Assembly (NCBI GenBank): GCA_020054095.1
Contig: JAGVMA010000031.1
Coordinates: 62,001-126,000 of the forward strand
From: Bacteroidia bacterium
Lineage (GTDB): Bacteria > Bacteroidota > Bacteroidia > JADZBD01
Length of the DNA: 64,000 bases
Direction of reading: 5' to 3'
Shown here: one piece after another, positions 1-64,000 of the stretch
Layout: each line of letters starts with the position of its first letter
How positions within the stretch are numbered: position 1 is the first letter of the stretch
The notes under the pieces: generated by a model
The model's input: only the letters and a program-made list of their open reading frames with translations
Databases searched by the model: none
Told to the model about the DNA's origin: nothing
Position numbers and translations under genes: made by a program

Positions 1-333
1 TTGGGAATGTTTTATCAGAACACAAAACAATTAGATAAAGCAGGAGAAGTTTATGAGCAGATACTAAAGATTGATTCGAACCATGTGTTCACAATATACA
101 ATAAGGGTTATATCCAGTTAGTTGAAAACAATAATCCTAAAAATGCAATTCGTTTTTTCATCCGTGCCTCACAATTAGATCCTGACTATTCAAGTGCTAT
201 TTATATGCGCGGCTTGTGTTACGAAAAATTGGGCGATAAAAAATTAGCCGCAACTGATTATAATGCAACGCTAATCATAGAGCCAAGTAATTCACTTGCT
301 TTAGAAGGACTTAAGCGGCTGTCAAAAAAATAG
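1..333 (+). CDS. TPR-repeat protein, 3' part (5' end outside window)
   Basis: The reading frame is open from the first base of the window, so this is probably the C-terminal part of a longer protein; the TTG at base 1 need not be the start. The visible 110 residues hold about three tetratricopeptide (TPR) helical pairs, for example around residues 13-32 (A.EVYEQILKID) and 47-66 (AIRFFIRASQLDPDY), with the usual Ala, Gly, Tyr and Pro spacing. TPR arrays serve protein-protein contacts. Nothing visible gives a specific partner. It ends 66 bases before the ABC exporter gene, which has its own promoter-like element, so the two need not be co-transcribed. Confidence 0.75.
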   Translation: MGMFYQNTKQLDKAGEVYEQILKIDSNHVFTIYNKGYIQLVENNNPKNAIRFFIRASQLDPDYSSAIYMRGLCYEKLGDKKLAATDYNATLIIEPSNSLALEGLKRLSKK

Positions 334-373
334 TGTGTAGTTGTTAAATCTTATTTGATATAACAATAAAAAT

Positions 374-381
374 TACCTTTG
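374..381 (+). promoter_or_regulatory. Bacteroidetes -7 promoter element (TACCTTTG)
   Basis: An exact match to the phylum's TAnnTTTG -7 consensus lies 18 bases before the ABC exporter start. No convincing -33 TTG element was identified at the usual distance. Confidence 0.55.
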
Positions 382-399
382 CCAGTCAAAATTAATTAG

Positions 400-2187
400 A
401 TGGCAAAACGCAATACCGATCATTTACCAAATGCAAAGATTACAGGCAGTACATTAAAAAAAGCTGCACGTGTTTTTGAATTTACAGGCAAGCATAAATG
501 GAAATTATATTTAGGATTATTTTTTCTTTTGCTCACTGGCGGTACCGCTTTGCTTTTTCCTATGTTGTTAGGCGGATTGGTTAAAACCATCGAACAAAAA
601 GATTTTAGCCAAATTGACCAAATAGGATTTTTCTTAATTGTTGTACTATCTCTCCAGTCCGTATTTTCATATTTCAGAATTTACTTGTTTGTAAATTATA
701 CTGAAAATACCTTAGCTTCACTTAGGCAAGCGGTATATGCGCACATGATAAGATTACCAATGTCGTTTTTTGTTCAAAAGCGTGTGGGCGATTTAAACAG
801 CATGATGTCGTCAGATATTTCGCAAATACAAGACACACTAACAACTACTATCGCAGAATTTTTGCGGCAAATTATTTTAATTATCGGTGGAATTATACTG
901 CTGCTGTTTCTTTCTCCAAAACTCACGCTGCTCATGTTGGCTATTGTTCCGGTGGTAGCAGTAGCGGCAGTTGTATTTGGCAGATTTATTCGTAAAACAT
1001 CGAGGCAAATACAGGATAAAATTGCTGAGTCGAATACAATTGTGGAAGAAACTTTGCAAGGTATTGCTAATGTAAAAGCATTTGCAAATGAAATTTATGA
1101 GAACATGCGTTACAGAAAAAGTACCGAAGAAATTGTTCGCAATGCAATTAGAGGTGGAGTTTACCGTGGCGCTTTTGCATCGTTTATTATTTTTTGTTTG
1201 TTTGGTGCTATTGTGGCTGTTATTTGGTTTGGTGTTAACCTCGCTTCAAAAAACCAGCTTTATATTGGCGATTTAATTTCTTTTATTTTATACTCTGCAT
1301 TTGTGGGCGCTTCGTTTGGAGGTGTAGCCGAGTTGTATGCACAGATACAAAAAGCAGTAGGTGCCACTGAACGAGTTTTTGAAATCTTAAATGAGCAAAC
1401 CGAAAATTTAGAATTTAAGAAGTTAGACGAAAGTATTCGGATAAACGGAGAAGTAGAGTTCAGAAACATTGCATTTAGTTACCCTTCCAGAAAAGAATAC
1501 GAAGTTTTAAAACAAATTAGTTTCATTGCTAAAAAAGGCGAAACAATTGCAATCGTTGGCCCAAGTGGTTCAGGTAAGTCAACCATCGCTTCGTTGCTTC
1601 TCCGTTTTTACGATGTAAACGAAGGGGCTATTATTATTGATGGTAAAGAATCGCAACTGTATTCGCTTACCGATTTAAGAAATAACATGGCAATAGTTCC
1701 GCAAGATGTTTTGTTGTTTGGCGGATCTATTAAAGAAAATATTGCTTACGGGAAGCCCGATGCCACAATGGAAGATATAATTAATGCTGCAAAGCAAGCA
1801 AATGCATTTGATTTCATTAACAGTTTTCCCGAAAAATTTGAAACAATAGTAGGCGAACGTGGAGTAAAATTATCGGGCGGACAGCGCCAGCGAGTAGCTA
1901 TTGCAAGAGCAGTATTAAAAAATCCATCTATACTTATATTGGATGAGGCAACAAGTTCGCTCGATTCTGAATCAGAACGAGTGGTGCAAGAAGCGCTTGA
2001 CAAATTAATGCAAGGCCGCACATCGTTTGTTATTGCTCATAGATTATCAACCATTCGCAATGCGGATAAAATTATTGTGATTGACAAAGGAATAGTGAAG
2101 GAGCAAGGCACACATGAGCAACTAATGCAAGTGCCCGATGGCTTATATGCTTCGCTCAGTAAATTGCAATTTGATTCGGTGTTGTAA
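400..2187 (+). CDS. ABC exporter, fused permease and ATPase (MsbA/lipid or multidrug type)
   Basis: This 595-residue protein is a half-transporter of the ABC-B exporter class, which works as a homo- or heterodimer in the inner membrane. Residues about 35-300 contain six hydrophobic spans. The nucleotide-binding domain follows, with Walker A GPSGSGKST near residue 387, a Q-loop (VPQDVLLFGG), the signature LSGGQRQR near 491, Walker B ILILDEATSSLDSE near 512 and the switch histidine in IAHRLSTI. The length is typical for the family. Lipid A export (MsbA) and drug or peptide export are both possible; the sequence alone does not decide. It converges on the flavoprotein gene with a gap of only 3 bases and no obvious terminator. 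Confidence 0.92.
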   Translation: MAKRNTDHLPNAKITGSTLKKAARVFEFTGKHKWKLYLGLFFLLLTGGTALLFPMLLGGLVKTIEQKDFSQIDQIGFFLIVVLSLQSVFSYFRIYLFVNYTENTLASLRQAVYAHMIRLPMSFFVQKRVGDLNSMMSSDISQIQDTLTTTIAEFLRQIILIIGGIILLLFLSPKLTLLMLAIVPVVAVAAVVFGRFIRKTSRQIQDKIAESNTIVEETLQGIANVKAFANEIYENMRYRKSTEEIVRNAIRGGVYRGAFASFIIFCLFGAIVAVIWFGVNLASKNQLYIGDLISFILYSAFVGASFGGVAELYAQIQKAVGATERVFEILNEQTENLEFKKLDESIRINGEVEFRNIAFSYPSRKEYEVLKQISFIAKKGETIAIVGPSGSGKSTIASLLLRFYDVNEGAIIIDGKESQLYSLTDLRNNMAIVPQDVLLFGGSIKENIAYGKPDATMEDIINAAKQANAFDFINSFPEKFETIVGERGVKLSGGQRQRVAIARAVLKNPSILILDEATSSLDSESERVVQEALDKLMQGRTSFVIAHRLSTIRNADKIIVIDKGIVKEQGTHEQLMQVPDGLYASLSKLQFDSVL

Positions 2188-2190
2188 AAA

Positions 2191-3678
2191 CTATAAGTTT
2201 TCGAGAGGCGTACACACGCCATCGTGGCAACGATAACATTGCAGCTTGTCTTTAAACACCGATGATTTAAACAATGGTTTGCCTAACAGCAAACGCGCAC
2301 ATTCCTGCACCCCTTCTGTAATAGATGGATGCGGATGCATCATGTTTCCTAATTCGTGTATTCCTTTGTTCATGTGGATAAGTAACGCCACTGCCTGAAT
2401 AGCGCTTGATGCGTGTTCGCCCACAGCACGCATTCCAAGCACTTGCATCTCATCGTCATCGGTTACAATTAATTTAAAAAATCCATTGGTTTTTCGCATT
2501 GCGATGGCGCGTGCAATACACGAATAGTCAACCTTTGCAATACGATAGGGAATATTTTTTGTTCTTAAATCCTGTTCGTTTTTACCCACAGCAGCCACTT
2601 CCGGATTTAAAAACATAATCGTAGATATATTTCGGTAAACCAATGGCTTTACATCTAAACCGCAAATGCGTGCAATAGCATGCCTGCCTTCACGCTCACC
2701 CACATTTACAAGCGCCACATTTGGGGTCATATCACCCACAGCCCATATATTCGGCACATTTGTTTGTGTATCATTATCCGGGATATATCCTCTTTCATCT
2801 GTTTTTACACCGGCATTTGCTAATCCCAAACCATTTGTATTTGGTACTCTTCCTATTGATAACAATGCTTTGTCTACAATTTTAGTTTCGGTTTCACCAT
2901 TACTGAATTTTAAAACGTATTTTACTTTTCCGTTTACGATTTTAATTGATTGCAGCGATGCGTTTTTGTGAACAATCACCCCCTTGCTTTCAAAATTTGT
3001 GGTTACCATTGCCGATAAATCGTCATCTTCAAACGGCAAAATACGTTCAGCTTTATCAATTAAATATACTTTTGTATTTCCATAGTTTGCAAAAATCGTG
3101 GCGTATTCGCAGCCAATAACACCGGCACCAACAATTACAAGTGACTCCGGAAATTCATCTAAATGCTCAATACCATCACTCGTTAAAATTGTTTTCTCAT
3201 CCACTACCACATCGTTTATTTTTCTGGGCGAACTGCCTGTTGCGAGTATGATATGTTCGGCAGTAATTGCTTTTACGCCCTCTTCTCGATTTATGGTTAC
3301 TGTGTTTTTATCTGCTAAGCAACCAATGCCTCGCTCGTGAGTAAATAATTTAGAGTTGGTGGCATTACGCAATAAGTTAAGATGAACATTCAGTTGAAAT
3401 TTTCGTTCAAACAAAGCATCTTCAATTACTTTTTTCGCTTCCGAGAAACGAATGTTGTAAGCAATGTTTTTTTTATCCAGTTCTTCTTTTAGTTGTGCAA
3501 ATTTACTGGAGTGTTCCCACAAAGTTTTAGATGATAATGCACCATTAAATAATCCGGCACCACCAATTTTGTCTTTTTCTATCAGAATTACTTTTTTGCC
3601 AAAATCAATAGCACGCATGGCTGCAGCATATCCGGCTGCACCACCTCCTATTACGCAAATATCATAATCAAAATGCAT
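2191..3678 (-). CDS. Dihydrolipoamide-dehydrogenase-like FAD/NAD(P) oxidoreductase lacking the redox disulfide
   Basis: The 495-residue protein has the full class I pyridine nucleotide-disulfide oxidoreductase fold: FAD-binding GGGAAG at 11-16, the NAD-binding IVGAGVIGCE motif, the second FAD motif (AVGDM) and a C-terminal dimerisation domain with the HPHPSITE segment (448-455) that provides the usual His-Glu pair. The active-site segment normally reads GGTCLNVGCIPSK; here residues 39-51 read GGAGLFNGALSSK, so both redox cysteines are replaced (Gly42 and Ala47). The C-terminal tail instead carries Cys481, Cys484 and Cys489. It is therefore unlikely to be an ordinary E3 subunit of 2-oxoacid dehydrogenases; a transhydrogenase-like or tail-thiol reductase role is a guess. 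The start codon touches the stop of the DUF3108 gene upstream, suggesting one transcript. Confidence 0.85.
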   Translation of the reverse strand: MHFDYDICVIGGGAAGYAAAMRAIDFGKKVILIEKDKIGGAGLFNGALSSKTLWEHSSKFAQLKEELDKKNIAYNIRFSEAKKVIEDALFERKFQLNVHLNLLRNATNSKLFTHERGIGCLADKNTVTINREEGVKAITAEHIILATGSSPRKINDVVVDEKTILTSDGIEHLDEFPESLVIVGAGVIGCEYATIFANYGNTKVYLIDKAERILPFEDDDLSAMVTTNFESKGVIVHKNASLQSIKIVNGKVKYVLKFSNGETETKIVDKALLSIGRVPNTNGLGLANAGVKTDERGYIPDNDTQTNVPNIWAVGDMTPNVALVNVGEREGRHAIARICGLDVKPLVYRNISTIMFLNPEVAAVGKNEQDLRTKNIPYRIAKVDYSCIARAIAMRKTNGFFKLIVTDDDEMQVLGMRAVGEHASSAIQAVALLIHMNKGIHELGNMMHPHPSITEGVQECARLLLGKPLFKSSVFKDKLQCYRCHDGVCTPLENL

Positions 3679-4484
3679 TACTTTATTTTAGAATTTATAT
3701 TGTTTCTCAGTCCCGAACACTTAGAAAGTCGCACTTTAACGCTCCCAATCACAATTGGTGTTTCTACGTATAATGGTATTTTGTTTTCATCATCTGTTAC
3801 CCACACAGTCATCCCTTCACCACCTTTAAAAATTGTGCCTTCTATTAGTAATGGTTTAAATTTTATGCAATTAAATTTTCCTAATCCTTCGGCATTAAAA
3901 ACCTCTTTGCCAATGTACCGGATATAAACAGGGTAAATTTTATTTTCGAGATAAAGCGTGATTGGTATTGTATCGTTTGGCTTGTGTGTGCTAAAATCTA
4001 TGCAACGTGCATAGTATATTGCAGTTATTACATCAATGGTGCAGGGTGTAATTTTAACAGAATCGGTTTTTAAAATTTTACCATTGTTGATGGATGTATT
4101 TGCTTTGCTCTGTTTAAAATTAAAGTTAGCTTTTTCGGTAACACTTGTCGATCCTTCGTTTTGGTAGCGAGCAAAATAAATTGGTTTAATATTTGTAGTA
4201 TCGGCATAGCTTTCAAATTTATCACGCACTTTGTAAAACCAATCGTATTTTGGGTAGGTAAATCCTATTCCGGTAAAGTGATATGCCGGAACTCTATTTT
4301 TTAATTCATAGTCAACTTTAAAAATGGCTTCACCAGCCTCCATCCAAATTACGCCCCAGTTATAATAAATTTTGTAGCTCATTATTTCGCCTTGTTTAAA
4401 TGCAGTATTTGTTACGGTGCACTGCGAGTAAGCACAAGTGGAATAAAGCACTAAAGTAACAAAATAGAAAAAATGATTTTTCAC
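3678..4484 (-). CDS. DUF3108-like exported protein
   Basis: This 268-residue protein starts with a signal peptide (charged MKNH, then a hydrophobic stretch to about residue 20 ending at AYSQ), so it is exported. The body resembles DUF3108 proteins: an early FKQGEIMSYKIYYNWG segment, aromatic beta-strand repeats, and a late VWVTDDENKIPLYVETPI segment near the C terminus. The family is predicted to be a beta-barrel-like periplasmic or outer-membrane-associated fold of unknown function. It lies upstream of the flavoprotein gene on the same strand, its stop overlapping that start by one base, but no functional link is evident. Confidence 0.75.
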   Translation of the reverse strand: MKNHFFYFVTLVLYSTCAYSQCTVTNTAFKQGEIMSYKIYYNWGVIWMEAGEAIFKVDYELKNRVPAYHFTGIGFTYPKYDWFYKVRDKFESYADTTNIKPIYFARYQNEGSTSVTEKANFNFKQSKANTSINNGKILKTDSVKITPCTIDVITAIYYARCIDFSTHKPNDTIPITLYLENKIYPVYIRYIGKEVFNAEGLGKFNCIKFKPLLIEGTIFKGGEGMTVWVTDDENKIPLYVETPIVIGSVKVRLSKCSGLRNNINSKIK

Positions 4485-4559
4485 TTCACTAAAGTAAATT
4501 AAACTTTGATTGATGTGAATGCCGTTTTTTGCATATTTTTATATGCTATCAAGTAACAA

Positions 4560-6542
4560 ATGAGGAAAGCTGCAATCATTTTATTTTTATTTTTTTCTTC
4601 TTTAATTAAGGCAAAAGATAATTTTAAGGCAAAGGATAATTTAGACAGTTTGATAAGTGCATTTTATTCTGATAAGCAAGATACGGTTCGTATTAGAACA
4701 TTGGTTAATATTTGCAAGTATTATAATTCTACCGATTACATGGATTCGCTCTTGCAATATGCCAAAAAGCTTGAGGGGATGGCGACTAAAACTAAGAGCA
4801 AACTTAACACCGCCAGGGCTTATTTTTATATAGGGTCAGCGTATCATGGCTATCAAATTTTTCCAACCGCCTTGGATTATTATTTCAAGGCACTATCTAT
4901 GGCTGAAGATTTGCAAAACAAGCCATTGCAAGTTCGAGTAAACAATCAAATTGGGATAATTTATTCACATCAAAAAAATCAAAAACAGGCGCTTAAATAC
5001 TTTATGAAATTTGCAAAAGTAGTGGAAACAATGAATGATGAAGGTACATTGGCGCGATGTTACAATAATGTTGGAATTGTTTACAAGAACTTAGGGAAAA
5101 CGGATATAGCTTCTGATTACAGTTTCAGAGCATTGAAAATTTTCCAAGAATTGAATGACAGTATGGGTATTGGTTCTTGTTACAATAATATTGGTGTTTT
5201 GCTTAATATAGATAACAATAACGAATCTGCTATTGATTATCAAACCAAAGCAATGAAGATACATCAGGCAATGGGAAATAAATCAGGTGTGGTGATTAGT
5301 AAAATGAATATGGCCGAATGTTTTTTGGCACTTAATAAACCTAACGAATCTCTAAAACTATTAAATGAGATTATGCCGGTTGCTATTGAACTCAAAGATA
5401 ATTGGCAGTTGCGCGATATTTATGATGGACTGTATAAAACGTATGAAAAATTAGGCGATCCTACTAATGCTTTTAAGTACCATAAGCTGTTTGTACAATT
5501 CAAAGACTCACTTTTTAATATGGATATTAATCAGCAACAACAGGATGCCGAAAATTCATACAAGTTTTTAAATAAAGAAAAGGAAATAGATCTACTCAAA
5601 AAAAATGATGAGATAAAAAATTTAGAATTAAGCCAAAGTAAAACACAGCGGTATATTTTAATTTTAGGTGGATTACTTGCATTAGTGACTGCATATTTGT
5701 TTTATATCCGTTTCAGGCAAAACCAAAAGCGCAATGTTTTGTTGCAGCTTCACAACGAAGAAATTACGCATCAGAAAAAAGAAATTACAGATAGTATTAA
5801 CTATGCTAAGCGAATTCAAGAATCTATTTTGCCTCCGGAGTCGCTCGTGAAAAAGCTTTTACCCGATAGTTTTGTTTTGTACAAACCAAAAGATATTGTG
5901 AGTGGCGATTTTTATTGGGTGGAAGAATGCGACAACAAAATATTATTTGCAGCAGTTGATTGCACGGGACATGGTGTGCCTGGTGCAATGATGAGTGTGC
6001 TTGGTTTTAATTTGCTTACCCAAGCAGCTAATGAAAAAAAACTTACTAAGCCATCACAAATTTTAGAACACCTTGATTGGGGAGTTGACAAAATGCTTCG
6101 GCAATCTGCACAAACATCAAGTGTGCGCGATGGAATGGATTTGCAAGTGTGTACTATTGATTTTAAAACAAATATTCTGGAGTATGCCGGTGCGTATAAC
6201 GCACTTTGGGTTGTGAAAAATAATGGCTCAGAATTTTTAGAAATAAAAGCGGATAAAAAAATAGTAGGTTTTAATTCCGGTGCCGGTACTGATGTGTTCA
6301 CTAATCATACGCTGCAACTTAGCAAAGGCGATGTGGTTTATATTTTATCGGATGGTTATGCCGATCAATTTGGCGGCCCTAATGGAAAGAAATACAAATA
6401 CAAGCCTTTAAAGGAAATGCTACTTTCAATTTCATTGCAGAGTATGGATACTCAAAAGCAATTACTCGACAGTACCATAGAAAAATGGCGCGGCAGTTTA
6501 GAGCAAGTAGATGATATATTAATTATTGGAGTGAGGGTGTAG
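4560..6542 (+). CDS. TPR sensor - transmembrane - SpoIIE/PP2C-type serine phosphatase
   Basis: The 660-residue protein has an N-terminal signal or anchor, a long TPR array (about residues 30-330) expected to lie in the periplasm, a coiled coil near 325-360, one membrane span near 364-383, a second short coiled coil carrying SINYAKRIQESILP, and a cytoplasmic SpoIIE-type PP2C phosphatase from about 440 to the end. Metal-binding motifs GDFYW, AAVDCTGHGVPGA, DGMDL and LSDGYADQFGG are intact, so activity is likely. Such proteins dephosphorylate serine on anti-sigma-factor antagonists or similar switches. An 18-base tandem duplication early in the gene (about 4608-4643) gives a repeated KAKDNF in the mature N terminus. 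A second, sensorless phosphatase with the same domain is encoded at 12533-13240. Confidence 0.9.
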   Translation: MRKAAIILFLFFSSLIKAKDNFKAKDNLDSLISAFYSDKQDTVRIRTLVNICKYYNSTDYMDSLLQYAKKLEGMATKTKSKLNTARAYFYIGSAYHGYQIFPTALDYYFKALSMAEDLQNKPLQVRVNNQIGIIYSHQKNQKQALKYFMKFAKVVETMNDEGTLARCYNNVGIVYKNLGKTDIASDYSFRALKIFQELNDSMGIGSCYNNIGVLLNIDNNNESAIDYQTKAMKIHQAMGNKSGVVISKMNMAECFLALNKPNESLKLLNEIMPVAIELKDNWQLRDIYDGLYKTYEKLGDPTNAFKYHKLFVQFKDSLFNMDINQQQQDAENSYKFLNKEKEIDLLKKNDEIKNLELSQSKTQRYILILGGLLALVTAYLFYIRFRQNQKRNVLLQLHNEEITHQKKEITDSINYAKRIQESILPPESLVKKLLPDSFVLYKPKDIVSGDFYWVEECDNKILFAAVDCTGHGVPGAMMSVLGFNLLTQAANEKKLTKPSQILEHLDWGVDKMLRQSAQTSSVRDGMDLQVCTIDFKTNILEYAGAYNALWVVKNNGSEFLEIKADKKIVGFNSGAGTDVFTNHTLQLSKGDVVYILSDGYADQFGGPNGKKYKYKPLKEMLLSISLQSMDTQKQLLDSTIEKWRGSLEQVDDILIIGVRV

Positions 6543-7076
6543 CTATTTTTTCAGCAACTGTTTTTCCAATTCTTCTTCTAATTGAAACCCTCTTAAATTT
6601 TTTGCTAAAATCACTCCTTTTGAATCAATTAACCAGTTTGCAGGTATAGAGGTTACTCCATATTTTGCGCCCGCAGTTGATTGCCATCCTTTTAAATCGC
6701 TAACATGATACGCCCATGTTAAATTATCTTTCGTGATGGCTTGCAACCATTTGTCTTTTTGTTGATCGAGCGATACACTAAAAATAGTGAAGCCATTTCC
6801 ACCTTTAAATTTTAAATCTTTATATTTGTTATATGCGGCAACCACTGCCGGATTTTCTTTTCGGCATGGGCCACACCACGATGCCCAAAAATCTATTAGA
6901 ATTACCTTTCCTTTAATTGAAGATAGAGCTAAGCTATCACCATTTTGGTTCGGGAATTTTAAATCGGGGGCAATCATACCCACTTCGGTGCCTACAGCTT
7001 GTTGTTTTTTATTGATGAAACTGTAAGCAACAGTTATAGTTGCTGTAATTGCGGCTGCAAAAATTAATTTTTTCAT
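6543..7076 (-). CDS. TlpA/ResA-like membrane-anchored thioredoxin
   Basis: This 177-residue protein has an N-terminal signal anchor (about residues 1-21) followed by an AhpC-TSA/thioredoxin domain with FWASWCGPC at 63-71, so the CxxC redox motif is intact. A cis-proline segment (SIPANWLID) follows. It should act in the periplasm as a thiol-disulfide reductase, for example in cytochrome maturation or envelope protein repair. The insertion between beta strand and helix typical of TlpA proteins is present (FSVSLDQQKDKW). The gene converges on the phosphatase gene with no gap: the two stop codons form the palindrome TAGCTA at 6540-6545. Confidence 0.88.
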   Translation of the reverse strand: MKKLIFAAAITATITVAYSFINKKQQAVGTEVGMIAPDLKFPNQNGDSLALSSIKGKVILIDFWASWCGPCRKENPAVVAAYNKYKDLKFKGGNGFTIFSVSLDQQKDKWLQAITKDNLTWAYHVSDLKGWQSTAGAKYGVTSIPANWLIDSKGVILAKNLRGFQLEEELEKQLLKK

Positions 7077-7094
7077 TTTTGTTTGAATTTAGTG

Positions 7095-8402
7095 TTATGA
7101 TTTACGTACAATTTCTGCGCCAAGTTTTTTCAGGCGTTCATCAATGTTTTGATATCCCCTGTCAATTTGATTAATATTAAATATTGTGCTTTTCCCTTCT
7201 GCCGATAAAGCGGCAATTAAGAGTGATACGCCTGCTCTTATATCGGGCGAAGCCATTTGTATTCCGCGCAAATTATATTTGCGACCTATTCCGATAACAG
7301 TAGCGCGATGGGGATCGCACAAAATAATTTGTGCGCCCATATCAATAAGCTTGTCAACGAAAAACAAGCGACTTTCAAACATTTTTTGATGTATAAGCAC
7401 ACTGCCTTTAGCTTGCGTTGCTACTACTAAAACAATGCTCAGCAAATCGGGCGTAAATCCGGGCCAAATTGCATCGCTCACGGTTAAAATTGAGCCATCA
7501 ATAAAGGTGTCTATCTCGTAGCTTTCTTGTGCCGGAATGTAAATGTCATCGCCACGGTGTTCCATTTTAATGCCAAGTCGCTCAAAAGTGCGTGGAATTA
7601 AACCGAGATTTTCGTAGCTCACGCCCTTAATTGTTATTTCACTTTGTGTCATGGCAGCCAAGCCAATAAAACTTCCAATCTCAATCATATCGGGCAAAAG
7701 CCGATGCGAAGTTCCTTTAAGATATTCTACTCCTTCAATTGTTAATAGATTAGAACCTACGCCCGATATTTTTGCACCCATGCTATTAAGCATTTTGCAA
7801 AGCTGCTGCAAGTATGGTTCGCAGGCTGCATTGTAAATGGTGGTGGTGCCTTTTGCCATAACTGCTGCCATCAGTATATTGGCAGTGCCTGTTACCGATG
7901 CTTCATCTAAAAGCATAAATGCCCCACGCAAATCATTCGCTTCTACTTTGTAAAATTCGTTTTTACTGTCGTAAATAAATTTTGCGTTTAGGTTTTGAAA
8001 ACCGATGAAGTGGGTGTCTAATCTTCGTCTGCCAATTTTGTCGCCTCCCGGTTTTGGAATGTATCCTTTTCCAAAACGGGCCAATAGTGGCCCCACAATC
8101 ATTACCGAGCCGCGCAAGCCACCGCCTTTTTTACGAAATGCATCCGAACTTAGGTAATCAATATTTACATCATCTGCTTGAAAAGTAAATTCTTCGTGTC
8201 CTGATTTTTCTACTTTCACGCCAAGTTCTTTCAATAAGTCAATGAGCTTGTTCACGTCCACAATATTGGGTACGTTGCTTATTGTAACTTTTTCGGGTGT
8301 AAGTAGCACAGCCGATATTATTTGTAGCGCTTCGTTTTTTGCACCTTGTGGTGTAATTTCTCCTTTTAATCGTTTGCCACCTTCAATTTCAAAAATTGCC
8401 AT
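7095..8402 (-). CDS. murA: UDP-N-acetylglucosamine 1-carboxyvinyltransferase, C115D-type
   Basis: MurA transfers enolpyruvate from PEP to UDP-GlcNAc, the first committed step of peptidoglycan synthesis in the cytoplasm. The 435 residues match the family's length and carry the N-terminal GAKNEAL motif, the GPLLARFG segment and the RAGVSLLIAAL segment. The catalytic loop reads PGGDKIG (residues 118-124), so the usual Cys (Cys115 in E. coli) is Asp121. Asp is known at this place in Mycobacterium and Chlamydia, where it keeps activity but prevents the covalent fosfomycin adduct. The gene lies 6 bases downstream of the DUF4290 gene and is probably transcribed with it, an arrangement common in the phylum. 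Confidence 0.97.
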   Translation of the reverse strand: MAIFEIEGGKRLKGEITPQGAKNEALQIISAVLLTPEKVTISNVPNIVDVNKLIDLLKELGVKVEKSGHEEFTFQADDVNIDYLSSDAFRKKGGGLRGSVMIVGPLLARFGKGYIPKPGGDKIGRRRLDTHFIGFQNLNAKFIYDSKNEFYKVEANDLRGAFMLLDEASVTGTANILMAAVMAKGTTTIYNAACEPYLQQLCKMLNSMGAKISGVGSNLLTIEGVEYLKGTSHRLLPDMIEIGSFIGLAAMTQSEITIKGVSYENLGLIPRTFERLGIKMEHRGDDIYIPAQESYEIDTFIDGSILTVSDAIWPGFTPDLLSIVLVVATQAKGSVLIHQKMFESRLFFVDKLIDMGAQIILCDPHRATVIGIGRKYNLRGIQMASPDIRAGVSLLIAALSAEGKSTIFNINQIDRGYQNIDERLKKLGAEIVRKS

Positions 8403-8408
8403 CTTTTA

Positions 8409-9113
8409 CTAATTCTTATTGCGGTTATTATTATTTCTGAAATTCCGATTGTTATTGTTCCGATGCTTATTGTTGCGCTTTTTGTTTTTGCTGCCATCGC
8501 CTGTAGCGCTCATGCTGCTAATTTTATTTACATTATTATTACGCATCACAAATTCGCTGCTGTGGCGCAGTGTAAAATTTTCTTTTACTTTTAATTTCCC
8601 TTTTGATAGTTCGGTAAGGTGTTGAAATATTAACTCATCATTCACTGTGTCGCGATTCCAGTTAAGGTATTGGCGTTTCATAAGATTAGCTACCAATTCT
8701 ACCAAATATGTTTTCTTTTCGCCTTCTTCCACATTTATTGCCTCTTGTATTATTCCTTCCACATATTTTCCGTAATGTTTGTATCGGATTTTTGTTGCCG
8801 GATAATCTACTTTTTCGGGTTTGCTTTCTAATTTCGCACGCGATGGAATAGGGTAGGGCGAATCAACATCTAACTTAAAATCGGATATGATGAATAAGTG
8901 ATCCCAAAGTTTATGTTTAAATTCTACAATATCGCGCAAGTGCGGATTAAGTGTTCCCATTACCTGAACCACTGCTTGTGCCGCTTTATTGCGCTCATCC
9001 CGATTTTTAATGGTGCAAATATGTGCTACCATTTTCTGCACATTTCGTCCGTATTCGCTAAAAATTAATAGCTCTTGCTGTGTATTGTATTCTAATTCTA
9101 CTTTGTTATTCAT
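8409..9113 (-). CDS. DUF4290 protein with Asn/Arg-rich tail
   Basis: This 234-residue protein fits DUF4290, a Bacteroidetes family often encoded beside murA. The N-terminal two thirds form a folded helical domain (residues about 1-190, with an LEYNTQQ start and an LWDHLF segment). The last 30 residues are low complexity, made almost only of Asn, Arg, Lys and His, with repeated NNNNRN units, which suggests nucleic-acid or surface binding by a disordered tail. No enzymatic motif is visible. The gene is upstream of and close to murA, suggesting co-expression; the function is unknown. A weak -7-like element (TACTTTTA, minus strand) lies at 9131-9138. Confidence 0.85.
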   Translation of the reverse strand: MNNKVELEYNTQQELLIFSEYGRNVQKMVAHICTIKNRDERNKAAQAVVQVMGTLNPHLRDIVEFKHKLWDHLFIISDFKLDVDSPYPIPSRAKLESKPEKVDYPATKIRYKHYGKYVEGIIQEAINVEEGEKKTYLVELVANLMKRQYLNWNRDTVNDELIFQHLTELSKGKLKVKENFTLRHSSEFVMRNNNVNKISSMSATGDGSKNKKRNNKHRNNNNRNFRNNNNRNKN

Positions 9114-9146
9114 TGGTTAATTATATTGGCTAAAAGTACTAAAAAT

Positions 9147-9188
9147 GTATTTAGTATGAAGTACAAAGTATTTAGTATGAAGTATCAA
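9147..9188. repeat. 21-base tandem repeat, two copies
   Basis: Two adjacent copies of a 21-base unit beginning GTATTTAGTATGAAGTA (9147-9167 and 9168-9188) differ only near their ends. They sit in the 130-base gap between two minus-strand genes. Nothing else is recognised in this gap. Confidence 0.85.
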
Positions 9189-9246
9189 GAAATATGTACA
9201 ATGTAAAGTAAAGGTCTAAACTTATTTCAGTTAAGTAAGCAATAAC

Positions 9247-10431
9247 CTATTTGCTGTATAAAACCCAATTAGATTCGCCTACATGATATTTGTAGCCTAT
9301 ACCAAAATTTAGTGGTTTCACATTTAGCGTGTCCGTTTTGTATGCTTTTACAAGTGCAGGTTGTTGTTTGCTGCCGAATAGTTTTATCGGTCCAATATAA
9401 GTTCCGTATAGTTTGTGCTTAAAATTATTGAGTGTAAAATAGTTGTGTGGTATGCCCGAGTCATCTTGCAACACTATTTTACTTTGTTTTAAAATTATGT
9501 TTCTGATCCCGCTAAAATCGTTATTAAACATAAGGTAAGATGCTGACTTAAGCATAGTGTAAACTACCTGTTGTTTTTTAAGGTAAAGCATAAACTCGGG
9601 ATATTTATAATATAAACCGCTATTAGAAATATCTACAGAAAAGTAATACAGCTTGGCCTCATGTGTACTATCGGATTTGCAATAGGTAATTTCCACTCCG
9701 GGCACACGCGTGTTTTTTTTGTTTGGTAAATTATCTGCTGTAATTATTCCGTTTTTATCAATTTGAATTCCGCGAACATCAAGCACGCGATTGTTGGTTC
9801 TTTCAAGCAAAAGCATCAGCAAAGGCACAGTGCCATTTATTTTTAAATCGGTTCGCATAGCAATGGTGCGAAAAAAACTAAAATTTAAAACAGCATAAAG
9901 GGCGTCATTTGCCTCTTTGATAAAACTATTAACCGAATCTTTATTGCTTGTGTTTTGTAGAGGAACTTTCCCAACTGCTTCCAAGCCAATCATAATACTG
10001 GTGTCTGCATTTTGAAAAAACATATTTCCGTGCAGCACATCAGGGCCACTAAATGGGTAAAAAAATTTGAAGCGCTTAGTGTTTAATTCGCTCATTTCAT
10101 CATAAGCCCATTCGCGCAGCGTAAGTACACGCTCGGTATAATATTTTTTCCAGTTTATATCGGCCGTATCATGGTATTGTTTCCATGCCAAATTGTTAAG
10201 TAATGCTGTATCTAATACGCACCCGTTTTCGGGCAACATGCCGGCAATGTAGCGCGCCATATCGTTATAAAAACGATTGTATTTCTTGCCGATTTTTTTG
10301 AACGTGGGCGTTAACGTATCAATCGCTGTGATGGCGCTTTCAAGTTTTTTGTTTTTATTGTTGCCCAGCCATGCAATATTTACGGCAACTACTATTAAAA
10401 CAAGAGTTATTTTCAAAAATCGGGGATGCAT
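9247..10431 (-). CDS. Hypothetical membrane-anchored protein
   Basis: I do not recognise this protein. It is about 394 residues with one N-terminal hydrophobic segment (FLKITLVLIVVAVNIAWL) that would anchor it in the membrane with the remainder outside the cytoplasm. The body is rich in Tyr, Asn and Lys; residues near 15-60 look helical, and the C-terminal half shows beta-like strands. The start is set at the ATG at 10431: the frame extends to a TTG at 10446, but that overlaps a good minus-strand promoter element. It appears to be a single-gene unit, divergent from the 10489 gene. Confidence 0.7.
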   Translation of the reverse strand: MHPRFLKITLVLIVVAVNIAWLGNNKNKKLESAITAIDTLTPTFKKIGKKYNRFYNDMARYIAGMLPENGCVLDTALLNNLAWKQYHDTADINWKKYYTERVLTLREWAYDEMSELNTKRFKFFYPFSGPDVLHGNMFFQNADTSIMIGLEAVGKVPLQNTSNKDSVNSFIKEANDALYAVLNFSFFRTIAMRTDLKINGTVPLLMLLLERTNNRVLDVRGIQIDKNGIITADNLPNKKNTRVPGVEITYCKSDSTHEAKLYYFSVDISNSGLYYKYPEFMLYLKKQQVVYTMLKSASYLMFNNDFSGIRNIILKQSKIVLQDDSGIPHNYFTLNNFKHKLYGTYIGPIKLFGSKQQPALVKAYKTDTLNVKPLNFGIGYKYHVGESNWVLYSK

Positions 10432-10443
10432 TTTTACAGGCGG

Positions 10444-10451
10444 CAAACATA
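10444..10451 (-). promoter_or_regulatory. -7 promoter element (TATGTTTG, minus strand)
   Basis: This exact TAnnTTTG match on the minus strand ends 12 bases before the ATG at 10431. Its position excludes the upstream TTG at 10446 as the start. Confidence 0.55.
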
Positions 10452-10488
10452 CTTAATAATAACTCATAATAATTGCTATTTTTAAAAC

Positions 10489-10848
10489 ATGGAAAACATA
10501 GACGGATTATTTAACACTGAGAAAAATGATGAGCGAAAAAGTAAAACGCGCCAACTACTTATTGTAACTACCATCATTTGGGGTGTGCTTTTATTACCAT
10601 CGGGCTTTATTGCATTAATGAGTGCTATGATGTTTGATGCGCCCGGCTCGGAAGAAAACGGGCTATTATGGTTTTGCTTTTTCAGTTTTCTTAGTTTTCC
10701 GCTAATGTGCCTATTTGCATTTTTTGGCTGGATACCTTATGCCTACAGCAATTTTAAATTAGCGAAACTCATTGCGCTTTCACCAATTTTGTCTGCCATT
10801 TTTGTAATTGTAGCGCTGTTCTTTTTGGGAGCAGGCGGTGCATTTTAG
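10489..10848 (+). CDS. Small integral membrane protein, unknown function
   Basis: This 119-residue protein has a short charged N terminus (about 28 residues, rich in Asp, Glu, Lys, Arg) followed by three hydrophobic spans (about 31-52, 63-85 and 92-115). No family was recognised. A near-consensus -7 element (TATTTTTA, 10477-10484) ends only 4 bases before the ATG, which would make the transcript almost leaderless. It is followed by the PUR-protein gene, which has its own promoter element. Confidence 0.65.
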   Translation: MENIDGLFNTEKNDERKSKTRQLLIVTTIIWGVLLLPSGFIALMSAMMFDAPGSEENGLLWFCFFSFLSFPLMCLFAFFGWIPYAYSNFKLAKLIALSPILSAIFVIVALFFLGAGGAF

Positions 10849-10894
10849 GCCAATATATTTTTAAATAACTTTTTTTATTGAGTTTATATTTTTA

Positions 10895-10902
10895 TATATT
10901 TG
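10895..10902 (+). promoter_or_regulatory. -7 promoter element (TATATTTG)
   Basis: An exact consensus match lies 41 bases before the PUR-protein ATG, leaving an untranslated leader of about 36 bases. Confidence 0.6.
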
Positions 10903-10943
10903 TTTGTCAGATAGATAAACACTAACGATAAAAAACAAAAATT

Positions 10944-11291
10944 ATGGAAGGAAACGGAAATGATGCCGGGAAACAAAAAGAAGAGATTTTTTCAAAATCC
11001 GTACGTGCCGGTAAACGAACTTACTTTTTTGATGTGAAGGCCACGCGAGGCAACGATTATTACCTCACTATCACCGAAAGTAAAAAACGATTTGGCGATG
11101 ATGGCAAATTTTTTTACGAAAAACACAAAGTGTTTCTTTACAAAGAAGACTTTGACAAATTTGCCGAAGGGTTAAACGAGGCTGTGGGCTTTATTAAAGC
11201 TAATTCTCCTGAAATGCCTGTTCAGGAAAACACGAGTAATAATAATTCAAACAATAGCTCGGATGTTAAGTTTGAAGATTTAGGCAACTAA
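10944..11291 (+). CDS. PUR-family (DUF3276) nucleic-acid-binding protein
   Basis: This 115-residue protein matches the bacterial PUR-alpha/DUF3276 family: one PUR domain at about residues 14-85 with the characteristic GKRTYFFDVKATRGNDYYLTI strand pattern, followed by a conserved helix. The last 25 residues are Asn/Ser-rich and probably disordered. Bacteroidetes members bind single-stranded DNA or RNA; the cellular role is not settled. It is a monocistronic unit with its own promoter element and a strong terminator 23 bases after the stop. Confidence 0.88.
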   Translation: MEGNGNDAGKQKEEIFSKSVRAGKRTYFFDVKATRGNDYYLTITESKKRFGDDGKFFYEKHKVFLYKEDFDKFAEGLNEAVGFIKANSPEMPVQENTSNNNSNNSSDVKFEDLGN

Positions 11292-11313
11292 AATTATAAA
11301 TACAACATACCTT

Positions 11314-11343
11314 AAACCCACACCCAAAATGTGGGTTTTTTAT
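11314..11343 (+). terminator. Rho-independent terminator
   Basis: A perfect 9-bp stem (AAACCCACA with TGTGGGTTT), a 7-base loop and a T-run follow the PUR-protein gene. Confidence 0.9.
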
Positions 11344-11367
11344 TTGCCAAAATTCCAACATAAAAAC

Positions 11368-11375
11368 TATTTTTG
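11368..11375 (+). promoter_or_regulatory. -7 promoter element (TATTTTTG)
   Basis: A consensus match ends 9 bases before the ATG at 11385, supporting that start over an in-frame TTG at 11373 that overlaps this element. Confidence 0.55.
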
Positions 11376-11384
11376 CGCCCTATT

Positions 11385-12458
11385 ATGGCAAAGTTTAACA
11401 AATTACGTGTAGCCGATGTTCGCACAGAAACCGCTGATTGTGTATCAGTAGCTTTTCATGTACCCGATGCATTAAAAACAGATTATGTATTTAAAGCCGG
11501 ACAGTATTTAACTCTAAAACTTTTTGTTGGTGGCGAAGAATTGCGCAGGTCGTATTCAATATGCACCAGCCCGGTAGAAAACGAATTGCGCGTGGCAGTA
11601 AAGCGTGTGCAAGGTGGCAAAGGCAGTAATTACATTAATGATAAAATTAAACCTGGCGAAGAGATTGACGTGATGACTCCAATGGGTAGTTTCCACAGCT
11701 TAATGCACCCATCTCATAAAATAAACTATGTGCTATTTGCAGGTGGCAGCGGAATAACTCCCATGCTCTCAATTATTAAAACGGTGCTTAGTGCCGAACC
11801 TAACAGTACTATTCAGTTGTTTTACGGAAACCTAAATGAGCAAGCCACTATTTTCAAAAAACAAATAGATGCGCTTGCGGCTGAAAACAGTAATCGTTTA
11901 AATGTGTATTATATATTTGATAAGCCGCAACAAGCAACCGATGTGCTTTTTACAGGCCTAATGACTAATGAGAAAATAACTGAGTTGGTTAGTAAATTCG
12001 TTAACACACAAGTTGAGTCTGAGTTTTTTATTTGCGGCCCATCAGTTATGATGGAAAACGCAAAACAAGTGATAGAAGGCAAAGGAATTGCAAAGCAAAA
12101 AATTCATATTGAATACTTTACATCCGTAATAGCTGAAACCACTGCAGCAGAAAAGAAAGTGGAAAGCGGTGCTGGCGGAGAAAGCACCGTAACGGTAATT
12201 ATGGATGGCGCGGAAACTACCATGCAACTATCAGAAGGCGGAAAAGTTATATTAGACGCAGCATTAGATGCCGGTGTGGATGTGCCTTATGCTTGCAAAG
12301 GAGCCGTTTGCTGCACTTGCCGAGCTAAAGTTTTAGAAGGTAAAGTAAAAATGGATAACAATTTTGCACTTACCGAAGATGAAGTGGCCGAAGGGTTTAT
12401 ACTCACCTGCCAGGCACACCCATTAACGCCAGTTGTTAAAGTAGATTACGATTGCTAA
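11385..12458 (+). CDS. paaE: PaaE-like ferredoxin:NADP reductase-fold oxidoreductase with C-terminal 2Fe-2S domain
   Basis: The protein (about 357 residues) has three modules in order: a ferredoxin-reductase FAD domain (RRSYS motif near residue 55), an NAD(P) domain (AGGSGITPML) and a plant-type 2Fe-2S ferredoxin domain at the C terminus with Cys-x4-Cys-x2-Cys (CKGAVCCTC) and a distal Cys in LTCQAHP. This order is that of PaaE, the reductase of phenylacetyl-CoA epoxidase. The epoxidase subunits PaaA-D are not in the window, so it could also serve another oxygenase. A PaaY-like gene lies 8 kb downstream. The start is taken at ATG 11385. A strong terminator follows. Confidence 0.8.
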   Translation: MAKFNKLRVADVRTETADCVSVAFHVPDALKTDYVFKAGQYLTLKLFVGGEELRRSYSICTSPVENELRVAVKRVQGGKGSNYINDKIKPGEEIDVMTPMGSFHSLMHPSHKINYVLFAGGSGITPMLSIIKTVLSAEPNSTIQLFYGNLNEQATIFKKQIDALAAENSNRLNVYYIFDKPQQATDVLFTGLMTNEKITELVSKFVNTQVESEFFICGPSVMMENAKQVIEGKGIAKQKIHIEYFTSVIAETTAAEKKVESGAGGESTVTVIMDGAETTMQLSEGGKVILDAALDAGVDVPYACKGAVCCTCRAKVLEGKVKMDNNFALTEDEVAEGFILTCQAHPLTPVVKVDYDC

Positions 12459-12480
12459 ACTTTCATTATAGTACAATACA

Positions 12481-12510
12481 AAAAATCCCCGCCTATGGCG
12501 GAGATTTTTG
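12481..12510. terminator. Bidirectional terminator between convergent genes
   Basis: AAAAATCCCCGCC pairs with GGCGGAGATTTTT (12 of 13 pairs) around a short loop. A-runs and T-runs flank the stem, so it can serve both the paaE-like gene and the phosphatase gene facing it. Confidence 0.9.
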
Positions 12511-12532
12511 TTTTATATAAAGAAAGCGGTAC

Positions 12533-13240
12533 TTAAATTAAAATTCCAATTACGCACACATCGTCCACCTGCTCGTGGTTGCCTTTCCAGTTTTCAAAAG
12601 TTTCGTTTAGTATTTTCTTTTGGTCTTCCATTGGCTTTGTATGTATTTCAAGCAGTTTTTCTTGTAATTGTTTGTACTTAAATTTTTTGCCTTTATCGCC
12701 ACCAAATTGGTCGGCATAACCATCCGTAAAAGTGTAAATTACATCTCCTTTTTTCAAATCAATGGTGTGTAATGTAAACGGAGCAACATTTTCTTGGTAT
12801 TTACCTACCGGCATTTTATCCGCTTTATATTCGGTAATTTGTCCGCCACGCATTAGCCAAAGAGGATTGTTTGCAGCAGCAAATTCAAGTTTCATGTTAG
12901 CAAAATCATAGGCACATAGCACGCAATCCATACCATCTTTACTTTCCTCTTCACTTCCTTCCGGATTTAAAGATGCGATGATCCCTGTGCGCATATTGTC
13001 TAAAATCTCATTCGGGTGAACAAGGTTTTTTTCTAAGATAGACTCATTAAGGTAAGATATGCCAAGCATACTCATGAATGCACCCGGCACACCATGTCCG
13101 GTACAATCTGCTGTACACATGTAAAAAATTTCGTTTTGTTTGCCCACATGTTTATGAGAAAGCGCATAATAAAAATCACCACTTACAATGTCTTTAGGTT
13201 TGTAGTAGATAAAAAATGGTTTTGTTTCGGTGCCTGTCAT
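12533..13240 (-). CDS. Stand-alone SpoIIE/PP2C-type phosphatase domain
   Basis: This 235-residue protein is only a SpoIIE-type PP2C serine phosphatase domain. It begins directly with the YYKPKDIVSGDFYY metal-binding segment and contains TADCTGHGVPGAF, DGMD and FTDGYADQFGG, so the catalytic residues appear intact. It lacks the TPR, membrane and SINYAKRIQ coiled-coil parts found in its relative at 4560-6542, and the frame upstream of the ATG is closed by a stop after about 16 codons, so it is not simply a mis-called start. It should act in the cytoplasm, perhaps on the same partner-switch target. A -7-like element (TACTTTTA) lies at 13261-13268 on the minus strand. Confidence 0.88.
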   Translation of the reverse strand: MTGTETKPFFIYYKPKDIVSGDFYYALSHKHVGKQNEIFYMCTADCTGHGVPGAFMSMLGISYLNESILEKNLVHPNEILDNMRTGIIASLNPEGSEEESKDGMDCVLCAYDFANMKLEFAAANNPLWLMRGGQITEYKADKMPVGKYQENVAPFTLHTIDLKKGDVIYTFTDGYADQFGGDKGKKFKYKQLQEKLLEIHTKPMEDQKKILNETFENWKGNHEQVDDVCVIGILI

Positions 13241-13330
13241 AGTTGTAAATTCTTGATGAATAAAAGTATGATTTTTTTGTAAACTTAATCAATTTTCTTT
13301 TCAAAGAAAATGAATGATGATTTTTTAAAT

Positions 13331-13338
13331 TAAATTTG
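13331..13338 (+). promoter_or_regulatory. -7 promoter element (TAAATTTG) next to the start codon
   Basis: An exact consensus match ends only 5 bases before the ATG at 13344, so transcription would begin at or beside the start codon. Confidence 0.6.
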
Positions 13339-13343
13339 CATTC

Positions 13344-14105
13344 ATGCGCATTACATTTTTAGGAACCGGAACTTCGCAAGGCGTGCCCATCATTGGTTGT
13401 AATTGTGCGGTTTGCCTTTCGGCTGACGAAAAAGATAAACGATTGCGTTCTTCGATTTTAGTTGAACTGAACAATAAAGTATTGGTAATTGATACAGGCC
13501 CCGATTTCAGGCAACAAATGCTCCGTGCGCAAGTGAAAAAATTAGATGCAGTACTTTATACGCACGAGCACAAAGATCATTTGGGCGGAATTGATGATAT
13601 ACGTGCATTTAACTACATACTCAAGAAAAAAATGCAGGTTTACGCAACACCGCAAGTTGAAAAAGCAATAAAGCGCGAAATACCTTATTCGTTTGATGAG
13701 CACAAGTATCCGGGTGTGCCCGAGTTAGAGATAACTAATTTTGATGATGCACCTTTTGAAGTGGAAGGTGTTAAGGTAATTCCTATTAAAGTCTATCACC
13801 ATAAGTTGCCTGTTTATGGTTTTAGGATTAATGATTTTACTTATATAACGGATGCCAATTTTATTGCTGCTGATGAAATTGAAAAAATAAAAGGAAGCAA
13901 AGTGCTAGTTTTAAATGCGCTGCGCAGAGAAAAACACATTTCGCATTTTACATTAACCGAAGCTGCTGCTATGAGCATAAAAACAGAAGTGCCACTTACT
14001 TATTTTACCCACATTAGTCATCAGCTTGGCAAACATGCCGATTTAGAAAGGGAGCTGCCGCCACACATTCGCCCCGCATACGATGGACTTATACTGAATT
14101 TATAA
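13344..14105 (+). CDS. PhnP-like metallo-beta-lactamase-fold phosphodiesterase
   Basis: This 253-residue protein has the MBL fold with HEHKDH (residues 75-80) and later His and Asp ligands (TDAN, HISHQLG). It also has a CNCAVC segment (Cys19, Cys21, Cys24), the CxCxxC structural zinc site of the PhnP subfamily near the N-terminal GTGTSQG motif. PhnP hydrolyses cyclic phosphate diesters; here no phosphonate (C-P lyase) genes are near, so a broader cyclic-nucleotide or phosphodiester substrate is possible. It is followed after 2 bases by an alpha/beta hydrolase gene, implying co-transcription. Confidence 0.85.
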   Translation: MRITFLGTGTSQGVPIIGCNCAVCLSADEKDKRLRSSILVELNNKVLVIDTGPDFRQQMLRAQVKKLDAVLYTHEHKDHLGGIDDIRAFNYILKKKMQVYATPQVEKAIKREIPYSFDEHKYPGVPELEITNFDDAPFEVEGVKVIPIKVYHHKLPVYGFRINDFTYITDANFIAADEIEKIKGSKVLVLNALRREKHISHFTLTEAAAMSIKTEVPLTYFTHISHQLGKHADLERELPPHIRPAYDGLILNL

Positions 14106-14107
14106 AA

Positions 14108-14788
14108 ATGAAGAAATTACTTTTACTACACGGTGCCATTGGTGCAAAAGAGCAACTTAATGAGTTAGCTAAATACCTTTCGGGATATGAATTGCACACA
14201 CTTAATTTTAGCGGACATGGAGGAGAGCCAATGCCCGACAAGTTTTCGATTGAAAATTTTGCCAATGATGTTATCCAATATTTAGATAAAAACAAGATTG
14301 AACAAATAAATATTTTTGGTTACAGTATGGGTGGCTACGTGGCGCTATATTTGGCAGCCAAGTATCCACAGCGAGTGGAATCTGTATTTACGCTCGCCAC
14401 AAAATTTGATTGGACAATTACAGGTGCAGAAAAGGAAGTAAAAATGCTGAATCCCGAAAAAATCACAGAAAAGATACCTGCTTTTGCCGATGCACTTAAG
14501 TTGCGCCACGCTCCTTCCGATTGGAAACTGGTTTTGAATAAAACGGCAGAAATGATGATGAGTTTAGGAGCAGCACCTGCTTTAAATCAACATTTGTTAT
14601 CATCTGTAAAACAAAAAGTTATAATTTCTGTTGGCGATTTAGATAAAATGGTTTCCGTAACCGAATCGGAAAAGGCAGCTGCGGTTTTGTCCAATGCCAA
14701 TTTCTTACTTTTAAATAATTTCCCACACCCTATAGAGCAAGTAAATACAACTGATTTGGCACAAAAGCTCATCGCTTTTTTTGTATAA
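14108..14788 (+). CDS. Alpha/beta-fold hydrolase
   Basis: The 226 residues form a small alpha/beta hydrolase: an N-terminal LLLLHGA oxyanion region, FSGHGG, the nucleophile elbow GYSMGG with Ser73, an acidic residue in GDLDKMV, and a His near the C terminus in NNFPHPIEQ. No lid domain is obvious. Substrate unknown; esterases, thioesterases and MenH-like enzymes look alike at this level. It starts 2 bases after the PhnP-like gene. The 126 bases that follow hold a promoter element for the next gene. Confidence 0.85.
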   Translation: MKKLLLLHGAIGAKEQLNELAKYLSGYELHTLNFSGHGGEPMPDKFSIENFANDVIQYLDKNKIEQINIFGYSMGGYVALYLAAKYPQRVESVFTLATKFDWTITGAEKEVKMLNPEKITEKIPAFADALKLRHAPSDWKLVLNKTAEMMMSLGAAPALNQHLLSSVKQKVIISVGDLDKMVSVTESEKAAAVLSNANFLLLNNFPHPIEQVNTTDLAQKLIAFFV

Positions 14789-14873
14789 GTATTTTTTTGG
14801 GATTGTCAGGTTATTAACAATTATCGGTTTATTTCTTAGTCGAGACAAGCTCAATGTTTATGGGCTAATGACA

Positions 14874-14881
14874 TAATTTTG
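14874..14881 (+). promoter_or_regulatory. -7 promoter element (TAATTTTG)
   Basis: A consensus match lies 33 bases before the ATG at 14915, in an otherwise featureless 126-base gap. Confidence 0.5.
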
Positions 14882-14914
14882 TCGGATACTAACAACTTAT
14901 AAACAGCTTATACA

Positions 14915-15670
14915 ATGGTTATTAACATTTTCTCTTTTTTGCTGATAGGCCTCACTTCAGGTACGGTATCGCACCTGCACAACTCTGATTTTGCAGCCAA
15001 GCAAAAGCAAGACATCGTAAAAAACAAAATTAAAGCAGTAACGGGCTACACGTACTCGTTTGCAAAAGGCAAACTGCAAAAAAAAGGAATCAAATCTTCG
15101 TTGGAGTTATTTGACGAAAATGGCAACCTAACTTCCGAATCCTTTTTTAACGAAAGGGGCGAAACTTATTACGAATACTCGCACTATTATAATGCCGATG
15201 GTATTGAAATTAAAAGTGTGGGCATTGAACGGAACAAGCCGTTCTATAATATTTGGGTTTACTCTGTAAACGATTCGTTGAATACATTTACTCGCCACCA
15301 CGAAAAAACAAAAATTAACAAGCAAAAGTGGATTACTTATTTTGACAAGAATGGCGTGAAAATAAAACAAGAGCAATATGACAAAGAGGGATTGTTTGCC
15401 TTCACTACACTATTCGCTTACAATGCAGCAGGCCAGTTAACCACTAAAACCGAAGTGGATGGCTACGGAAATGCTTATAAGATTTACAATTACACCTACG
15501 ATAAAAAAGGATACATAGCAACCATGACGGAGTCTTATGCCGACAATGTAATTTACTTGCAGCATAAATATGGTTACGATAAAATGCATAATCTAACATC
15601 GCATACAATAAGCAATGCGCGTGGCGAGGCAACAAACATGACTTTGTTTACCTACAACTATTACAAATAG
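14915..15670 (+). CDS. Secreted YD-repeat-like protein, unknown function
   Basis: This 251-residue protein has an N-terminal hydrophobic segment (signal peptide, about residues 1-20). It then shows a series of roughly 20-residue units with alternating Tyr/Phe, Asp/Asn-Gly and charged residues, such as LFDENGNLTSESF, YDKEGLFAFT and YDKKGYIATM. This pattern resembles the YD repeats of RHS and wall-associated proteins, which make beta-strand coils binding carbohydrates. It lacks any RHS core or toxin domain. A 13-bp-stem terminator follows directly, so it is a single-gene unit. Confidence 0.7.
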   Translation: MVINIFSFLLIGLTSGTVSHLHNSDFAAKQKQDIVKNKIKAVTGYTYSFAKGKLQKKGIKSSLELFDENGNLTSESFFNERGETYYEYSHYYNADGIEIKSVGIERNKPFYNIWVYSVNDSLNTFTRHHEKTKINKQKWITYFDKNGVKIKQEQYDKEGLFAFTTLFAYNAAGQLTTKTEVDGYGNAYKIYNYTYDKKGYIATMTESYADNVIYLQHKYGYDKMHNLTSHTISNARGEATNMTLFTYNYYK

Positions 15671-15691
15671 TTTTTATTACTTTTCGAAGAT

Positions 15692-15725
15692 AAAAGGGAA
15701 TGGCACCAATGCTATTCCCTTTTTA
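15692..15725 (+). terminator. Strong Rho-independent terminator
   Basis: A 13-bp stem (AAAGGGAATGGCA with TGCTATTCCCTTT, one G-U pair) closes a CCAA tetraloop and is followed by T residues. It separates the YD-repeat gene from the thrS operon. Confidence 0.92.
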
Positions 15726-15727
15726 GT

Positions 15728-15735
15728 TATATTCG
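15728..15735 (+). promoter_or_regulatory. -7-like promoter element for the thrS operon (TATATTCG)
   Basis: One mismatch from TAnnTTTG, directly after the terminator and 47 bases before the thrS ATG. The same variant ending (TTCG) also occurs before asnB at 33290 and dapA at 52756. Confidence 0.5.
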
Positions 15736-15746
15736 CTGTCCTTAAA

Positions 15747-15766
15747 ACCTGCGCACGTATGCAGGT
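15747..15766 (+). promoter_or_regulatory. thrS leader hairpin with CGU-containing loop
   Basis: In the predicted thrS untranslated leader, ACCTGCG (15747-15753) pairs with TGCAGGT (15760-15766) with one G-U pair, leaving the loop CACGTA. The loop shows CGU, a threonine anticodon. E. coli thrS is repressed by its own product binding a leader hairpin that imitates the tRNA-Thr anticodon arm; a similar role here is inference from one sequence. Confidence 0.35.
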
Positions 15767-15782
15767 GTAAAAGAAAAGAAAT

Positions 15783-17717
15783 ATGATAAACATAACATTA
15801 CCCGATGGACAGGTAAAACAATACCCAAAGGGAACTACCGCAATGGACATTGCAAAATCCATAAGCGAAGGATTAGCGCGCAATGTGCTATCAGCAAAGG
15901 TAAACGGAGAAGTGGTGGATGCTAACTTGCCAATTGAAACCGATGCAACATTTACATTACTCACTTTTAACGATGCGCAGGGTAAAGAAACAATGTGGCA
16001 CTCTACCGCCCATTTAATGGCGGAGGCGCTTGAGTTTTATTATCCGGGTGTGAAATTTTGGGTGGGGCCGCCACTCGAAAATGGTTTTTATTATGATGTG
16101 GATTGTGGTACTTATGTACTATCAACCGATGATTTTAAAAAGATAGAAGATAAAATGCTGGAGTTGGCAAGGCAAAACAATCCTTATCTGCGTAAAGCAA
16201 TTTCTAAAACAGATGGAATAAAATACTTTACTGAAAAAGGCGATGAGTATAAATTAGATTTGCTTCAGAACTTGGAGGATGGTAATATTACTTTATACAC
16301 ACAAGGTAATTTTACTGATTTGTGCCGTGGGCCGCACATTCCCCACACCGGTTTAATAAAAGCCGTGAAACTTACTGCATTGGCAGGTGCCTATTGGAAA
16401 GGCGATGAAAAAAACAAACAGCTTACACGTATTTACGGCATCAGTTTTCCGAAACAAAAAGATTTGGATGAATACTTAAAAATGCTTGAAGAAGCTAAAA
16501 AGCGCGACCATCGCAAACTAGGTAAAGAGTTAGAGTTGTTTACGTTTTCGGAAAAAGTGGGAATGGGATTGCCTTTGTGGCTACCAAAAGGAACAGCAGT
16601 GCGTGAGCGCTTAGAACAATTTATGCGCAAAGCACAAGTGCAGGCAGGTTATTTGCCGGTGGTTACTCCGCATATCGGAAATAAAAATTTGTACATCACA
16701 TCAGGCCACTATGAAAAATATGGTAAAGATTCGTTTCAGCCGATTAAAACACCGCACGAGGGAGAAGAGTTTTTTCTGAAACCGATGAATTGTCCGCACC
16801 ATTGTGAAATATATAAAGCATCGCCAAAATCGTATAAAGATTTGCCGGTGCGTTATGCCGAATTTGGTACCGTTTACCGTTACGAAATGGCAGGCGAACT
16901 ACACGGGTTAACTCGTGTACGTGGATTTACACAAGATGATGCACATTTATTTTGCAGGCCAGACCAAGTGAAAGAAGAATTTTGCAAAGTGATAGACTTA
17001 GTGCTTTATGTTTTTAAAGCACTAAACTTTACTGATTATGTGGCACAAATATCTTTGCGCGACCCTGAAAACAAAGCAAAATACATAGGTAGTGATGAAA
17101 ACTGGCAGTTGGCTGAGCAAGCAATTATTGAATCGGCTAACGAAAAAGGATTGAAAACATTTGTAGAATTAGGCGAAGCAGCGTTTTATGGCCCTAAGTT
17201 GGATTTTATGGTGAAGGATGCGCTTGGCAGAAAGTGGCAATTGGGAACGATACAGGTAGATTATAATTTGCCAGCGCGATTTGAACTTGAATACACCGGA
17301 AGCGATAACCAAAAACACCGCCCTGTGATGATACACCGCGCGCCATTTGGCTCGTTGGAACGATTTGTGGCGGTGCTTATTGAACATTGTGCGGGTAATT
17401 TTCCGCTGTGGCTAACACCTGAGCAAGTGTACGTTTTACCTATCAGTGATAAGTATAACGACTATGCTAAAAAAGTTTGTCAGTTGCTGAATAATTACGA
17501 TATTCGCGCCCTTGTTGACGAACGTAACGAAAAGATAGGCAAAAAGATACGCGATACGGAGCTTAAAAAAATACCTTTTATGCTGGTGGTGGGAGAAAAA
17601 GAAATGACCGATAACGCAGTGGCGGTTCGTAAACATAGCGAAGGCGACAAAGGCACGATGACCATTGAAGCATTTGCAGAACTGATAAAACAAGAAATAA
17701 ATGGCCAGTTGGCCTAA
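15783..17717 (+). CDS. thrS: Threonyl-tRNA synthetase
   Basis: ThrRS charges tRNA-Thr with threonine in the cytoplasm. The 644 residues include the N-terminal TGS domain (about 1-61), the editing domain with HSTAHLM and CRGPHIP motifs (about 75-225), the class II catalytic core with motif 2 (GTVYRYE) and the zinc-site [10 protein letters not shown], motif 3 ([11 protein letters not shown]), and the anticodon-binding domain from about 540. Full length and all motifs are present. It heads the thrS-infC-rpmI-rplT operon, the same order as in E. coli, with a promoter element and hairpin in the leader. Confidence 0.98.
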
Positions 17718-17740
17718 TGTATAACTAAAAACGAAGTACC

Positions 17741-18319
17741 ATAGCAGCACCAATACAATACCAAAAAAAGCCGGGATCTTACCAGCAACGTCCGCGATAC
17801 GGAGCTAAAAAAGAAGAGTTACACGCGATAAACGAAAAAATAAAAGCGCGCACTGTGAGAGTGGTGGGCGAAAACGTAGAACAGGGCGTTTACCCTATTG
17901 AGAAGGCATTACAAATTGCCTCAGATTTGGGAGTAGATTTGGTAGAAATATCGCCTAATGCCGATCCTCCGGTTTGTAAAGCAATAGACTATAAAAAGTT
18001 TTTGTACGAACTGAAGAAGAAGCAAAAAGAAATGAAAGCTAACACACAAAAGGTGGTGGTGAAAGAAATTCGTTTCGGACCGCAAACGGACGACCATGAT
18101 TTTAATTTTAAGAAAAATCATGCGATGAAGTTTTTGCAAGAAGGATCGAAAGTGAAAGCATTTGTGTTTTTCAGAGGTAGGTCAATAGTATTTAAAGAGC
18201 AAGGTGAAATGATACTATTGCGCTTTGCTAATGAGCTGGAAGAATATGGAAAGGTGGAACAATTGCCACTGATGGATGGAAAGAAAATGCAAATGGTGAT
18301 AGCACCAAAGAAAAAATAA
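17741..18319 (+). CDS. infC: Translation initiation factor IF-3, non-AUG start (ATA)
   Basis: IF-3 binds the 30S subunit and checks start-codon pairing. The conserved N-domain segment [16 protein letters not shown] begins well upstream of the first GTG (17855). Reading back to the stop at 17726-17728 finds no ATG, GTG, TTG or CTG in frame, only ATA codons. The ATA at 17741 gives a 192-residue protein with the usual basic, disordered N-terminal extension; ATA at 17753 is also possible. IF-3 genes in many bacteria use rare start codons (AUU in E. coli) so that IF-3 represses its own translation. The C-domain ends normally (MVIAPKKK). It lies 23 bases after thrS. Confidence 0.93.
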
Positions 18320-18398
18320 GTTTAAAATTTAATGTTTGAAGTTGAAAGTTTAGGGAGCTGGTAAAAGTAAAAATCAATAAAATAAAAATAGAATAGAT

Positions 18399-18599
18399 AT
18401 GCCAAAAATGAAAACTAACTCGAGTGCTAAAAAGCGTGTTAAAGTAACAGGCTCGGGTAAACTAAAAAGAAAGCAAGCGTACAAGCGCCACATTCTTACT
18501 AAAAAATCTACGAAAAGAAAACGTGCATTAGTAAAAACTGCATTAGTTCACACTTCGGATGAGGGAAGAATGAAACAATTGCTTGGCTTAGGAAAATAA
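18399..18599 (+). CDS. rpmI: 50S ribosomal protein L35
   Basis: This 66-residue basic protein starts [20 protein letters not shown] and contains the family's [11 protein letters not shown] segment. It is a large-subunit protein. It lies between infC and rplT, the usual order. The 79 bases before it contain no clear promoter element. Confidence 0.97.
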
Positions 18600-18687
18600 A
18601 AGTTAAATCAATAATGTAAAACCCGATGGCGGGCTTTAACAAGATTCTTCCCAAAGAGGAACGCCTCCATCAAAAAACCAAAAACAA

Positions 18688-19032
18688 ATGCCACGTTCAG
18701 TAAACAATGTTGCTTCAAGGGCAAGAAGAAAAAAGGTTCTGAAAAGAACTAAGGGTTATTGGGGTGCACGCAAAAATGTGCTCACTATAGCAAAAAACGT
18801 GTGGGAAAAAGGACAGACCTATGCCTACCGCGATCGTAAAACAAAAAAACGCAATATGCGTGCTGTGTGGATACAGCGTATTAATGCCGGTGCTCGTGAG
18901 CACGGATTAAGCTACTCACAACTAATAGGTAAAATGGCGGAGAAAAATGTTTCGCTTAGCCGCAAGGTGCTTGCCGATTTAGCGATGAATCATCCGGATG
19001 CTTTTAAAGCTGTGGTGAATTCGGTGAAATAG
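18688..19032 (+). CDS. rplT: 50S ribosomal protein L20
   Basis: The 114-residue protein has the typical start [19 protein letters not shown] and the [20 protein letters not shown] segment that binds 23S rRNA early in assembly. It ends the thrS-infC-rpmI-rplT operon and is followed by a terminator. In the 88 bases before it a short CCCG/CGGG hairpin (about 18622-18636) may take part in the L20 autoregulation known in other bacteria, but the evidence is weak. Confidence 0.97.
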
Positions 19033-19053
19033 AAGTTTATTTAATAAGTAAAA

Positions 19054-19087
19054 AAAACTCCGCCTTGAAAAGGGCGGATTTTTTTTT
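19054..19087 (+). terminator. Rho-independent terminator of the ribosomal protein operon
   Basis: TCCGCCTT pairs with AGGGCGGA (8 pairs, one G-U) around a GAAA loop, followed by nine T residues. Confidence 0.9.
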
Positions 19088-19097
19088 ATAAAAAGCA

Positions 19098-19143
19098 AAT
19101 CAACGTATCTATTGAAAAAATGAAGTCAACAGATATGTTGATT
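19098..19143. repeat. Long imperfect inverted repeat in intergenic DNA
   Basis: An 18-base arm (19098-19115, starting AATCAACGTATC) is the near-perfect complement of 19126-19143, with one G-U pair and one mismatch; the loop is 10 bases. There is no T-run, and a terminator lies just before, so it is probably not a second terminator. It could be an operator, a processed RNA end or a small mobile-repeat remnant. Apart from a -7-like element at 19224-19231, nothing else is seen in this gap of about 200 bases. Confidence 0.75.
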
Positions 19144-19223
19144 ACGTTCTTTTTTATAAATCAATTATTCAATTGTAAAGGATGACAAAAAAGGAGCTGC
19201 TTTTCCTAATTCGTGGTAATGGC

Positions 19224-19231
19224 TATCTTTA
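19224..19231 (+). promoter_or_regulatory. -7-like element (TATCTTTA) next to the start codon
   Basis: One mismatch from consensus. It ends 4 bases before the serine hydrolase ATG at 19236. Confidence 0.4.
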
Positions 19232-19235
19232 GCGG

Positions 19236-20747
19236 ATGAAAAAAATGATTTTTCTTGCAGCAGTTTTTATGGCTGCTACATCATGGGCACAAAACAGCTT
19301 TGTAACCGATAGCTTGGATAAATACATAGTGCGCGAAATGCAAAAATGGCAAATACCCGGATTGGCGGTGGGTATAGTTAAGGATGGAAAAGTGGTATTG
19401 ACAAAAGGTTATGGTTACACGGATTTGACGAGTAAAAAGCAAGTGAACGAAAACACGCTTTTTCAAATTGCATCTAATTCAAAAGCATTTACAGGAACAT
19501 CTATTGCCTTGTTACATTTCCAGAAGCGTTTATCGCTTGATGATAAGGTTACAAGTTGGATGCATTATTTTAAACTAAAGGATGATTATGCAACTACTAA
19601 TGCCACCATCCGCGATATGCTCACACACCGCATAGGGTTTGAAACTTTCCAAAGCGATTTTTTAAATTGGGGTTGCAACCTTACGCGCAGAGAAATTATT
19701 TACAATATGCGCAATGTAAATCCGGCAAATGCTTTTAGAGCAAAATATGGCTACTGCAATGCAGGTTTTTTGGTGGCCGGAGAAATTATTCCGCTTGTTA
19801 CCGATTCAAGCTGGGATGATTTTGTGAAATACCATTTTTTTGTTCCGCTTAAAATGCAACGCTCCACCACCGTGTGGAAGGGAATTGCAATAGATGATAA
19901 CGCTTGCAAGCCTTATACAATTGCCGATAACAAATTAGTAGAAATGCCTTATGTGAATATTGATAACCTGGGGCCGGCTGCATCTATTAACTCGTGTGTA
20001 AAGGATTTGGCAAACTGGCTGCTGATGCAATTAGACAGTGGAAAATTTGAAGGCAAACAGGTTTTACCTTGGAAAGTGCTTGAGCTAACACGGACATCGC
20101 AAATGCTGGTGGGCGACCAAAACAGTAAACTATTTCCGCAAAAACATTTTAATACTTATGGCTTGGGTTGGTTTATGGAAGATTATAATGGCAAAAAAGT
20201 AATTAGCCACGATGGCGGTGCTAATGGTTTTGTTACCACCACTTGTTTTATTCCTGAATTAAATTTGGGCATCACCGTGTTAACTAATACCGATGCCAAT
20301 AGTTTTTACGATGCATTGTGTGCTCAGATAATAGAGTCGTACATGCAATTGCCGTATAGAAACATAAGCGAACTCTATTACAAGACCTTTGCTAATAATG
20401 CCAATGCGGATCAAAATCAAATTAACGCTTGGCGCGATGAAGTGAAAAACACCAAGCAACCAACTATGCAATTGTCGGCATACACGGGTATATTTAAAAA
20501 TGAAGTGTACGGAACGGTTACTGTTAAAGAAGAAAAAGGAATGCTGAAAATATATTTTCAATATCATCCGCAATTGGTTGGTAACTTAGCGCCTATGAAA
20601 GACAATCGGTTTTTGTGTACGTTTTCTGATCCCGAATATGGTGTAAAAGTTTTTCCGTTTGAAACAGTAGGCGGAAAAACTACTGCGGTAACAATTACTG
20701 TAAACAATTTTATTGATTTTTTTGAATACAAATTTATTAAGCAATGA
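19236..20747 (+). CDS. Exported serine hydrolase, class C beta-lactamase family
   Basis: This 503-residue protein has a signal peptide (about residues 1-19, ending SWAQ) and a beta-lactamase/penicillin-binding fold with the SxxK motif at Ser80-Lys83 (SNSK), a YxN motif near residue 170 (YCN) and a HDGG segment in the place of KTG. The C-terminal about 110 residues look like the DUF3471 domain often appended to such hydrolases. It should work in the periplasm or on the surface as a peptidase or esterase; a true beta-lactamase is less likely with this architecture. The stop overlaps the start of the PaaY-like gene by 4 bases. Confidence 0.9.
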   Translation: MKKMIFLAAVFMAATSWAQNSFVTDSLDKYIVREMQKWQIPGLAVGIVKDGKVVLTKGYGYTDLTSKKQVNENTLFQIASNSKAFTGTSIALLHFQKRLSLDDKVTSWMHYFKLKDDYATTNATIRDMLTHRIGFETFQSDFLNWGCNLTRREIIYNMRNVNPANAFRAKYGYCNAGFLVAGEIIPLVTDSSWDDFVKYHFFVPLKMQRSTTVWKGIAIDDNACKPYTIADNKLVEMPYVNIDNLGPAASINSCVKDLANWLLMQLDSGKFEGKQVLPWKVLELTRTSQMLVGDQNSKLFPQKHFNTYGLGWFMEDYNGKKVISHDGGANGFVTTTCFIPELNLGITVLTNTDANSFYDALCAQIIESYMQLPYRNISELYYKTFANNANADQNQINAWRDEVKNTKQPTMQLSAYTGIFKNEVYGTVTVKEEKGMLKIYFQYHPQLVGNLAPMKDNRFLCTFSDPEYGVKVFPFETVGGKTTAVTITVNNFIDFFEYKFIKQ

Positions 20748-21337
20748 TATACGAGTTTGATGGCTATATACCCGTGATAGACGAGAGCGCTTTTATACAT
20801 CCGCAAGCATCAGTTATCGGTAATGTGATTATTGGCAAAAATGTTTTTGTGGGTGCGGGTGCCTGCATTCGTGCCGATTTTGGCGAAATAATAATTAAAG
20901 ATGGTGCTAATGTTCAGGAAAATTGCACGATACACATGTTTCCGGGTGTAACCGTTTTGCTTAACGAGAATGCACACATTGGCCATGGCGCAATTATACA
21001 TGGTGCTACGATTGGTAAAAATTCCCTTGTGGGTATGAATGCTGTGCTAATGGATAATGTTATAGTAGGCGATAACAGCATAATAGGCGCACTTAGTTTT
21101 GTACCCGATGGAATGAAAATTCCGGCAAGAATGATTGCAGTGGGCAACCCTGCAAAAATTGTGAAACAAGTTTCGGATGAAATGATAGAATGGAAAACAA
21201 AAGGCACGGAACTTTATCAGCAATTAGCGGCTAAGTGCACGCAAAGTTTAAAGCCCTGCGAGCCACTAAGAATAATGCCTGCCGATAAAAAAAAACAAGA
21301 GGATGTTTTTAAAACTTGGAACAAGACCAAAGAATGA
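20744..21337 (+). CDS. paaY: PaaY-like hexapeptide-repeat protein (gamma-carbonic anhydrase fold)
   Basis: The 197 residues form a left-handed beta-helix of hexapeptide repeats ([IV]-G-x4 pattern, about 10-130) with His residues in HMFPG, HIGHG and IIHG at metal-ligand positions, then a C-terminal helix (ELYQQLAAKCTQSL). Length and N terminus match PaaY/CaiE proteins: a thioesterase of the phenylacetate pathway or a carbonic-anhydrase-like enzyme. No other paa genes adjoin; the PaaE-like gene is 8 kb away. It overlaps its neighbours by 4 bases on both sides, so translation is probably coupled. Confidence 0.82.
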   Translation: MIYEFDGYIPVIDESAFIHPQASVIGNVIIGKNVFVGAGACIRADFGEIIIKDGANVQENCTIHMFPGVTVLLNENAHIGHGAIIHGATIGKNSLVGMNAVLMDNVIVGDNSIIGALSFVPDGMKIPARMIAVGNPAKIVKQVSDEMIEWKTKGTELYQQLAAKCTQSLKPCEPLRIMPADKKKQEDVFKTWNKTKE

Positions 21338-21792
21338 ACGATAAAATTTTTTTTTTGAGAAACAATTTTCCGCAATTGCTTTTAACGCTTAACGGAAATG
21401 AAAAGGGAAAATGGGGGGTGTTAAACGCACACCAAATGATAGAACACATGGCCGATGCTTTTATGGCTGCAAGTAAAAAAATAATTTTGCCACAGTTACT
21501 AAAAGGCGAACAAATGGAAAAGTCACAGGCATTTATGCTAAGCGATAAACCATTTAAAGAAAACACCGATAACCCACTGTTACCGAAAGAGCCGCCTTCC
21601 CCTAAATCTGCAAATGTACCCGCTGCGGTTGAAAAGCTAATAGCAGAAATAAATTATTTTATTGATGTTTATGAAACCGGAAAAGTGCAAACTACTATTA
21701 ACCCATTTTTTGGCGAATTAAATTTTGAGCAATCAGTACATTTGTTGCATAAGCATGCAATCCATCACTTAAAACAATTTTCGTTGATATAA
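21334..21792 (+). CDS. DinB/DUF1569-like four-helix protein
   Basis: The 152-residue protein (start at ATG 21334, overlapping the upstream stop as ATGA; a TTG 18 bases earlier is less likely) resembles the DinB-like DUF1569 family. It has helices with conserved His residues in MIEHMADAF and a C-terminal HKHAIHHLKQF segment that would make a metal site. Members include thiol-dependent transferases and proteins of unknown function. No signal peptide. It is probably co-expressed with the hexapeptide-repeat protein and the SET gene that follows after 4 bases. Confidence 0.72.
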   Translation: MNDKIFFLRNNFPQLLLTLNGNEKGKWGVLNAHQMIEHMADAFMAASKKIILPQLLKGEQMEKSQAFMLSDKPFKENTDNPLLPKEPPSPKSANVPAAVEKLIAEINYFIDVYETGKVQTTINPFFGELNFEQSVHLLHKHAIHHLKQFSLI

Positions 21793-21796
21793 ACGT

Positions 21797-22195
21797 ATGT
21801 TGAAAATTAAAAAATCGCGCATACCCAAAGCCGGTAAAGGATTATTTACTACATCGCAAATTCGTAAAGGCGACTTGATAGTGGAATACAAAGGCGAAAA
21901 ATTAACATGGGCACAATGCGAAAAGCGCTACGGTAAAAAAATAGACCAAGCAAAATATTTGTTCTATGTGTCAAAAAACAATTGTGTGGATGCCGAATTT
22001 ACGCAAGAAGAATTAGCCCGATATGCCAACGATGCCGAAGGATTAGTGAAAAAACGAGGGTTGAGTAATAACAGTGAATATTGTATTGTAAAAGGCAAAC
22101 CTTATATTATTGCTACCAGAAAAATTAATAAAGGCGAAGAAATTTTTGTGGATTACCAGCGCGAGTATTGGGAAGCGATAGAGCTTGCTAATTGA
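21797..22195 (+). CDS. SET-domain protein (putative protein lysine methyltransferase)
   Basis: This 132-residue protein is essentially one SET domain: an N-terminal KGLFTTSQIRKGDLIVEYKG segment, a middle YLFYVSKNNCVDAE region, the NNSEYCI segment (equivalent of the NHSC-type SAM and lysine channel) and the C-terminal KGEEIFVDYQREYW. The pre- and post-SET zinc regions are absent, as in other small bacterial SET proteins. It probably transfers methyl groups from SAM to lysine; the substrate is unknown. It converges on the ZIP transporter gene with a 9-base gap. Confidence 0.85.
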   Translation: MLKIKKSRIPKAGKGLFTTSQIRKGDLIVEYKGEKLTWAQCEKRYGKKIDQAKYLFYVSKNNCVDAEFTQEELARYANDAEGLVKKRGLSNNSEYCIVKGKPYIIATRKINKGEEIFVDYQREYWEAIELAN

Positions 22196-22204
22196 TTTTT
22201 AGAA

Positions 22205-22921
22205 TCAACCAGCCACACTGTAGCAAAGCCAAGTTGCCAATAAAAATCCGGAAACGGTTACAATTAACTTTTTAAAATTAAAGCGATGGTTTTCGGAGCT
22301 TTCGAAAAGTATGGTGGTGGAAACATGCAAGAAAATTCCTATTACAATAGCAAGCAATAAATTGCCGTGCTCGGCAATAAAAGAGATTTTATCATTTAGT
22401 AAATATGCTGCAATGCTGCCAAGCGGGGTCATGCATGCAAAAATAGTTAACCACAGTGCTGCTTTAATTTTTGTTAATCCAGCGTGCAACAATACACTCA
22501 TTAGTGCAATTGCAATAGGTATGTTATGTAAAATTATTCCGCTCACAAGAGCATTGTCGGTAGAGAAGGGAATAGGTATTCCTTCAATAAATGAGTGTAT
22601 AGATAATGCAAGCAGCATTGTAACGGGGAAGTTACTTTCGTTGTGGTGATGGTGATGAACGTGCCCGTGTTCAATACCTTCAGAAAAATATTCAATAAGA
22701 ATTTGCAACATAAATCCGGCTAAAACAAAAATGCCTGTAGTGATAGATGCATTGGTATAGGTTTCGGGAATGAGGTGCAAAACAGTTATACCTAAAATAA
22801 ATGCCCCACTAAATGCTAAAATTAATTTTAGCACATTGCTGCTTATTTTTAAAAACAATAAAAGACTGCCGCTGATAATAACAGTTATAAATACAAATAC
22901 TAATGGAATAAGTTGTAACAT
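22205..22921 (-). CDS. ZIP-family metal transporter
   Basis: The 238-residue inner-membrane protein has about eight spans and a cytoplasmic His-rich loop (HGHVHHHHHNE, about residues 90-100) between spans 3 and 4. Span 4 holds HSFIEGIPI and span 5 HNIPIA, the conserved metal-path motifs of ZIP transporters (zinc, iron or similar divalent cations). It is the last gene of a four-gene minus-strand operon: permease, SDR, methyltransferase, ZIP; it begins right after the methyltransferase stop. Confidence 0.9.
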   Translation of the reverse strand: MLQLIPLVFVFITVIISGSLLLFLKISSNVLKLILAFSGAFILGITVLHLIPETYTNASITTGIFVLAGFMLQILIEYFSEGIEHGHVHHHHHNESNFPVTMLLALSIHSFIEGIPIPFSTDNALVSGIILHNIPIAIALMSVLLHAGLTKIKAALWLTIFACMTPLGSIAAYLLNDKISFIAEHGNLLLAIVIGIFLHVSTTILFESSENHRFNFKKLIVTVSGFLLATWLCYSVAG

Positions 22922-23659
22922 CTATTTCTTTTTTGCTGCTATTATTAATCGTTGGCTTTCGGTATTACTAAATGGTTGCAGTGTGTAATCTCCCCAAATG
23001 CTTAGTACATCTAATTTGTTATTAGTAAGGAATTTTTCAAAATCGGTAAGCGTAAATAATTTTACTCGCTCACAGTAATTATATTTTTTTCCATCATCCG
23101 TTATGGCAATGTGTTTTAGTAAATTATTTGCTTCCACTTTTTTATTGATTGTGAAATTAACTTCGTTAATTTTTTTTGTTTCGGTGCTAATTAAATTCTT
23201 GAGCACAAATGTAGCATTGAAATAATCAATAATAAAAATGCCACCCGTTTTTAATGATTTAGCTGCATTGGCAATTACCGTTTCGTTATCGGTATTGGAT
23301 TCAAAATATCCGAAGCTGGTAAATAAATTAAGTGTGTAATCAAAATAATTAGTGCGAAAAAGTTTACGCATATCGTGTTCGTAAAAATTAAGTGTATCGT
23401 TTTCGTGTTGCTTAGCTGCTTTAATACTTTCGGCCGATAAATCTGTTCCGCACACATCGTAACCTAATTTATTTAGGTAAATGCAATGCCGGCCTTTGCC
23501 GCATGCCATGTCCCACACTTTTGCTTGTGGCTTTATTGATAATTGCGTTGCAATATTTTTAATAAATAATTCTGCTTCGGCATAATTACGATTACCGTAA
23601 AGCAAATGATAATAAGGTGTGTTAAACCAATGTGCGAACCAATTTTTGTCGGCTATCAT
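22922..23659 (-). CDS. Class I SAM-dependent methyltransferase
   Basis: The 245-residue protein has the Rossmann-like SAM site: motif I VWDMACGKGRH, the acidic end of beta 2 (CGTDLS), a motif II-like FDYTLNLFTSFGYF and motif III GGIFIIDYFN. It resembles small-molecule methyltransferases of the Methyltransf_25 type; the substrate is unknown. Start overlaps the stop of the SDR gene by 4 bases, so the two are translationally coupled. Confidence 0.85.
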   Translation of the reverse strand: MIADKNWFAHWFNTPYYHLLYGNRNYAEAELFIKNIATQLSIKPQAKVWDMACGKGRHCIYLNKLGYDVCGTDLSAESIKAAKQHENDTLNFYEHDMRKLFRTNYFDYTLNLFTSFGYFESNTDNETVIANAAKSLKTGGIFIIDYFNATFVLKNLISTETKKINEVNFTINKKVEANNLLKHIAITDDGKKYNYCERVKLFTLTDFEKFLTNNKLDVLSIWGDYTLQPFSNTESQRLIIAAKKK

Positions 23660-24408
23660 TTTCTGATAACAGTTGTGGAGTTACCTTGTGCTGCCGGAGT
23701 TAAAACAATATCTAAAATATTTACGTGTGCCGGGCGAGTGGCTGCCCAGTAAATTGCTTCGGCAATGTCTTCGCCTTTTAGCGGATCTATTCCGTTGTAA
23801 ACTGTTTTGGCGCGGTCAGCATCTCCTTTAAATCTAACTAAAGCAAATTCTGTTTCGGCAAGGCCCGGTGCTATGCTTGTTACTTTAATTCCGTGTTGCA
23901 CTAAGTCAATACGCATGGCTCGGTTAAGCGCATCCACTGCATGTTTTGTAGCACAGTAAATATTTCCGTTTGGATAAACTTCTTTACCTGCCACCGAACC
24001 AATATTAACGATATGTCCTTTTTTATTTTCAATCATGATTGGTGCCACGAGACGAGTCATATAAAGCAATCCTTTTATATTGGTGTTTATCATTCGCTCC
24101 CAATCGTCTATTTCGCCTGTTTGTATTGGACTAAGCCCCACTGCCAATCCTGCGTTGTTTACAAGCAGGTCAATGTTTTTCCAGCTACCTGTTATTGATG
24201 CAATTGCGTTTTTTACTTCATCAAGCTGAGTAACATCAAATGATAGTTCTGAAATTTTCACGTTGTATTTTTTGCTTAATTCTGCTGCCATGCTTGCGAG
24301 TCGCTCTTTTCTTCTTCCGCAAATAATAATATCCCATCCATTTTTCGCAAAGAGTTCGGCTGTAGCTTTGCCAAAACCTGCAGTGGCGCCTGTAATTAAA
24401 GCAATCAT
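23656..24408 (-). CDS. SDR-family NADP-dependent oxidoreductase (YdfG-like)
   Basis: The 250 residues show a classical short-chain dehydrogenase: cofactor motif TGATAGFGKA, the Arg pair in CGRRKERL that favours NADP, NNAGLA, catalytic Ser in IVNIGSVAG, and Tyr-x3-Lys in YCATK. The length and the PG-motif region resemble YdfG-type 3-hydroxy acid (serine) dehydrogenases. It lies 2 bases after the amino-acid permease gene, so a role in amino or hydroxy-acid metabolism is plausible. Confidence 0.88.
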   Translation of the reverse strand: MIALITGATAGFGKATAELFAKNGWDIIICGRRKERLASMAAELSKKYNVKISELSFDVTQLDEVKNAIASITGSWKNIDLLVNNAGLAVGLSPIQTGEIDDWERMINTNIKGLLYMTRLVAPIMIENKKGHIVNIGSVAGKEVYPNGNIYCATKHAVDALNRAMRIDLVQHGIKVTSIAPGLAETEFALVRFKGDADRAKTVYNGIDPLKGEDIAEAIYWAATRPAHVNILDIVLTPAAQGNSTTVIRK

Positions 24409-24410
24409 AA

Positions 24411-26174
24411 TTAGTTGTTATTTAATTTGCTGTGTTTTTTTCCGTATACAAAATATACTGCAAGGCCTAAAACTAACCAGCCGATAAACCAAGCCCAGTT
24501 ATTTTTTGTCATTCCAGTTAAAAGATAAAGGCATGAAACTAAGCCAAGCAAAGGAATGAGGGAATATTTTTTCAGGAAACAAAGTAAAGCAAGTAGGATG
24601 CAGGTGAGCCAAAAAATAATGGTTGCAATTTTCACAGTAGCCAAATCCATAAAACTTAATTTTCCATTTACATACTCTTCGTTGCCTGAAAAATTAAAAT
24701 CAAATATATCGGCAAAGTAGCCGCTGTGTGCTATTCCTTGTTCATCGGTATAGGTTGGGAATTTTAAAAGCAAAAACACAGCAGCAGCTATAAGCATAAT
24801 TGGAAAAATTAATTGAGCATTAATATACGGCATGTGAAATTTTCCTTCTTGTTTTGGTCTGCGCGGAATTAGTAAAACACCACCGCAAACTAAAACAAAT
24901 GCGAATAGTGTTCCGATGCTGGTAAAATCGAGTACGAAAGTTTTGTCAGTAAATAATAACGGAATACCTACTACCATTCCGGTTAGTATAGTTGAAAAGC
25001 CCGGTGTTTGATATTTTGGATGTATTTCCTGAAACTTATTTGGCAGCAGTCCATCGCGGCTCATGCTCATCCATATTCGTGGTTGTCCCATCTGGAATAC
25101 AAGTAATACGCTCGTCATTGCAACCACAGCGCATATTGCTACTAAGAATTGCATCCAACCAACATTCAGGTTTTGTGGCTCAAAAATAAATGCAAGCGGA
25201 TCGCCTATGCCTTCGAAGCTTTTATAATTAGCAGCGCCTGTTAAAACTAAAGTAAGTAAGATGTAAACAACTGTGCAGATTACTAACGAGTAAATCATCC
25301 CTCGTGGCAAATCGCGTTGCGGATTTTTACTTTCTTCTGCTAATACGCTCACGGCATCAAAACCTATGTAAGCGAAAAATACGCCACTTACTGCCATCAT
25401 CACTCCGCTAAAGCCATTGGGCATAAAAGAATTTACGCCAGCATCGTTCATGGGTTGCCAGTTGTGCGTAAGCCCATTGCTAAAAACCAAATAGCCGCCC
25501 ACTAAAATAATTAAAGTCACTACCGCCATTTTTAAAATAACCATTGCGTTACTAAAATTTTTACTTTCTTTTACGCCCCGATAAACCAAATAGGTGATTA
25601 GTAAATTAATTACCAAGGCCGGTATGTCTAATATTATTTTTAGTCCGCCTAATGCCGGTGCGTTGTTCCAAGCTGTTATTGCTTCGCCTGATGTAGCTCC
25701 CGATTCAAATGCTTTTTTTGCTTCCATGTAACTTGTGGAAAAGTGTGCCGAAATTTCCCAGCCACATTTACTCATTAGCGTTGTAAAATAATCGCTCCAG
25801 CTGTATGCAACATAAATATTACCAATACTATATTCCATTAAAAGTGCCCAGCCAATAATCCATGCGAATAATTCGCCAAACGAAACATAAGCATAAGTGT
25901 AAGCGCTGCCTGCAATAGGAATGCGGCTTGCAAATTCGCTGTAACAAAATGCAGTGAAACCACAAGCAATTGCAACAATTACAAACAATAAAATTACGCC
26001 AGGTCCGCCATTAAAAACTGCGCCACCCAAACTGCTAAAACTACCTGCACCAAGTATGGCTGCTATACCAAAAAAAGTTAAATCGCGAGCTGTTAAAACC
26101 CTGCTTAATCCGTTGCCGTGTGCGCTATCACTACTTATATTGTTAATTGATTTTTTTCTGAAAATGGAACTCAT
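24411..26174 (-). CDS. APC-superfamily amino-acid permease (CAT-like)
   Basis: This 587-residue inner-membrane protein has roughly 12-14 spans and the APC signature near the N terminus (GAGSFSSLGGAV, about residues 40-52), the FAYIGFD segment in the middle and a late YVFYGK-type basic end. A soluble insertion around residues 130-180 is longer than usual. It most resembles cationic-amino-acid transporter-type uptake systems; substrate unproven. It is the first gene of the four-gene operon; a -7-like element is at 26194-26201. Confidence 0.88.
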   Translation of the reverse strand: MSSIFRKKSINNISSDSAHGNGLSRVLTARDLTFFGIAAILGAGSFSSLGGAVFNGGPGVILLFVIVAIACGFTAFCYSEFASRIPIAGSAYTYAYVSFGELFAWIIGWALLMEYSIGNIYVAYSWSDYFTTLMSKCGWEISAHFSTSYMEAKKAFESGATSGEAITAWNNAPALGGLKIILDIPALVINLLITYLVYRGVKESKNFSNAMVILKMAVVTLIILVGGYLVFSNGLTHNWQPMNDAGVNSFMPNGFSGVMMAVSGVFFAYIGFDAVSVLAEESKNPQRDLPRGMIYSLVICTVVYILLTLVLTGAANYKSFEGIGDPLAFIFEPQNLNVGWMQFLVAICAVVAMTSVLLVFQMGQPRIWMSMSRDGLLPNKFQEIHPKYQTPGFSTILTGMVVGIPLLFTDKTFVLDFTSIGTLFAFVLVCGGVLLIPRRPKQEGKFHMPYINAQLIFPIMLIAAAVFLLLKFPTYTDEQGIAHSGYFADIFDFNFSGNEEYVNGKLSFMDLATVKIATIIFWLTCILLALLCFLKKYSLIPLLGLVSCLYLLTGMTKNNWAWFIGWLVLGLAVYFVYGKKHSKLNNN

Positions 26175-26193
26175 TTTTATTTTTTAAGGTGTA

Positions 26194-26201
26194 TAAATGT
26201 A
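26194..26201 (-). promoter_or_regulatory. -7-like element (TACATTTA, minus strand)
   Basis: One mismatch from TAnnTTTG, 19 bases before the permease start at 26174. Confidence 0.4.
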
Positions 26202-26210
26202 GAAAATAAA

Positions 26211-27719
26211 CTAAAGGAATCGGCTCAATTTATTTGAAATTTTTGTGGTAATTGTTTTTGGGAAAAGCATAACACACGCACTTGCGTAAAGCGGTATTAA
26301 GGGCATTTTGTAACGCACCAGCGCACCGAGCACGGGCGTTATGCTGCCTGCTATAACGGCAAGCGATATGCAAAATAAAATGCAATACATGATAATTACT
26401 GTGTTTGATTTTTTGTAATTAAAGAGTGCTATCAATAGTAGTATGATGAGCACTAAATTTTCAAACGAGGAGAAATGCATGATTACATTTTTTGAATCGA
26501 AAAACAATGGGCGAAACAGGGCATTAAATATTGCGAATGGTGAGTTAAATAAAAATGAAGTAATGGTGGGTTTTATTTCTTTCAAATTTATATCGCTGCC
26601 CACTTTTCCGTATTCGCCAATTTTCAAAAATACTTTTGATGAATCGTTTATGAAAACAGAATCGTAAACACGGTGATCGCGCCATTTGGTGTAATAGCCG
26701 TTCACTTTATACTCATCTGTTTTTCCAGTAAAATTGAGCGCGGTTTTTTGATGTGGATGAAAGTATAATGTGTCCGATTGAGTTTTTTCTTTTTCAATTA
26801 AATAAGTTCCACCGCGAGCAAGGTTGGTGAAAATAACTTGCTTATCAGCGATAATTTTAAATGGATTAGCATTTGTGAATTGCATTACAAATCCTATTAG
26901 TATAAAAAACAAGATTGTGATGCCTGTTGCCCATATTGGCTGTGTTGTAATTTTTTTTCGTAAAACTACAAGCATCAGCATGGAGGGCGTTAGCGCAAGT
27001 AAAACATATATTTTACAAAACAAAAGCAATAAAATCGAGAACAATAATCCGATAATGGTTTTCCGAGAATATTGTTTAAAATAAATTATGTTGATAGACG
27101 AAAGTGTGAAAATACCTATGCCCAGCATTACCAATCCTTCTTTTAAAACGCCCGAGCTCCAATATAAAACAGATGGAAAAAGGAATACACTAATGAGTAA
27201 TATGTTTTTGTGCTCAACAGGAAATTTTAATAGTGTTTTGTAAATTGCAGTTAAACCAACAAGCGAAACAAAGCACATAAAAATGGTGTGCACATGAAAT
27301 ATGCCGAAAGAAAAAAGATAAATTACCGCATTGAAACGAACAATGGTACGGTTGTCGTTAAATAAATTATCGGTATTGTATTGCCTGTGCCAACTGTGAA
27401 TTTTGGCTATGTATTGTTCTAAATCAGCAGCATTATAATCAAATCCGGTTACGAGTTTCAAATAGTCAGCCGGATTATCAAATAGTGAATTGTAAATAAC
27501 CGTTGCATCATCAAAATATCGAAAGCAATCAGATAAAGTCCTGTCTGTGTAATAATATGTATAAGTTGCCCATACAAGTGTGCCGGCTATAATTTTCAAC
27601 AGAAACAAAAAAACAAATGTTCTTTTTTTTATTTCACCAACATTAAAAAATGCTGAACGGTAAATAAAAAAACAAAATACTAAAACATAGAACGAGCAAA
27701 GTGAAATTTCAAAAAACAT
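26211..27719 (-). CDS. Polytopic membrane protein, possible GT-C-like glycosyltransferase
   Basis: I do not recognise the family with confidence. The 502-residue protein has about 10 hydrophobic spans and a soluble, probably periplasmic, part around residues 300-385. Early in the first external loop it has CFRYFDDA (about 64-72) and later a PSVLYWSSGVLKEGL segment. An acidic pair in the first outer loop is typical for GT-C glycosyltransferases that use lipid-linked sugars, but this is weak evidence; O-antigen polymerase-like or capsule proteins are alternatives. It follows the PyrR-like gene after 9 bases, so it should share its transcript. Confidence 0.6.
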   Translation of the reverse strand: MFFEISLCSFYVLVFCFFIYRSAFFNVGEIKKRTFVFLFLLKIIAGTLVWATYTYYYTDRTLSDCFRYFDDATVIYNSLFDNPADYLKLVTGFDYNAADLEQYIAKIHSWHRQYNTDNLFNDNRTIVRFNAVIYLFSFGIFHVHTIFMCFVSLVGLTAIYKTLLKFPVEHKNILLISVFLFPSVLYWSSGVLKEGLVMLGIGIFTLSSINIIYFKQYSRKTIIGLLFSILLLLFCKIYVLLALTPSMLMLVVLRKKITTQPIWATGITILFFILIGFVMQFTNANPFKIIADKQVIFTNLARGGTYLIEKEKTQSDTLYFHPHQKTALNFTGKTDEYKVNGYYTKWRDHRVYDSVFINDSSKVFLKIGEYGKVGSDINLKEIKPTITSFLFNSPFAIFNALFRPLFFDSKNVIMHFSSFENLVLIILLLIALFNYKKSNTVIIMYCILFCISLAVIAGSITPVLGALVRYKMPLIPLYASACVMLFPKTITTKISNKLSRFL

Positions 27720-27728
27720 GCTGCGTTT

Positions 27729-28232
27729 TTAGGTTAGATATACAGCTTCTTTTTTGTTTCCGAGTTCTACGCTTATGTGTTCTTGAAGAGTGGTGGATAA
27801 AGAAAGCCCCACATAGTCGGCTTTAATAGGATAACGGTTATGACCTCTGTCAACTAAAACTAATGTGGCTAATTTTTTTACGGGCGAGTTTAAAAAAAGC
27901 TGCGCACCATAAATAAGTGTTTTGCCCGAATTTAAAACATCATCCACTAGTATGATGGTTTTGTTTTTTATTAAATCGGTTTTTATGGGGCTGCTATTAT
28001 TGGTAAGCGGATTTTTTTTATTAACTGTTATCTCAATAAGCGTTGTTCTTATTCCCGATATTTTTTTGAATACTCCATTTAATTTTCCGGCAAGTAAAAA
28101 ACCGCCACCCGAAATGCCGGCAATAATAACTTCTTTTTCATCGTAGTTATGCTCGTACACTTCGTAAGCCATACGATTAATTTTTTGCTCAATTTGTAAT
28201 TGCGATAATATTTGCGTTTTTTTTGAAGGCAT
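27729..28232 (-). CDS. pyrR: PyrR-like phosphoribosyltransferase
   Basis: The 167-residue protein has a type I PRTase fold with the PRPP-binding motif IILVDDVLNSGKT and an N-terminal hood. It resembles PyrR (uracil phosphoribosyltransferase and pyr-operon regulator), although no pyrimidine gene or PyrR-type attenuator is near, and short hypoxanthine-type PRTases look similar. It has its own -7 element and is followed by the membrane-protein gene. Confidence 0.72.
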   Translation of the reverse strand: MPSKKTQILSQLQIEQKINRMAYEVYEHNYDEKEVIIAGISGGGFLLAGKLNGVFKKISGIRTTLIEITVNKKNPLTNNSSPIKTDLIKNKTIILVDDVLNSGKTLIYGAQLFLNSPVKKLATLVLVDRGHNRYPIKADYVGLSLSTTLQEHISVELGNKKEAVYLT

Positions 28233-28249
28233 TTTCAGTTAGTTTGATT

Positions 28250-28257
28250 CAAATTTA
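28250..28257 (-). promoter_or_regulatory. -7 promoter element (TAAATTTG, minus strand)
   Basis: Exact consensus match, 17 bases before the PRTase ATG at 28232. Confidence 0.6.
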
Positions 28258-28261
28258 AGTA

Positions 28262-29665
28262 TTATTTTTTCTCTAATAACACCACGTTTTCTACATGGTG
28301 TGTGTGGGGGAACATATCTACCGGCTGCACTTTTTTAATTTCATATTGTTCGCGCATCAGCACCATGTCTCGTGCCTGTGTAGCAGGATTACAACTCACA
28401 TAAATTATTTTTGCAGGTGTAGCTTGTAATATTCTTTCTGTTACCGATTCGTGCATACCTGCTCTTGGTGGGTCAGTAATTATTATATCTGGTTTCTCGT
28501 TCGCTAAAATAAATTCAGCAGTAAGAATATCTTTCATATCACCCGAAAAAAATAATGTGTTATTGATATTATTAATTTGTGAATTTATTTTCGCATCATT
28601 AATAGCATCGGCTACATACTCAATGCCTACTACTTTTTTTGTGCGTTGAGCCACAAAATTTGCAATGGTTCCTGTTCCGGTGTATAAATCATAAACTGTT
28701 TCGTTTCCCGTAAGTGCGGCAAGTTCGCGAGCAGTTTTGTAAAGTTGATATGCTTGCTGCGGATTAGTTTGGTAAAACGATTTTGGGCCAATTCTAAATT
28801 TTAAATTTTCCATTTGCTCAGTCATGTATGGATTACCTTTATAAGTATGCACATCTAAATCGCCAATGGTGTCGTTTTTTTTAGTGTTTACAACATACAG
28901 CAACGATGTGATTTCTGAAAATTTATTTGCCAAATGTTTTAATGTAGCATAGATTTTCGCTTCATCGTTTTCACCAAAAACCATCACAATCATCCATTCC
29001 CCAGTTGTGGTGTTACGGATAATTACATTGCGCAAAAAACCTACCTGCGCTCGTATGTCATAAAAACTATAATTGTTTTTTAATGCAAAATCTTTTAGCT
29101 CGTTACGTATTTCGTTCGATAAATTATCCTGCAAATAACATTTTTCAATATCAAGCACTTTATCAAACATGCCCGGTATGTGGAATCCAAGTGCATTGCG
29201 ATTAAATTCATCTCCCGATTGTATTTGCTCATGTGTAAGCCACTTTTTATTTGAAAAAGTAAATTCAAGTTTATTGCGGTATTCGTATTTTTGGTCGGAT
29301 GTAATAATGTCGCTAACCTTAATATCGGTAAATCCGCCTATGCGCTGCAATGCGTTAGCTACTTGTTTTTGTTTGTAATGAGTTTGCTTATTATAATTTA
29401 AATATTGCCATTTGCAACCACCGCATGTTCCAAAATGATTGCATGCGGGCGCTATTCTATCGGCCGAAAATTTGTGAAAGTGTATGGCATTTCCTTCGCG
29501 GTAATTTGCTTTTTTTCGAGTAACTTCCACATCCACCACATCACCGGGCACGGCACCTTTTACAAAAACTACCATGTTGTCGAGCTTCGCTATGGATTGG
29601 CCTTCCGAACCACAATCAATAATTTCTAACTGCTGAATTATCTGTCGTTTTTTCTCTTTTTTCAT
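28262..29665 (-). CDS. rlmD: 23S rRNA (uracil-5-)-methyltransferase, RlmD/TrmA family
   Basis: The 467-residue protein has an N-terminal TRAM domain (about 5-65), a 4Fe-4S cysteine set (CNHFGTCGGCKW, with a further Cys in IEKCYLQ), a SAM domain with YDLYTGTGTIANF, and the catalytic SCNPATQARD motif containing the nucleophilic Cys, followed by DMFPHTHHVE. These define the RumA/RlmD group that makes m5U in 23S rRNA; which U is modified cannot be told. It is divergent from rocD, with a promoter element for each gene between them. Confidence 0.9.
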   Translation of the reverse strand: MKKEKKRQIIQQLEIIDCGSEGQSIAKLDNMVVFVKGAVPGDVVDVEVTRKKANYREGNAIHFHKFSADRIAPACNHFGTCGGCKWQYLNYNKQTHYKQKQVANALQRIGGFTDIKVSDIITSDQKYEYRNKLEFTFSNKKWLTHEQIQSGDEFNRNALGFHIPGMFDKVLDIEKCYLQDNLSNEIRNELKDFALKNNYSFYDIRAQVGFLRNVIIRNTTTGEWMIVMVFGENDEAKIYATLKHLANKFSEITSLLYVVNTKKNDTIGDLDVHTYKGNPYMTEQMENLKFRIGPKSFYQTNPQQAYQLYKTARELAALTGNETVYDLYTGTGTIANFVAQRTKKVVGIEYVADAINDAKINSQINNINNTLFFSGDMKDILTAEFILANEKPDIIITDPPRAGMHESVTERILQATPAKIIYVSCNPATQARDMVLMREQYEIKKVQPVDMFPHTHHVENVVLLEKK

Positions 29666-29672
29666 TCGGGTG

Positions 29673-29680
29673 CAAATGTA
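29673..29680 (-). promoter_or_regulatory. -7 promoter element for rlmD (TACATTTG, minus strand)
   Basis: Exact consensus match ending 7 bases before the rlmD start, implying a very short leader. Confidence 0.6.
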
Positions 29681-29709
29681 GGCTATTTCTTTATTCAGCT
29701 CTTTATCGC

Positions 29710-29717
29710 TAAATTTG
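29710..29717 (+). promoter_or_regulatory. -7 promoter element for rocD (TAAATTTG)
   Basis: Exact consensus match 19 bases before the rocD ATG. Confidence 0.65.
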
Positions 29718-29736
29718 AAGCATAAATTTTATTTTT

Positions 29737-30981
29737 ATGAATACTGTTATGAATAATAAATCGGCAACACAACATGCAATATCACTCGAGGATAAATATG
29801 GCGCACATAATTATCATCCTATTCCTGTAGTATTAGAACGTGCTGAGGGTGTTTTTGTTTGGGATGTGGAAGGCAAGCAGTATTTTGATTTTCTTTCGGC
29901 ATATTCTGCCGTAAATCAGGGGCACGGGCATCCGAAAATAATTGCGGCTATGCTTGAACAGGCACAAAAGTTAGCTTTAACATCGCGCGCATTTTATAAC
30001 GATAGCCTTGGCGAATACGAAAAATACATAACACAATATTTTGGTTACGATAAAGTGTTGCCAATGAATACCGGTGCCGAAGGAGTGGAAACTGCTCTGA
30101 AATTAGCACGCAAGTGGGGCTACGAAAAAAAGGGTATTGCACCCAACGAAGCAAAAATTGTTGCCTGCGTAGGAAATTTTCACGGTCGCACTATAACTAT
30201 TGTTTCCATGTCTTCTGATTCAGATTCATACGGAAACTTTGGACCACACACGCCCGGTATTTTAAAAGTGGAATATAATAATGCTTCTGCTCTCGAAAAA
30301 ATACTTGCAAGTGATAAAACAATAGCTGCTTTTTTAATAGAACCTATTCAGGGCGAAGCAGGTGTGGTCATTCCCGATGATGGATATTTAAAGCAGTGTG
30401 CAGAAATTTGTAAAAAATACAATGTGCTTTTGATTGCCGATGAAATTCAATCGGGCTTAGGCAGAACAGGTAAAATGCTTGCGTGTTATCATGAAAATGT
30501 GCGCCCCGATATTTTAATTTTAGGCAAGGCACTTTCTGGCGGATTGTATCCAATATCGGCTGTGCTTGCCGATGATGAAATAATGCTTACAATAAAACCC
30601 GGTCAGCATGGTTCGACCTATGGAGGAAACCCGATAGCTGCAAAAGTCGGCATGGCCGCATTAGCAGTTTTAAAAGACGAACAACTTGTAGAGAATGCCG
30701 AAACACTCGGCAAAATTTTATTGAACGAGCTTAACGCAATTAAAAATATACGCCCCGATGTGGTGAAACGTGTTAGGGGCAAAGGTTTGTTTGCTGCCAT
30801 GGTAATTGCCGAAACAAACGGTAAAACGGCTTGGGATGTTTGCCTGGCACTTAAAGAAAACGGATTGCTTGCCAAACCAACTCATGGTGATACAATTAGG
30901 TTTGCACCTCCATTGGTGATAAACGAAGAGCAGTTGCGCGAGTGTATTGCAATTATTAAAAAAGTAATTGCCGGTTTTTAA
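29737..30981 (+). CDS. rocD: Ornithine--oxo-acid transaminase
   Basis: The 414-residue class III PLP transaminase converts ornithine and 2-oxoglutarate to glutamate-semialdehyde and glutamate in the cytoplasm. It begins with the family's [18 protein letters not shown]-type segment and has the PLP-phosphate motif [14 protein letters not shown], the DEIQSG aspartate motif and the Schiff-base lysine in LGKALSGG. Length is normal. Its stop codon shares TTAA with the stop of the DUF5683 gene on the other strand (4-base tail-to-tail overlap). Confidence 0.95.
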
Positions 30982-31541
30982 AACCGAACAGAAAATCCGA
31001 GCGATGAATAAATGCTTTTTTCGCTTTGTATAATTAAAGGCGCCCAGCTTACTTTAATATCATCTTTCACATCAAAAGTAAATAAGTGTGCATCCACATT
31101 GGCATCCACAATATTGAGTGCGTAAAAAACAGTTATGAGTACAAAGTTTAAATCGCGGAAGCGCCTGTAATAATTTACGTTTTCAACCAATTGCGATTCG
31201 GAGTACTCGGGAAGATTATCCTCTGTTGTTGGGTTGTCATCGGTGCGGAAAATGTATGCGTTTTTAAATTGCTTGTAGTTTTTATTTGTTGCGTAAGCAA
31301 AGTAACCAAATGTGCCAAGGCCGGCATACACTATAGGCACTTTCCAGTATTTGCGATTGTAAATTTGCCCTAATCCGGGCAAGCATGCCGACATAATGCT
31401 CGCCTTGCGTGGCGAATGTTTTGGTTTATTCAAAGAATGCTTAAACGCATAAACAGAATTGCCGAAAAAGTTTCGGCCGTAGCCGTCAGAAAAAAAAAGT
31501 GATAGAATTATGCAGAGAAGAAAAATATTTTTCTTAGTCAT
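30978..31541 (-). CDS. DUF5683 membrane protein
   Basis: This 187-residue protein has a signal peptide (about 1-22), then the [19 protein letters not shown] segment characteristic of DUF5683 and two hydrophobic spans (about 68-86 and 130-148). The family is found in Bacteroidetes, often immediately downstream of parB, as here (8-base gap). The function is unknown; the position suggests envelope or chromosome-segregation links only by association. Confidence 0.85.
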
Positions 31542-31549
31542 TTCTGCTT

Positions 31550-32437
31550 TTAAATTTCAATGATGTTCAAAATTCGCTGCAAATCATCAGCCGATTTAAA
31601 AGGAATCGTGATTTTCCCTTTACCGCTTTTGTCCATTTTCACGCCTACTTTTGCCTTGAAATGATTTTTTAATTCTTCGGCTAATTTTAGCGTTTCGGCT
31701 GTATTGGGCTGATTATTGTTTTTGCCTAATTTATTTTTGTAGCTGTGTATGTTTCTCGATAATGTTTCCACATCACGTACAGAAAGGTTTTCGCCTGCTA
31801 TTCGATTAAAAATGCCTAATTGTTTTTCTTCGCTTTCGAGCGATAATAGCGCCCGAGCATGTCCCATTGTTATTTTTCCATCGCGGATGGCAGCTTGTAT
31901 TTGAGCAGGCAATTTTAGCAAACGCATATAATTAGTAATGGTGCTGCGTTCTTTGCCCACACGCTTACTAAGCTCTTCTTGTGTTAAATTACATTCGTCT
32001 ATCAATCGCTTGTAGCTTAATCCTACTTCTATGGCATTTAAGTTTTCGCGTTGTATGTTTTCAACTAATGCCATTTCGAGCATAGCTTGGTCGTTCGCAA
32101 TTCGTATATATGCAGGTATAGCAGTTAGCCCTGCCATTTGCGATGCTCTGAATCTGCGTTCGCCCGAAATAAGTTGGTATTTATCATAACCCATTTTGCG
32201 AACAGTAACGGGCTGTATAATGCCTTGTTCTTTTATGGAATTGGATAAGTCAAGCAGGGCTTGCGCTTCAAAATCGGTACGTGGCTGAAAAGGATTGGTT
32301 TCAATTTGCGAAATAAGTATTGTGGATACGCCACCGGCCACTGCTGTTTCGGCAGTTTTGGTATTTGTAATATCGGTTGATGCGCTTTCTAAAAGTGCAC
32401 TTAGTCCTCTGCCTAAGCCGGATTTTTTCACTGTCAT
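31550..32437 (-). CDS. parB: Chromosome-partitioning protein ParB
   Basis: The 295-residue protein has the ParB N-terminal domain with NPFQPR and the CTP-binding GERRFRAS box, the helix-turn-helix region (TQEELSKRVGKERSTITNYMRLL) and a C-terminal dimerisation domain. It loads at parS sites and spreads as a clamp. parA, usually just upstream, is not present: the next gene upstream is a transaldolase. I saw no parS-like TGTTTCACGTGAAACA in the window. It is co-transcribed with the DUF5683 gene. Confidence 0.95.
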   Translation of the reverse strand: MTVKKSGLGRGLSALLESASTDITNTKTAETAVAGGVSTILISQIETNPFQPRTDFEAQALLDLSNSIKEQGIIQPVTVRKMGYDKYQLISGERRFRASQMAGLTAIPAYIRIANDQAMLEMALVENIQRENLNAIEVGLSYKRLIDECNLTQEELSKRVGKERSTITNYMRLLKLPAQIQAAIRDGKITMGHARALLSLESEEKQLGIFNRIAGENLSVRDVETLSRNIHSYKNKLGKNNNQPNTAETLKLAEELKNHFKAKVGVKMDKSGKGKITIPFKSADDLQRILNIIEI

Positions 32438-32457
32438 TTTAATTCAATTGTTACGTG

Positions 32458-32465
32458 CAAATATA
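32458..32465 (-). promoter_or_regulatory. -7 promoter element for parB (TATATTTG, minus strand)
   Basis: Exact consensus match 20 bases before the parB ATG. Confidence 0.6.
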
Positions 32466-32520
32466 GTACTTGCAGGTGCTTTTGCTTGGTTAAGTTATCA
32501 GCAATTTGTTGAAAAAACGG

Positions 32521-33168
32521 CTACTTTTTAGCATCCGCCAGAAATTGAGCCAAGCCATTATCGGTTAACGGATGCTTTAGCAATGCAGTAATCGCACTAA
32601 GTGGGCAGGTTGCAACATCGGCACCAATTAAGGCACAATCAATAATATGCATGGGATGCCTAACGCTTGCTGCTAATATTTGTGTAGTATAGCCGTAGTT
32701 ATCGTAAATGGTTCTGATGTCTTCGATTAAACGTAAACCATCGGTAGATACATCATCTAATCGGCCTATAAATGGGGATACATAAGTAGCGCCTGCTTTA
32801 GCGGCAAGCAATGCCTGTCCGGCAGAGAAAACCAAAGTGCAGTTGGTTTTTATACCTTTTTCTGTGAAATATTTTATTGCTCTCACGCCATCTTTTATCA
32901 TCGGCACTTTCACCACTATTTGTTTGTGCAGTTTTGCCAGCGCTTCTCCTTCTTTCACTATTCCATCAAAATCGGTAGCAATCACTTCTGCGCTCACATC
33001 GCCCGTAACTATGTTACATATATCCACATAATGTTTTAAAATATTTGCATCACCTTTTATTCCTTCTTTTGCCATCAGCGAAGGGTTGGTGGTAACTCCG
33101 TCTAACACGCCTAGGTCTTGCGCTTCTTTAATTTGAGCTAAGTTTGCAGTATCAATAAAAAATTTCAT
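32521..33168 (-). CDS. Small transaldolase / fructose-6-phosphate aldolase (TalC/FSA type)
   Basis: The 215-residue protein (ATG at 33168, giving [10 protein letters not shown]; an upstream start adding 11 residues is unlikely) is a short-form transaldolase of class I aldolase fold. It has GVTTNPSL, the Schiff-base lysine in IVVKVPM, NCTLVFS and AASVRHP. Enzymes of this size either transfer dihydroxyacetone in the non-oxidative pentose phosphate pathway or cleave fructose 6-phosphate; sequence alone does not separate them. Confidence 0.92.
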
Positions 33169-33289
33169 AAGTTTCGTTTTTTTCGATTGCAATTTTAGCA
33201 ATAACTAATCAGTTGAGGTTTGCTGATAAAGGTATTTTACCACTATAAATTAACAAGTTATCAATTCCGCATATCACGGATTAATAAGT

Positions 33290-33297
33290 TATCTTCG
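33290..33297 (+). promoter_or_regulatory. -7-like element before the glycan cluster (TATCTTCG)
   Basis: One mismatch from TAnnTTTG, 14 bases before the first asnB ATG. It is the only clear promoter candidate for the cluster that follows. Confidence 0.5.
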
Positions 33298-33311
33298 CAG
33301 CGCTAATAACT

Positions 33312-35201
33312 ATGTGCGGAATTACAGGCATATTTAACTTAAATGGCAAGCCGGCCAATGCCGATTTAGTTCGGAAAATGACTGATGCTTTGGCGCATCG
33401 AGGACCGGATGGAAACGGTGTTTTTGTTCACAATCACATAGGTTTAGGGCATAGGCGACTCTCTATTTTAGATATAAGTGATAATGGAGCACAGCCAATG
33501 CACAGTACTGATAATGAATGGGTTATATCTTTTAATGGTTGTGTCTATAATTTTATTGAACTAAAAGAAGAATTACACAGGCGAGGTTATAAATTTAAGT
33601 CTACTTCAGATACTGAAGTTATAGCCGAAGGGTTAGCTGCTTACGGCCCAGATTTTTTCAAGCGGCTAAATGGCATGTTTGCCATTGCGGCATTAAATAA
33701 AACTACAAATGAGCTTTTTCTCTCGCGCGACAGGTATGGCGTAAAACCACTTTATTATTGGTATAACGATAAAGCACTTATTTTTGCTTCAGAGATAAAA
33801 GCATTTCTTCCATTTCCTGAATTTAAGGTGGAGTTAAACACATCGGCATTAAACGAGTATTTTACTTTCCAAAACTTGTTTCGCTATCACACCTTTTTTA
33901 AAGGAGTTACGATGCTGCCGCCAGCCAATACCATGAAAATTAAGCTGGGCGAACAGTTTAGACATGGCTCATGGTGGGATTATAATTTTACGCAAGTGGA
34001 TAACACCATTAGTTTTGAAGACACAAAAAACGAAACCAAACGCTTGCTTGAGCAAGCTGTAAACCGCCAAATGATAGCCGATGTGCCTGTGGGCAGTTAC
34101 CTTTCCGGTGGTATGGATTCGGGTTCTATTACTGCATTAGCGAGTAAAAAAATACCGCGCCTTGCCACTTTTACTGCAGGTTTTGATATGAGCGAAGTAA
34201 CAGGTGTAGAAGCAAATTATGACGAGCGAAGAGATGCCGAGCTAATGGCAAATTATTATAAAACCGAACATTACGAGCAAGTGATAAATGCCGGAGATTT
34301 GCGTTGGTCTTTACCGCGTGTGGTTTGGCATTTAGAAGATTTAAAAGTAGGTATGAGTTACCCCAATTATTACATCAGCCGCTTGGCATCAAAATTTGTA
34401 AAAGTTTGCTTGCAAGGCACCGGAGGCGATGAATTGTATGGCGGTTATCCATGGCGCTATTATCGCGTGTTTCAGTCGCTCGACCAAAAAGGATTTTTTG
34501 AAAACTATTATGGTTTTTGGCAACGATTAGTTGCCGATACAGATAAACGAAACTTGTTCACGCCATCGGTTTATTCGCAAATAAATATAGATGAACCTCG
34601 TCAAGTTTTTGAACGAGTATTCACATTCAATAACCAATTAAAATACGATACGCCCGAACACCACATCGAAAACAGTTTGTATTTCGAGATAAAAACATTT
34701 TTGCCGGGACTATTGCTTGTGGGCGATAAATTATCAATGGCGAATGGTTTGGAAGAGCGATTCCCGTTTTTAGATAACGACTTGGTTGATTTTGCCCAGC
34801 GAGTGCCTGTTAAACACAAGCTTGCCAATTTAGAGCAAATGAAAAAAATTGATGAGAATGTATTTGGCGGCAAAAAAAACTCTTACCGGCAGTTTGACGA
34901 TGGTAAAAATGTATTACGAAAAGCAATGACCGAAATCCTACCCGAATCCATAATCAACAGAAAAAAGCAAGGATTTTCAGCGCCTGATGAAAGTTGGTAC
35001 AGAGGCGAAAATGCCGGATACGTAAAAGAATTATTGCTGAGCAAAGAGCCCGCTTATGCCCAATACATTAACCCTGATTATGTTCGAAAGATTGTGGACG
35101 AACATATCAATCAACGAGTAAATCATCGTTTGGTGATTTGGTCGCTCATGAATTTTGAATGGTGGTGTAAATTATTCTTACGAAACGAACGAATAGTATG
35201 A
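33312..35201 (+). CDS. AsnB-family glutamine amidotransferase 1 (altered glutamine pocket)
   Basis: This 629-residue protein has the N-terminal Ntn glutaminase domain with the nucleophile Cys2 (MCGITG), HRGPDG and RDRYGVKPLYY, and the synthetase domain with the ATP-pyrophosphatase loop SGGMDS (265-270). The glutaminase NGE motif reads NGC (75-77); the Glu contacts glutamine in E. coli AsnB. A second loop reads QGTGGDELYGGY instead of SGxGADE/SDE. So it may amidate something other than aspartate or use another amide source; an uronic-acid amidotransferase (WbpS-like) is plausible given the neighbours. It starts the glycan cluster and overlaps the next gene by 4 bases. Confidence 0.88.
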   Translation: MCGITGIFNLNGKPANADLVRKMTDALAHRGPDGNGVFVHNHIGLGHRRLSILDISDNGAQPMHSTDNEWVISFNGCVYNFIELKEELHRRGYKFKSTSDTEVIAEGLAAYGPDFFKRLNGMFAIAALNKTTNELFLSRDRYGVKPLYYWYNDKALIFASEIKAFLPFPEFKVELNTSALNEYFTFQNLFRYHTFFKGVTMLPPANTMKIKLGEQFRHGSWWDYNFTQVDNTISFEDTKNETKRLLEQAVNRQMIADVPVGSYLSGGMDSGSITALASKKIPRLATFTAGFDMSEVTGVEANYDERRDAELMANYYKTEHYEQVINAGDLRWSLPRVVWHLEDLKVGMSYPNYYISRLASKFVKVCLQGTGGDELYGGYPWRYYRVFQSLDQKGFFENYYGFWQRLVADTDKRNLFTPSVYSQINIDEPRQVFERVFTFNNQLKYDTPEHHIENSLYFEIKTFLPGLLLVGDKLSMANGLEERFPFLDNDLVDFAQRVPVKHKLANLEQMKKIDENVFGGKKNSYRQFDDGKNVLRKAMTEILPESIINRKKQGFSAPDESWYRGENAGYVKELLLSKEPAYAQYINPDYVRKIVDEHINQRVNHRLVIWSLMNFEWWCKLFLRNERIV

Positions 35202-36568
35202 AAAGAAAGCCGAAAATATTAATGGTTTACAAATGTCTCGGCTATCCGTTACGCAAAACAGTAGATGAACATTTGTATTCGTTTTTGCGCTATGCCGATG
35301 CAGAGTGTTATTATTTAAAATTAGATATAGGCAAAGACACATTTTATAGCACCGAACCTATTCCTAACTATTTACTCGAAATAGATTTTGACATTATCCT
35401 TTTTCATTATGGATTTATATCAAGCCGCTGGGCCGGACAAGAATGTTATAACAGGGCTTTGCAGCAAGTTTTGCCGTTAAAAAAATCAAAAGCAATTAAA
35501 GCCGTTATGCCTCAGGACGAATACATGGGCTCAAAAAATATATGCCACTTTGTAAACGAAATGAACATTGATATAGTTTTTTCTGTTTCGCCCGAAACTG
35601 AGTGGGAGCAATTGTATGGAGGCATAGCCAATAAAAATGTGAAATTATTTAAAGTGCTTACCGGCTACTTGGATGATGGAGGAATAGCGACTGTAAATAA
35701 TTTCCTGAAAACAGAAAATAAAACAATTGACATTGGATACCGAGCCCGAAACTTGCCCCAGTGGCTCGGCAAGCACGGCTTTTTAAAAACCATTATTGCC
35801 GATGAATTTGAAAAGGTTTTACCAGACTACAAGTTAAACACTGATATTTCTACACGCCCTACCGATACTTTTATGGGTAATGAATGGTATAGGTTTATGG
35901 TGAAGTGCAAATACATGATTGGTGTAGAAGGTGGTGCTACCGTGCACGATCCCGATGGCAGTATTGCTATAAAAGGAAAAGAATATTTACGACAAAATCC
36001 AAATTGTTCGTTTGAAGAAATTGAAGCAGCGTGTTTTCCTAATCTCGATGGTAAGCTGCAGCTCATTGCCATTTCGCCTCGCCATTTGGAAGCATGCGCC
36101 ACACGCACTTGCCAAGTTTTAATTGAAGGAACATATAACGGAATATTAAAAGCCAATGTGCATTACATTCCGTTAAAAGAAGATTTTAGCAATATACACC
36201 AAGTACTTGCCGATATTAAAAACGACAGTAAACGAAAAGAAATTACCGATAATGCTTACCGAGATATTGTGGCATCCGGCAAATATTGCTACCAAAATTT
36301 TGTGAAAGAGGTAATAGACAAATGCCTTGTGCTTGCCACCGATGAATATTTTAACAGGCCAGTTACTTATGGTAAATACTACCGCAAAAATCGGTTTCAG
36401 GATTGGCTTTCGTGGAAAAAAGACTATTTCTGGCATAAAATTTACGACCGCTTACCAACAAAATGGGTGGTGCTTACGCCAACAATAAAACTCATAAAAG
36501 CACTTGGCTTAAAGAATGCTGCCAAGAAAATATATTTCGCCATAACAGGCAAGAAAAAATTTCCCTAA
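35198..36568 (+). CDS. Glycosyltransferase-like protein A of glycan cluster
   Basis: This 456-residue protein seems cytoplasmic; it has no signal peptide. Its N-terminal half is Rossmann-like (KILMVYKCLG start). A central segment (YRFMVKCKYMIGVEGG, DPDGS) and a C-terminal one (ISPRHLEACATRT, EGTYNGIL, KEDFSN) resemble GT-B glycosyltransferases of the CgeB/Glyco_trans_1_2 type. The next gene product has the same motifs in the same order, so they are paralogues. Donor and acceptor are unknown. It overlaps the asnB stop by 4 bases, indicating coupled expression. Confidence 0.65.
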   Translation: MKRKPKILMVYKCLGYPLRKTVDEHLYSFLRYADAECYYLKLDIGKDTFYSTEPIPNYLLEIDFDIILFHYGFISSRWAGQECYNRALQQVLPLKKSKAIKAVMPQDEYMGSKNICHFVNEMNIDIVFSVSPETEWEQLYGGIANKNVKLFKVLTGYLDDGGIATVNNFLKTENKTIDIGYRARNLPQWLGKHGFLKTIIADEFEKVLPDYKLNTDISTRPTDTFMGNEWYRFMVKCKYMIGVEGGATVHDPDGSIAIKGKEYLRQNPNCSFEEIEAACFPNLDGKLQLIAISPRHLEACATRTCQVLIEGTYNGILKANVHYIPLKEDFSNIHQVLADIKNDSKRKEITDNAYRDIVASGKYCYQNFVKEVIDKCLVLATDEYFNRPVTYGKYYRKNRFQDWLSWKKDYFWHKIYDRLPTKWVVLTPTIKLIKALGLKNAAKKIYFAITGKKKFP

Positions 36569-36578
36569 ACCGCAAAAG

Positions 36579-37847
36579 TTGAAGAAAGTAAAAGTTGTTT
36601 TTTTATACTGTTCAGATAAGTTCGATTCCTATTCAATTGACTGGAAAGATGCTTTTCAGAATGCGGAAAATATTGATGGCGTTTTTCTGGACATGTACGA
36701 TTACAAAAAAAATGTAGCTGCTCTAAAAAATGAAATTACAAAAGCAGATTTTATTGTTGCACTACACTCGTCTAATACCAATCCATCTAACATTCGGGTT
36801 TACATGCACTTTGTTTCTGTGCTTTTAACAAGAAAAATACCATTCATCACTTTTGTCGGCAATGAGTACAATATTCCTTTTAGAGGTTGCCGGCTATCCG
36901 AAAAAATAAATTTATTTAAACTGTTAAAGCCCGAAATATTGTGCACGCAATTGCCTCAGCAATCAGCAAAGCTGCTTTATGGTGTTGAGTTACCGAACAC
37001 GCGTATAGCTGAATATCCGCATGCTTTAAACGAAAAGACATTTGTGTGTACCACTAATTACAACTCACGTAAAATTGATGTAGGCATAAAAACCGGACGA
37101 TACGGAAATTATCTAGGTGATTCGGATAGAAATAGAATTATAGATTTCTTCAAAGAAAATTCATATCTGCTAAATTTATCTACTTCCATAGATGCTATAA
37201 AAGTTGACCGCGCAGGATGGGTAAATTTTTTAAACACATGCAAAGCCACAATAGGCAACGAATCGGGAACCAACTATACCGAGCCAAATGACAAAACCGT
37301 TATTGCCATTATGGATTATGTGGTGAATAAATTAAAAATAAAAAAACAACCTTTTTGGTTCAATTGGTTTGAACACGCTTTGTATAACTACAAGCCCATG
37401 CTCAGCTACAAGCTGCTGATGAATATTTACGATTTATTTAACACCAAATTATATTTCATGCGCTTTGCACAATATAATTTATACGCTAAAGTAGCCGATT
37501 ATGATTTCGAGGAAATATTTAAAACATTTTTCAAAAACTATGCTAACCCTATTTCCACGCGTTGTATATCTTCTCGCCATTTTGATGCAATAGGTACTAA
37601 AACTGCTCAGTTGCTTTTTCGCGGAAACTACAACGGAATACTTCGCGCCAACGAGCATTATCTCAGCGTAAACCACGATTTTTCAAATATTAATGATGTG
37701 TTACAAAAATTTAAAGATGAATCGTACATGAACAATATGTTAGATAAAACACATCAATATATTCATGATGCACATTTGTACAAACACAGGGTGGCGCACT
37801 TTTGCAAAAACATATTAAATTCGGATATAAAAGTTAACAGCTTATAA
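36579..37847 (+). CDS. Glycosyltransferase-like protein B of glycan cluster (TTG start)
   Basis: This 422-residue protein is a paralogue of the preceding one: FLNTCKATIGNESG and EPNDKT match the central segment, and SSRHFDAIGTKT, RGNYNGIL and NHDFSN match the C-terminal segment. The frame opens just after the previous stop; the only suitable start is TTG at 36579, directly before the first beta strand (VKVVFLYCS). It is probably a GT-B-type transferase in the cytoplasm with unknown substrates. It is followed by a GT4 gene after 2 bases. Confidence 0.65.
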   Translation: MKKVKVVFLYCSDKFDSYSIDWKDAFQNAENIDGVFLDMYDYKKNVAALKNEITKADFIVALHSSNTNPSNIRVYMHFVSVLLTRKIPFITFVGNEYNIPFRGCRLSEKINLFKLLKPEILCTQLPQQSAKLLYGVELPNTRIAEYPHALNEKTFVCTTNYNSRKIDVGIKTGRYGNYLGDSDRNRIIDFFKENSYLLNLSTSIDAIKVDRAGWVNFLNTCKATIGNESGTNYTEPNDKTVIAIMDYVVNKLKIKKQPFWFNWFEHALYNYKPMLSYKLLMNIYDLFNTKLYFMRFAQYNLYAKVADYDFEEIFKTFFKNYANPISTRCISSRHFDAIGTKTAQLLFRGNYNGILRANEHYLSVNHDFSNINDVLQKFKDESYMNNMLDKTHQYIHDAHLYKHRVAHFCKNILNSDIKVNSL

Positions 37848-37849
37848 CA

Positions 37850-39061
37850 ATGAAATCACTTTTCCTTTTTACCCAATCATTCCCTTACGGAAAAGGAGAA
37901 ACATTTATTGCGGAAGAACTGCCTTACCTTGCAACTAAATTTAAAACCATCTATATTTTTCCCGAAAACTGCTCAGGCGAAATACGCCCGTTGCCGGCAA
38001 ATGCAAACGTGGTAAACGGTTTTTCATTTTTATCAAGAGCCAATTACTCCTTTGTATTTAAAATTAAGTCGGCAATAAAATACTTAACCAGAACAATAAA
38101 ATCTAAAGAATACGGTTATCCACCTTTTAGAAACGCGCTAAGTTATTGGACTCAACGCATGCATAAAGCAGTTCAGTTAAAAAAATTTATGCTAAATAGT
38201 AAATTGAATCCTGCAGATGTGGTAGCTTACACCTATTGGTTAACCGGCTGGGCAGAATGGGTAGCATTGCTGCGAGATAAAAAAGTGGTTTCTAAATTCT
38301 ACAGCAGAGCTCATGGTTTTGATGTGTATGAAACGCAAACAGGTATTAAGTTTTTTGCTTGGCGCGATTATGTTTTATCAAATTGCGATGGCGTTTTTGC
38401 TGTTTCCGAAAATGGCGCAGCTCATTTATCAGCTCGCTATCCGGCACATCTCTCAAAAATTAAAACGGCTTGTTTAGGAGTGAGTGATAATTGCACTGAT
38501 GAAAACCACTCTTCAAACACAGAGCAATTTTTACTTCTCTCTTGCTCATCCACCATCGCATTAAAGCGAGTGGAAAAAATTGTTGATGTAGTCAGCGAAC
38601 TTAAATTTGATTTAAAGTGGGTGCATTTTGGTGATGGACCATTACAGAGTTTGTTGAATGTAAAAGTAAAATCTTTACCTGCAAATATTTCAGTTGAACT
38701 TATGGGCTGGAAAAGCAGCAAAGAAGTAATTCAGTTTTACCACCAAAACAAAGTTGATTTGTTTATAAACCTTAGCACATCTGAAGGTATTCCGGTTTCT
38801 ATTATGGAAGCAATGTCATTCGGCACTCCAGTTATTGCTACAAAAACAGGTGGCGTACCTGAATTAGTAAAACCCGATTTCGGTTTTTTGTTTGATGTAG
38901 ATTTTAAAACCAATGAAATTTCAGAAGCCATTCAGCATTTTTATCTTATGCCCGATAGCGCAAAGCAACAGTACCGGAAACTTGCCAGACAACATTATCT
39001 TGCTAACTTTAGCGCTGCAAAAAACTACACTCATTTTGCCGATATTATATGTGCGGAATAG
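37850..39061 (+). CDS. GT4-family glycosyltransferase
   Basis: The 403-residue protein is a GT-B glycosyltransferase of family GT4. The C-terminal nucleotide-sugar domain has LMGWKSSKEV, then NLSTSEGIPVSIMEAMSFGTPV with the conserved E-x7-E motif, and GGVPELV. The N-terminal acceptor domain begins LFLFTQSFPYGKGETF. It would act on a sugar acceptor at the cytoplasmic membrane face. Its last 13 bases overlap the start of the second asnB gene (39049), which points to translational coupling. Confidence 0.88.
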   Translation: MKSLFLFTQSFPYGKGETFIAEELPYLATKFKTIYIFPENCSGEIRPLPANANVVNGFSFLSRANYSFVFKIKSAIKYLTRTIKSKEYGYPPFRNALSYWTQRMHKAVQLKKFMLNSKLNPADVVAYTYWLTGWAEWVALLRDKKVVSKFYSRAHGFDVYETQTGIKFFAWRDYVLSNCDGVFAVSENGAAHLSARYPAHLSKIKTACLGVSDNCTDENHSSNTEQFLLLSCSSTIALKRVEKIVDVVSELKFDLKWVHFGDGPLQSLLNVKVKSLPANISVELMGWKSSKEVIQFYHQNKVDLFINLSTSEGIPVSIMEAMSFGTPVIATKTGGVPELVKPDFGFLFDVDFKTNEISEAIQHFYLMPDSAKQQYRKLARQHYLANFSAAKNYTHFADIICAE

Positions 39062-40983
39062 CAGGTATTTATAACTTAAATAACAAAGAAGTAAACGCAA
39101 TTAGCAATCAGCTAAATACGATGAACACTATTCAAATTCATCGTGGCCCCGATGGCCAACAAACTTGGCACCACGAAAAAAAGCACATCGGCTTTGGGCA
39201 CGTGCGGCTAAGTATTATTGATTTGTCAACATCGGCTAATCAGCCTATGACTGATGAAGCGGGCAACACAATTTGTTTTAACGGTGAAATATATAATTAC
39301 ATTGAGTTACGTGATGAGCTAAAAGGTTTTTACAGTTTTAAAACATCATCCGACACTGAAGTGATTTTAGCGGCCTATTTAAAGTGGGGGAAAAATTGTG
39401 TGAATCACTTGCGAGGCATGTTCGCATTTGCATTGTGGGATAACAAAACCAGTGAACTTTTTTGCGCTCGTGATAGGTTTGGCATAAAGCCATTTTATTA
39501 CACCACGGTTGGCGATGTGTTTTATTTTGCATCTGAAGCTAAAACACTGATGCCGTTTTTATCGGAGATAAAAACCAATATTAATGCACTAAAAGAATAT
39601 CTTTTTTTTCAACTTTGTATTGGCAACAGCACTTTGTTCGATGGCGTTAAAGAATTACCTCCGGCACATCACATCGCTATTAAAAATGGCGATTTGAAAA
39701 TTGAGCGCTACTGGGAAGTTTATTACAACTTAGATTTTAATCACACTTCCTCATACTTCAATGAAAAACTTAGCGAACTGCTCATTGATTCAATAAAAGT
39801 GCATTGCCGTGCCGATGTTCCCGTTGGCGCTTATGTGAGTGGTGGTTTAGATTCAGGCATTGTGTCATCTGTGGCAGTTGATTATAAAAGTGCCGATGAA
39901 TTTATGGCATTCACCGGTAAGTTTTCAGAAGGTGAATTATACGATGAAAGTTTTTACGCTCGAAAGCTTGCCGAAAAGCGCGGCATGAAATTACACGAGC
40001 AAAATATAACACACACAGATTTTAGTAACTCAATTGATAAAGTAATCTATCACCTCGATTTTCCTGTTGCCGGTCCGGGCTCTTTTCCTCAGTATCATGT
40101 TTCAAAACTGGCAGCAAAGCACCGCAAAGTTGTATTGGGCGGGCAGGGAGGCGATGAAATTTTTGGCGGCTACACACGTTACCTCATTGCTTATTTCGAG
40201 CAATGCATTAAAGGCGCAATTGATGGCACATTAAACACCGGCAATTTTGTCGTTACTTACGAGTCAATCATTCCTAATTTGGTTTCGCTTAAAAATTACA
40301 AACCGCTTATGCGCGATTTTTTCAAACAAGGATTGTTTGATCAAATTGACAAACGATATTTCCGATTAATAAACCGCGCGCCTGATTTAAAAAGCGAAGT
40401 AAAATGGGACGAACTTGGCGGCTATCAACCCTTCGATACATTTGCCGAAATATTTAATGGAAAAAATGTGGGCAAAGAATCCTATTTCGATAAAATGACG
40501 CATTTCGATTTTAAAACTTTATTGCCGGGGCTTTTACAGGTGGAAGATAGAATGAGCATGGCGCATGGATTAGAATCGCGCGTTCCGTTTTTAGACCATC
40601 CCGTTGTGGAATTTGCAGCTACTATGCCTGCTGATATAAAATTTAAAGACGGAACATTAAAAATGATTTTGCTTAACACGATGAAAGATTATTTACCAAT
40701 TGAAATTGTGGAAAGAAAAAACAAAATGGGTTTTCCGGTTCCGTTAAACGATTGGATAGGTAAAGAGTTGAAAGACTTTATAGGCGATATATTTAATTCA
40801 TCGGCAGCCAAAACACGCCCATACTTTAACCACTCCGAAATAGTAAAAGGGTTAAACTCATCAGAAAATAAGTTCGGCAGAAAAGTGTGGGGATTATTAT
40901 CTTTAGAACTTTGGCAAAAACAATTTCACGACCAGCATCATAAATTTAAAAAACAATTAACCCAACAAACCATAACACAATGA
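39049..40983 (+). CDS. AsnB-family glutamine amidotransferase 2
   Basis: This 644-residue paralogue keeps Cys2 (MCGIAG), HRGPDG, an intact FNGEIYN glutamine motif, RDRFGIKPFYY and the SGGLDS ATP-pyrophosphatase loop (264-269). The second loop is GGQGGDEIFGGY rather than the SGxGADE of true asparagine synthetases. It lies between a GT4 gene (13-base overlap) and an SDR gene (4-base overlap), so it is embedded in the glycan operon. I infer an amidotransferase acting on a sugar carboxylate, with asparagine synthesis as an alternative. Confidence 0.9.
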   Translation: MCGIAGIYNLNNKEVNAISNQLNTMNTIQIHRGPDGQQTWHHEKKHIGFGHVRLSIIDLSTSANQPMTDEAGNTICFNGEIYNYIELRDELKGFYSFKTSSDTEVILAAYLKWGKNCVNHLRGMFAFALWDNKTSELFCARDRFGIKPFYYTTVGDVFYFASEAKTLMPFLSEIKTNINALKEYLFFQLCIGNSTLFDGVKELPPAHHIAIKNGDLKIERYWEVYYNLDFNHTSSYFNEKLSELLIDSIKVHCRADVPVGAYVSGGLDSGIVSSVAVDYKSADEFMAFTGKFSEGELYDESFYARKLAEKRGMKLHEQNITHTDFSNSIDKVIYHLDFPVAGPGSFPQYHVSKLAAKHRKVVLGGQGGDEIFGGYTRYLIAYFEQCIKGAIDGTLNTGNFVVTYESIIPNLVSLKNYKPLMRDFFKQGLFDQIDKRYFRLINRAPDLKSEVKWDELGGYQPFDTFAEIFNGKNVGKESYFDKMTHFDFKTLLPGLLQVEDRMSMAHGLESRVPFLDHPVVEFAATMPADIKFKDGTLKMILLNTMKDYLPIEIVERKNKMGFPVPLNDWIGKELKDFIGDIFNSSAAKTRPYFNHSEIVKGLNSSENKFGRKVWGLLSLELWQKQFHDQHHKFKKQLTQQTITQ

Positions 40984-41915
40984 AAGTATTAGTTTCAGGA
41001 GGATGCGGCCAAGTTGGCTCACACGTTGCAGAACTACTATTGCAACGTGGCGACCAAGTGCTCGCAATTGATAATTTAACAACCGGCAGACGCGAACACT
41101 TAGCAAATCACCCAAACTTAAATGTGGTGATTGATACGATTGCAGACAAAACGCTTATAGACAAACTTGTGAGCGAATTTAAACCTGATGTTATTGTACA
41201 CACAGCAGCATCTTATAAAGACCCTAACGATTGGTACAACGATACACTAACCAACTGCGTAGGCGGAAGCAATTTAATTCATGCAGCCAAAACGTATGGC
41301 GTAAAACGATTTATCTATTTTCAAACTGCGCTTTGTTATGGCGTAAAACCATTGCAGCAACCCATTCGCCTCGATCATCCTAAATTTCCTGCAAATAGCA
41401 GCTATGCAATTACAAAAACGGCTAATGAAGATTTTTTAGAAATTTCGGGATTAGATTTTGTAACATTCCGTTTAGCGAATGTAGTGGGCCCAAGAAACGT
41501 GAGCGGCCCGTTACCTATATTTTTCCAACGATTAAAAGATGGCAAAAAATGTTTTGTTACAAATGCCCGCAGAGATTTTGTTTTTGTTATGGACTTAGCA
41601 CGCAACGTAGTTAAAGCTTGCGATGGAGTAGGGAAGGGCGCATACCATTTTTCATCGGGTACCGATGTGGCGATAAAAGAATTATACGATGCAGTGGTAG
41701 AAGCAATGGGCATATCACCCTATCCGGAAGCAGAAATGAAATTAATTGGCGAAGATGATGCGCCATCTATTTTATTAGACCCAAGTCGTACATTTCAAGA
41801 TTTTGGGAAAATAGAATTTACTCCATTAAAACAAACTGTAAAAGCAGCCATTGCCTATTTTCAAGAGCATGGCACATTAGGCGAGTACACACATTTAAAA
41901 ATCGAAAAAAAGTAA
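40980..41915 (+). CDS. NAD-dependent sugar epimerase/dehydratase 1 (extended SDR)
   Basis: The 311-residue extended SDR has the NAD motif SGGCGQVG, DNLTTGRREHL, a catalytic YAITK (Tyr-x3-Lys), GPRNVSGPLPIF and a C-terminal sugar-nucleotide domain. The Thr/Ser partner segment reads FQTALCYG. It is related to GalE/RmlB-type nucleotide-sugar enzymes, most like the epimerases of O-antigen loci; the exact reaction cannot be read from the sequence. It shares layout with the next gene product (FQTALCYG in both), pointing to a duplication. Confidence 0.85.
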   Translation: MKVLVSGGCGQVGSHVAELLLQRGDQVLAIDNLTTGRREHLANHPNLNVVIDTIADKTLIDKLVSEFKPDVIVHTAASYKDPNDWYNDTLTNCVGGSNLIHAAKTYGVKRFIYFQTALCYGVKPLQQPIRLDHPKFPANSSYAITKTANEDFLEISGLDFVTFRLANVVGPRNVSGPLPIFFQRLKDGKKCFVTNARRDFVFVMDLARNVVKACDGVGKGAYHFSSGTDVAIKELYDAVVEAMGISPYPEAEMKLIGEDDAPSILLDPSRTFQDFGKIEFTPLKQTVKAAIAYFQEHGTLGEYTHLKIEKK

Positions 41916-41923
41916 ACTACAAA

Positions 41924-42859
41924 ATGGCGAAACGGATTTTTATTACAGGTGGAGCTGGCTGTTTGGGCACAAGTATCATTGATAAATATTTGCCTTTAGG
42001 TCATCACATTTTTGTACTCGATAATTTTGCAACAGGTAAAAAACAAAATTTACCCGAACACGATAGTTTAAAAATTACAGAAGGTTCTGTTGCTGATGCA
42101 GAATTAGTTACGCGTCTTATAAAAGAATTTGCCCCTGATTTGATTATAAACAGTGCTGCAGCATACAAAGATCCTCAGAACTGGCAAGAGGATGCAGAAA
42201 CCAATGTGGTGGGTGCAATAAATGTTGCAAAAGCGTGCTTGGAAAACGGAGTAAACAAACTCATTAATTTTCAAACCGCACTCTGCTATGGCCGTCCGGA
42301 AAAAACACCTATCCCTATAACAGCTGCCACCAAACCATTTACAAGTTACGGAATATCAAAAACGGCAGGCGAACAGTTTCTTCTAAATTCCGGATTAAAT
42401 GTGATTTCACTTCGCCTTGCAAATATCTGTGGCCCACGTTTGGCGATAGGACCAATTCCTACTTTCTACACACGTCTTCAGCAAAATAAAAATTGCTTTT
42501 GTAGCGATAGCATCCGCGATTTTTTAGATATGGATGATTTCTTGGACATTCTTGACATTGCAATAAATAAAGAAATTCCCACAGGTATATACAATGTATC
42601 AACCGGTGCGGGAAGCTCTATTAAAGATGTATTTGACCAAGTAGTTGCTCATTTAGGAATTAATGCTCCTGAAGTGCCTATCGTTCCGGTGGGTGCCGAT
42701 GATGTGAGAGAAGTAGTACTTGATCCATCACACACTGAAAAAGTATTTTCTTGGAAAGCAAAATTAAATTTTGAGCAAACAATAAAAAGACAATTGCAAT
42801 GGTATGATAAATACGGTGTAACCGATATTTTCAGTCACCTTGCTGCTCCTGCAAAATAA
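41924..42859 (+). CDS. NAD-dependent sugar epimerase/dehydratase 2 (extended SDR)
   Basis: This 311-residue extended SDR has TGGAGCLG, DNFATGKKQNL, FQTALCYG, catalytic YGISK and GPRLAIGPIPTF. It is clearly paralogous to the preceding protein (same length, many shared motifs), so one probably arose by tandem duplication. Two similar SDRs in a row fit successive epimerisation or dehydration steps on one nucleotide sugar, as inferred for Bordetella WbmF-H. It starts 8 bases after its neighbour. Confidence 0.85.
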   Translation: MAKRIFITGGAGCLGTSIIDKYLPLGHHIFVLDNFATGKKQNLPEHDSLKITEGSVADAELVTRLIKEFAPDLIINSAAAYKDPQNWQEDAETNVVGAINVAKACLENGVNKLINFQTALCYGRPEKTPIPITAATKPFTSYGISKTAGEQFLLNSGLNVISLRLANICGPRLAIGPIPTFYTRLQQNKNCFCSDSIRDFLDMDDFLDILDIAINKEIPTGIYNVSTGAGSSIKDVFDQVVAHLGINAPEVPIVPVGADDVREVVLDPSHTEKVFSWKAKLNFEQTIKRQLQWYDKYGVTDIFSHLAAPAK

Positions 42860-42884
42860 CAAACACAAAAAAATAGTTAACAAT

Positions 42885-43928
42885 ATGAATTTTGATAACA
42901 AAAAAGTAGTAGTAGTAGGCGGAGCCGGTTTTGTGGGTTCTAACTTGGTAAAGATGATTTTAAATTCAAGCGAAACTGTTCATGTAATAGCGATTGACAA
43001 TTTAATGTCGGCCGAAGCAGGTAATCTGCCCGATCATAAACGACTTACCTTTTATGCCGGCTCCATTACCGAAACAAGTATTTTACGTCAGCTTACCGAT
43101 GATATTGATTATGTTTTTCATTTAGCAACTTATCACGGCAACCAAAGCTCTATTCACGATCCATTAGAAGACCACGCTAATAATACTTACACCACGCTAC
43201 GATTGTTCGATTGGATCAAAGATTTTAAAAACCTAAAAAAAATAGTTTACTCATCAGCGGGCTGTTCGGTTGCCAAAAAAACTTTTGATGCAGCAGACGA
43301 AACCACAGAAGATGACCCGATAGAAATAAAGCAGGACAGCCCTTATTCCATTTCGAAAATTGTGGGTGAGTTTTATGCCGTATATTATTTTAATCAACAC
43401 AAATTGCCTACCGTGCGAGCCCGTTTCCAAAATGTATATGGACCGGGAGAAGTGCTGGGAGCAGGCCGCTGGCGCGGAACTTACGCTACCGTGTGGCGAA
43501 ACGTAACTCCTACTTTTGTTTACAAGGCTTTAAATAACTTACCCATTCCGCTTGAAAATAGTGGCGTGGCAACTCGCGATTTTATTTATGTGGATGATAT
43601 TTGTAAAGGACTAATTGCTTGTGCTCTTAAGGGCGTGGTTGGCGATGTTTACAACATAGCAAGTGGCAAAGAAACTACCATTGCACAGCTTGCCGAAACA
43701 ATTGTGGAGCTTACCGGAAGCAAATCAAAGATTGAATATTTACCTAAGCGAGCTTGGGATAATTCAGGAAAACGCTACGGTAGTATCAAAAAATCTAAGG
43801 AGGTTTTGGGTTTTGAAGCTAAAGTTGACCACCGCGATGGATTGAAAAAAACAATTGAATGGACTAAAGTCAACATCGATCGAATTAACAAGTGCATTGC
43901 CAAACACGATGTGTTTCAGAAAAAATAA
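42885..43928 (+). CDS. NAD-dependent sugar epimerase/dehydratase 3 (extended SDR)
   Basis: The 347-residue protein starts at ATG 42885 (MNFDNKKVVVVGGAGFVG); a longer frame opening inside the previous gene adds 15 unlikely residues. It has GGAGFVG, HLATYHGNQ, the catalytic YSISK, RFQNVYGPGE and RDFIYVDD, as in UDP-glucose epimerase/dehydratase-like SDRs. It is more distant from the two preceding SDRs than they are from each other. A terminator-like hairpin follows its stop. Confidence 0.85.
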   Translation: MNFDNKKVVVVGGAGFVGSNLVKMILNSSETVHVIAIDNLMSAEAGNLPDHKRLTFYAGSITETSILRQLTDDIDYVFHLATYHGNQSSIHDPLEDHANNTYTTLRLFDWIKDFKNLKKIVYSSAGCSVAKKTFDAADETTEDDPIEIKQDSPYSISKIVGEFYAVYYFNQHKLPTVRARFQNVYGPGEVLGAGRWRGTYATVWRNVTPTFVYKALNNLPIPLENSGVATRDFIYVDDICKGLIACALKGVVGDVYNIASGKETTIAQLAETIVELTGSKSKIEYLPKRAWDNSGKRYGSIKKSKEVLGFEAKVDHRDGLKKTIEWTKVNIDRINKCIAKHDVFQKK

Positions 43929-43948
43929 TTAATCGCGGTTTTATCACT

Positions 43949-43977
43949 AAAGCACTCTATATTTAGGGTGCTTTTTT
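43949..43977 (+). terminator. Terminator hairpin directly before the third asnB
   Basis: An 11-bp stem (AAAGCACTCTA with TAGGGTGCTTT, one G-U pair), a 4-base loop and a T-run end only 3 bases before the ATG at 43981. It may end the upstream operon or act as an attenuator or translation block for the next gene. Confidence 0.8.
43958..43965 (+). promoter_or_regulatory. -7-like element inside the terminator hairpin (TATATTTA)
   Basis: One mismatch from TAnnTTTG, 15 bases before the third asnB ATG. If used, the promoter would overlap the terminator of the upstream transcript. Confidence 0.3.
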
Positions 43978-43980
43978 ATT

Positions 43981-45756
43981 ATGTGTGGAATAGCAGGAAT
44001 ATTAAATTTTAACCAACAGCCCGTAACTCGTGATGAAATAAAACGAATGACGGATGTGATAAGTCATCGGGGGCCTGATGGCGAAGGACATTGGATTAAT
44101 AGTTCGAAAACCATTTCATTAGGTCATCGCAGACTTTCAATCATTGATCTTACTCATAACGGACAACAGCCAATGCATTATGCCGATGGTAGATACGCCA
44201 TCACATTTAATGGCGAAATTTATAATTACATTGAATTAAAAAATGACTTATTAAAAAACGGATACAGTTTTAAATCCGATTCGGATACAGAAGTATTAAT
44301 GGCGCTTTATCATCAGCATAAAGAAAACTGTTTACAATTACTGGATGGTATGTTTTCGTTTGCTATTTGGGATGAAAAAGAGAAAACGCTTTTTTGTGCC
44401 CGTGATAGATTTGGCGAAAAACCATTTTACTTTTTTAAGGACAAAAACCGCTTTGTTTTTGCATCAGAGATAAAGCAGTTTTGGCAAATTGGTATCGAAA
44501 AAAAAGTGAACGAATTTCTGCTATATCTACATCTTGGAAATAAAAACACGCTTACCAATTTTGCAAATTCAGCAGAAACATTTTTCAGAAATGTTTTCAA
44601 ATTGGACAAAGCCAATTATTTGATTGTAAAAACTGATGGTTCCTTTACCCAAAAAAAATATTGGGATATTGACCTAAAACTTAAATCGGACTTGAACTTT
44701 AATGAAGCTTGCGAAAAATTAAGAGAATTCTTAAGTGGTTCTGTTAAAAGAAGATTAAGGTCGGATGTTGCTGTCGGATCCAGCTTATCAGGAGGATTAG
44801 ATAGTTCTACAATTGTTTCAATTATCAACGAAATTTATAATGGCACAAGTCAAAAAACATTTTCTGCAAGATTTAAAAACTTTGAAAAAGACGAAGGCGA
44901 GTATATAAACGATATAGTGTCAAATACAAATGCACAAGCGCACTATACCTGGCCGGATGATGGCACACTGGTAACTGATATTACAAAATTAATTTACCAT
45001 CAGGATGAACCATTTGGCACAGCAAGTATTTATGCACAGTGGGCGGTAATGAAATTAGCGAAAGAACATAAAGTTACTGTTTTGCTTGACGGACAGGGCG
45101 CAGATGAAATGCTTGCGGGGTACAAGTATTATTATGCTAATTTTTTTCATGAATTAATTTGCTCAAACGTAAATGAATATAACAAGCAGAAAAAATCTTA
45201 CTCAGCGCTGTATGGCGACTTTCCGTTTTCCGGAAACAATTCAAGTTCTATAACTGAAAATCTTAAAGCTAAACTTAAAAATTTTGTTAGGCCATATTAT
45301 CGTTCACTCTTTAATGCTTCTAAGCAGGTGAGTAAGTCCACAAAGAGTGTTGAAGTATTTAATCCCGACTTCATTAGCCAATTTAATTTATCTGCACAAT
45401 CACAACCTCAGTTTCAAACATTAAATGAAATTTTATACTGGAGCACAGCTAAACATGGTTTAGAAGATTTGTTACGTTTTGCCGATAGAAACTCAATGGC
45501 ACACTCGCGCGAAGTGAGGTTGCCATTTTTAAATCATCATCTTGTAGAATTTATTTTCTCACTACCCGCTACTTACAAAATAAATGACGGCTGGACTAAA
45601 TATATTTTGAGACAATCGTTTGAAGGCAAATTGCCTTCGTCAATTGCATGGCGTAAAGACAAAATTGGATATGAGCCGCCACAAGGAAAATGGATGGAGA
45701 ATATAATTATAAGAGAGATGATAGATGATTCCGTTTCTGTTTTAAAAAAAAAATAA
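43981..45756 (+). CDS. AsnB-family glutamine amidotransferase 3
   Basis: The 591-residue protein has Cys2 (MCGIAG), HRGPDG, FNGEIYN, RDRFGEKPFYF and the ATP loop SGGLDS (270-275); the second loop is DGQGADEMLAGY. It is the most isolated of the four copies: a terminator hairpin ends 3 bases before the ATG and another follows the stop, so it looks like a separate transcription cassette inside the cluster. It has more Lys and Asn than its paralogues in the middle region. Function as for the others: amide transfer from glutamine to a carboxylate, target unknown. Confidence 0.9.
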   Translation: MCGIAGILNFNQQPVTRDEIKRMTDVISHRGPDGEGHWINSSKTISLGHRRLSIIDLTHNGQQPMHYADGRYAITFNGEIYNYIELKNDLLKNGYSFKSDSDTEVLMALYHQHKENCLQLLDGMFSFAIWDEKEKTLFCARDRFGEKPFYFFKDKNRFVFASEIKQFWQIGIEKKVNEFLLYLHLGNKNTLTNFANSAETFFRNVFKLDKANYLIVKTDGSFTQKKYWDIDLKLKSDLNFNEACEKLREFLSGSVKRRLRSDVAVGSSLSGGLDSSTIVSIINEIYNGTSQKTFSARFKNFEKDEGEYINDIVSNTNAQAHYTWPDDGTLVTDITKLIYHQDEPFGTASIYAQWAVMKLAKEHKVTVLLDGQGADEMLAGYKYYYANFFHELICSNVNEYNKQKKSYSALYGDFPFSGNNSSSITENLKAKLKNFVRPYYRSLFNASKQVSKSTKSVEVFNPDFISQFNLSAQSQPQFQTLNEILYWSTAKHGLEDLLRFADRNSMAHSREVRLPFLNHHLVEFIFSLPATYKINDGWTKYILRQSFEGKLPSSIAWRKDKIGYEPPQGKWMENIIIREMIDDSVSVLKKK

Positions 45757-45769
45757 AATTATTAATACT

Positions 45770-45807
45770 AATGCTACTGTAAGCGAGAGCGATAAGTGGC
45801 ATTTTTT
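45770..45807 (+). terminator. Terminator after the third asnB
   Basis: AATGCTACT pairs with AGTGGCATT (9 pairs, one G-U) around a 16-base loop, followed by a run of T residues. Confidence 0.7.
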
Positions 45808-45834
45808 GGTTGCAGCACAATCGTTATATAAATA

Positions 45835-46944
45835 ATGAAAATTACCTTCTTACTCGAAAATTACAATTGGTTTTACTCTCGCTTTTTCGAGTCGGATGAG
45901 GAAATTCATACAAAGTTGTACAACGACCAAATAGCCGAGTTAATTGCTATGCGCTATTACCAATCAGATAGCTTGGGTAACGAACTTAATAAAATTGGTT
46001 ATTCTGCTCAGTATCTTATTCCCGAATGCATGCCGCTGCAAATTAATTGGGCGAAAGAGTACAATAAGAAACTGTATAAAAAATGGACTTACGGAAAAGT
46101 GTTGCGAAGCGTAAAAAGCAGATTGCATATCGGCAATCCTTTAAATAATTTTATGCAGCAAATTTTATTGGCACAATTGCGCGAATCAAAACCCGATATT
46201 GTTTTTTGCTACTCAGGAGTATGGCTCGATGATGAAACAGTAACAAAGATTAAAGAAATGGGATGCATACTTGTTTTGCAGTGGTCGTGTCCTATTATGG
46301 ATAAATGGAAAAATTTCTCATTCAATAAATTTGATTTTATACTTTCTTCCTCTCAAAATTTGGTTGGCCACTTTAAGAGCATAGGCTGTGAATCGTTTTT
46401 TTTTCAGCAAGCATTTGACGCTCGGGATAAAATAAAAACACAGCCAACACGAAACGTAATATTTGCAGGAAGTTTAACTAATGAACATCATCGCCTGCGA
46501 ATAGAATTAATTGAAAAAATTTGTTCTCGATTTTCTGTTGATGTCTTTACACAGGTGAAACCAACAATGCCTAATACAGCAAAATGCTGGAAGGGTGGAA
46601 TTGCCGGGCAACAAATGCTTAACACTTATGGTAATTATAAAATTGCGTTGCATATTCCTGGTGATGAATTTGAAGATGATGCCGGTGCAAAAAGATTATT
46701 TGAAGTTACCGGTGTGGGCTCATTACTGTTAACATACAATCAAAAAAATATTTCTGATATTTTTAATCTGAGCCAAATAATTACTTTTACAGATGCCGAT
46801 GATTGTGTAGCAAAAATAAAGCACTTGATAACAAATGAAGATGAACGAGCTGCTATTGCAAAAAACGGAAACGATATTACTTTAACTAATCACACATTTG
46901 CAAGCAGAGCAGAGCAGTTTAACCAACTACTAAATTCAATTTAA
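45835..46944 (+). CDS. CgeB-like glycosyltransferase (Glyco_trans_1_2 type)
   Basis: This 369-residue protein resembles the CgeB family: a Rossmann-like N-terminal part with a long helical insertion, the FAGSLTNEHHRLRIEL segment that opens the C-terminal domain, and DDAGAKRLFEVTGVGSLLLT, the typical nucleotide-sugar-binding signature of Glyco_trans_1_2. It would act in the cytoplasm; donor and acceptor unknown. It has more usual motifs than the two paralogues at 35198 and 36579. Three bases separate it from the fourth asnB. Confidence 0.8.
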   Translation: MKITFLLENYNWFYSRFFESDEEIHTKLYNDQIAELIAMRYYQSDSLGNELNKIGYSAQYLIPECMPLQINWAKEYNKKLYKKWTYGKVLRSVKSRLHIGNPLNNFMQQILLAQLRESKPDIVFCYSGVWLDDETVTKIKEMGCILVLQWSCPIMDKWKNFSFNKFDFILSSSQNLVGHFKSIGCESFFFQQAFDARDKIKTQPTRNVIFAGSLTNEHHRLRIELIEKICSRFSVDVFTQVKPTMPNTAKCWKGGIAGQQMLNTYGNYKIALHIPGDEFEDDAGAKRLFEVTGVGSLLLTYNQKNISDIFNLSQIITFTDADDCVAKIKHLITNEDERAAIAKNGNDITLTNHTFASRAEQFNQLLNSI

Positions 46945-46947
46945 AAC

Positions 46948-48723
46948 ATGTGTGGTATTGCAGGCATAGCACATTGGGGTAAACGAAACAATTTGTCAGA
47001 TATAGAACAAATGAGTGCTGCTATTGCTCATCGTGGTCCTGATGGAAAAGGTATTTTGCATTTGCCCGAAATTTCTTTGGCGCATCGTAGATTATCCATT
47101 ATTGATTTGTCGAATAACGCATCTCAGCCAATGCAAAATAAATCGGGCAGGTTTGTTGCAATTTTTAATGGCGAAATCTATAACTATACCGAAATAAAAA
47201 ACGAACTCAAAAAAAAGGGCTATGCTTTTAAAAATAATTCGGATACTGAGGTTGTGCTCAATGCTTATGAAGAATGGGGCACTGAATGTTTAAAAAAATT
47301 TAATGGCATGTTCGCCATAACAATTTGGGACACACAAAAAAAACAATTGTTTATAGCACGCGACAGATTTGGTAAAAAGCCGCTGTATTATTATTTTAGT
47401 TCTGATAAACAAATTTCTTTCGCATCAGAATTAACTGCGCTAATTAAAGACAAAACCATAGAAAGAAAACCATCTATTGAGGCACTTAACTGTTATCTTG
47501 CCTTGGGTTATATTTTAGCTCCGCTTTCTTTTTACGAAAACGTATTTAAGCTTGAAGCAGCAACCTACCTCTTAATTTCTGATAACGGAAGCAAGATTGA
47601 GAAAAAACAATACTGGAATTACGCAGACTATTTTTCAATCAAAACAGCTGATACCGAAAAACAAGCAACTGAAAAAATTATTTATTTACTTGAGGATGCA
47701 GTTAAACTTAGAATGATTAGCGATGTTCCGGTGGGTGCGTTTCTTAGTGGCGGAGTAGATTCTTCTGCCGTGGTGTCTCTTATGAAAAAAAATCAAAAAG
47801 GCGATTTACACACATTTAGTATTGGCTTTGCCGAAAAAACTTATAATGAATTGGCTGCTGCTGATGCGATGGCTAAAGCTTTAAATACACATCATCATGG
47901 TGAAGTTATTAGTGGCAACCCTAATCAATTAATTGCAGATGCTATTGCAGCATTTGACGAACCATTTGCCGACAATTCATTAATTCCAATGCTTTATGTT
48001 TCGCAACTTGCTAAAAAGCATGTTACTGTTGCGCTTTCGGGCGATGGAGCTGATGAACTTTTTGCCGGCTACATTACATATAAAGCGGGTAAATATTATT
48101 ATCAATCACAATTAATTCCGCACTTCATTAGGAAAATAGTTTTACAATCACTTCAAAAAAACGAAACACATTCTAATCAAAAAATAAATTTTAAGTATAA
48201 GCTAAAACAATTTTTACACGGTTCGCTTCAAGATGCCGAAACTGCACATTATTCTTGGCGCCTGTTTTTTCACCCCGAAGAGCGTGTGAAAATTTTAGGC
48301 GAACATCACCGACAATTAATTTATGATACCGACCCGTGCTTAACATTCAAAAAGCATTTCGCAAGAGTTCCGCACTTACATTGGCTTGATAAAAATTTAT
48401 ATGTTGATGCGATGACTTGGCTAACCGATGATATTTTGGTAAAAGTTGACAGAACAAGTATGCGTTCTGGTCTTGAAGCTCGCGCTCCTTTCTTAGATTA
48501 TCGCTTAGCAGAATATGTAGCATCACTGCCTCCTAATTATAAATTGCGTGGTGGGCAAACAAAATATATTCTGAAAAAAGCATTGCAAAAAATCTTGCCA
48601 CACGAAACATTGTATAAGAAGAAAAGTGGATTTAATGCCCCTGTGGGCAAGTGGTTGGGAGTAAACTACGGAGATGAATTCAGAAGTTTTAATAAATTTG
48701 TGTTTGATTCAAAAAACAAATAA
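46948..48723 (+). CDS. asnB: AsnB-family glutamine amidotransferase 4 (most canonical)
   Basis: The 591-residue protein has all hallmarks of glutamine-hydrolysing asparagine synthetase: Cys2 (MCGIAG), HRGPDG, FNGEIYN, RDRFGKKPLYY, SGGVDS (267-272), and SGDGADELFAGY, the second nucleotide loop in its usual form. Of the four copies it is the best candidate for making asparagine, although such proteins are also common in capsule and O-antigen loci. Its stop overlaps the start of a methyltransferase gene (TAATG), so expression is coupled. Confidence 0.92.
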   Translation: MCGIAGIAHWGKRNNLSDIEQMSAAIAHRGPDGKGILHLPEISLAHRRLSIIDLSNNASQPMQNKSGRFVAIFNGEIYNYTEIKNELKKKGYAFKNNSDTEVVLNAYEEWGTECLKKFNGMFAITIWDTQKKQLFIARDRFGKKPLYYYFSSDKQISFASELTALIKDKTIERKPSIEALNCYLALGYILAPLSFYENVFKLEAATYLLISDNGSKIEKKQYWNYADYFSIKTADTEKQATEKIIYLLEDAVKLRMISDVPVGAFLSGGVDSSAVVSLMKKNQKGDLHTFSIGFAEKTYNELAAADAMAKALNTHHHGEVISGNPNQLIADAIAAFDEPFADNSLIPMLYVSQLAKKHVTVALSGDGADELFAGYITYKAGKYYYQSQLIPHFIRKIVLQSLQKNETHSNQKINFKYKLKQFLHGSLQDAETAHYSWRLFFHPEERVKILGEHHRQLIYDTDPCLTFKKHFARVPHLHWLDKNLYVDAMTWLTDDILVKVDRTSMRSGLEARAPFLDYRLAEYVASLPPNYKLRGGQTKYILKKALQKILPHETLYKKKSGFNAPVGKWLGVNYGDEFRSFNKFVFDSKNK

Positions 48724-49496
48724 TGGGACAGAAAAAACAAAGTGAATGGCATGAGCAGTGGAGTATGCTGCAAGATGATGAGTTGTTCCTTTTTAAAGAT
48801 TGGATTCACCCCGTTACGTTAGATGATTTTAAAAATAAAGAAGTATTAGAGTGCGGATGCGGTGGTGGCCAGCACACTTCTTATGTTGCTCCGCAAGCTA
48901 AACATCACACAGCTGTTGATTTAAACACTCCAGATTTAGCTCAGAAGCGAAACGCACAATTTTCAAACATCACATATATTGAAGCCGACATTGCGAAAAT
49001 GGATTTACAAAAACAATTTGATTTTGTTTTTTCAGTAGGCGTGGTGCATCACACCGATTCGCCCGATGCTACCTTCGAGAATATGAAGAAACATACTAAA
49101 CAAGGCGGAAAAACAATTGTTTGGGTTTATTCTAAAGAGGGAAATTGGATGGTTGAAAAATTAGTTGAACCTATTCGCAAAAGTATTTTGGTGAAAATGT
49201 CGCGCAAAGGATTGCTTAATCTATCGAGAATAGTAACAGCATTAATGTACCTTCCCATTTATACTATTTATCTTTTGCCATTAAAGTTTTTGCCGTTTTA
49301 TGAATATTTTCAGAATTTCAGAAAACTTTCTTTTTACCGAAATGTGCTTAATGTTTTTGACAAGTTAAATGCGCCACAAGTAGATTTTATTAGTCGCGCC
49401 CGTATTGAAAAGTGGTTTAATACAAATGATTATACTGATATTCACATAAGCGCTTACAAGGCAGTTAGTTGGCGTGGCAGTGCTGTAAAAAAATAA
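48723..49496 (+). CDS. Class I SAM-dependent methyltransferase of glycan cluster
   Basis: The 257 residues include the SAM motif I EVLECGCGGGQHT, AVDLNTPD, motif post-I IEADIAKMD and SVGVVHHTDSPD, as in Methyltransf_11/25 proteins. A hydrophobic, Leu/Tyr-rich region (about 165-200) may touch the membrane. It follows asnB 4 with a one-base overlap and ends 3 bases before ligA. It probably methylates a sugar or the end of a glycan chain; this is inferred from position only. Confidence 0.82.
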   Translation: MGQKKQSEWHEQWSMLQDDELFLFKDWIHPVTLDDFKNKEVLECGCGGGQHTSYVAPQAKHHTAVDLNTPDLAQKRNAQFSNITYIEADIAKMDLQKQFDFVFSVGVVHHTDSPDATFENMKKHTKQGGKTIVWVYSKEGNWMVEKLVEPIRKSILVKMSRKGLLNLSRIVTALMYLPIYTIYLLPLKFLPFYEYFQNFRKLSFYRNVLNVFDKLNAPQVDFISRARIEKWFNTNDYTDIHISAYKAVSWRGSAVKK

Positions 49497-49499
49497 TGA

Positions 49500-51535
<2,036 letters not shown>

Positions 51536-51536
<1 letters not shown>

Positions 51537-51733
51537 TGTATAGTCTTGATAAAACAAAGTTTAAATCATATAACGCTGAAGAGCAACGGCCGAATTATTT
51601 TAAAACATATAGTTGGACAGATAGGTTAAGAGTATCAATCTATCTAAATTCTATCGCATATAGATTAGTTGGAGTGGAAAATATAAAAATGAACAAAACT
51701 GTTTTTAAAGCAACTAGAGAAAACAATGGGTAA
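51536..51733 (+). CDS. Small protein preceding a nucleotidyltransferase (possible antitoxin partner)
   Basis: This 65-residue protein starts on the ligA stop (TAATG) and its last 8 bases overlap the nucleotidyltransferase start. Its pattern, LDKTKFKSYNAEEQ and then WTDRLRVSIYLNSIAYRL, fits small Bacteroidetes proteins often found before AbiEii-like or DUF6036-like nucleotidyltransferases; that link is from memory, not a search. No DNA-binding motif is visible. Reading it as an antitoxin is inference from gene order. Confidence 0.62.
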
Positions 51734-52181
51734 TATCTTTTATGATGATTTTAGAGATTTTATTTCAGCGTTAAATGATAATAACGTAGAGTATGTTTTG
51801 GTTGGCGGATATTCAGTAATTATTCATGGTTATGCTCGCACAACAGGTGATATGGATATTTTGGTTAATAGAAACAAACAAAATTATCAGAAATTAACAA
51901 AAGCATTTAATCAGTTTAATATGCCAGTGTTTGATATGACAGAACATAATTTTTTAAATCATCCTACTTGGAATGTTTTTTCTTTTGGTAGCCCACCTGT
52001 TTGCATTGATATTTTAGTAGAAATTAAAGGTGTAGATTTCGATACAGTTTTCAACAATTCAATTGTTTTCAACGATAATGATGTATCAATAAGAGTGATA
52101 CATTTGAACCAGCTTATAGATGCTAAAAAAGCGACTAACAGACCTAAGGATATTGACGATATTAATAATCTGATTAAATGA
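51726..52181 (+). CDS. Nucleotidyltransferase-fold protein (AbiEii/DUF6036-like; possible toxin)
   Basis: The 151-residue protein has a minimal nucleotidyltransferase fold: VLVGGYSVIIHGYARTTGD with the GG-x9-G helix, the metal-binding DMDILV, and a third acidic strand (CIDILVEIKG). It then has a C-terminal IRVIHLNQLIDAKKATNRPKD helix, typical of AbiEii-like and DUF6036-like proteins. Members act as toxins that pyrophosphorylate or nucleotidylate tRNA, or as antibiotic-resistance-like transferases. It overlaps the small gene before it (8 bases) and the DUF6913 gene after it (4 bases). Confidence 0.8.
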   Translation: MGNIFYDDFRDFISALNDNNVEYVLVGGYSVIIHGYARTTGDMDILVNRNKQNYQKLTKAFNQFNMPVFDMTEHNFLNHPTWNVFSFGSPPVCIDILVEIKGVDFDTVFNNSIVFNDNDVSIRVIHLNQLIDAKKATNRPKDIDDINNLIK

Positions 52182-52732
52182 GCATCAAAACGCAAATAGG
52201 AGAGCTGTTCGGCCGCAGAAAAATGAAAGCCGAGAGCGATGCGCTAAAGCGTAAGCCACAAGTATTTAATCTGGCCGATGCAAAATCTATTGCTCTTATT
52301 TTTGATGCAAGCGACAAAGATGAGTTTGAATTAATAAAAAAATATGTTTTGTACTTACGCGAGTACAAAAAAGCAGTGAAAGCTATTGGTTATTTCAGCC
52401 AAAAAGAAATACCCGAGCTTACCTATTCAAAAATGGATTACGATTTTTTTAATTCTAAAGAACTTACCTGGTATCAGCGCCCGCAAAATAAATACGTTGA
52501 AAATTTTATTCAGGAAAAATACGATGTGCTGATTGATTTGAATATTCACAACCGATTTCCATTAAAGTACATTGCCGCAATTTCAAATGCTGCATTTAAA
52601 GTAGGGAAGTACGATACCGATGAGCAGTGGATGTATGACATGATGATACAGCATGATACAAAACAAGGACTTAAATTTCTTCTTCGCCAAGTGGATACTT
52701 ATTTACAAATGGTGAATAAGCGCGAAGAATAG
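52178..52732 (+). CDS. DUF6913-like protein
   Basis: This 184-residue cytoplasmic protein resembles DUF6913, a Bacteroidetes family often located before dapA. It begins with a basic helix, then has a Rossmann-like part (SIALIFDASDKDEFELIKKY, YDVLIDLNIH) and a conserved C-terminal helix (LLRQVDTYLQMV). No catalytic motif is recognised. Its ATG overlaps the nucleotidyltransferase stop (ATGA). Confidence 0.78.
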   Translation: MSIKTQIGELFGRRKMKAESDALKRKPQVFNLADAKSIALIFDASDKDEFELIKKYVLYLREYKKAVKAIGYFSQKEIPELTYSKMDYDFFNSKELTWYQRPQNKYVENFIQEKYDVLIDLNIHNRFPLKYIAAISNAAFKVGKYDTDEQWMYDMMIQHDTKQGLKFLLRQVDTYLQMVNKREE

Positions 52733-52755
52733 TTCGCTGTTTTTTTAAAATAGTT

Positions 52756-52763
52756 TATATTCG
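52756..52763 (+). promoter_or_regulatory. -7-like element for dapA (TATATTCG)
   Basis: One mismatch from TAnnTTTG, 19 bases before the dapA ATG. Confidence 0.45.
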
Positions 52764-52782
52764 CATCCCAATTTATTTCCCC

Positions 52783-53670
52783 ATGGCATTCAATAAAAAT
52801 AAACTAAAAGGTACAGGCGTTGCTATTGTAACACCCTTCCACAAAGATGGTAGTATTGATTTCCGTTCGCTCGGAAAAGTGGTTGAGCATATTATTAAGG
52901 GTGGTTGCGAATATATTGTTGCGCTTGGCACTACCGGAGAAACACCTACACTAACGAAAGATGAAAAAACCGCAGTTCTTAGTTTTATTGTTCAAACTGT
53001 GGATGAGCGTGCGCCTGTAATTGCGGGAGTAGGAGGGAATAATACGCAAGAAGTGGTTAACTGTTTAAAGGGTTACGATTTTGATGGTGTTACAGCCATT
53101 CTATCTGTATCGCCTTATTATAATAAACCAAATCAGCGTGGTATTTATCAGCATTACAAAGCTATATCTGAAGCATCGCCACTTCCAATAATACTTTACA
53201 ATGTTCCGGGCCGAACTAATTCTAATATCAGTGCCGATACAACATTAAAATTAGCTTCCGATTTTAAAAATATTGTTGCAATAAAAGAAGCATCGGGCAA
53301 TATGGAGCAAATCATGAAAATTATAAAACACAAGCCAAAAGATTTCTTAGTTATTTCGGGCGATGATATGCTTACGTTACCGATTATAGCTTGCGGTGGC
53401 GATGGAGTAATATCGGTAGTTGCAAATGCTTTCCCTAAAGATTTTTCGGAAATGGTGCGCCAAGCTATTGCAGGTCATATTGGAACCGCTCAAAAATTAC
53501 ACTATAAACTTACTGATATTACCGAACAGCTATTTGCCGATGGAAATCCGGCCGGAGTAAAAGCATTTTTAGAATTGATGAAAATTTGTAACGCTAATGT
53601 TCGCCTGCCATTGGTTAAAGTAAACAGCAAAGTACAAAAGCGTATTATTGAATTGTTTTCTGATTATTAA
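52783..53670 (+). CDS. dapA: 4-hydroxy-tetrahydrodipicolinate synthase
   Basis: DapA condenses pyruvate with aspartate semialdehyde in lysine and diaminopimelate synthesis. The 295-residue TIM-barrel protein has GTTGETPTL, YYNKP with the catalytic Tyr, LYNVPGRT, and the Schiff-base lysine in AIKEASG, then SGDDMLTLP. Its stop shares TTAA with the stop of ribH on the other strand (4-base tail-to-tail overlap). Confidence 0.97.
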   Translation: MAFNKNKLKGTGVAIVTPFHKDGSIDFRSLGKVVEHIIKGGCEYIVALGTTGETPTLTKDEKTAVLSFIVQTVDERAPVIAGVGGNNTQEVVNCLKGYDFDGVTAILSVSPYYNKPNQRGIYQHYKAISEASPLPIILYNVPGRTNSNISADTTLKLASDFKNIVAIKEASGNMEQIMKIIKHKPKDFLVISGDDMLTLPIIACGGDGVISVVANAFPKDFSEMVRQAIAGHIGTAQKLHYKLTDITEQLFADGNPAGVKAFLELMKICNANVRLPLVKVNSKVQKRIIELFSDY

Positions 53671-54143
53671 ATTGCAAGCATTTTAATTGCCGTTACTGCA
53701 GCTTCCGCACCTTTATTACCATGTTTGCCTCCTGAGCGTGCCATTGCTTGTTGCATATTTTCGGTAGTAAGTACTCCGAAAATTATAGGTTTATTATACA
53801 CCACATTTAAAGTAGTGATGCCATGTGCCACTGCGGTGCAAATAAAATCGAAATGGCGCGTTTCGCCCTGAATAACACTGCCAAGGCAAATAACAGCATC
53901 AATGTTTTTTTTCATCGCTAATTTTTGTGCGCCAAGTGTAAGTTCAAAGCTACCGGGCACATTTATCCGGTTAATGTTTTTTTCTTTAGCACCGTTTTTT
54001 AAAAGTGTATCCACGCATCCATTGTATAATGCTTCTGTAACTTCCTCATTCCATTCTGAAACTACAATGCCAAAGCGCATTTGTTTTGCTGATGGAATCA
54101 CAGCTTTATTAAAACTCGATAAATTTTTCTTTTTTGCTCCCAT
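53667..54143 (-). CDS. ribH: 6,7-dimethyl-8-ribityllumazine synthase
   Basis: RibH catalyses the penultimate step of riboflavin synthesis. The 158 residues include FGIVVSEWNEEVT, the VPGSFEL motif, ICLGSVIQGETRHFDF with the catalytic His, and GVLTTEN. The length fits the icosahedral or pentameric family. A terminator-like hairpin lies between it and the upstream TPR gene, so it probably has its own promoter, though no clear -7 element was found. Confidence 0.97.
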   Translation of the reverse strand: MGAKKKNLSSFNKAVIPSAKQMRFGIVVSEWNEEVTEALYNGCVDTLLKNGAKEKNINRINVPGSFELTLGAQKLAMKKNIDAVICLGSVIQGETRHFDFICTAVAHGITTLNVVYNKPIIFGVLTTENMQQAMARSGGKHGNKGAEAAVTAIKMLAI

Positions 54144-54155
54144 AAATTAACCGGA

Positions 54156-54190
54156 AATAAAAAGCCGGATATTATTCTATTCCGGCTTTA
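54156..54190 (-). terminator. Terminator overlapping the end of the TPR gene
   Basis: On the minus strand AAAGCCGGA pairs with TCCGGCTTT (9 perfect pairs, 11-base loop), followed by a T-rich stretch. The first arm lies inside the last codons of the TPR gene and its stop codon is in the loop. Confidence 0.8.
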
Positions 54191-54855
54191 GCTTTTGCGT
54201 ATGCAATGTATTTGTCCATTTCTTTTCCGTCTCGCGAATCAGGAAAATCTGATTTTATTTGCTCGTACACTTTTAATGCTTCTTTAAAATCGTTTTTCTC
54301 TTCGTAAGCTTTTGCTGCTTTCATTAAAAAAGTGGGCGTAGTAAATTGATTACGATTCATATTGGCAGCTTTTATGTAATACGAAACAGCATCATCTGTT
54401 TTGCCAAGTTCCATGTGTGCATCGCCTATGGCTGATACGGAAATTGGACCAAGGTAATTGTCTTTCGCATCAAATGAACCTAACTCGTCAATCGCTTCTT
54501 CGTATTTTCCTGTGCCCAAATAGCTGATACCTAAATAATAGTGTGCTAAGTTACCCGATGGTGTAGAGCCATATTTATCAACTATTTCTTCTAAACCAAG
54601 ATGTTCACCATCGCCAGCAATTGCTTTGTTTAATGAATCTTGTTCAAAATAGCGCTCAGCCCAAAATATTTCTTGCTGCGCTTCCGCTTCAAGAGGTTCT
54701 ACATAATATTTCTGATAACCGAAATATCCGGCCACGGCAACTAAAATGCCTCCTAATATAATTGAAATACTTTTTTTGTTGCTTTGCACATACTCCTCAG
54801 TTCGGCTAAAACTTTGCTGAATATCTACAATAGGTTCGTCTTTTTGTTCAGACAT
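54172..54855 (-). CDS. Membrane-anchored TPR protein (YfgM-like)
   Basis: The 227-residue protein has a short cytoplasmic N terminus, one membrane span (about 33-50, SIILGGILVAVAGYFG) and a C-terminal TPR array outside the membrane (about 95-225; KYEEAIDELGSF, DDAVSYYIKAA and EALKVYEQIKSDFP repeats). It resembles the YfgM/tetratricopeptide family involved in envelope chaperone work. A -7 element precedes it, divergent from recF. Confidence 0.85.
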   Translation of the reverse strand: MSEQKDEPIVDIQQSFSRTEEYVQSNKKSISIILGGILVAVAGYFGYQKYYVEPLEAEAQQEIFWAERYFEQDSLNKAIAGDGEHLGLEEIVDKYGSTPSGNLAHYYLGISYLGTGKYEEAIDELGSFDAKDNYLGPISVSAIGDAHMELGKTDDAVSYYIKAANMNRNQFTTPTFLMKAAKAYEEKNDFKEALKVYEQIKSDFPDSRDGKEMDKYIAYAKAKAGIE

Positions 54856-54876
54856 GATTTAATTTTTTAAGAGGTG

Positions 54877-54884
54877 CAAAAATA
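54877..54884 (-). promoter_or_regulatory. -7 promoter element for the TPR gene (TATTTTTG, minus strand)
   Basis: Exact consensus match 21 bases before the TPR-protein start, in the 68-base divergent region with recF. Confidence 0.55.
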
Positions 54885-54911
54885 GTACTTTTTTATTGGT
54901 GGGCAAATCTA

Positions 54912-54919
54912 TACCTTTA
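54912..54919 (+). promoter_or_regulatory. -7-like element for recF (TACCTTTA)
   Basis: One mismatch from consensus, ending 4 bases before the recF GTG, so the message would start at or beside the start codon. Confidence 0.4.
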
Positions 54920-54923
54920 AACC

Positions 54924-56027
54924 GTGCATCTGCAAAAACTATCGTTAATTAACTTTAAAAACCACCAGCAGGCCGATTTGGACTTTACCGATACCGTGAA
55001 TTGCTTTACCGGTAACAATGGCAGTGGCAAAACCAATTTACTTGATGCGATTTACTATTTGGCGCTAACCAAAAGCTTTTTTAATCCTATTGATAGCCAA
55101 AATATAAGCCACGACCAGCCTTTTTTTGTGATACAGGGTACTTTTAAAAGTAAAGAGGAGGATATTGATATTTATTGCGGAGTTAAAAAAGGGATGAAAA
55201 AAGCATTTAAGCGGAATAAAAGAGAATACCAGCGTTTGTCCGAACACATCGGGCAATTTCCTTGTGTGATGGTTTCTCCTGCTGACAATGAGCTAATATA
55301 CGAAGGTAGTGATGAGCGCAGAAAATTTGTGGACGGTATTTTATCACAGATTGATAGTGATTACTTAGAAAAATTAATGATATATAATAAAGCACTTGCA
55401 CAGCGCAATGCTTTGCTTGGCCACTTTTACGAAACCAATAGTTTTGATGGCGAGCAACTCGAAATCTGGGACATACAAATGGAAAACAGCGGCAATATTA
55501 TTTACGAAAAAAGAAAAGAATTTATTGCTCGCTTCATACAGTTGTTTCGCAAACATTATACCTATATATCTGGTGGGAGCGAAGTGGCCGATTTGCATTA
55601 CGAGTCGCAATTACATGGTTCTTCATTAAGCACACTCTTGTCATCCGCATTGCGAAAAGATACCGTTGCGGGCTATACATCCGTAGGCATTCATAAAGAT
55701 GATATTGAGTTTAAGTTGGGTGATTATTCGCTGAAAAAATATGGTTCGCAGGGGCAACAAAAATCAATGCTTATTGCATTGCGTCTTGCCCAGTTCGATA
55801 TTATAAAAGAACACAAGGGCATAAACCCTATTTTATTGCTCGATGATATTTATGACAAGCTTGATGATTCTAGGGTGCAGAAGCTTATGGAACTCGTAAG
55901 TAGTAATCATTTCGGGCAAATTTTTTTAACAGATACCGGCACCGAGCGTGTGAAATACGCATTCAATAAAATAAATGTAAAGCATAAAGTTTTTGTAATA
56001 GATGCCGAACAAATAAAAAGCGCATAG
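54924..56027 (+). CDS. recF: DNA replication and repair protein RecF (GTG start)
   Basis: RecF is an SMC-like ATPase that helps load RecA at gaps. The 367 residues include Walker A GNNGSGKT (30-37), the signature region GSQGQQKSMLIALRLAQF and Walker B ILLLDDIYDKLDD. Start is the GTG at 54924 because the first strand (HLQKLSLINFKNH) must be included and no ATG is available. The usual neighbours dnaA, dnaN and gyrB are absent. The last codons form one arm of the terminator. Confidence 0.96.
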   Translation: MHLQKLSLINFKNHQQADLDFTDTVNCFTGNNGSGKTNLLDAIYYLALTKSFFNPIDSQNISHDQPFFVIQGTFKSKEEDIDIYCGVKKGMKKAFKRNKREYQRLSEHIGQFPCVMVSPADNELIYEGSDERRKFVDGILSQIDSDYLEKLMIYNKALAQRNALLGHFYETNSFDGEQLEIWDIQMENSGNIIYEKRKEFIARFIQLFRKHYTYISGGSEVADLHYESQLHGSSLSTLLSSALRKDTVAGYTSVGIHKDDIEFKLGDYSLKKYGSQGQQKSMLIALRLAQFDIIKEHKGINPILLLDDIYDKLDDSRVQKLMELVSSNHFGQIFLTDTGTERVKYAFNKINVKHKVFVIDAEQIKSA

Positions 56028-56046
56028 TTTTTTCTATGCGCTTTTT
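56015..56046. terminator. Perfect 13-bp terminator containing the recF stop codon
   Basis: AAAAAGCGCATAG (56015-56027) pairs fully with CTATGCGCTTTTT (56034-56046) across six T residues. The recF TAG is the last three bases of the first arm. It can also serve the facing T9SS gene. Confidence 0.93.
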
Positions 56047-56064
56047 ATTTTAGAGAAACTGTTT

Positions 56065-57048
56065 TTACTTTGTTTTAATAATTTTTTGGGCAAGTATTTT
56101 GTTACCGTCATTGGTAAATCCATCAATATAATAAACGCCCGGTGGCAAATGTGAAATATTAAGTGTTGTACCCGATGCAGATAGGTTTTCAACTTCGGAG
56201 ATAAGCACTTGGCCTAATTGGTTTTTTATTTGTAGTGTAACATTGTTATAATAATTTGCTTGCGAATAAATGGTGAGCTCGTTTACTGCCGGATTGGGAT
56301 ATAGAACAAAAACTTCGGCAGCACTATTTTCGCCAATACTTGAGCTAATGGGCGAAAAACGATAAATGGTGCCATTAGCCGGTGTACCCGAAATAAATAG
56401 AAATGGGTTAATAGGTGAGCTAATACTGTTCGCAGTTGCTGCCGATGGTGTTCCTGTTAACATCATGCCGGCATCAAGCATGTTTGTATTTACATTGTAT
56501 TTTATAGGGCCTATACCTGCACCTGTTTCGCCACTATATGATGCACCATTGGTAACAGAATTTTGCCCGATATGCACTTCCATGATATTTGAAGTTTCGT
56601 ATAACCAAAGCTGAAATGAAATATAGTCCATCTCATTAGTGTCATCATAAAAACCGGCATTGCGCCATTCGCATTTGAAGATGCGACTTCCCACTGTGCC
56701 CGTTGTAAGGTATGATATTGGTGATTGACTCACACCACTGCCATAACCTCTGTCAAGTAAATCGGCTAAAAATACACTACCTGCATTCAAGTAAGGAATA
56801 GTAGTGGATGTGTCGTGCAAAAAATAAGAATCGGTTATGAAAATAGAATTAAATGTTTGCTGAAACATGCTAAAGTTAAAACCGAGTGGTATTTGAGCTA
56901 TGTCATCGTCCCATTCTTGACCTTGGTTTACCGATATGCTTCCGGTTAAGTTGGTGTATGTTCCGGTTGTTTGAGTAAACGTGTACGTTTGAGCATTAGC
57001 GCTTAATATAGTTGCCGCAATAAAAAAGGGGAGTAGTTTTAGTTTCAT
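56065..57048 (-). CDS. Secreted protein with T9SS type A sorting domain
   Basis: This 327-residue protein has a signal peptide (about 1-19, ending ANA) and a beta-rich middle (about 20-240) without a recognised family. Its C-terminal T9SS type A domain (about 245-327) has the LYPNPAVNELTI start, a GQVLISE strand and the final GVYYIDGF and KIIKTK strands. It should be exported by Sec, then moved through the outer membrane by the type IX system with removal of this domain. The Gly/Thr/Asn-rich middle suggests a surface or extracellular binding protein. Confidence 0.88.
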   Translation of the reverse strand: MKLKLLPFFIAATILSANAQTYTFTQTTGTYTNLTGSISVNQGQEWDDDIAQIPLGFNFSMFQQTFNSIFITDSYFLHDTSTTIPYLNAGSVFLADLLDRGYGSGVSQSPISYLTTGTVGSRIFKCEWRNAGFYDDTNEMDYISFQLWLYETSNIMEVHIGQNSVTNGASYSGETGAGIGPIKYNVNTNMLDAGMMLTGTPSAATANSISSPINPFLFISGTPANGTIYRFSPISSSIGENSAAEVFVLYPNPAVNELTIYSQANYYNNVTLQIKNQLGQVLISEVENLSASGTTLNISHLPPGVYYIDGFTNDGNKILAQKIIKTK

Positions 57049-57062
57049 TTTTTGTTTTTTAT

Positions 57063-57070
57063 CAAATTTA
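57063..57070 (-). promoter_or_regulatory. -7 promoter element (TAAATTTG, minus strand)
   Basis: Exact consensus match 14 bases before the T9SS protein ATG. Confidence 0.6.
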
Positions 57071-57108
57071 AAATAATAACAATATTTTATGAAATTTATT
57101 GTGTGAGT

Positions 57109-58401
57109 TTATAAAGCAGGTAATACTTTTCCTTTTACTTCGCCAAATCCCACTCGCACACCATTTTTTTCGGCATAGCCGCGGATAATTACTGTATCGC
57201 CATCGTTTATAAACTTTCGCTCGCTGCCATCAGCCATTTTTAGTGGTTTTGTGCCGCGCCAACTGAGCTCAAGCATTGAGCCATAACTGTTTTCTGTTGG
57301 CCCCGAAATAGTTCCTGATGCCATCATATCGCCCACATTAATATTGCAACCATTTACAGTGTGGTGAGCAAGTTGTTGCTCCATGGTCCAGTACATAAAT
57401 TTATAATTGCTTTCGCAGATTTTTGTTTCTGTACAGTTTTCGGGTTGCAAATAAACTTGCAGATTTATGTCAATGTTTTTAATGCCTTCGTATTTTAAAT
57501 AAGGTAATACTTCGGGTGTTTGTTTATATCCTTCCACTCTAAATGGCTTCAAAGCATCTATTGTTACAACCCAAGGCGATACGGATGAGCAAAAGTTTTT
57601 TGCCAAAAAAGGGCCAAGCGGAACATATTCCCATGTTTGAATATCGCGTGCACTCCAGTCGTTAAAAAGCACCATGCCGAAAATATAATCTGTTGCTTCG
57701 GCTGTAGAAATACTTTTACCCATTTCAGTTTGCTTGCCAATTATAAAAGCAGTTTCTAATTCAAAATCCATTAGCTTAGATGCTCCAAAAATGGGTTGCT
57801 GCTCTTTTGGTGGTTTTTGTAATTGATCGGGCGGTAAGTTTTGCCCTTTAGGGCGATGAAAATTTGTGCCACTTACTACAATTGACGATGCCCTGCCATG
57901 ATAGCCCACCGGCAAATGTTTCCAGTTGGGCAGCAAAGCATTTTCAGGGTCGCGAAACATTTTGCCAACATTAGTTGCATGATCAATGCTCGAATAAAAA
58001 TCGGTGTAATCACCTATGCGTACTGGCAAAAGCATTTCAGCATCACTTTGTTTTATTAAAATGGCAGGGTGTAAATCTTTGTTTTCTTTTATTGCAGTAT
58101 TATCTGCCGATAAAATTTCGGCAATCTTAGCGCGAACAGCTTTTGTTTTTTCTTTACCTAATGCAATAAAATTATTTAACTGCGGCTGAGCAAATACCGA
58201 ATTTTCTATTTTAAAATCGGCAAACAAACCTTTTTCGGCACATGCCTGTAAGTCTAAAATATATTCGCCAATGGCAGTGCCAAGCCTTGGACTCCGGTTT
58301 TTTGTTTTAAAAATTCCAAAAGGTAAATTCTGAATCGGAAAATCGCAGTTGGATTTTACTTCTATCCACGATTTTAATTTTGGGTCGTTCGGGTTAATCA
58401 T
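57109..58401 (-). CDS. fahA: Fumarylacetoacetase
   Basis: The enzyme hydrolyses fumarylacetoacetate to fumarate and acetoacetate, the last step of tyrosine and homogentisate breakdown. The protein (430 residues from ATG 58401; an upstream in-frame ATG adds 7 unlikely residues) has the N-terminal SH3-like domain (SNCDFPIQNLPFGIF) and the C-terminal FAH domain. The C-terminal part has DFYSS, HATNVG, GYHGRASSIV, the ELETAFIIG metal site, FLAKNF and GTISGP. It starts 10 bases after the tau end of dnaX, perhaps on the same transcript; no other tyrosine-degradation gene is nearby. Confidence 0.95.
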   Translation of the reverse strand: MINPNDPKLKSWIEVKSNCDFPIQNLPFGIFKTKNRSPRLGTAIGEYILDLQACAEKGLFADFKIENSVFAQPQLNNFIALGKEKTKAVRAKIAEILSADNTAIKENKDLHPAILIKQSDAEMLLPVRIGDYTDFYSSIDHATNVGKMFRDPENALLPNWKHLPVGYHGRASSIVVSGTNFHRPKGQNLPPDQLQKPPKEQQPIFGASKLMDFELETAFIIGKQTEMGKSISTAEATDYIFGMVLFNDWSARDIQTWEYVPLGPFLAKNFCSSVSPWVVTIDALKPFRVEGYKQTPEVLPYLKYEGIKNIDINLQVYLQPENCTETKICESNYKFMYWTMEQQLAHHTVNGCNINVGDMMASGTISGPTENSYGSMLELSWRGTKPLKMADGSERKFINDGDTVIIRGYAEKNGVRVGFGEVKGKVLPAL

Positions 58402-58411
58402 AATAATGTTC

Positions 58412-59042
58412 TTAATAATCAATATCTAAGTCAAAACTTTGTTTTAGTTTTTGTATTGCCGGATTTTTTTCAACCAAGCGCTTGTATTTATCAGATGTTG
58501 TGTAGAGTTTAACGCCTTCAATGTTTTCAGCAACCACAATTTTTAATTGCACGGTGGTGTTTTTCAGTTCTTGTCTTAAAAATCTCATCATGTCAATTTT
58601 TTCTTCATTTAGCTGTTCTTCTAAAACTTTATTAGGTACAGTAAATTTTATTTCGGCAGTGCTAGTTATAACGGGCTTATTGTTTTGCATCATGCTGTAT
58701 AAATTCGCTTTCTTTTTGCTTTTCATCACTTCGGCAAACTTTCCCCAGGCATTGTTTAATTGCTCTTGGGTAAATTCATTTGTTTGTTTTTCAATGCCCT
58801 CGCTTATCTCAATATCGGTTTTGTTATCCTCATTATTAGTTGCCGTACCGGTGCTTCGCGATTGATTTTTATTCAGCAGTCCGTTTATTGAAAGGCCTGT
58901 TTTAATTGTGTCAATATGTTTTTTGGTAACTGCAGTTTTCTCTAGCCCATCCTTTTGTGTAACGTAAGTTTTTATTGGCTCTTCTGCTTTAACAGGGTCA
59001 TTCACCACCACTCCATTAAGAGTGGGTGGCTTAATAATTAAG
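58412..59042 (-). CDS. dnaX: dnaX tau-specific C-terminal part, in +1/-2 frame
   Basis: This frame continues the DnaX protein after the A11 run: a linker starting LIIKPPTLNGVVVNDP, an acidic/Thr-rich stretch, then a folded domain (FTQEQLNNAWGKFAEVMKSK to the C-terminal LKQSFDLDIDY) that matches tau C-terminal regions in position and pattern. The frame's first usable start, GTG at 59011, is not followed by a credible N terminus, so it is best read as the extension of the 59031-60161 frame. Together they would give a tau protein of about 580 residues. Joining requires one net base skipped or two net bases repeated at the A-run. Confidence 0.8.
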
Positions 59043-59053
59043 TTTTTTTTTTT
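59004..59053 (-). other. Putative dnaX slippage site: A11 run plus downstream stem-loop
   Basis: On the minus strand eleven A residues (59053-59043) encode the lysine run at the end of the gamma frame. Twelve bases later a stem-loop (59030-59004) can form: CCACTC pairs with GAGTGG around TTAATG, extended past one bulged C by GCCA with TGGT. Frame 0 stops at 59033-59031, between run and stem. The -1 frame stops at once (ACT TAA); only the +1/-2 frame opens into the tau domain. Slippery A-runs with or without a stem are known in dnaX of E. coli and Thermus. Confidence 0.6.
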
Positions 59054-60161
59054 CTTCCTCAGCGGGAAGTGATTTTAATGAAGCCATTTGCATAAGGGCT
59101 AACTCTACAAGCAGGCGTGAGTTTTTAGATGCTTTGTAGTTTAATTCTGTTTTACTGCAAATGTTTAGCGATTTTAGAATAAATTGAATATCGCAGCGTG
59201 CTGCTTGTTCGCTGTATTTTGCTTTCACGCTTTTGCTTTTTTCCATCAGGTGAATAGTTTGTGCATCGTGGCACACCATAATATCACGCAAGTGCTCGGC
59301 TAATCCTGCTATAAAAATGTGGCCATCAAATCCTTTCACAATTATTTCGTTAAAAGTTAAGAGTGCAGCAGGTATATCGGCTTTAAGCAATGCATCGGTA
59401 ATTTTAAAATAGTAATCGTAATCAAGCACATTAAGATTTTCGATTACGGCATTGTACGTTAAATTATTGCCCGAGAAAGTAACCAATTGGTCAAATACGG
59501 AACAGGCATCGCGCATACCGCCATCTGCCTTTTGGGCAATAACGTGTAGTGCTTCAGGCTCGGTCGTTACGGCTTCGTTGGTTGCTATAAATTGCAGTTG
59601 GCTAACTATATCATCAAGTTTTATTCGCCCGAAATCAAAAATTTGGCAGCGCGAAAGTATGGTGGGAATAATTTTATGCTTTTCGGTTGTGGCTAATATA
59701 AAGATGGCGTGTTTTGGTGGCTCTTCCAATGTTTTTAAAAATGCATTGAATGCAGCAGTGCTTAGCATGTGAACTTCATCAATGATGTACACTTTGTAGT
59801 TCCCTAATTGCGGAGCAAAATTTACTTGGCTAATTAATGTGCGAATATCATCCACAGAATTATTAGAAGCGGCATCTAACTCGAAAAAATTAAGTGAACT
59901 GCCCTCGTTAAAACTTACGCAACTCTCACATTTATCACATGCTTCAAAATCGGCAGTAATAGCCGAGCAATTAATTGTTTTCGCTAAAATGCGTGCACAG
60001 GTAGTTTTCCCCACACCGCGTGGGCCACAAAACAAATACGCTTGCGAAAGGTGTTTGTTTTTGATAGCATTTTTAAGAGTGGTGGTAATACCTTGCTGGC
60101 CAACAACTGTGTTAAAAGTTGCCGGACGATACTTGCGTGCTGATACTACAAAATCACTCAT
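59031..60161 (-). CDS. dnaX: DNA polymerase III clamp-loader ATPase subunit, gamma form
   Basis: DnaX is the motor of the sliding-clamp loader. The 376-residue frame has the AAA+ module with Walker A GPRGVGKT (46-53), a four-Cys zinc site (CSAITADFEACDKCESC), Walker B IIDEVHML, sensor 1 ATTEKHKI, the SRC arginine-finger motif (LSRCQIFDF), sensor 2 in GGMRDACS and the collar domain to about 365. It ends with EEEKKKLNY and a stop right after the A11 run, which gives a gamma-like product; the tau domain follows in another frame. It begins 2 bases after a small lipoprotein gene. Confidence 0.93.
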   Translation of the reverse strand: MSDFVVSARKYRPATFNTVVGQQGITTTLKNAIKNKHLSQAYLFCGPRGVGKTTCARILAKTINCSAITADFEACDKCESCVSFNEGSSLNFFELDAASNNSVDDIRTLISQVNFAPQLGNYKVYIIDEVHMLSTAAFNAFLKTLEEPPKHAIFILATTEKHKIIPTILSRCQIFDFGRIKLDDIVSQLQFIATNEAVTTEPEALHVIAQKADGGMRDACSVFDQLVTFSGNNLTYNAVIENLNVLDYDYYFKITDALLKADIPAALLTFNEIIVKGFDGHIFIAGLAEHLRDIMVCHDAQTIHLMEKSKSVKAKYSEQAARCDIQFILKSLNICSKTELNYKASKNSRLLVELALMQMASLKSLPAEEEKKKLNY

Positions 60162-60163
60162 AA

Positions 60164-60283
60164 TTACATTGGGCCCATTTCGGTTTTTATTGAACGCTTG
60201 CCGTTACATTTTCGGTTTCTGCACGATACAAAAACACTTGCAATAGCACAAACGATTAGCGTGTATAGAATAGCTTTTTTCAT
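60164..60283 (-). CDS. Small predicted lipoprotein (39 residues)
   Basis: A short frame starts at ATG 60283 with a signal-peptide-like MKKAILYTLIVCAIASVF, then VSC, a possible though imperfect lipobox with Cys21, and a basic tail ending in TEMGPM. Its stop (60166-60164) is 2 bases before the dnaX ATG. Small lipoproteins of this kind are frequent and often missed in Bacteroidetes. The call rests on signal pattern and tight spacing only. Confidence 0.5.
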   Translation of the reverse strand: MKKAILYTLIVCAIASVFVSCRNRKCNGKRSIKTEMGPM

Positions 60284-60288
60284 CTGTA

Positions 60289-61536
60289 TTACTTTATTTC
60301 TGCAATTTTATCGGCCATGTATTGACCTGATTTTAGTTTATCTACAATTTTAGAGAACGCATCAATAGTGTAATTCACATCTTCGAGGGTGTGAACCGCA
60401 GTAGGGATGAGGCGCAGGATAATCATTCCTTTAGGAACGACAGGATAAACAACCATTGAGCAAAACACGTTAAAGTTTTCGCGTAGGTCAACTATCAAGT
60501 TTGTGGCTTCGGGTATTGATCCATTCATGTAAACAGGAGTTACGCACGAATTGGTATCGCCAATTTCAAAGCCCGCTTTTTTCAGTCCCGATTGTAGTGC
60601 ACTGGTAACTTCCCAAAGTTTATCTTTTAGTTGTGGTTGTGTGCGAATTAGTTCAAGTCTTTTTAGGGCACCTGCCACTAAAGGCAACGGTAACGATTTG
60701 GCAAATATTTGCGAACGCATATTGTAGCGCAAGTATTCCACAACTTGTGCTTCGCTCGAAATAAACCCGCCAATAAGCGCAAATGATTTTGCAAATGTTC
60801 CGAAATAAACATCTATTCCATCTTGGCAACCTTGTTCTTCGCCTGTGCCTGCACCGGTTTTGCCAAGTGTGCCTAAGCCATGCGCATCATCTACAAAAAG
60901 GCGGAACTTAAATTTCTTTTTTAGTTCAACTATCTCTTTCAGTTTACCTTGGTCGCCACGCATGCCAAAAACTCCTTCCGTGATAAGTAAAATAGCACCA
61001 CCGGTTTCTTCGGCAAGTTTTGTTGCACGCTCCAATTGTTTTTCACAATCAGCAATATCGTTGTGTTTAAATACATAGCGCTTGCCCATGTGTAAGCGCA
61101 CACCATCTAATATACAAGCGTGGCTTTCGCCATCGTAAACTATTACATCGTGGCGGTCAACCAAGCAATCAATGGCTGATACCATTGCCTGGTAGCCGAA
61201 GTTACAAAGTATGGTTTCTTCTTTTTGTACAAGTTGCGATAGTCCTTTTTCTAATTGTTCGTACAAATCGCTGTTGCCGCTCATCATGCGTGCACCCATT
61301 GGCATTGCTAAGCCAAATTGTGCTGCAGCATCGGCATCTGCCTTGCGAACTTCGGGGTGGTTTGCTAATCCTAAATAATTATTTAAACTCCAGTTAAGGC
61401 GTTTGCGGCCTCTAAAAATCATGTGTGGGGCAATATCGCCTTCTAATTTCGGGAAAGTGAAATAGCCATGCGATTCTTTTGCATGCATGCCAATAGGACC
61501 CCTGTTAGCTTTTATTTTTTCAAAAATATCGTTCAT
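60289..61536 (-). CDS. Alpha-oxoamine synthase family PLP enzyme, candidate serine palmitoyltransferase
   Basis: The 415-residue protein is a fold-type I PLP enzyme of the family that joins an amino acid and an acyl-CoA (SPT, KBL, BioF, HemA). It has WSLNNYLGLANHP, GARMMSGN, DGESHACILDG, VDDAHGLGTLG and the Schiff-base lysine in FGTFAKSFALIGG. Bacteroidetes make sphingolipids, and similar proteins there are usually regarded as serine palmitoyltransferases; 2-amino-3-ketobutyrate ligase is the main alternative. Start is ATG 61536; an upstream TTG at 61560 overlaps the promoter. Confidence 0.82.
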   Translation of the reverse strand: MNDIFEKIKANRGPIGMHAKESHGYFTFPKLEGDIAPHMIFRGRKRLNWSLNNYLGLANHPEVRKADADAAAQFGLAMPMGARMMSGNSDLYEQLEKGLSQLVQKEETILCNFGYQAMVSAIDCLVDRHDVIVYDGESHACILDGVRLHMGKRYVFKHNDIADCEKQLERATKLAEETGGAILLITEGVFGMRGDQGKLKEIVELKKKFKFRLFVDDAHGLGTLGKTGAGTGEEQGCQDGIDVYFGTFAKSFALIGGFISSEAQVVEYLRYNMRSQIFAKSLPLPLVAGALKRLELIRTQPQLKDKLWEVTSALQSGLKKAGFEIGDTNSCVTPVYMNGSIPEATNLIVDLRENFNVFCSMVVYPVVPKGMIILRLIPTAVHTLEDVNYTIDAFSKIVDKLKSGQYMADKIAEIK

Positions 61537-61557
61537 TCTGCTTGGTTTTATGATGTG

Positions 61558-61565
61558 CAAATTTA
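61558..61565 (-). promoter_or_regulatory. -7 promoter element (TAAATTTG, minus strand)
   Basis: Exact consensus match 21 bases before the ATG at 61536. It would serve the PLP-enzyme gene and perhaps the downstream lipoprotein, dnaX and fahA. Confidence 0.65.
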
Positions 61566-61689
61566 GTGGAATTAGCTAATTATTTTAAAGAACAAATTAA
61601 CAAATTGCCAATCGTAGAGATAAATACCTTTTGTAATTCTGAGTGAAGAAAAGAATGACAAGGTTCAACTTGCAAACACTGCAAAATAT

Positions 61690-61716
61690 AACGTCCCGCT
61701 TTGTGGGCGAAACGTT
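61690..61716 (-). terminator. Possible terminator after the SprB-type gene
   Basis: On the minus strand AACGTTTCGC pairs with GCGGGACGTT (10 pairs, two G-U) around a 7-base loop, 20 bases after the adhesin stop. The following T-tract is weak (ATATTTTG). Confidence 0.4.
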
Positions 61717-61736
61717 TTTTCATTTTGAATTTTATT

Positions 61737-64000
61737 TTATCGCTTTGTCATTAATTGTACGTAACCTTTTTCAATAGTTTTTTCTCCGTTGTATTTCTCG
61801 CCATATCCCACAAAAAAGTAAGTTCCATCTGAGCAGGTTTTACCTTTATATGTACCATCCCATTTTCCGGTAATGGCATCGTAAGTATAAAGTAAATCGC
61901 CCCAGCGGTTAAATATATTTACTTCCATTTTGTTATAGCCTTCGGTGTGGATGATAAAGAAGTCGTTTATTCCATCGCCATTTGGCGTAAATACATTTGG
62001 AACCGAAATGCTATCGTTAGGACATTCGTCAATTATTGCTTGACCTGTTGCAGTACATCCGTTGGCATCGGTAACTATTACCGCATAGCTGCCTGGTGTA
62101 AGTGCCGATGCAGTATCGCTATTTTGTGGCGGAATAGTGTTCCACATATATGTGTAACCGGGTGTTCCACCATTTGCAATAGCTATTGCCGCTGCATTGT
62201 CTTGCTGGTTAGTACAAGGTGCCACAGATGTATTTATTCCCACCGCAGCCGGCTGTGTTATTGTAACCGTGCTTGTACTGGTGCAACCGTTGTTATCAGT
62301 AATTAAAACGGTGTACATTCCGGCACAAAGTCCGGTTGCCGTTGCTGTACTTTGGTTACCCGATGACCAATTGTAGGTATATGGAACTGTGCCACCAGTT
62401 GCATTAGCCGTGGCTGTTCCGGTGCATAGTGAATTACATAATAGGTTGTTTTGCGATGCAACTGTTGCCGTAACACCTGAACTGTTATTAACGGTAACGG
62501 TTGTAGTAGTGGTACATCCGTTTGCATCTGTAATTGTAACGGTGTAAGTGCCTGCACTTAATCCGGTTGCAGTAGCATTAGTTCCGCCATTGGGCGCCCA
62601 TTGGTAACTGTATCCTGGTGTGCCGCCATTAGGCGATGCTGTAGCACTACCGTTTGCTTGATTACAGTTTGCTGAAACAGAACTTGCAGTGGCTGTAATA
62701 GCGCTCGGTTGCGTTACTGTAATGGTTGTTTGTGATGTGCACCCGTTGGCATCGGTAGATAAAATGGTGTACGTACCCGCGCACAAGCCAGTAGCTGTTG
62801 CAGTAGTTTGGTTTGTTGGCGTCCACAAATAAGTGTAGGGCGGATTGCCACCGCTAGCTGTTGCCAATATACTTGCATTACAGTTGCCAAAACATTGGTT
62901 GGTACTTTGGAACGAAGTAGTTGTATTAGGGCCATTAGAGTTAGGTACATTTACTATTGTTTGCTGCGAGCATCCGTTAGCATCGGTAACAAAAACGGTA
63001 TAGGTGCCTGTTGATAATCCGGTGGCTGTGCTATTTGTGCCACCATTAGGTGCCCATGAGTAGGTATAGTTGGGTGTTCCGCCAGTTGCATTTGCCGTAG
63101 CGCTTCCATTGCTTTGCCCGCAAGTGGCCGATGTGGCACTTGCAGATAAAGATATTGCTGCAGGTTGAGTGATAGTGAAAACGCTGGTAATTGTACAACC
63201 ATTGGCATCGGTAATATTACAGGTGTATGTTCCGGCACATAATCCTGTTGCAGATGGGCTGGTGCCGCCACTTGGTACCCAGTTGTAGGAATATGGACTT
63301 GTTCCACCACCAATTGTAGCTGTTGCAATTCCAGTACATAAGCCATTACACAAAATATTAATTTGTGTTTGTGTTACACTTAGCTGTGCTGCCTGATTTA
63401 CAATTACAGTAGTTTGGGTGGAGCATCCATTAGCATCATTAACTACAACCGTGTAAGTTCCGGCAGTTAATCCGGTTGCAGTTTGGGTAGTTTGGCCTGA
63501 TGGTGTCCAAAGGTAAGTATAGCCGGGTGTTCCACCGGATGGATTAGCAGTAGCGGTTCCGTTGCTGCCACCAAAGCACGATACTTGCGATTGCTGAGTT
63601 GCTGTGGCTGCAATTTGAGTGGGTTGTGTAACCACTACAGTAGTTTGCGTAGTACATCCATTTGCATCCGAGACGACAACAGTATAAGTTCCGGCAGATA
63701 GGCCGGTTGCAGTTTGTGTGGTTTGTCCCGAAGGAGTCCACAAATAGATATAAGGAGAATTACCTCCTGATGGTGTTACAATTGCGCTGCCTGTGCTTCC
63801 GCCAAAGCACGCTATTGTGCCTTGCTGGCTGGCTGTGGCAGATGGACCGCCAGAACCTGTAACGACAACAGTAGTAGGTACATATTGTGAGCATGACACA
63901 GCGTCTTTTACCCACACAGTATATGTTCCGGGGCAAAGTCCGGTAATGGTTTGTGTGGTTTGGTTTGATGGTGTCCAAGAGTATTGGTAAGGTGGCTGGC
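61737..64000 (-). CDS. SprB-repeat surface adhesin with T9SS type B sorting domain (5' end outside window)
   Basis: The frame is open to the window edge, so the N terminus is missing. The visible about 754 residues hold eight full SprB-type repeats of about 72-78 residues plus one partial. Each repeat has a CFGG/CNGxC start, GG.P.YTYLW, TATGL.AGTYTV, a DANGC core and a TVTQP linker. The last about 95 residues are a type B (gliding-motility-associated) C-terminal domain, from VPNVFTPNGDGINDFF and NRWGDLLY to KGYVQLMTKR. SprB proteins are moved along the cell surface in gliding Bacteroidetes and act as adhesins. Each repeat has paired Cys that could form disulfides. Confidence 0.93.
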   Translation of the reverse strand, partial: QPPYQYSWTPSNQTTQTITGLCPGTYTVWVKDAVSCSQYVPTTVVVTGSGGPSATASQQGTIACFGGSTGSAIVTPSGGNSPYIYLWTPSGQTTQTATGLSAGTYTVVVSDANGCTTQTTVVVTQPTQIAATATQQSQVSCFGGSNGTATANPSGGTPGYTYLWTPSGQTTQTATGLTAGTYTVVVNDANGCSTQTTVIVNQAAQLSVTQTQINILCNGLCTGIATATIGGGTSPYSYNWVPSGGTSPSATGLCAGTYTCNITDANGCTITSVFTITQPAAISLSASATSATCGQSNGSATANATGGTPNYTYSWAPNGGTNSTATGLSTGTYTVFVTDANGCSQQTIVNVPNSNGPNTTTSFQSTNQCFGNCNASILATASGGNPPYTYLWTPTNQTTATATGLCAGTYTILSTDANGCTSQTTITVTQPSAITATASSVSANCNQANGSATASPNGGTPGYSYQWAPNGGTNATATGLSAGTYTVTITDANGCTTTTTVTVNNSSGVTATVASQNNLLCNSLCTGTATANATGGTVPYTYNWSSGNQSTATATGLCAGMYTVLITDNNGCTSTSTVTITQPAAVGINTSVAPCTNQQDNAAAIAIANGGTPGYTYMWNTIPPQNSDTASALTPGSYAVIVTDANGCTATGQAIIDECPNDSISVPNVFTPNGDGINDFFIIHTEGYNKMEVNIFNRWGDLLYTYDAITGKWDGTYKGKTCSDGTYFFVGYGEKYNGEKTIEKGYVQLMTKR

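Follow-up and report, generated by a model that had tools for sequence, protein, structure and literature searches.

Four AsnB-family amidotransferases and a Bordetella-type WbmHGF module in a putative surface-glycan cluster of a Bacteroidia bacterium

Twelve genes within the window (a 64,000-nucleotide stretch of contig JAGVMA010000031.1 from a Bacteroidia bacterium) encode four AsnB-family amidotransferases together with three extended SDRs, four glycosyltransferase-like proteins and a methyltransferase. Judging from the sequences, this is probably a surface-glycan cluster organized around the Bordetella-type L-GalNAc3NAcA(N) pathway, and its glycan would carry several different uronamides, with one AsnB protein per acceptor. 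The original prediction, that several uronic acids of a surface glycan are amidated, fits both the conservation of four AsnB subfamilies and the presence of SDRs for a diacetamido-uronic acid, whereas its claim to novelty was overstated: 'undescribed system' is too strong for a cluster whose core is the Bordetella wbm pathway. Other genomes have similar clusters with three or four copies of asnB, and the published annotation of one Bordetella wbm locus lists 'asparagine synthase genes' in the plural (PMC12243275). The cluster extends a known kind of system.

All genes lie on the forward strand. The four AsnB-type reading frames, designated A1 (33312..35201), A5 (39049..40983), A9 (43981..45756) and A11 (46948..48723), are full length, as first reported: each joins a GATase_7 or GATase_6 domain (GATase_7 in A1) to an Asn_synthase domain (Pfam, E ~1e-41 or lower), and all four have Cys2 and the motif SGG(M/L/L/V)DS. 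The second loops also read as originally quoted (QGTGGDE in A1, GGQGGDE in A5, DGQGADE in A9 and SGDGADE in A11), and their differences could plausibly reflect different acceptors. Four of the genome's seven PF00733 genes thus fall within 16 kb of 3.17 Mb, a clustering far above chance that bears out the unusual density noted at the outset; in a sample of 198 genomes from the phylum, no other carries more than five such genes.

Pfam recovers the three extended SDRs and the SAM-dependent methyltransferase M12 (48723..49496; PF08241, E 2e-17), which ends the cluster. The four glycosyltransferase-like genes are upheld on differing evidence. G4 (37850..39061) is a GT4 enzyme (PF00534, E 7e-23) and G10 (45835..46944) matches PF13524. 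G2 (35198..36568) has no Pfam match; its AlphaFold model (pLDDT 81) resembles GT4/GT-B enzymes, with Foldseek E ~1e-8. G3 (36579..37847) shares homology with G2 over the latter's C-terminal part (BLASTP E 1e-18). The tight spacing originally described holds in general, but two gaps are wider. The 52 bp before A9 contain a terminator-like hairpin (43949..43974) with an 11-bp stem and a T-rich tail; this is a consensus match only, and such sites are no more numerous overall than in shuffled sequence. The 78 bp before G10 look like a frameshifted C-terminus of A9: the reading frame is probably shifted at an A10 tract (45744-45753), which may impair A9.

The identity of the three SDRs had escaped the original prediction. 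By full-length similarity they are orthologues of Bordetella WbmH (40980..41915; 2q1w, E 2e-162, 75.0% identity), WbmG (41924..42859; 2pzk, E 2e-128, 63.1%) and WbmF (42885..43928; 2pzj, E 8e-148, 63.8%), the proposed converters of UDP-D-ManNAc3NAcA to UDP-L-GalNAc3NAcA, and their genes lie side by side. Active-site residues of the Bordetella enzymes have been named, among them WbmF Ala131, Cys133, His90 and Asn213 (PMC2279256). In alignments the WbmH and WbmG orthologues retain T-Y-K triads; the WbmF orthologue, a predicted 3,5-epimerase, retains equivalents of the four WbmF residues, and has the Ala131 equivalent in place of the triad Ser/Thr. Its reading frame was listed from TTG 42840, and the start is probably ATG 42885.

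The wbmH-G-F order is the same as in the wbm locus of B. bronchiseptica and B. parapertussis (wbmI-H-G-F), and A5 occupies the place of wbmI immediately upstream of wbmH, which it overlaps by 4 bp; this pair is conserved. The likening of A5 to Bordetella WbmI is one of position (next to wbmH), not of sequence. The O antigen of the Bordetella wbm locus consists of L-GalNAc3NAcA, a rare acidic sugar, and goes through a stage rich in uronamides (PMC2279256, PMC3849452, PMC3507681). Unlike that locus, the present cluster unites four AsnB subfamilies, lies in a Bacteroidota host whose wbp genes are scattered, and has neither an ABC exporter (WbmL/M/N-like) nor a WbmE-like deamidase among its 12 genes.

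The AsnB-wbmH-wbmG-wbmF module was found in at least five phyla, including Bacteroidota, Verrucomicrobiota, Pseudomonadota and Nitrospirota. This wider comparison is based on a scan of genome contigs, given that only one of 296 genomes sampled in the phylum – the host genome itself – gave a WbmH match; WbmF-like matches occurred in 5 of 401 genomes sampled from the family of Ramlibacter. Homologues of A5 (54-72% identity) adjoin wbmH or lie close to it in at least five phyla, and A5 lies in a single clade of 18 (support 100/100). Most loci also have a G2 homologue beside A5/wbmHGF.

Candidates for the Wbp enzymes, which would make the precursor UDP-D-ManNAc3NAcA, are encoded elsewhere in the host genome: WbpA (55% identity), WbpB (32-34%, the weakest) and WbpD (52%) in one operon (C8), WbpE (C40; 48%) and WbpI (C66; 47-51%). 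In two other loci, wbp genes lie directly upstream of wbmHGF (wbpA, B, D, E and I in L018; wbpB, D, E and I in L024). Our inferences on the enzymes' substrates, the timing of amidation and the finished glycan are as follows, the specific product prediction being limited to the L-GalNAc3NAcA(N) branch (A5). UDP-D-ManNAc3NAcA, supplied by the Wbp enzymes, would be oxidized at C4 by WbmG or WbmH; WbmF would epimerize C3 and C5, and reduction by the other SDR would give UDP-L-GalNAc3NAcA. With glutamine and ATP, A5 would then convert the L-GalNAc3NAcA carboxylate to the uronamide. A1, A9 and A11 may carry out the same reaction on three further uronic acids, acting on the UDP-sugar or on the residue once it has been transferred. 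Linkage of the residues would fall to the four interleaved glycosyltransferases, and M12 would methylate the product.

Phylogenetic analysis places the four AsnB proteins in four separate old clades, each a conserved subfamily with orthologues in other genomes and distinct from housekeeping AsnB, in line with the original expectation. A1 (subfamily 1) groups with Sedimenticola and Ramlibacter proteins (46-48% identity, support 100/100), and A9 and A11 represent subfamilies 3 and 4. A11 falls in a broad clade with WbqG (96/95), a grouping that a smaller tree leaves unresolved. WbqG was not found in E. coli by DNA similarity to A11; the O121 locus was located with O121 wzx primer sequences. A common family and a common cluster might suggest recent tandem duplicates of redundant function, yet the other three proteins are just 32-37% identical to A1 and a single shared clade is rejected (AU test, p 1.8e-7). 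Tree and test together rule out tandem duplication, which we regard as virtually untenable.

A second alternative is that at least one of the four serves general metabolism as an asparagine synthetase, the glycan then having only one uronamide. The host genome encodes AsnRS but neither AsnA nor a canonical AsnB; asparagine might therefore be the product of one of the AsnB-type genes. Moreover, each of the seven PF00733 proteins gives a match to TIGR01536, a broad asparagine synthase model. Against this, the four proteins score 287-317 bits with the AsnB equivalog PRK09431 (cut-off 499), and on these NCBIfam cut-offs a housekeeping AsnB identity is ruled out; the other three PF00733 proteins, where scanned, are also far under the cut-off and likewise lack the aligned TTIRASTP stretch of the E. 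coli enzyme. None of the four has the E. coli aspartate-site motif TTIRASTP or the Glu of SGEGSDE in alignment, a criterion that is not decisive, as other asparagine synthetases may differ there too. The Glu of the SGEG loop is retained by a copy outside the cluster (C36), GatB is present in the genome, and the four genes accompany glycan clusters from genome to genome. We consider this alternative improbable.

Uronamide formation by AsnB relatives has precedent: mutants support it for P. gingivalis WbpS and E. coli O121 WbqG (PMC7468200). These systems (P. aeruginosa O6, E. coli O121 and P. gingivalis PGN_1234) likewise place an AsnB-family uronamide maker in a glycan cluster, with a single enzyme per cluster vs four here. 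A11 is the best match to this type, although it groups weakly with WbqG and its score with TIGR03108 (WbpS/PEP-CTERM amidotransferase type), its best model, is 557 bits against a cut-off of 816.9 (A5, 440; A1, 422; A9, 375). Another glycan cluster from Bacteroidota, that for protein O-glycosylation in Tannerella forsythia, also combines asnB with a ManNAc uronamide (PMC6120980). It differs in having one asnB and a WecB/WecC route; wbmHGF is not described there.

A neighborhood search for multi-asnB clusters, the check suggested with the original prediction, returned other genomes with three or four asnB genes, including three Bacteroidota genomes with four in ~20 kb. In other Bacteroidota genomes, the relative order of the A1, A5, A9 and A11 orthologues is the one seen here. 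The Bacteroidota clusters (L051-L054) and a Sedimenticola cluster (L024+L056) share the AsnB subfamilies, wbmHGF and glycosyltransferases in largely the same order; that of Sedimenticola additionally has wbp genes and a Wzm/Wzt-like ABC exporter. A1 orthologues (70-77% identity) stand at the start of relatives' clusters, in which G10 homologues (33-35%) are also encoded; L052 has a G3 orthologue (58%), and in L051 an A11 orthologue (60%) is directly followed by one of M12 (80%). The literature searched held no description of these relatives' clusters and, apart from the plural annotation already cited, no direct description of clusters combining several asnB genes with uronamides.

Some of these clusters have additional WbqC, WbuX amidotransferase, SDR or methyltransferase genes. 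Within the AsnB family, the lasso-peptide and NAGGN enzymes act on other substrates. A third alternative follows these lines: uronamides would come from A5 (perhaps also A11), and A1 and A9 would form other glycan amide bonds, for example between an amino acid or amine and a uronic acid. Consistent with it are sub-threshold scores of A9 with a lasso-peptide cyclase model (365 bits, cut-off 525) and of A1 with a NAGGN amidotransferase model (391 bits, cut-off 570), the WbuX N-acetyl sugar amidotransferase and WbqC genes of the relatives, and the amino-acid amide of a uronic acid known from a marine bacterium (PMC3210612). All four proteins, however, retain Cys2 and the glutaminase half, which points to ammonia as the nucleophile; we judge this alternative unlikely.

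No flippase, polymerase or initiating transferase was matched by Pfam among the 12 genes, and no multi-helix membrane protein is encoded there; with the ABC exporter also absent, the cluster cannot act alone. As to the destination of the product, the cluster might make the glycan (A-LPS or linker) by which cargo of the type IX secretion system is anchored, with the amides on a Wbp/Vim-type linking sugar: the genome has at least 150 T9SS C-terminal tails and a Wbp pathway, and WbpS makes the uronamide of the P. gingivalis linking sugar (PMC7468200). In P. gingivalis, however, one asnB beside wbpE/wzx is enough (PMC7468200), the WbmHGF module is not restricted to Bacteroidota, and the wbp genes here are located away from it. 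This destination, which is compatible with the favored reading of a cluster making several uronamides, seems to us rather doubtful.

Returning to that favored reading, the arrangement suggests one dedicated enzyme per amidated sugar. A stronger version, which we offer tentatively as a possibility short of even chances, is an assembly line of four non-redundant AsnB-type enzymes that, each paired with its own glycosyltransferase, would amidate different uronic acids residue by residue. The product would then be a largely charge-neutralized poly-uronamide surface glycan; a glycan with so many dedicated amidating enzymes is not described in the literature searched. Far from being confined to Bordetella, the L-GalNAc3NAcA pathway known from that genus is a module shared by many phyla. 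Little is known of acceptor specificity among AsnB-family proteins, most of which are annotated simply as asparagine synthase: four subfamilies that recur together beside a defined nucleotide-sugar pathway provide a natural set for reading the residues that choose the acceptor.

The cluster comprises twelve plus-strand genes (33312-49496; the window is G000:C84:62001-126000 of a 3.17 Mb genome in 87 contigs), bounded by a ParB/transaldolase region and ligA; relatives identified by sequence carry the label Bacteroidota. Pfam assigns two domains to each of four AsnB proteins (A1, 33312..35201; A5, 39049..40983; A9, 43981..45756; A11, 46948..48723), bearing out the original prediction of four full-length AsnB-type proteins, and also recognises the three extended SDRs, the methyltransferase (M12, 48723..49496) and two glycosyltransferases (37850 and 45835). 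The genes at 35198 and 36579 have no Pfam match and share a C-terminal domain; because the confidently predicted structure of the 35198 product (pLDDT 81) resembles GT-B/GT4 enzymes, the count of four glycosyltransferase-like genes stands, with 36579 included through the shared domain. A hairpin immediately 5' of A9 (43949-43974; 11-bp stem, T-rich tail) may divide the twelve genes between two transcription units. At the other end of this gene (45744-45834) the A9 stop falls shortly past ten consecutive A. A C-terminus resembling those of relatives is encoded in the next frame, whose stop codon overlaps the beginning of the following gene: A9 thus looks frameshifted, be it by assembly error, phase variation or slippage.

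That four such genes in 16 kb are unusual is confirmed by counts of PF00733 genes: four of the seven in this genome lie here, and a search of 198 genomes of the phylum, at one threshold, gave no other with more than five. The remaining three (on contigs C36, C72 and C19; loci L038, L039 and L037) are also in or beside glycan clusters.

The SDRs find their best PDB matches in the Bordetella O-antigen SDRs: 2q1w for 40980..41915 (543 bits, 75.0% identity), 2pzk for 41924..42859 (431 bits, 63.1%) and 2pzj for the ORF from 42840 (495 bits, 63.8%), all titled only 'putative nucleotide sugar epimerase/dehydratase'. We take 2pzj, 2pzk and 2q1w to be the WbmF, WbmG and WbmH entries of King et al. 2007, which fits the chains (377, 330 and 333 residues): they equal the published lengths (357, 310 and 313) plus 20 each. 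WbmF lacks the triad Ser/Thr (Ala131) but has Cys133, His90 and Asn213, while WbmG and WbmH retain T-Y-K (King et al., PMC2279256); alignments show all these features retained here. The proposed reaction, based on mutants and structures rather than enzyme assays, is 3,5-epimerisation of UDP-D-ManNAc3NAcA to UDP-L-GalNAc3NAcA (PMC2279256). WbmH (40980-41915) is 89-94% identical to Bacteroidota relatives, whereas neighbouring genes reach about 33-82%, a sign of uneven constraint or mosaic transfer.

Searching genome contigs with WbmH gave 22 loci. They come from Bacteroidota, Verrucomicrobiota, Pseudomonadota, Nitrospirota, a Thermotogae-labelled MAG, Neomarinimicrobiota and others. In nearly all, an A5 homologue adjoins wbmH or lies at most a few kb away, and wbmG and wbmF come next. 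Directly upstream of wbmHGF lie wbpA, B, D, E and I in L018 and wbpB, D, E and I in L024 (named by sequence and by similarity to own-genome proteins with NCBIfam matches), which ties the module to UDP-ManNAc3NAcA. Own-genome candidates are WbpA-WbpB-WbpD, encoded by a single operon of C8, together with WbpE (C40) and WbpI (C66); WbpB (32-34% identity) is the weakest assignment. Between wbmH and wbmG, two loci (L051:4067-5005; L011:10942) carry an additional WbmH-like SDR (44-46% to WbmH), its place being taken by a methyltransferase in L009 and L028. The A5 homologue of the Thermotogae-labelled MAG (L019:2426-4339) begins with MSG, lacks the catalytic Cys2 and has altered glutaminase motifs: it is possibly ammonia-dependent, or its glutaminase half dead.

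A1 shares 32-37% identity with each of the other three AsnBs. In a tree of 38 sequences, A1 groups with Sedimenticola and Ramlibacter proteins, A5 falls inside a wbm-linked clade of 18, A9 groups with Bacteroidota proteins and A11 with an L051 protein (100/100 in each case). By profile and in one tree, A11 comes closest to the WbpS/WbqG type; a smaller tree does not place it. A single clade holding all four was rejected (p-AU 1.8e-7). The second-loop sequences originally quoted match the proteins. Among solved structures of the AsnB family, A5 is closest to a hydroxyamidotransferase (7ylz), with E. coli AsnB ranking behind. A1 or A9 may perform other amide chemistry.

Grouping of all four with housekeeping AsnB, a check that the original prediction had proposed, does not hold: against a cut-off of 499, the AsnB equivalog model gives them 287-317 bits, and alignment finds neither the TTIRASTP nor the SGEG residues of E. 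coli in any of them. Some AsnB-type gene of this genome may still supply asparagine, given that AsnRS is present and that neither AsnA nor a canonical AsnB was found in the genome; however, GatB is also present, and the C36 copy, which has SGEG, is a better candidate for asparagine synthesis than A1, A5, A9 or A11.

Across loci of other Bacteroidota genomes (L051-L054), orthologues of A1, A5, A9 and A11 follow the same relative order, together with the glycosyltransferase-like genes G2 (35198) and G10 (45835), wbmHGF and M12; all four AsnB orthologues occur together in no single relative, partly because contigs end. The proposed neighbourhood search for clusters with three or more asnB-like genes found four within about 20 kb in G296, G297 and G299, and three in G298 and Ramlibacter (G300). 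In three of these genomes the four include a second A9-like protein, and the same three encode a fifth amidating enzyme, the N-acetyl sugar amidotransferase WbuX (TIGR03573, 267 bits; cut-off 203). The WbuX-type genes (L051:11974-13158; near the ends of L053 and L054) suggest an acetamidino sugar there as well. That distinct AsnB subfamilies are conserved in parallel is the main reason to think that they do different jobs.

Gene identities, residues, gene order and AsnB clades are established. From these, the precursor would pass from the Wbp enzymes to WbmHGF, A5 would carry out an amidation, A1, A9 and A11 would each serve further acceptors, and each residue would be added by its own glycosyltransferase; export would fall to machinery encoded elsewhere, since none is found among the 12 cluster genes. 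Mutants of P. gingivalis and of E. coli O121 support uronamide formation by AsnB relatives (PMC7468200). The cluster may serve the type IX secretion linker/A-LPS, a possibility given at least 150 T9SS C-terminal tails in this genome. Bordetella WbmE deamidates uronamide-rich O chains (PMC3507681). For one Bordetella wbm locus, a published annotation already speaks of asparagine synthase genes in the plural, their number not given in the text (PMC12243275). To call the system undescribed goes too far: the cluster is real, recurrent and specific, yet it elaborates on the known wbm/WbpS kind.
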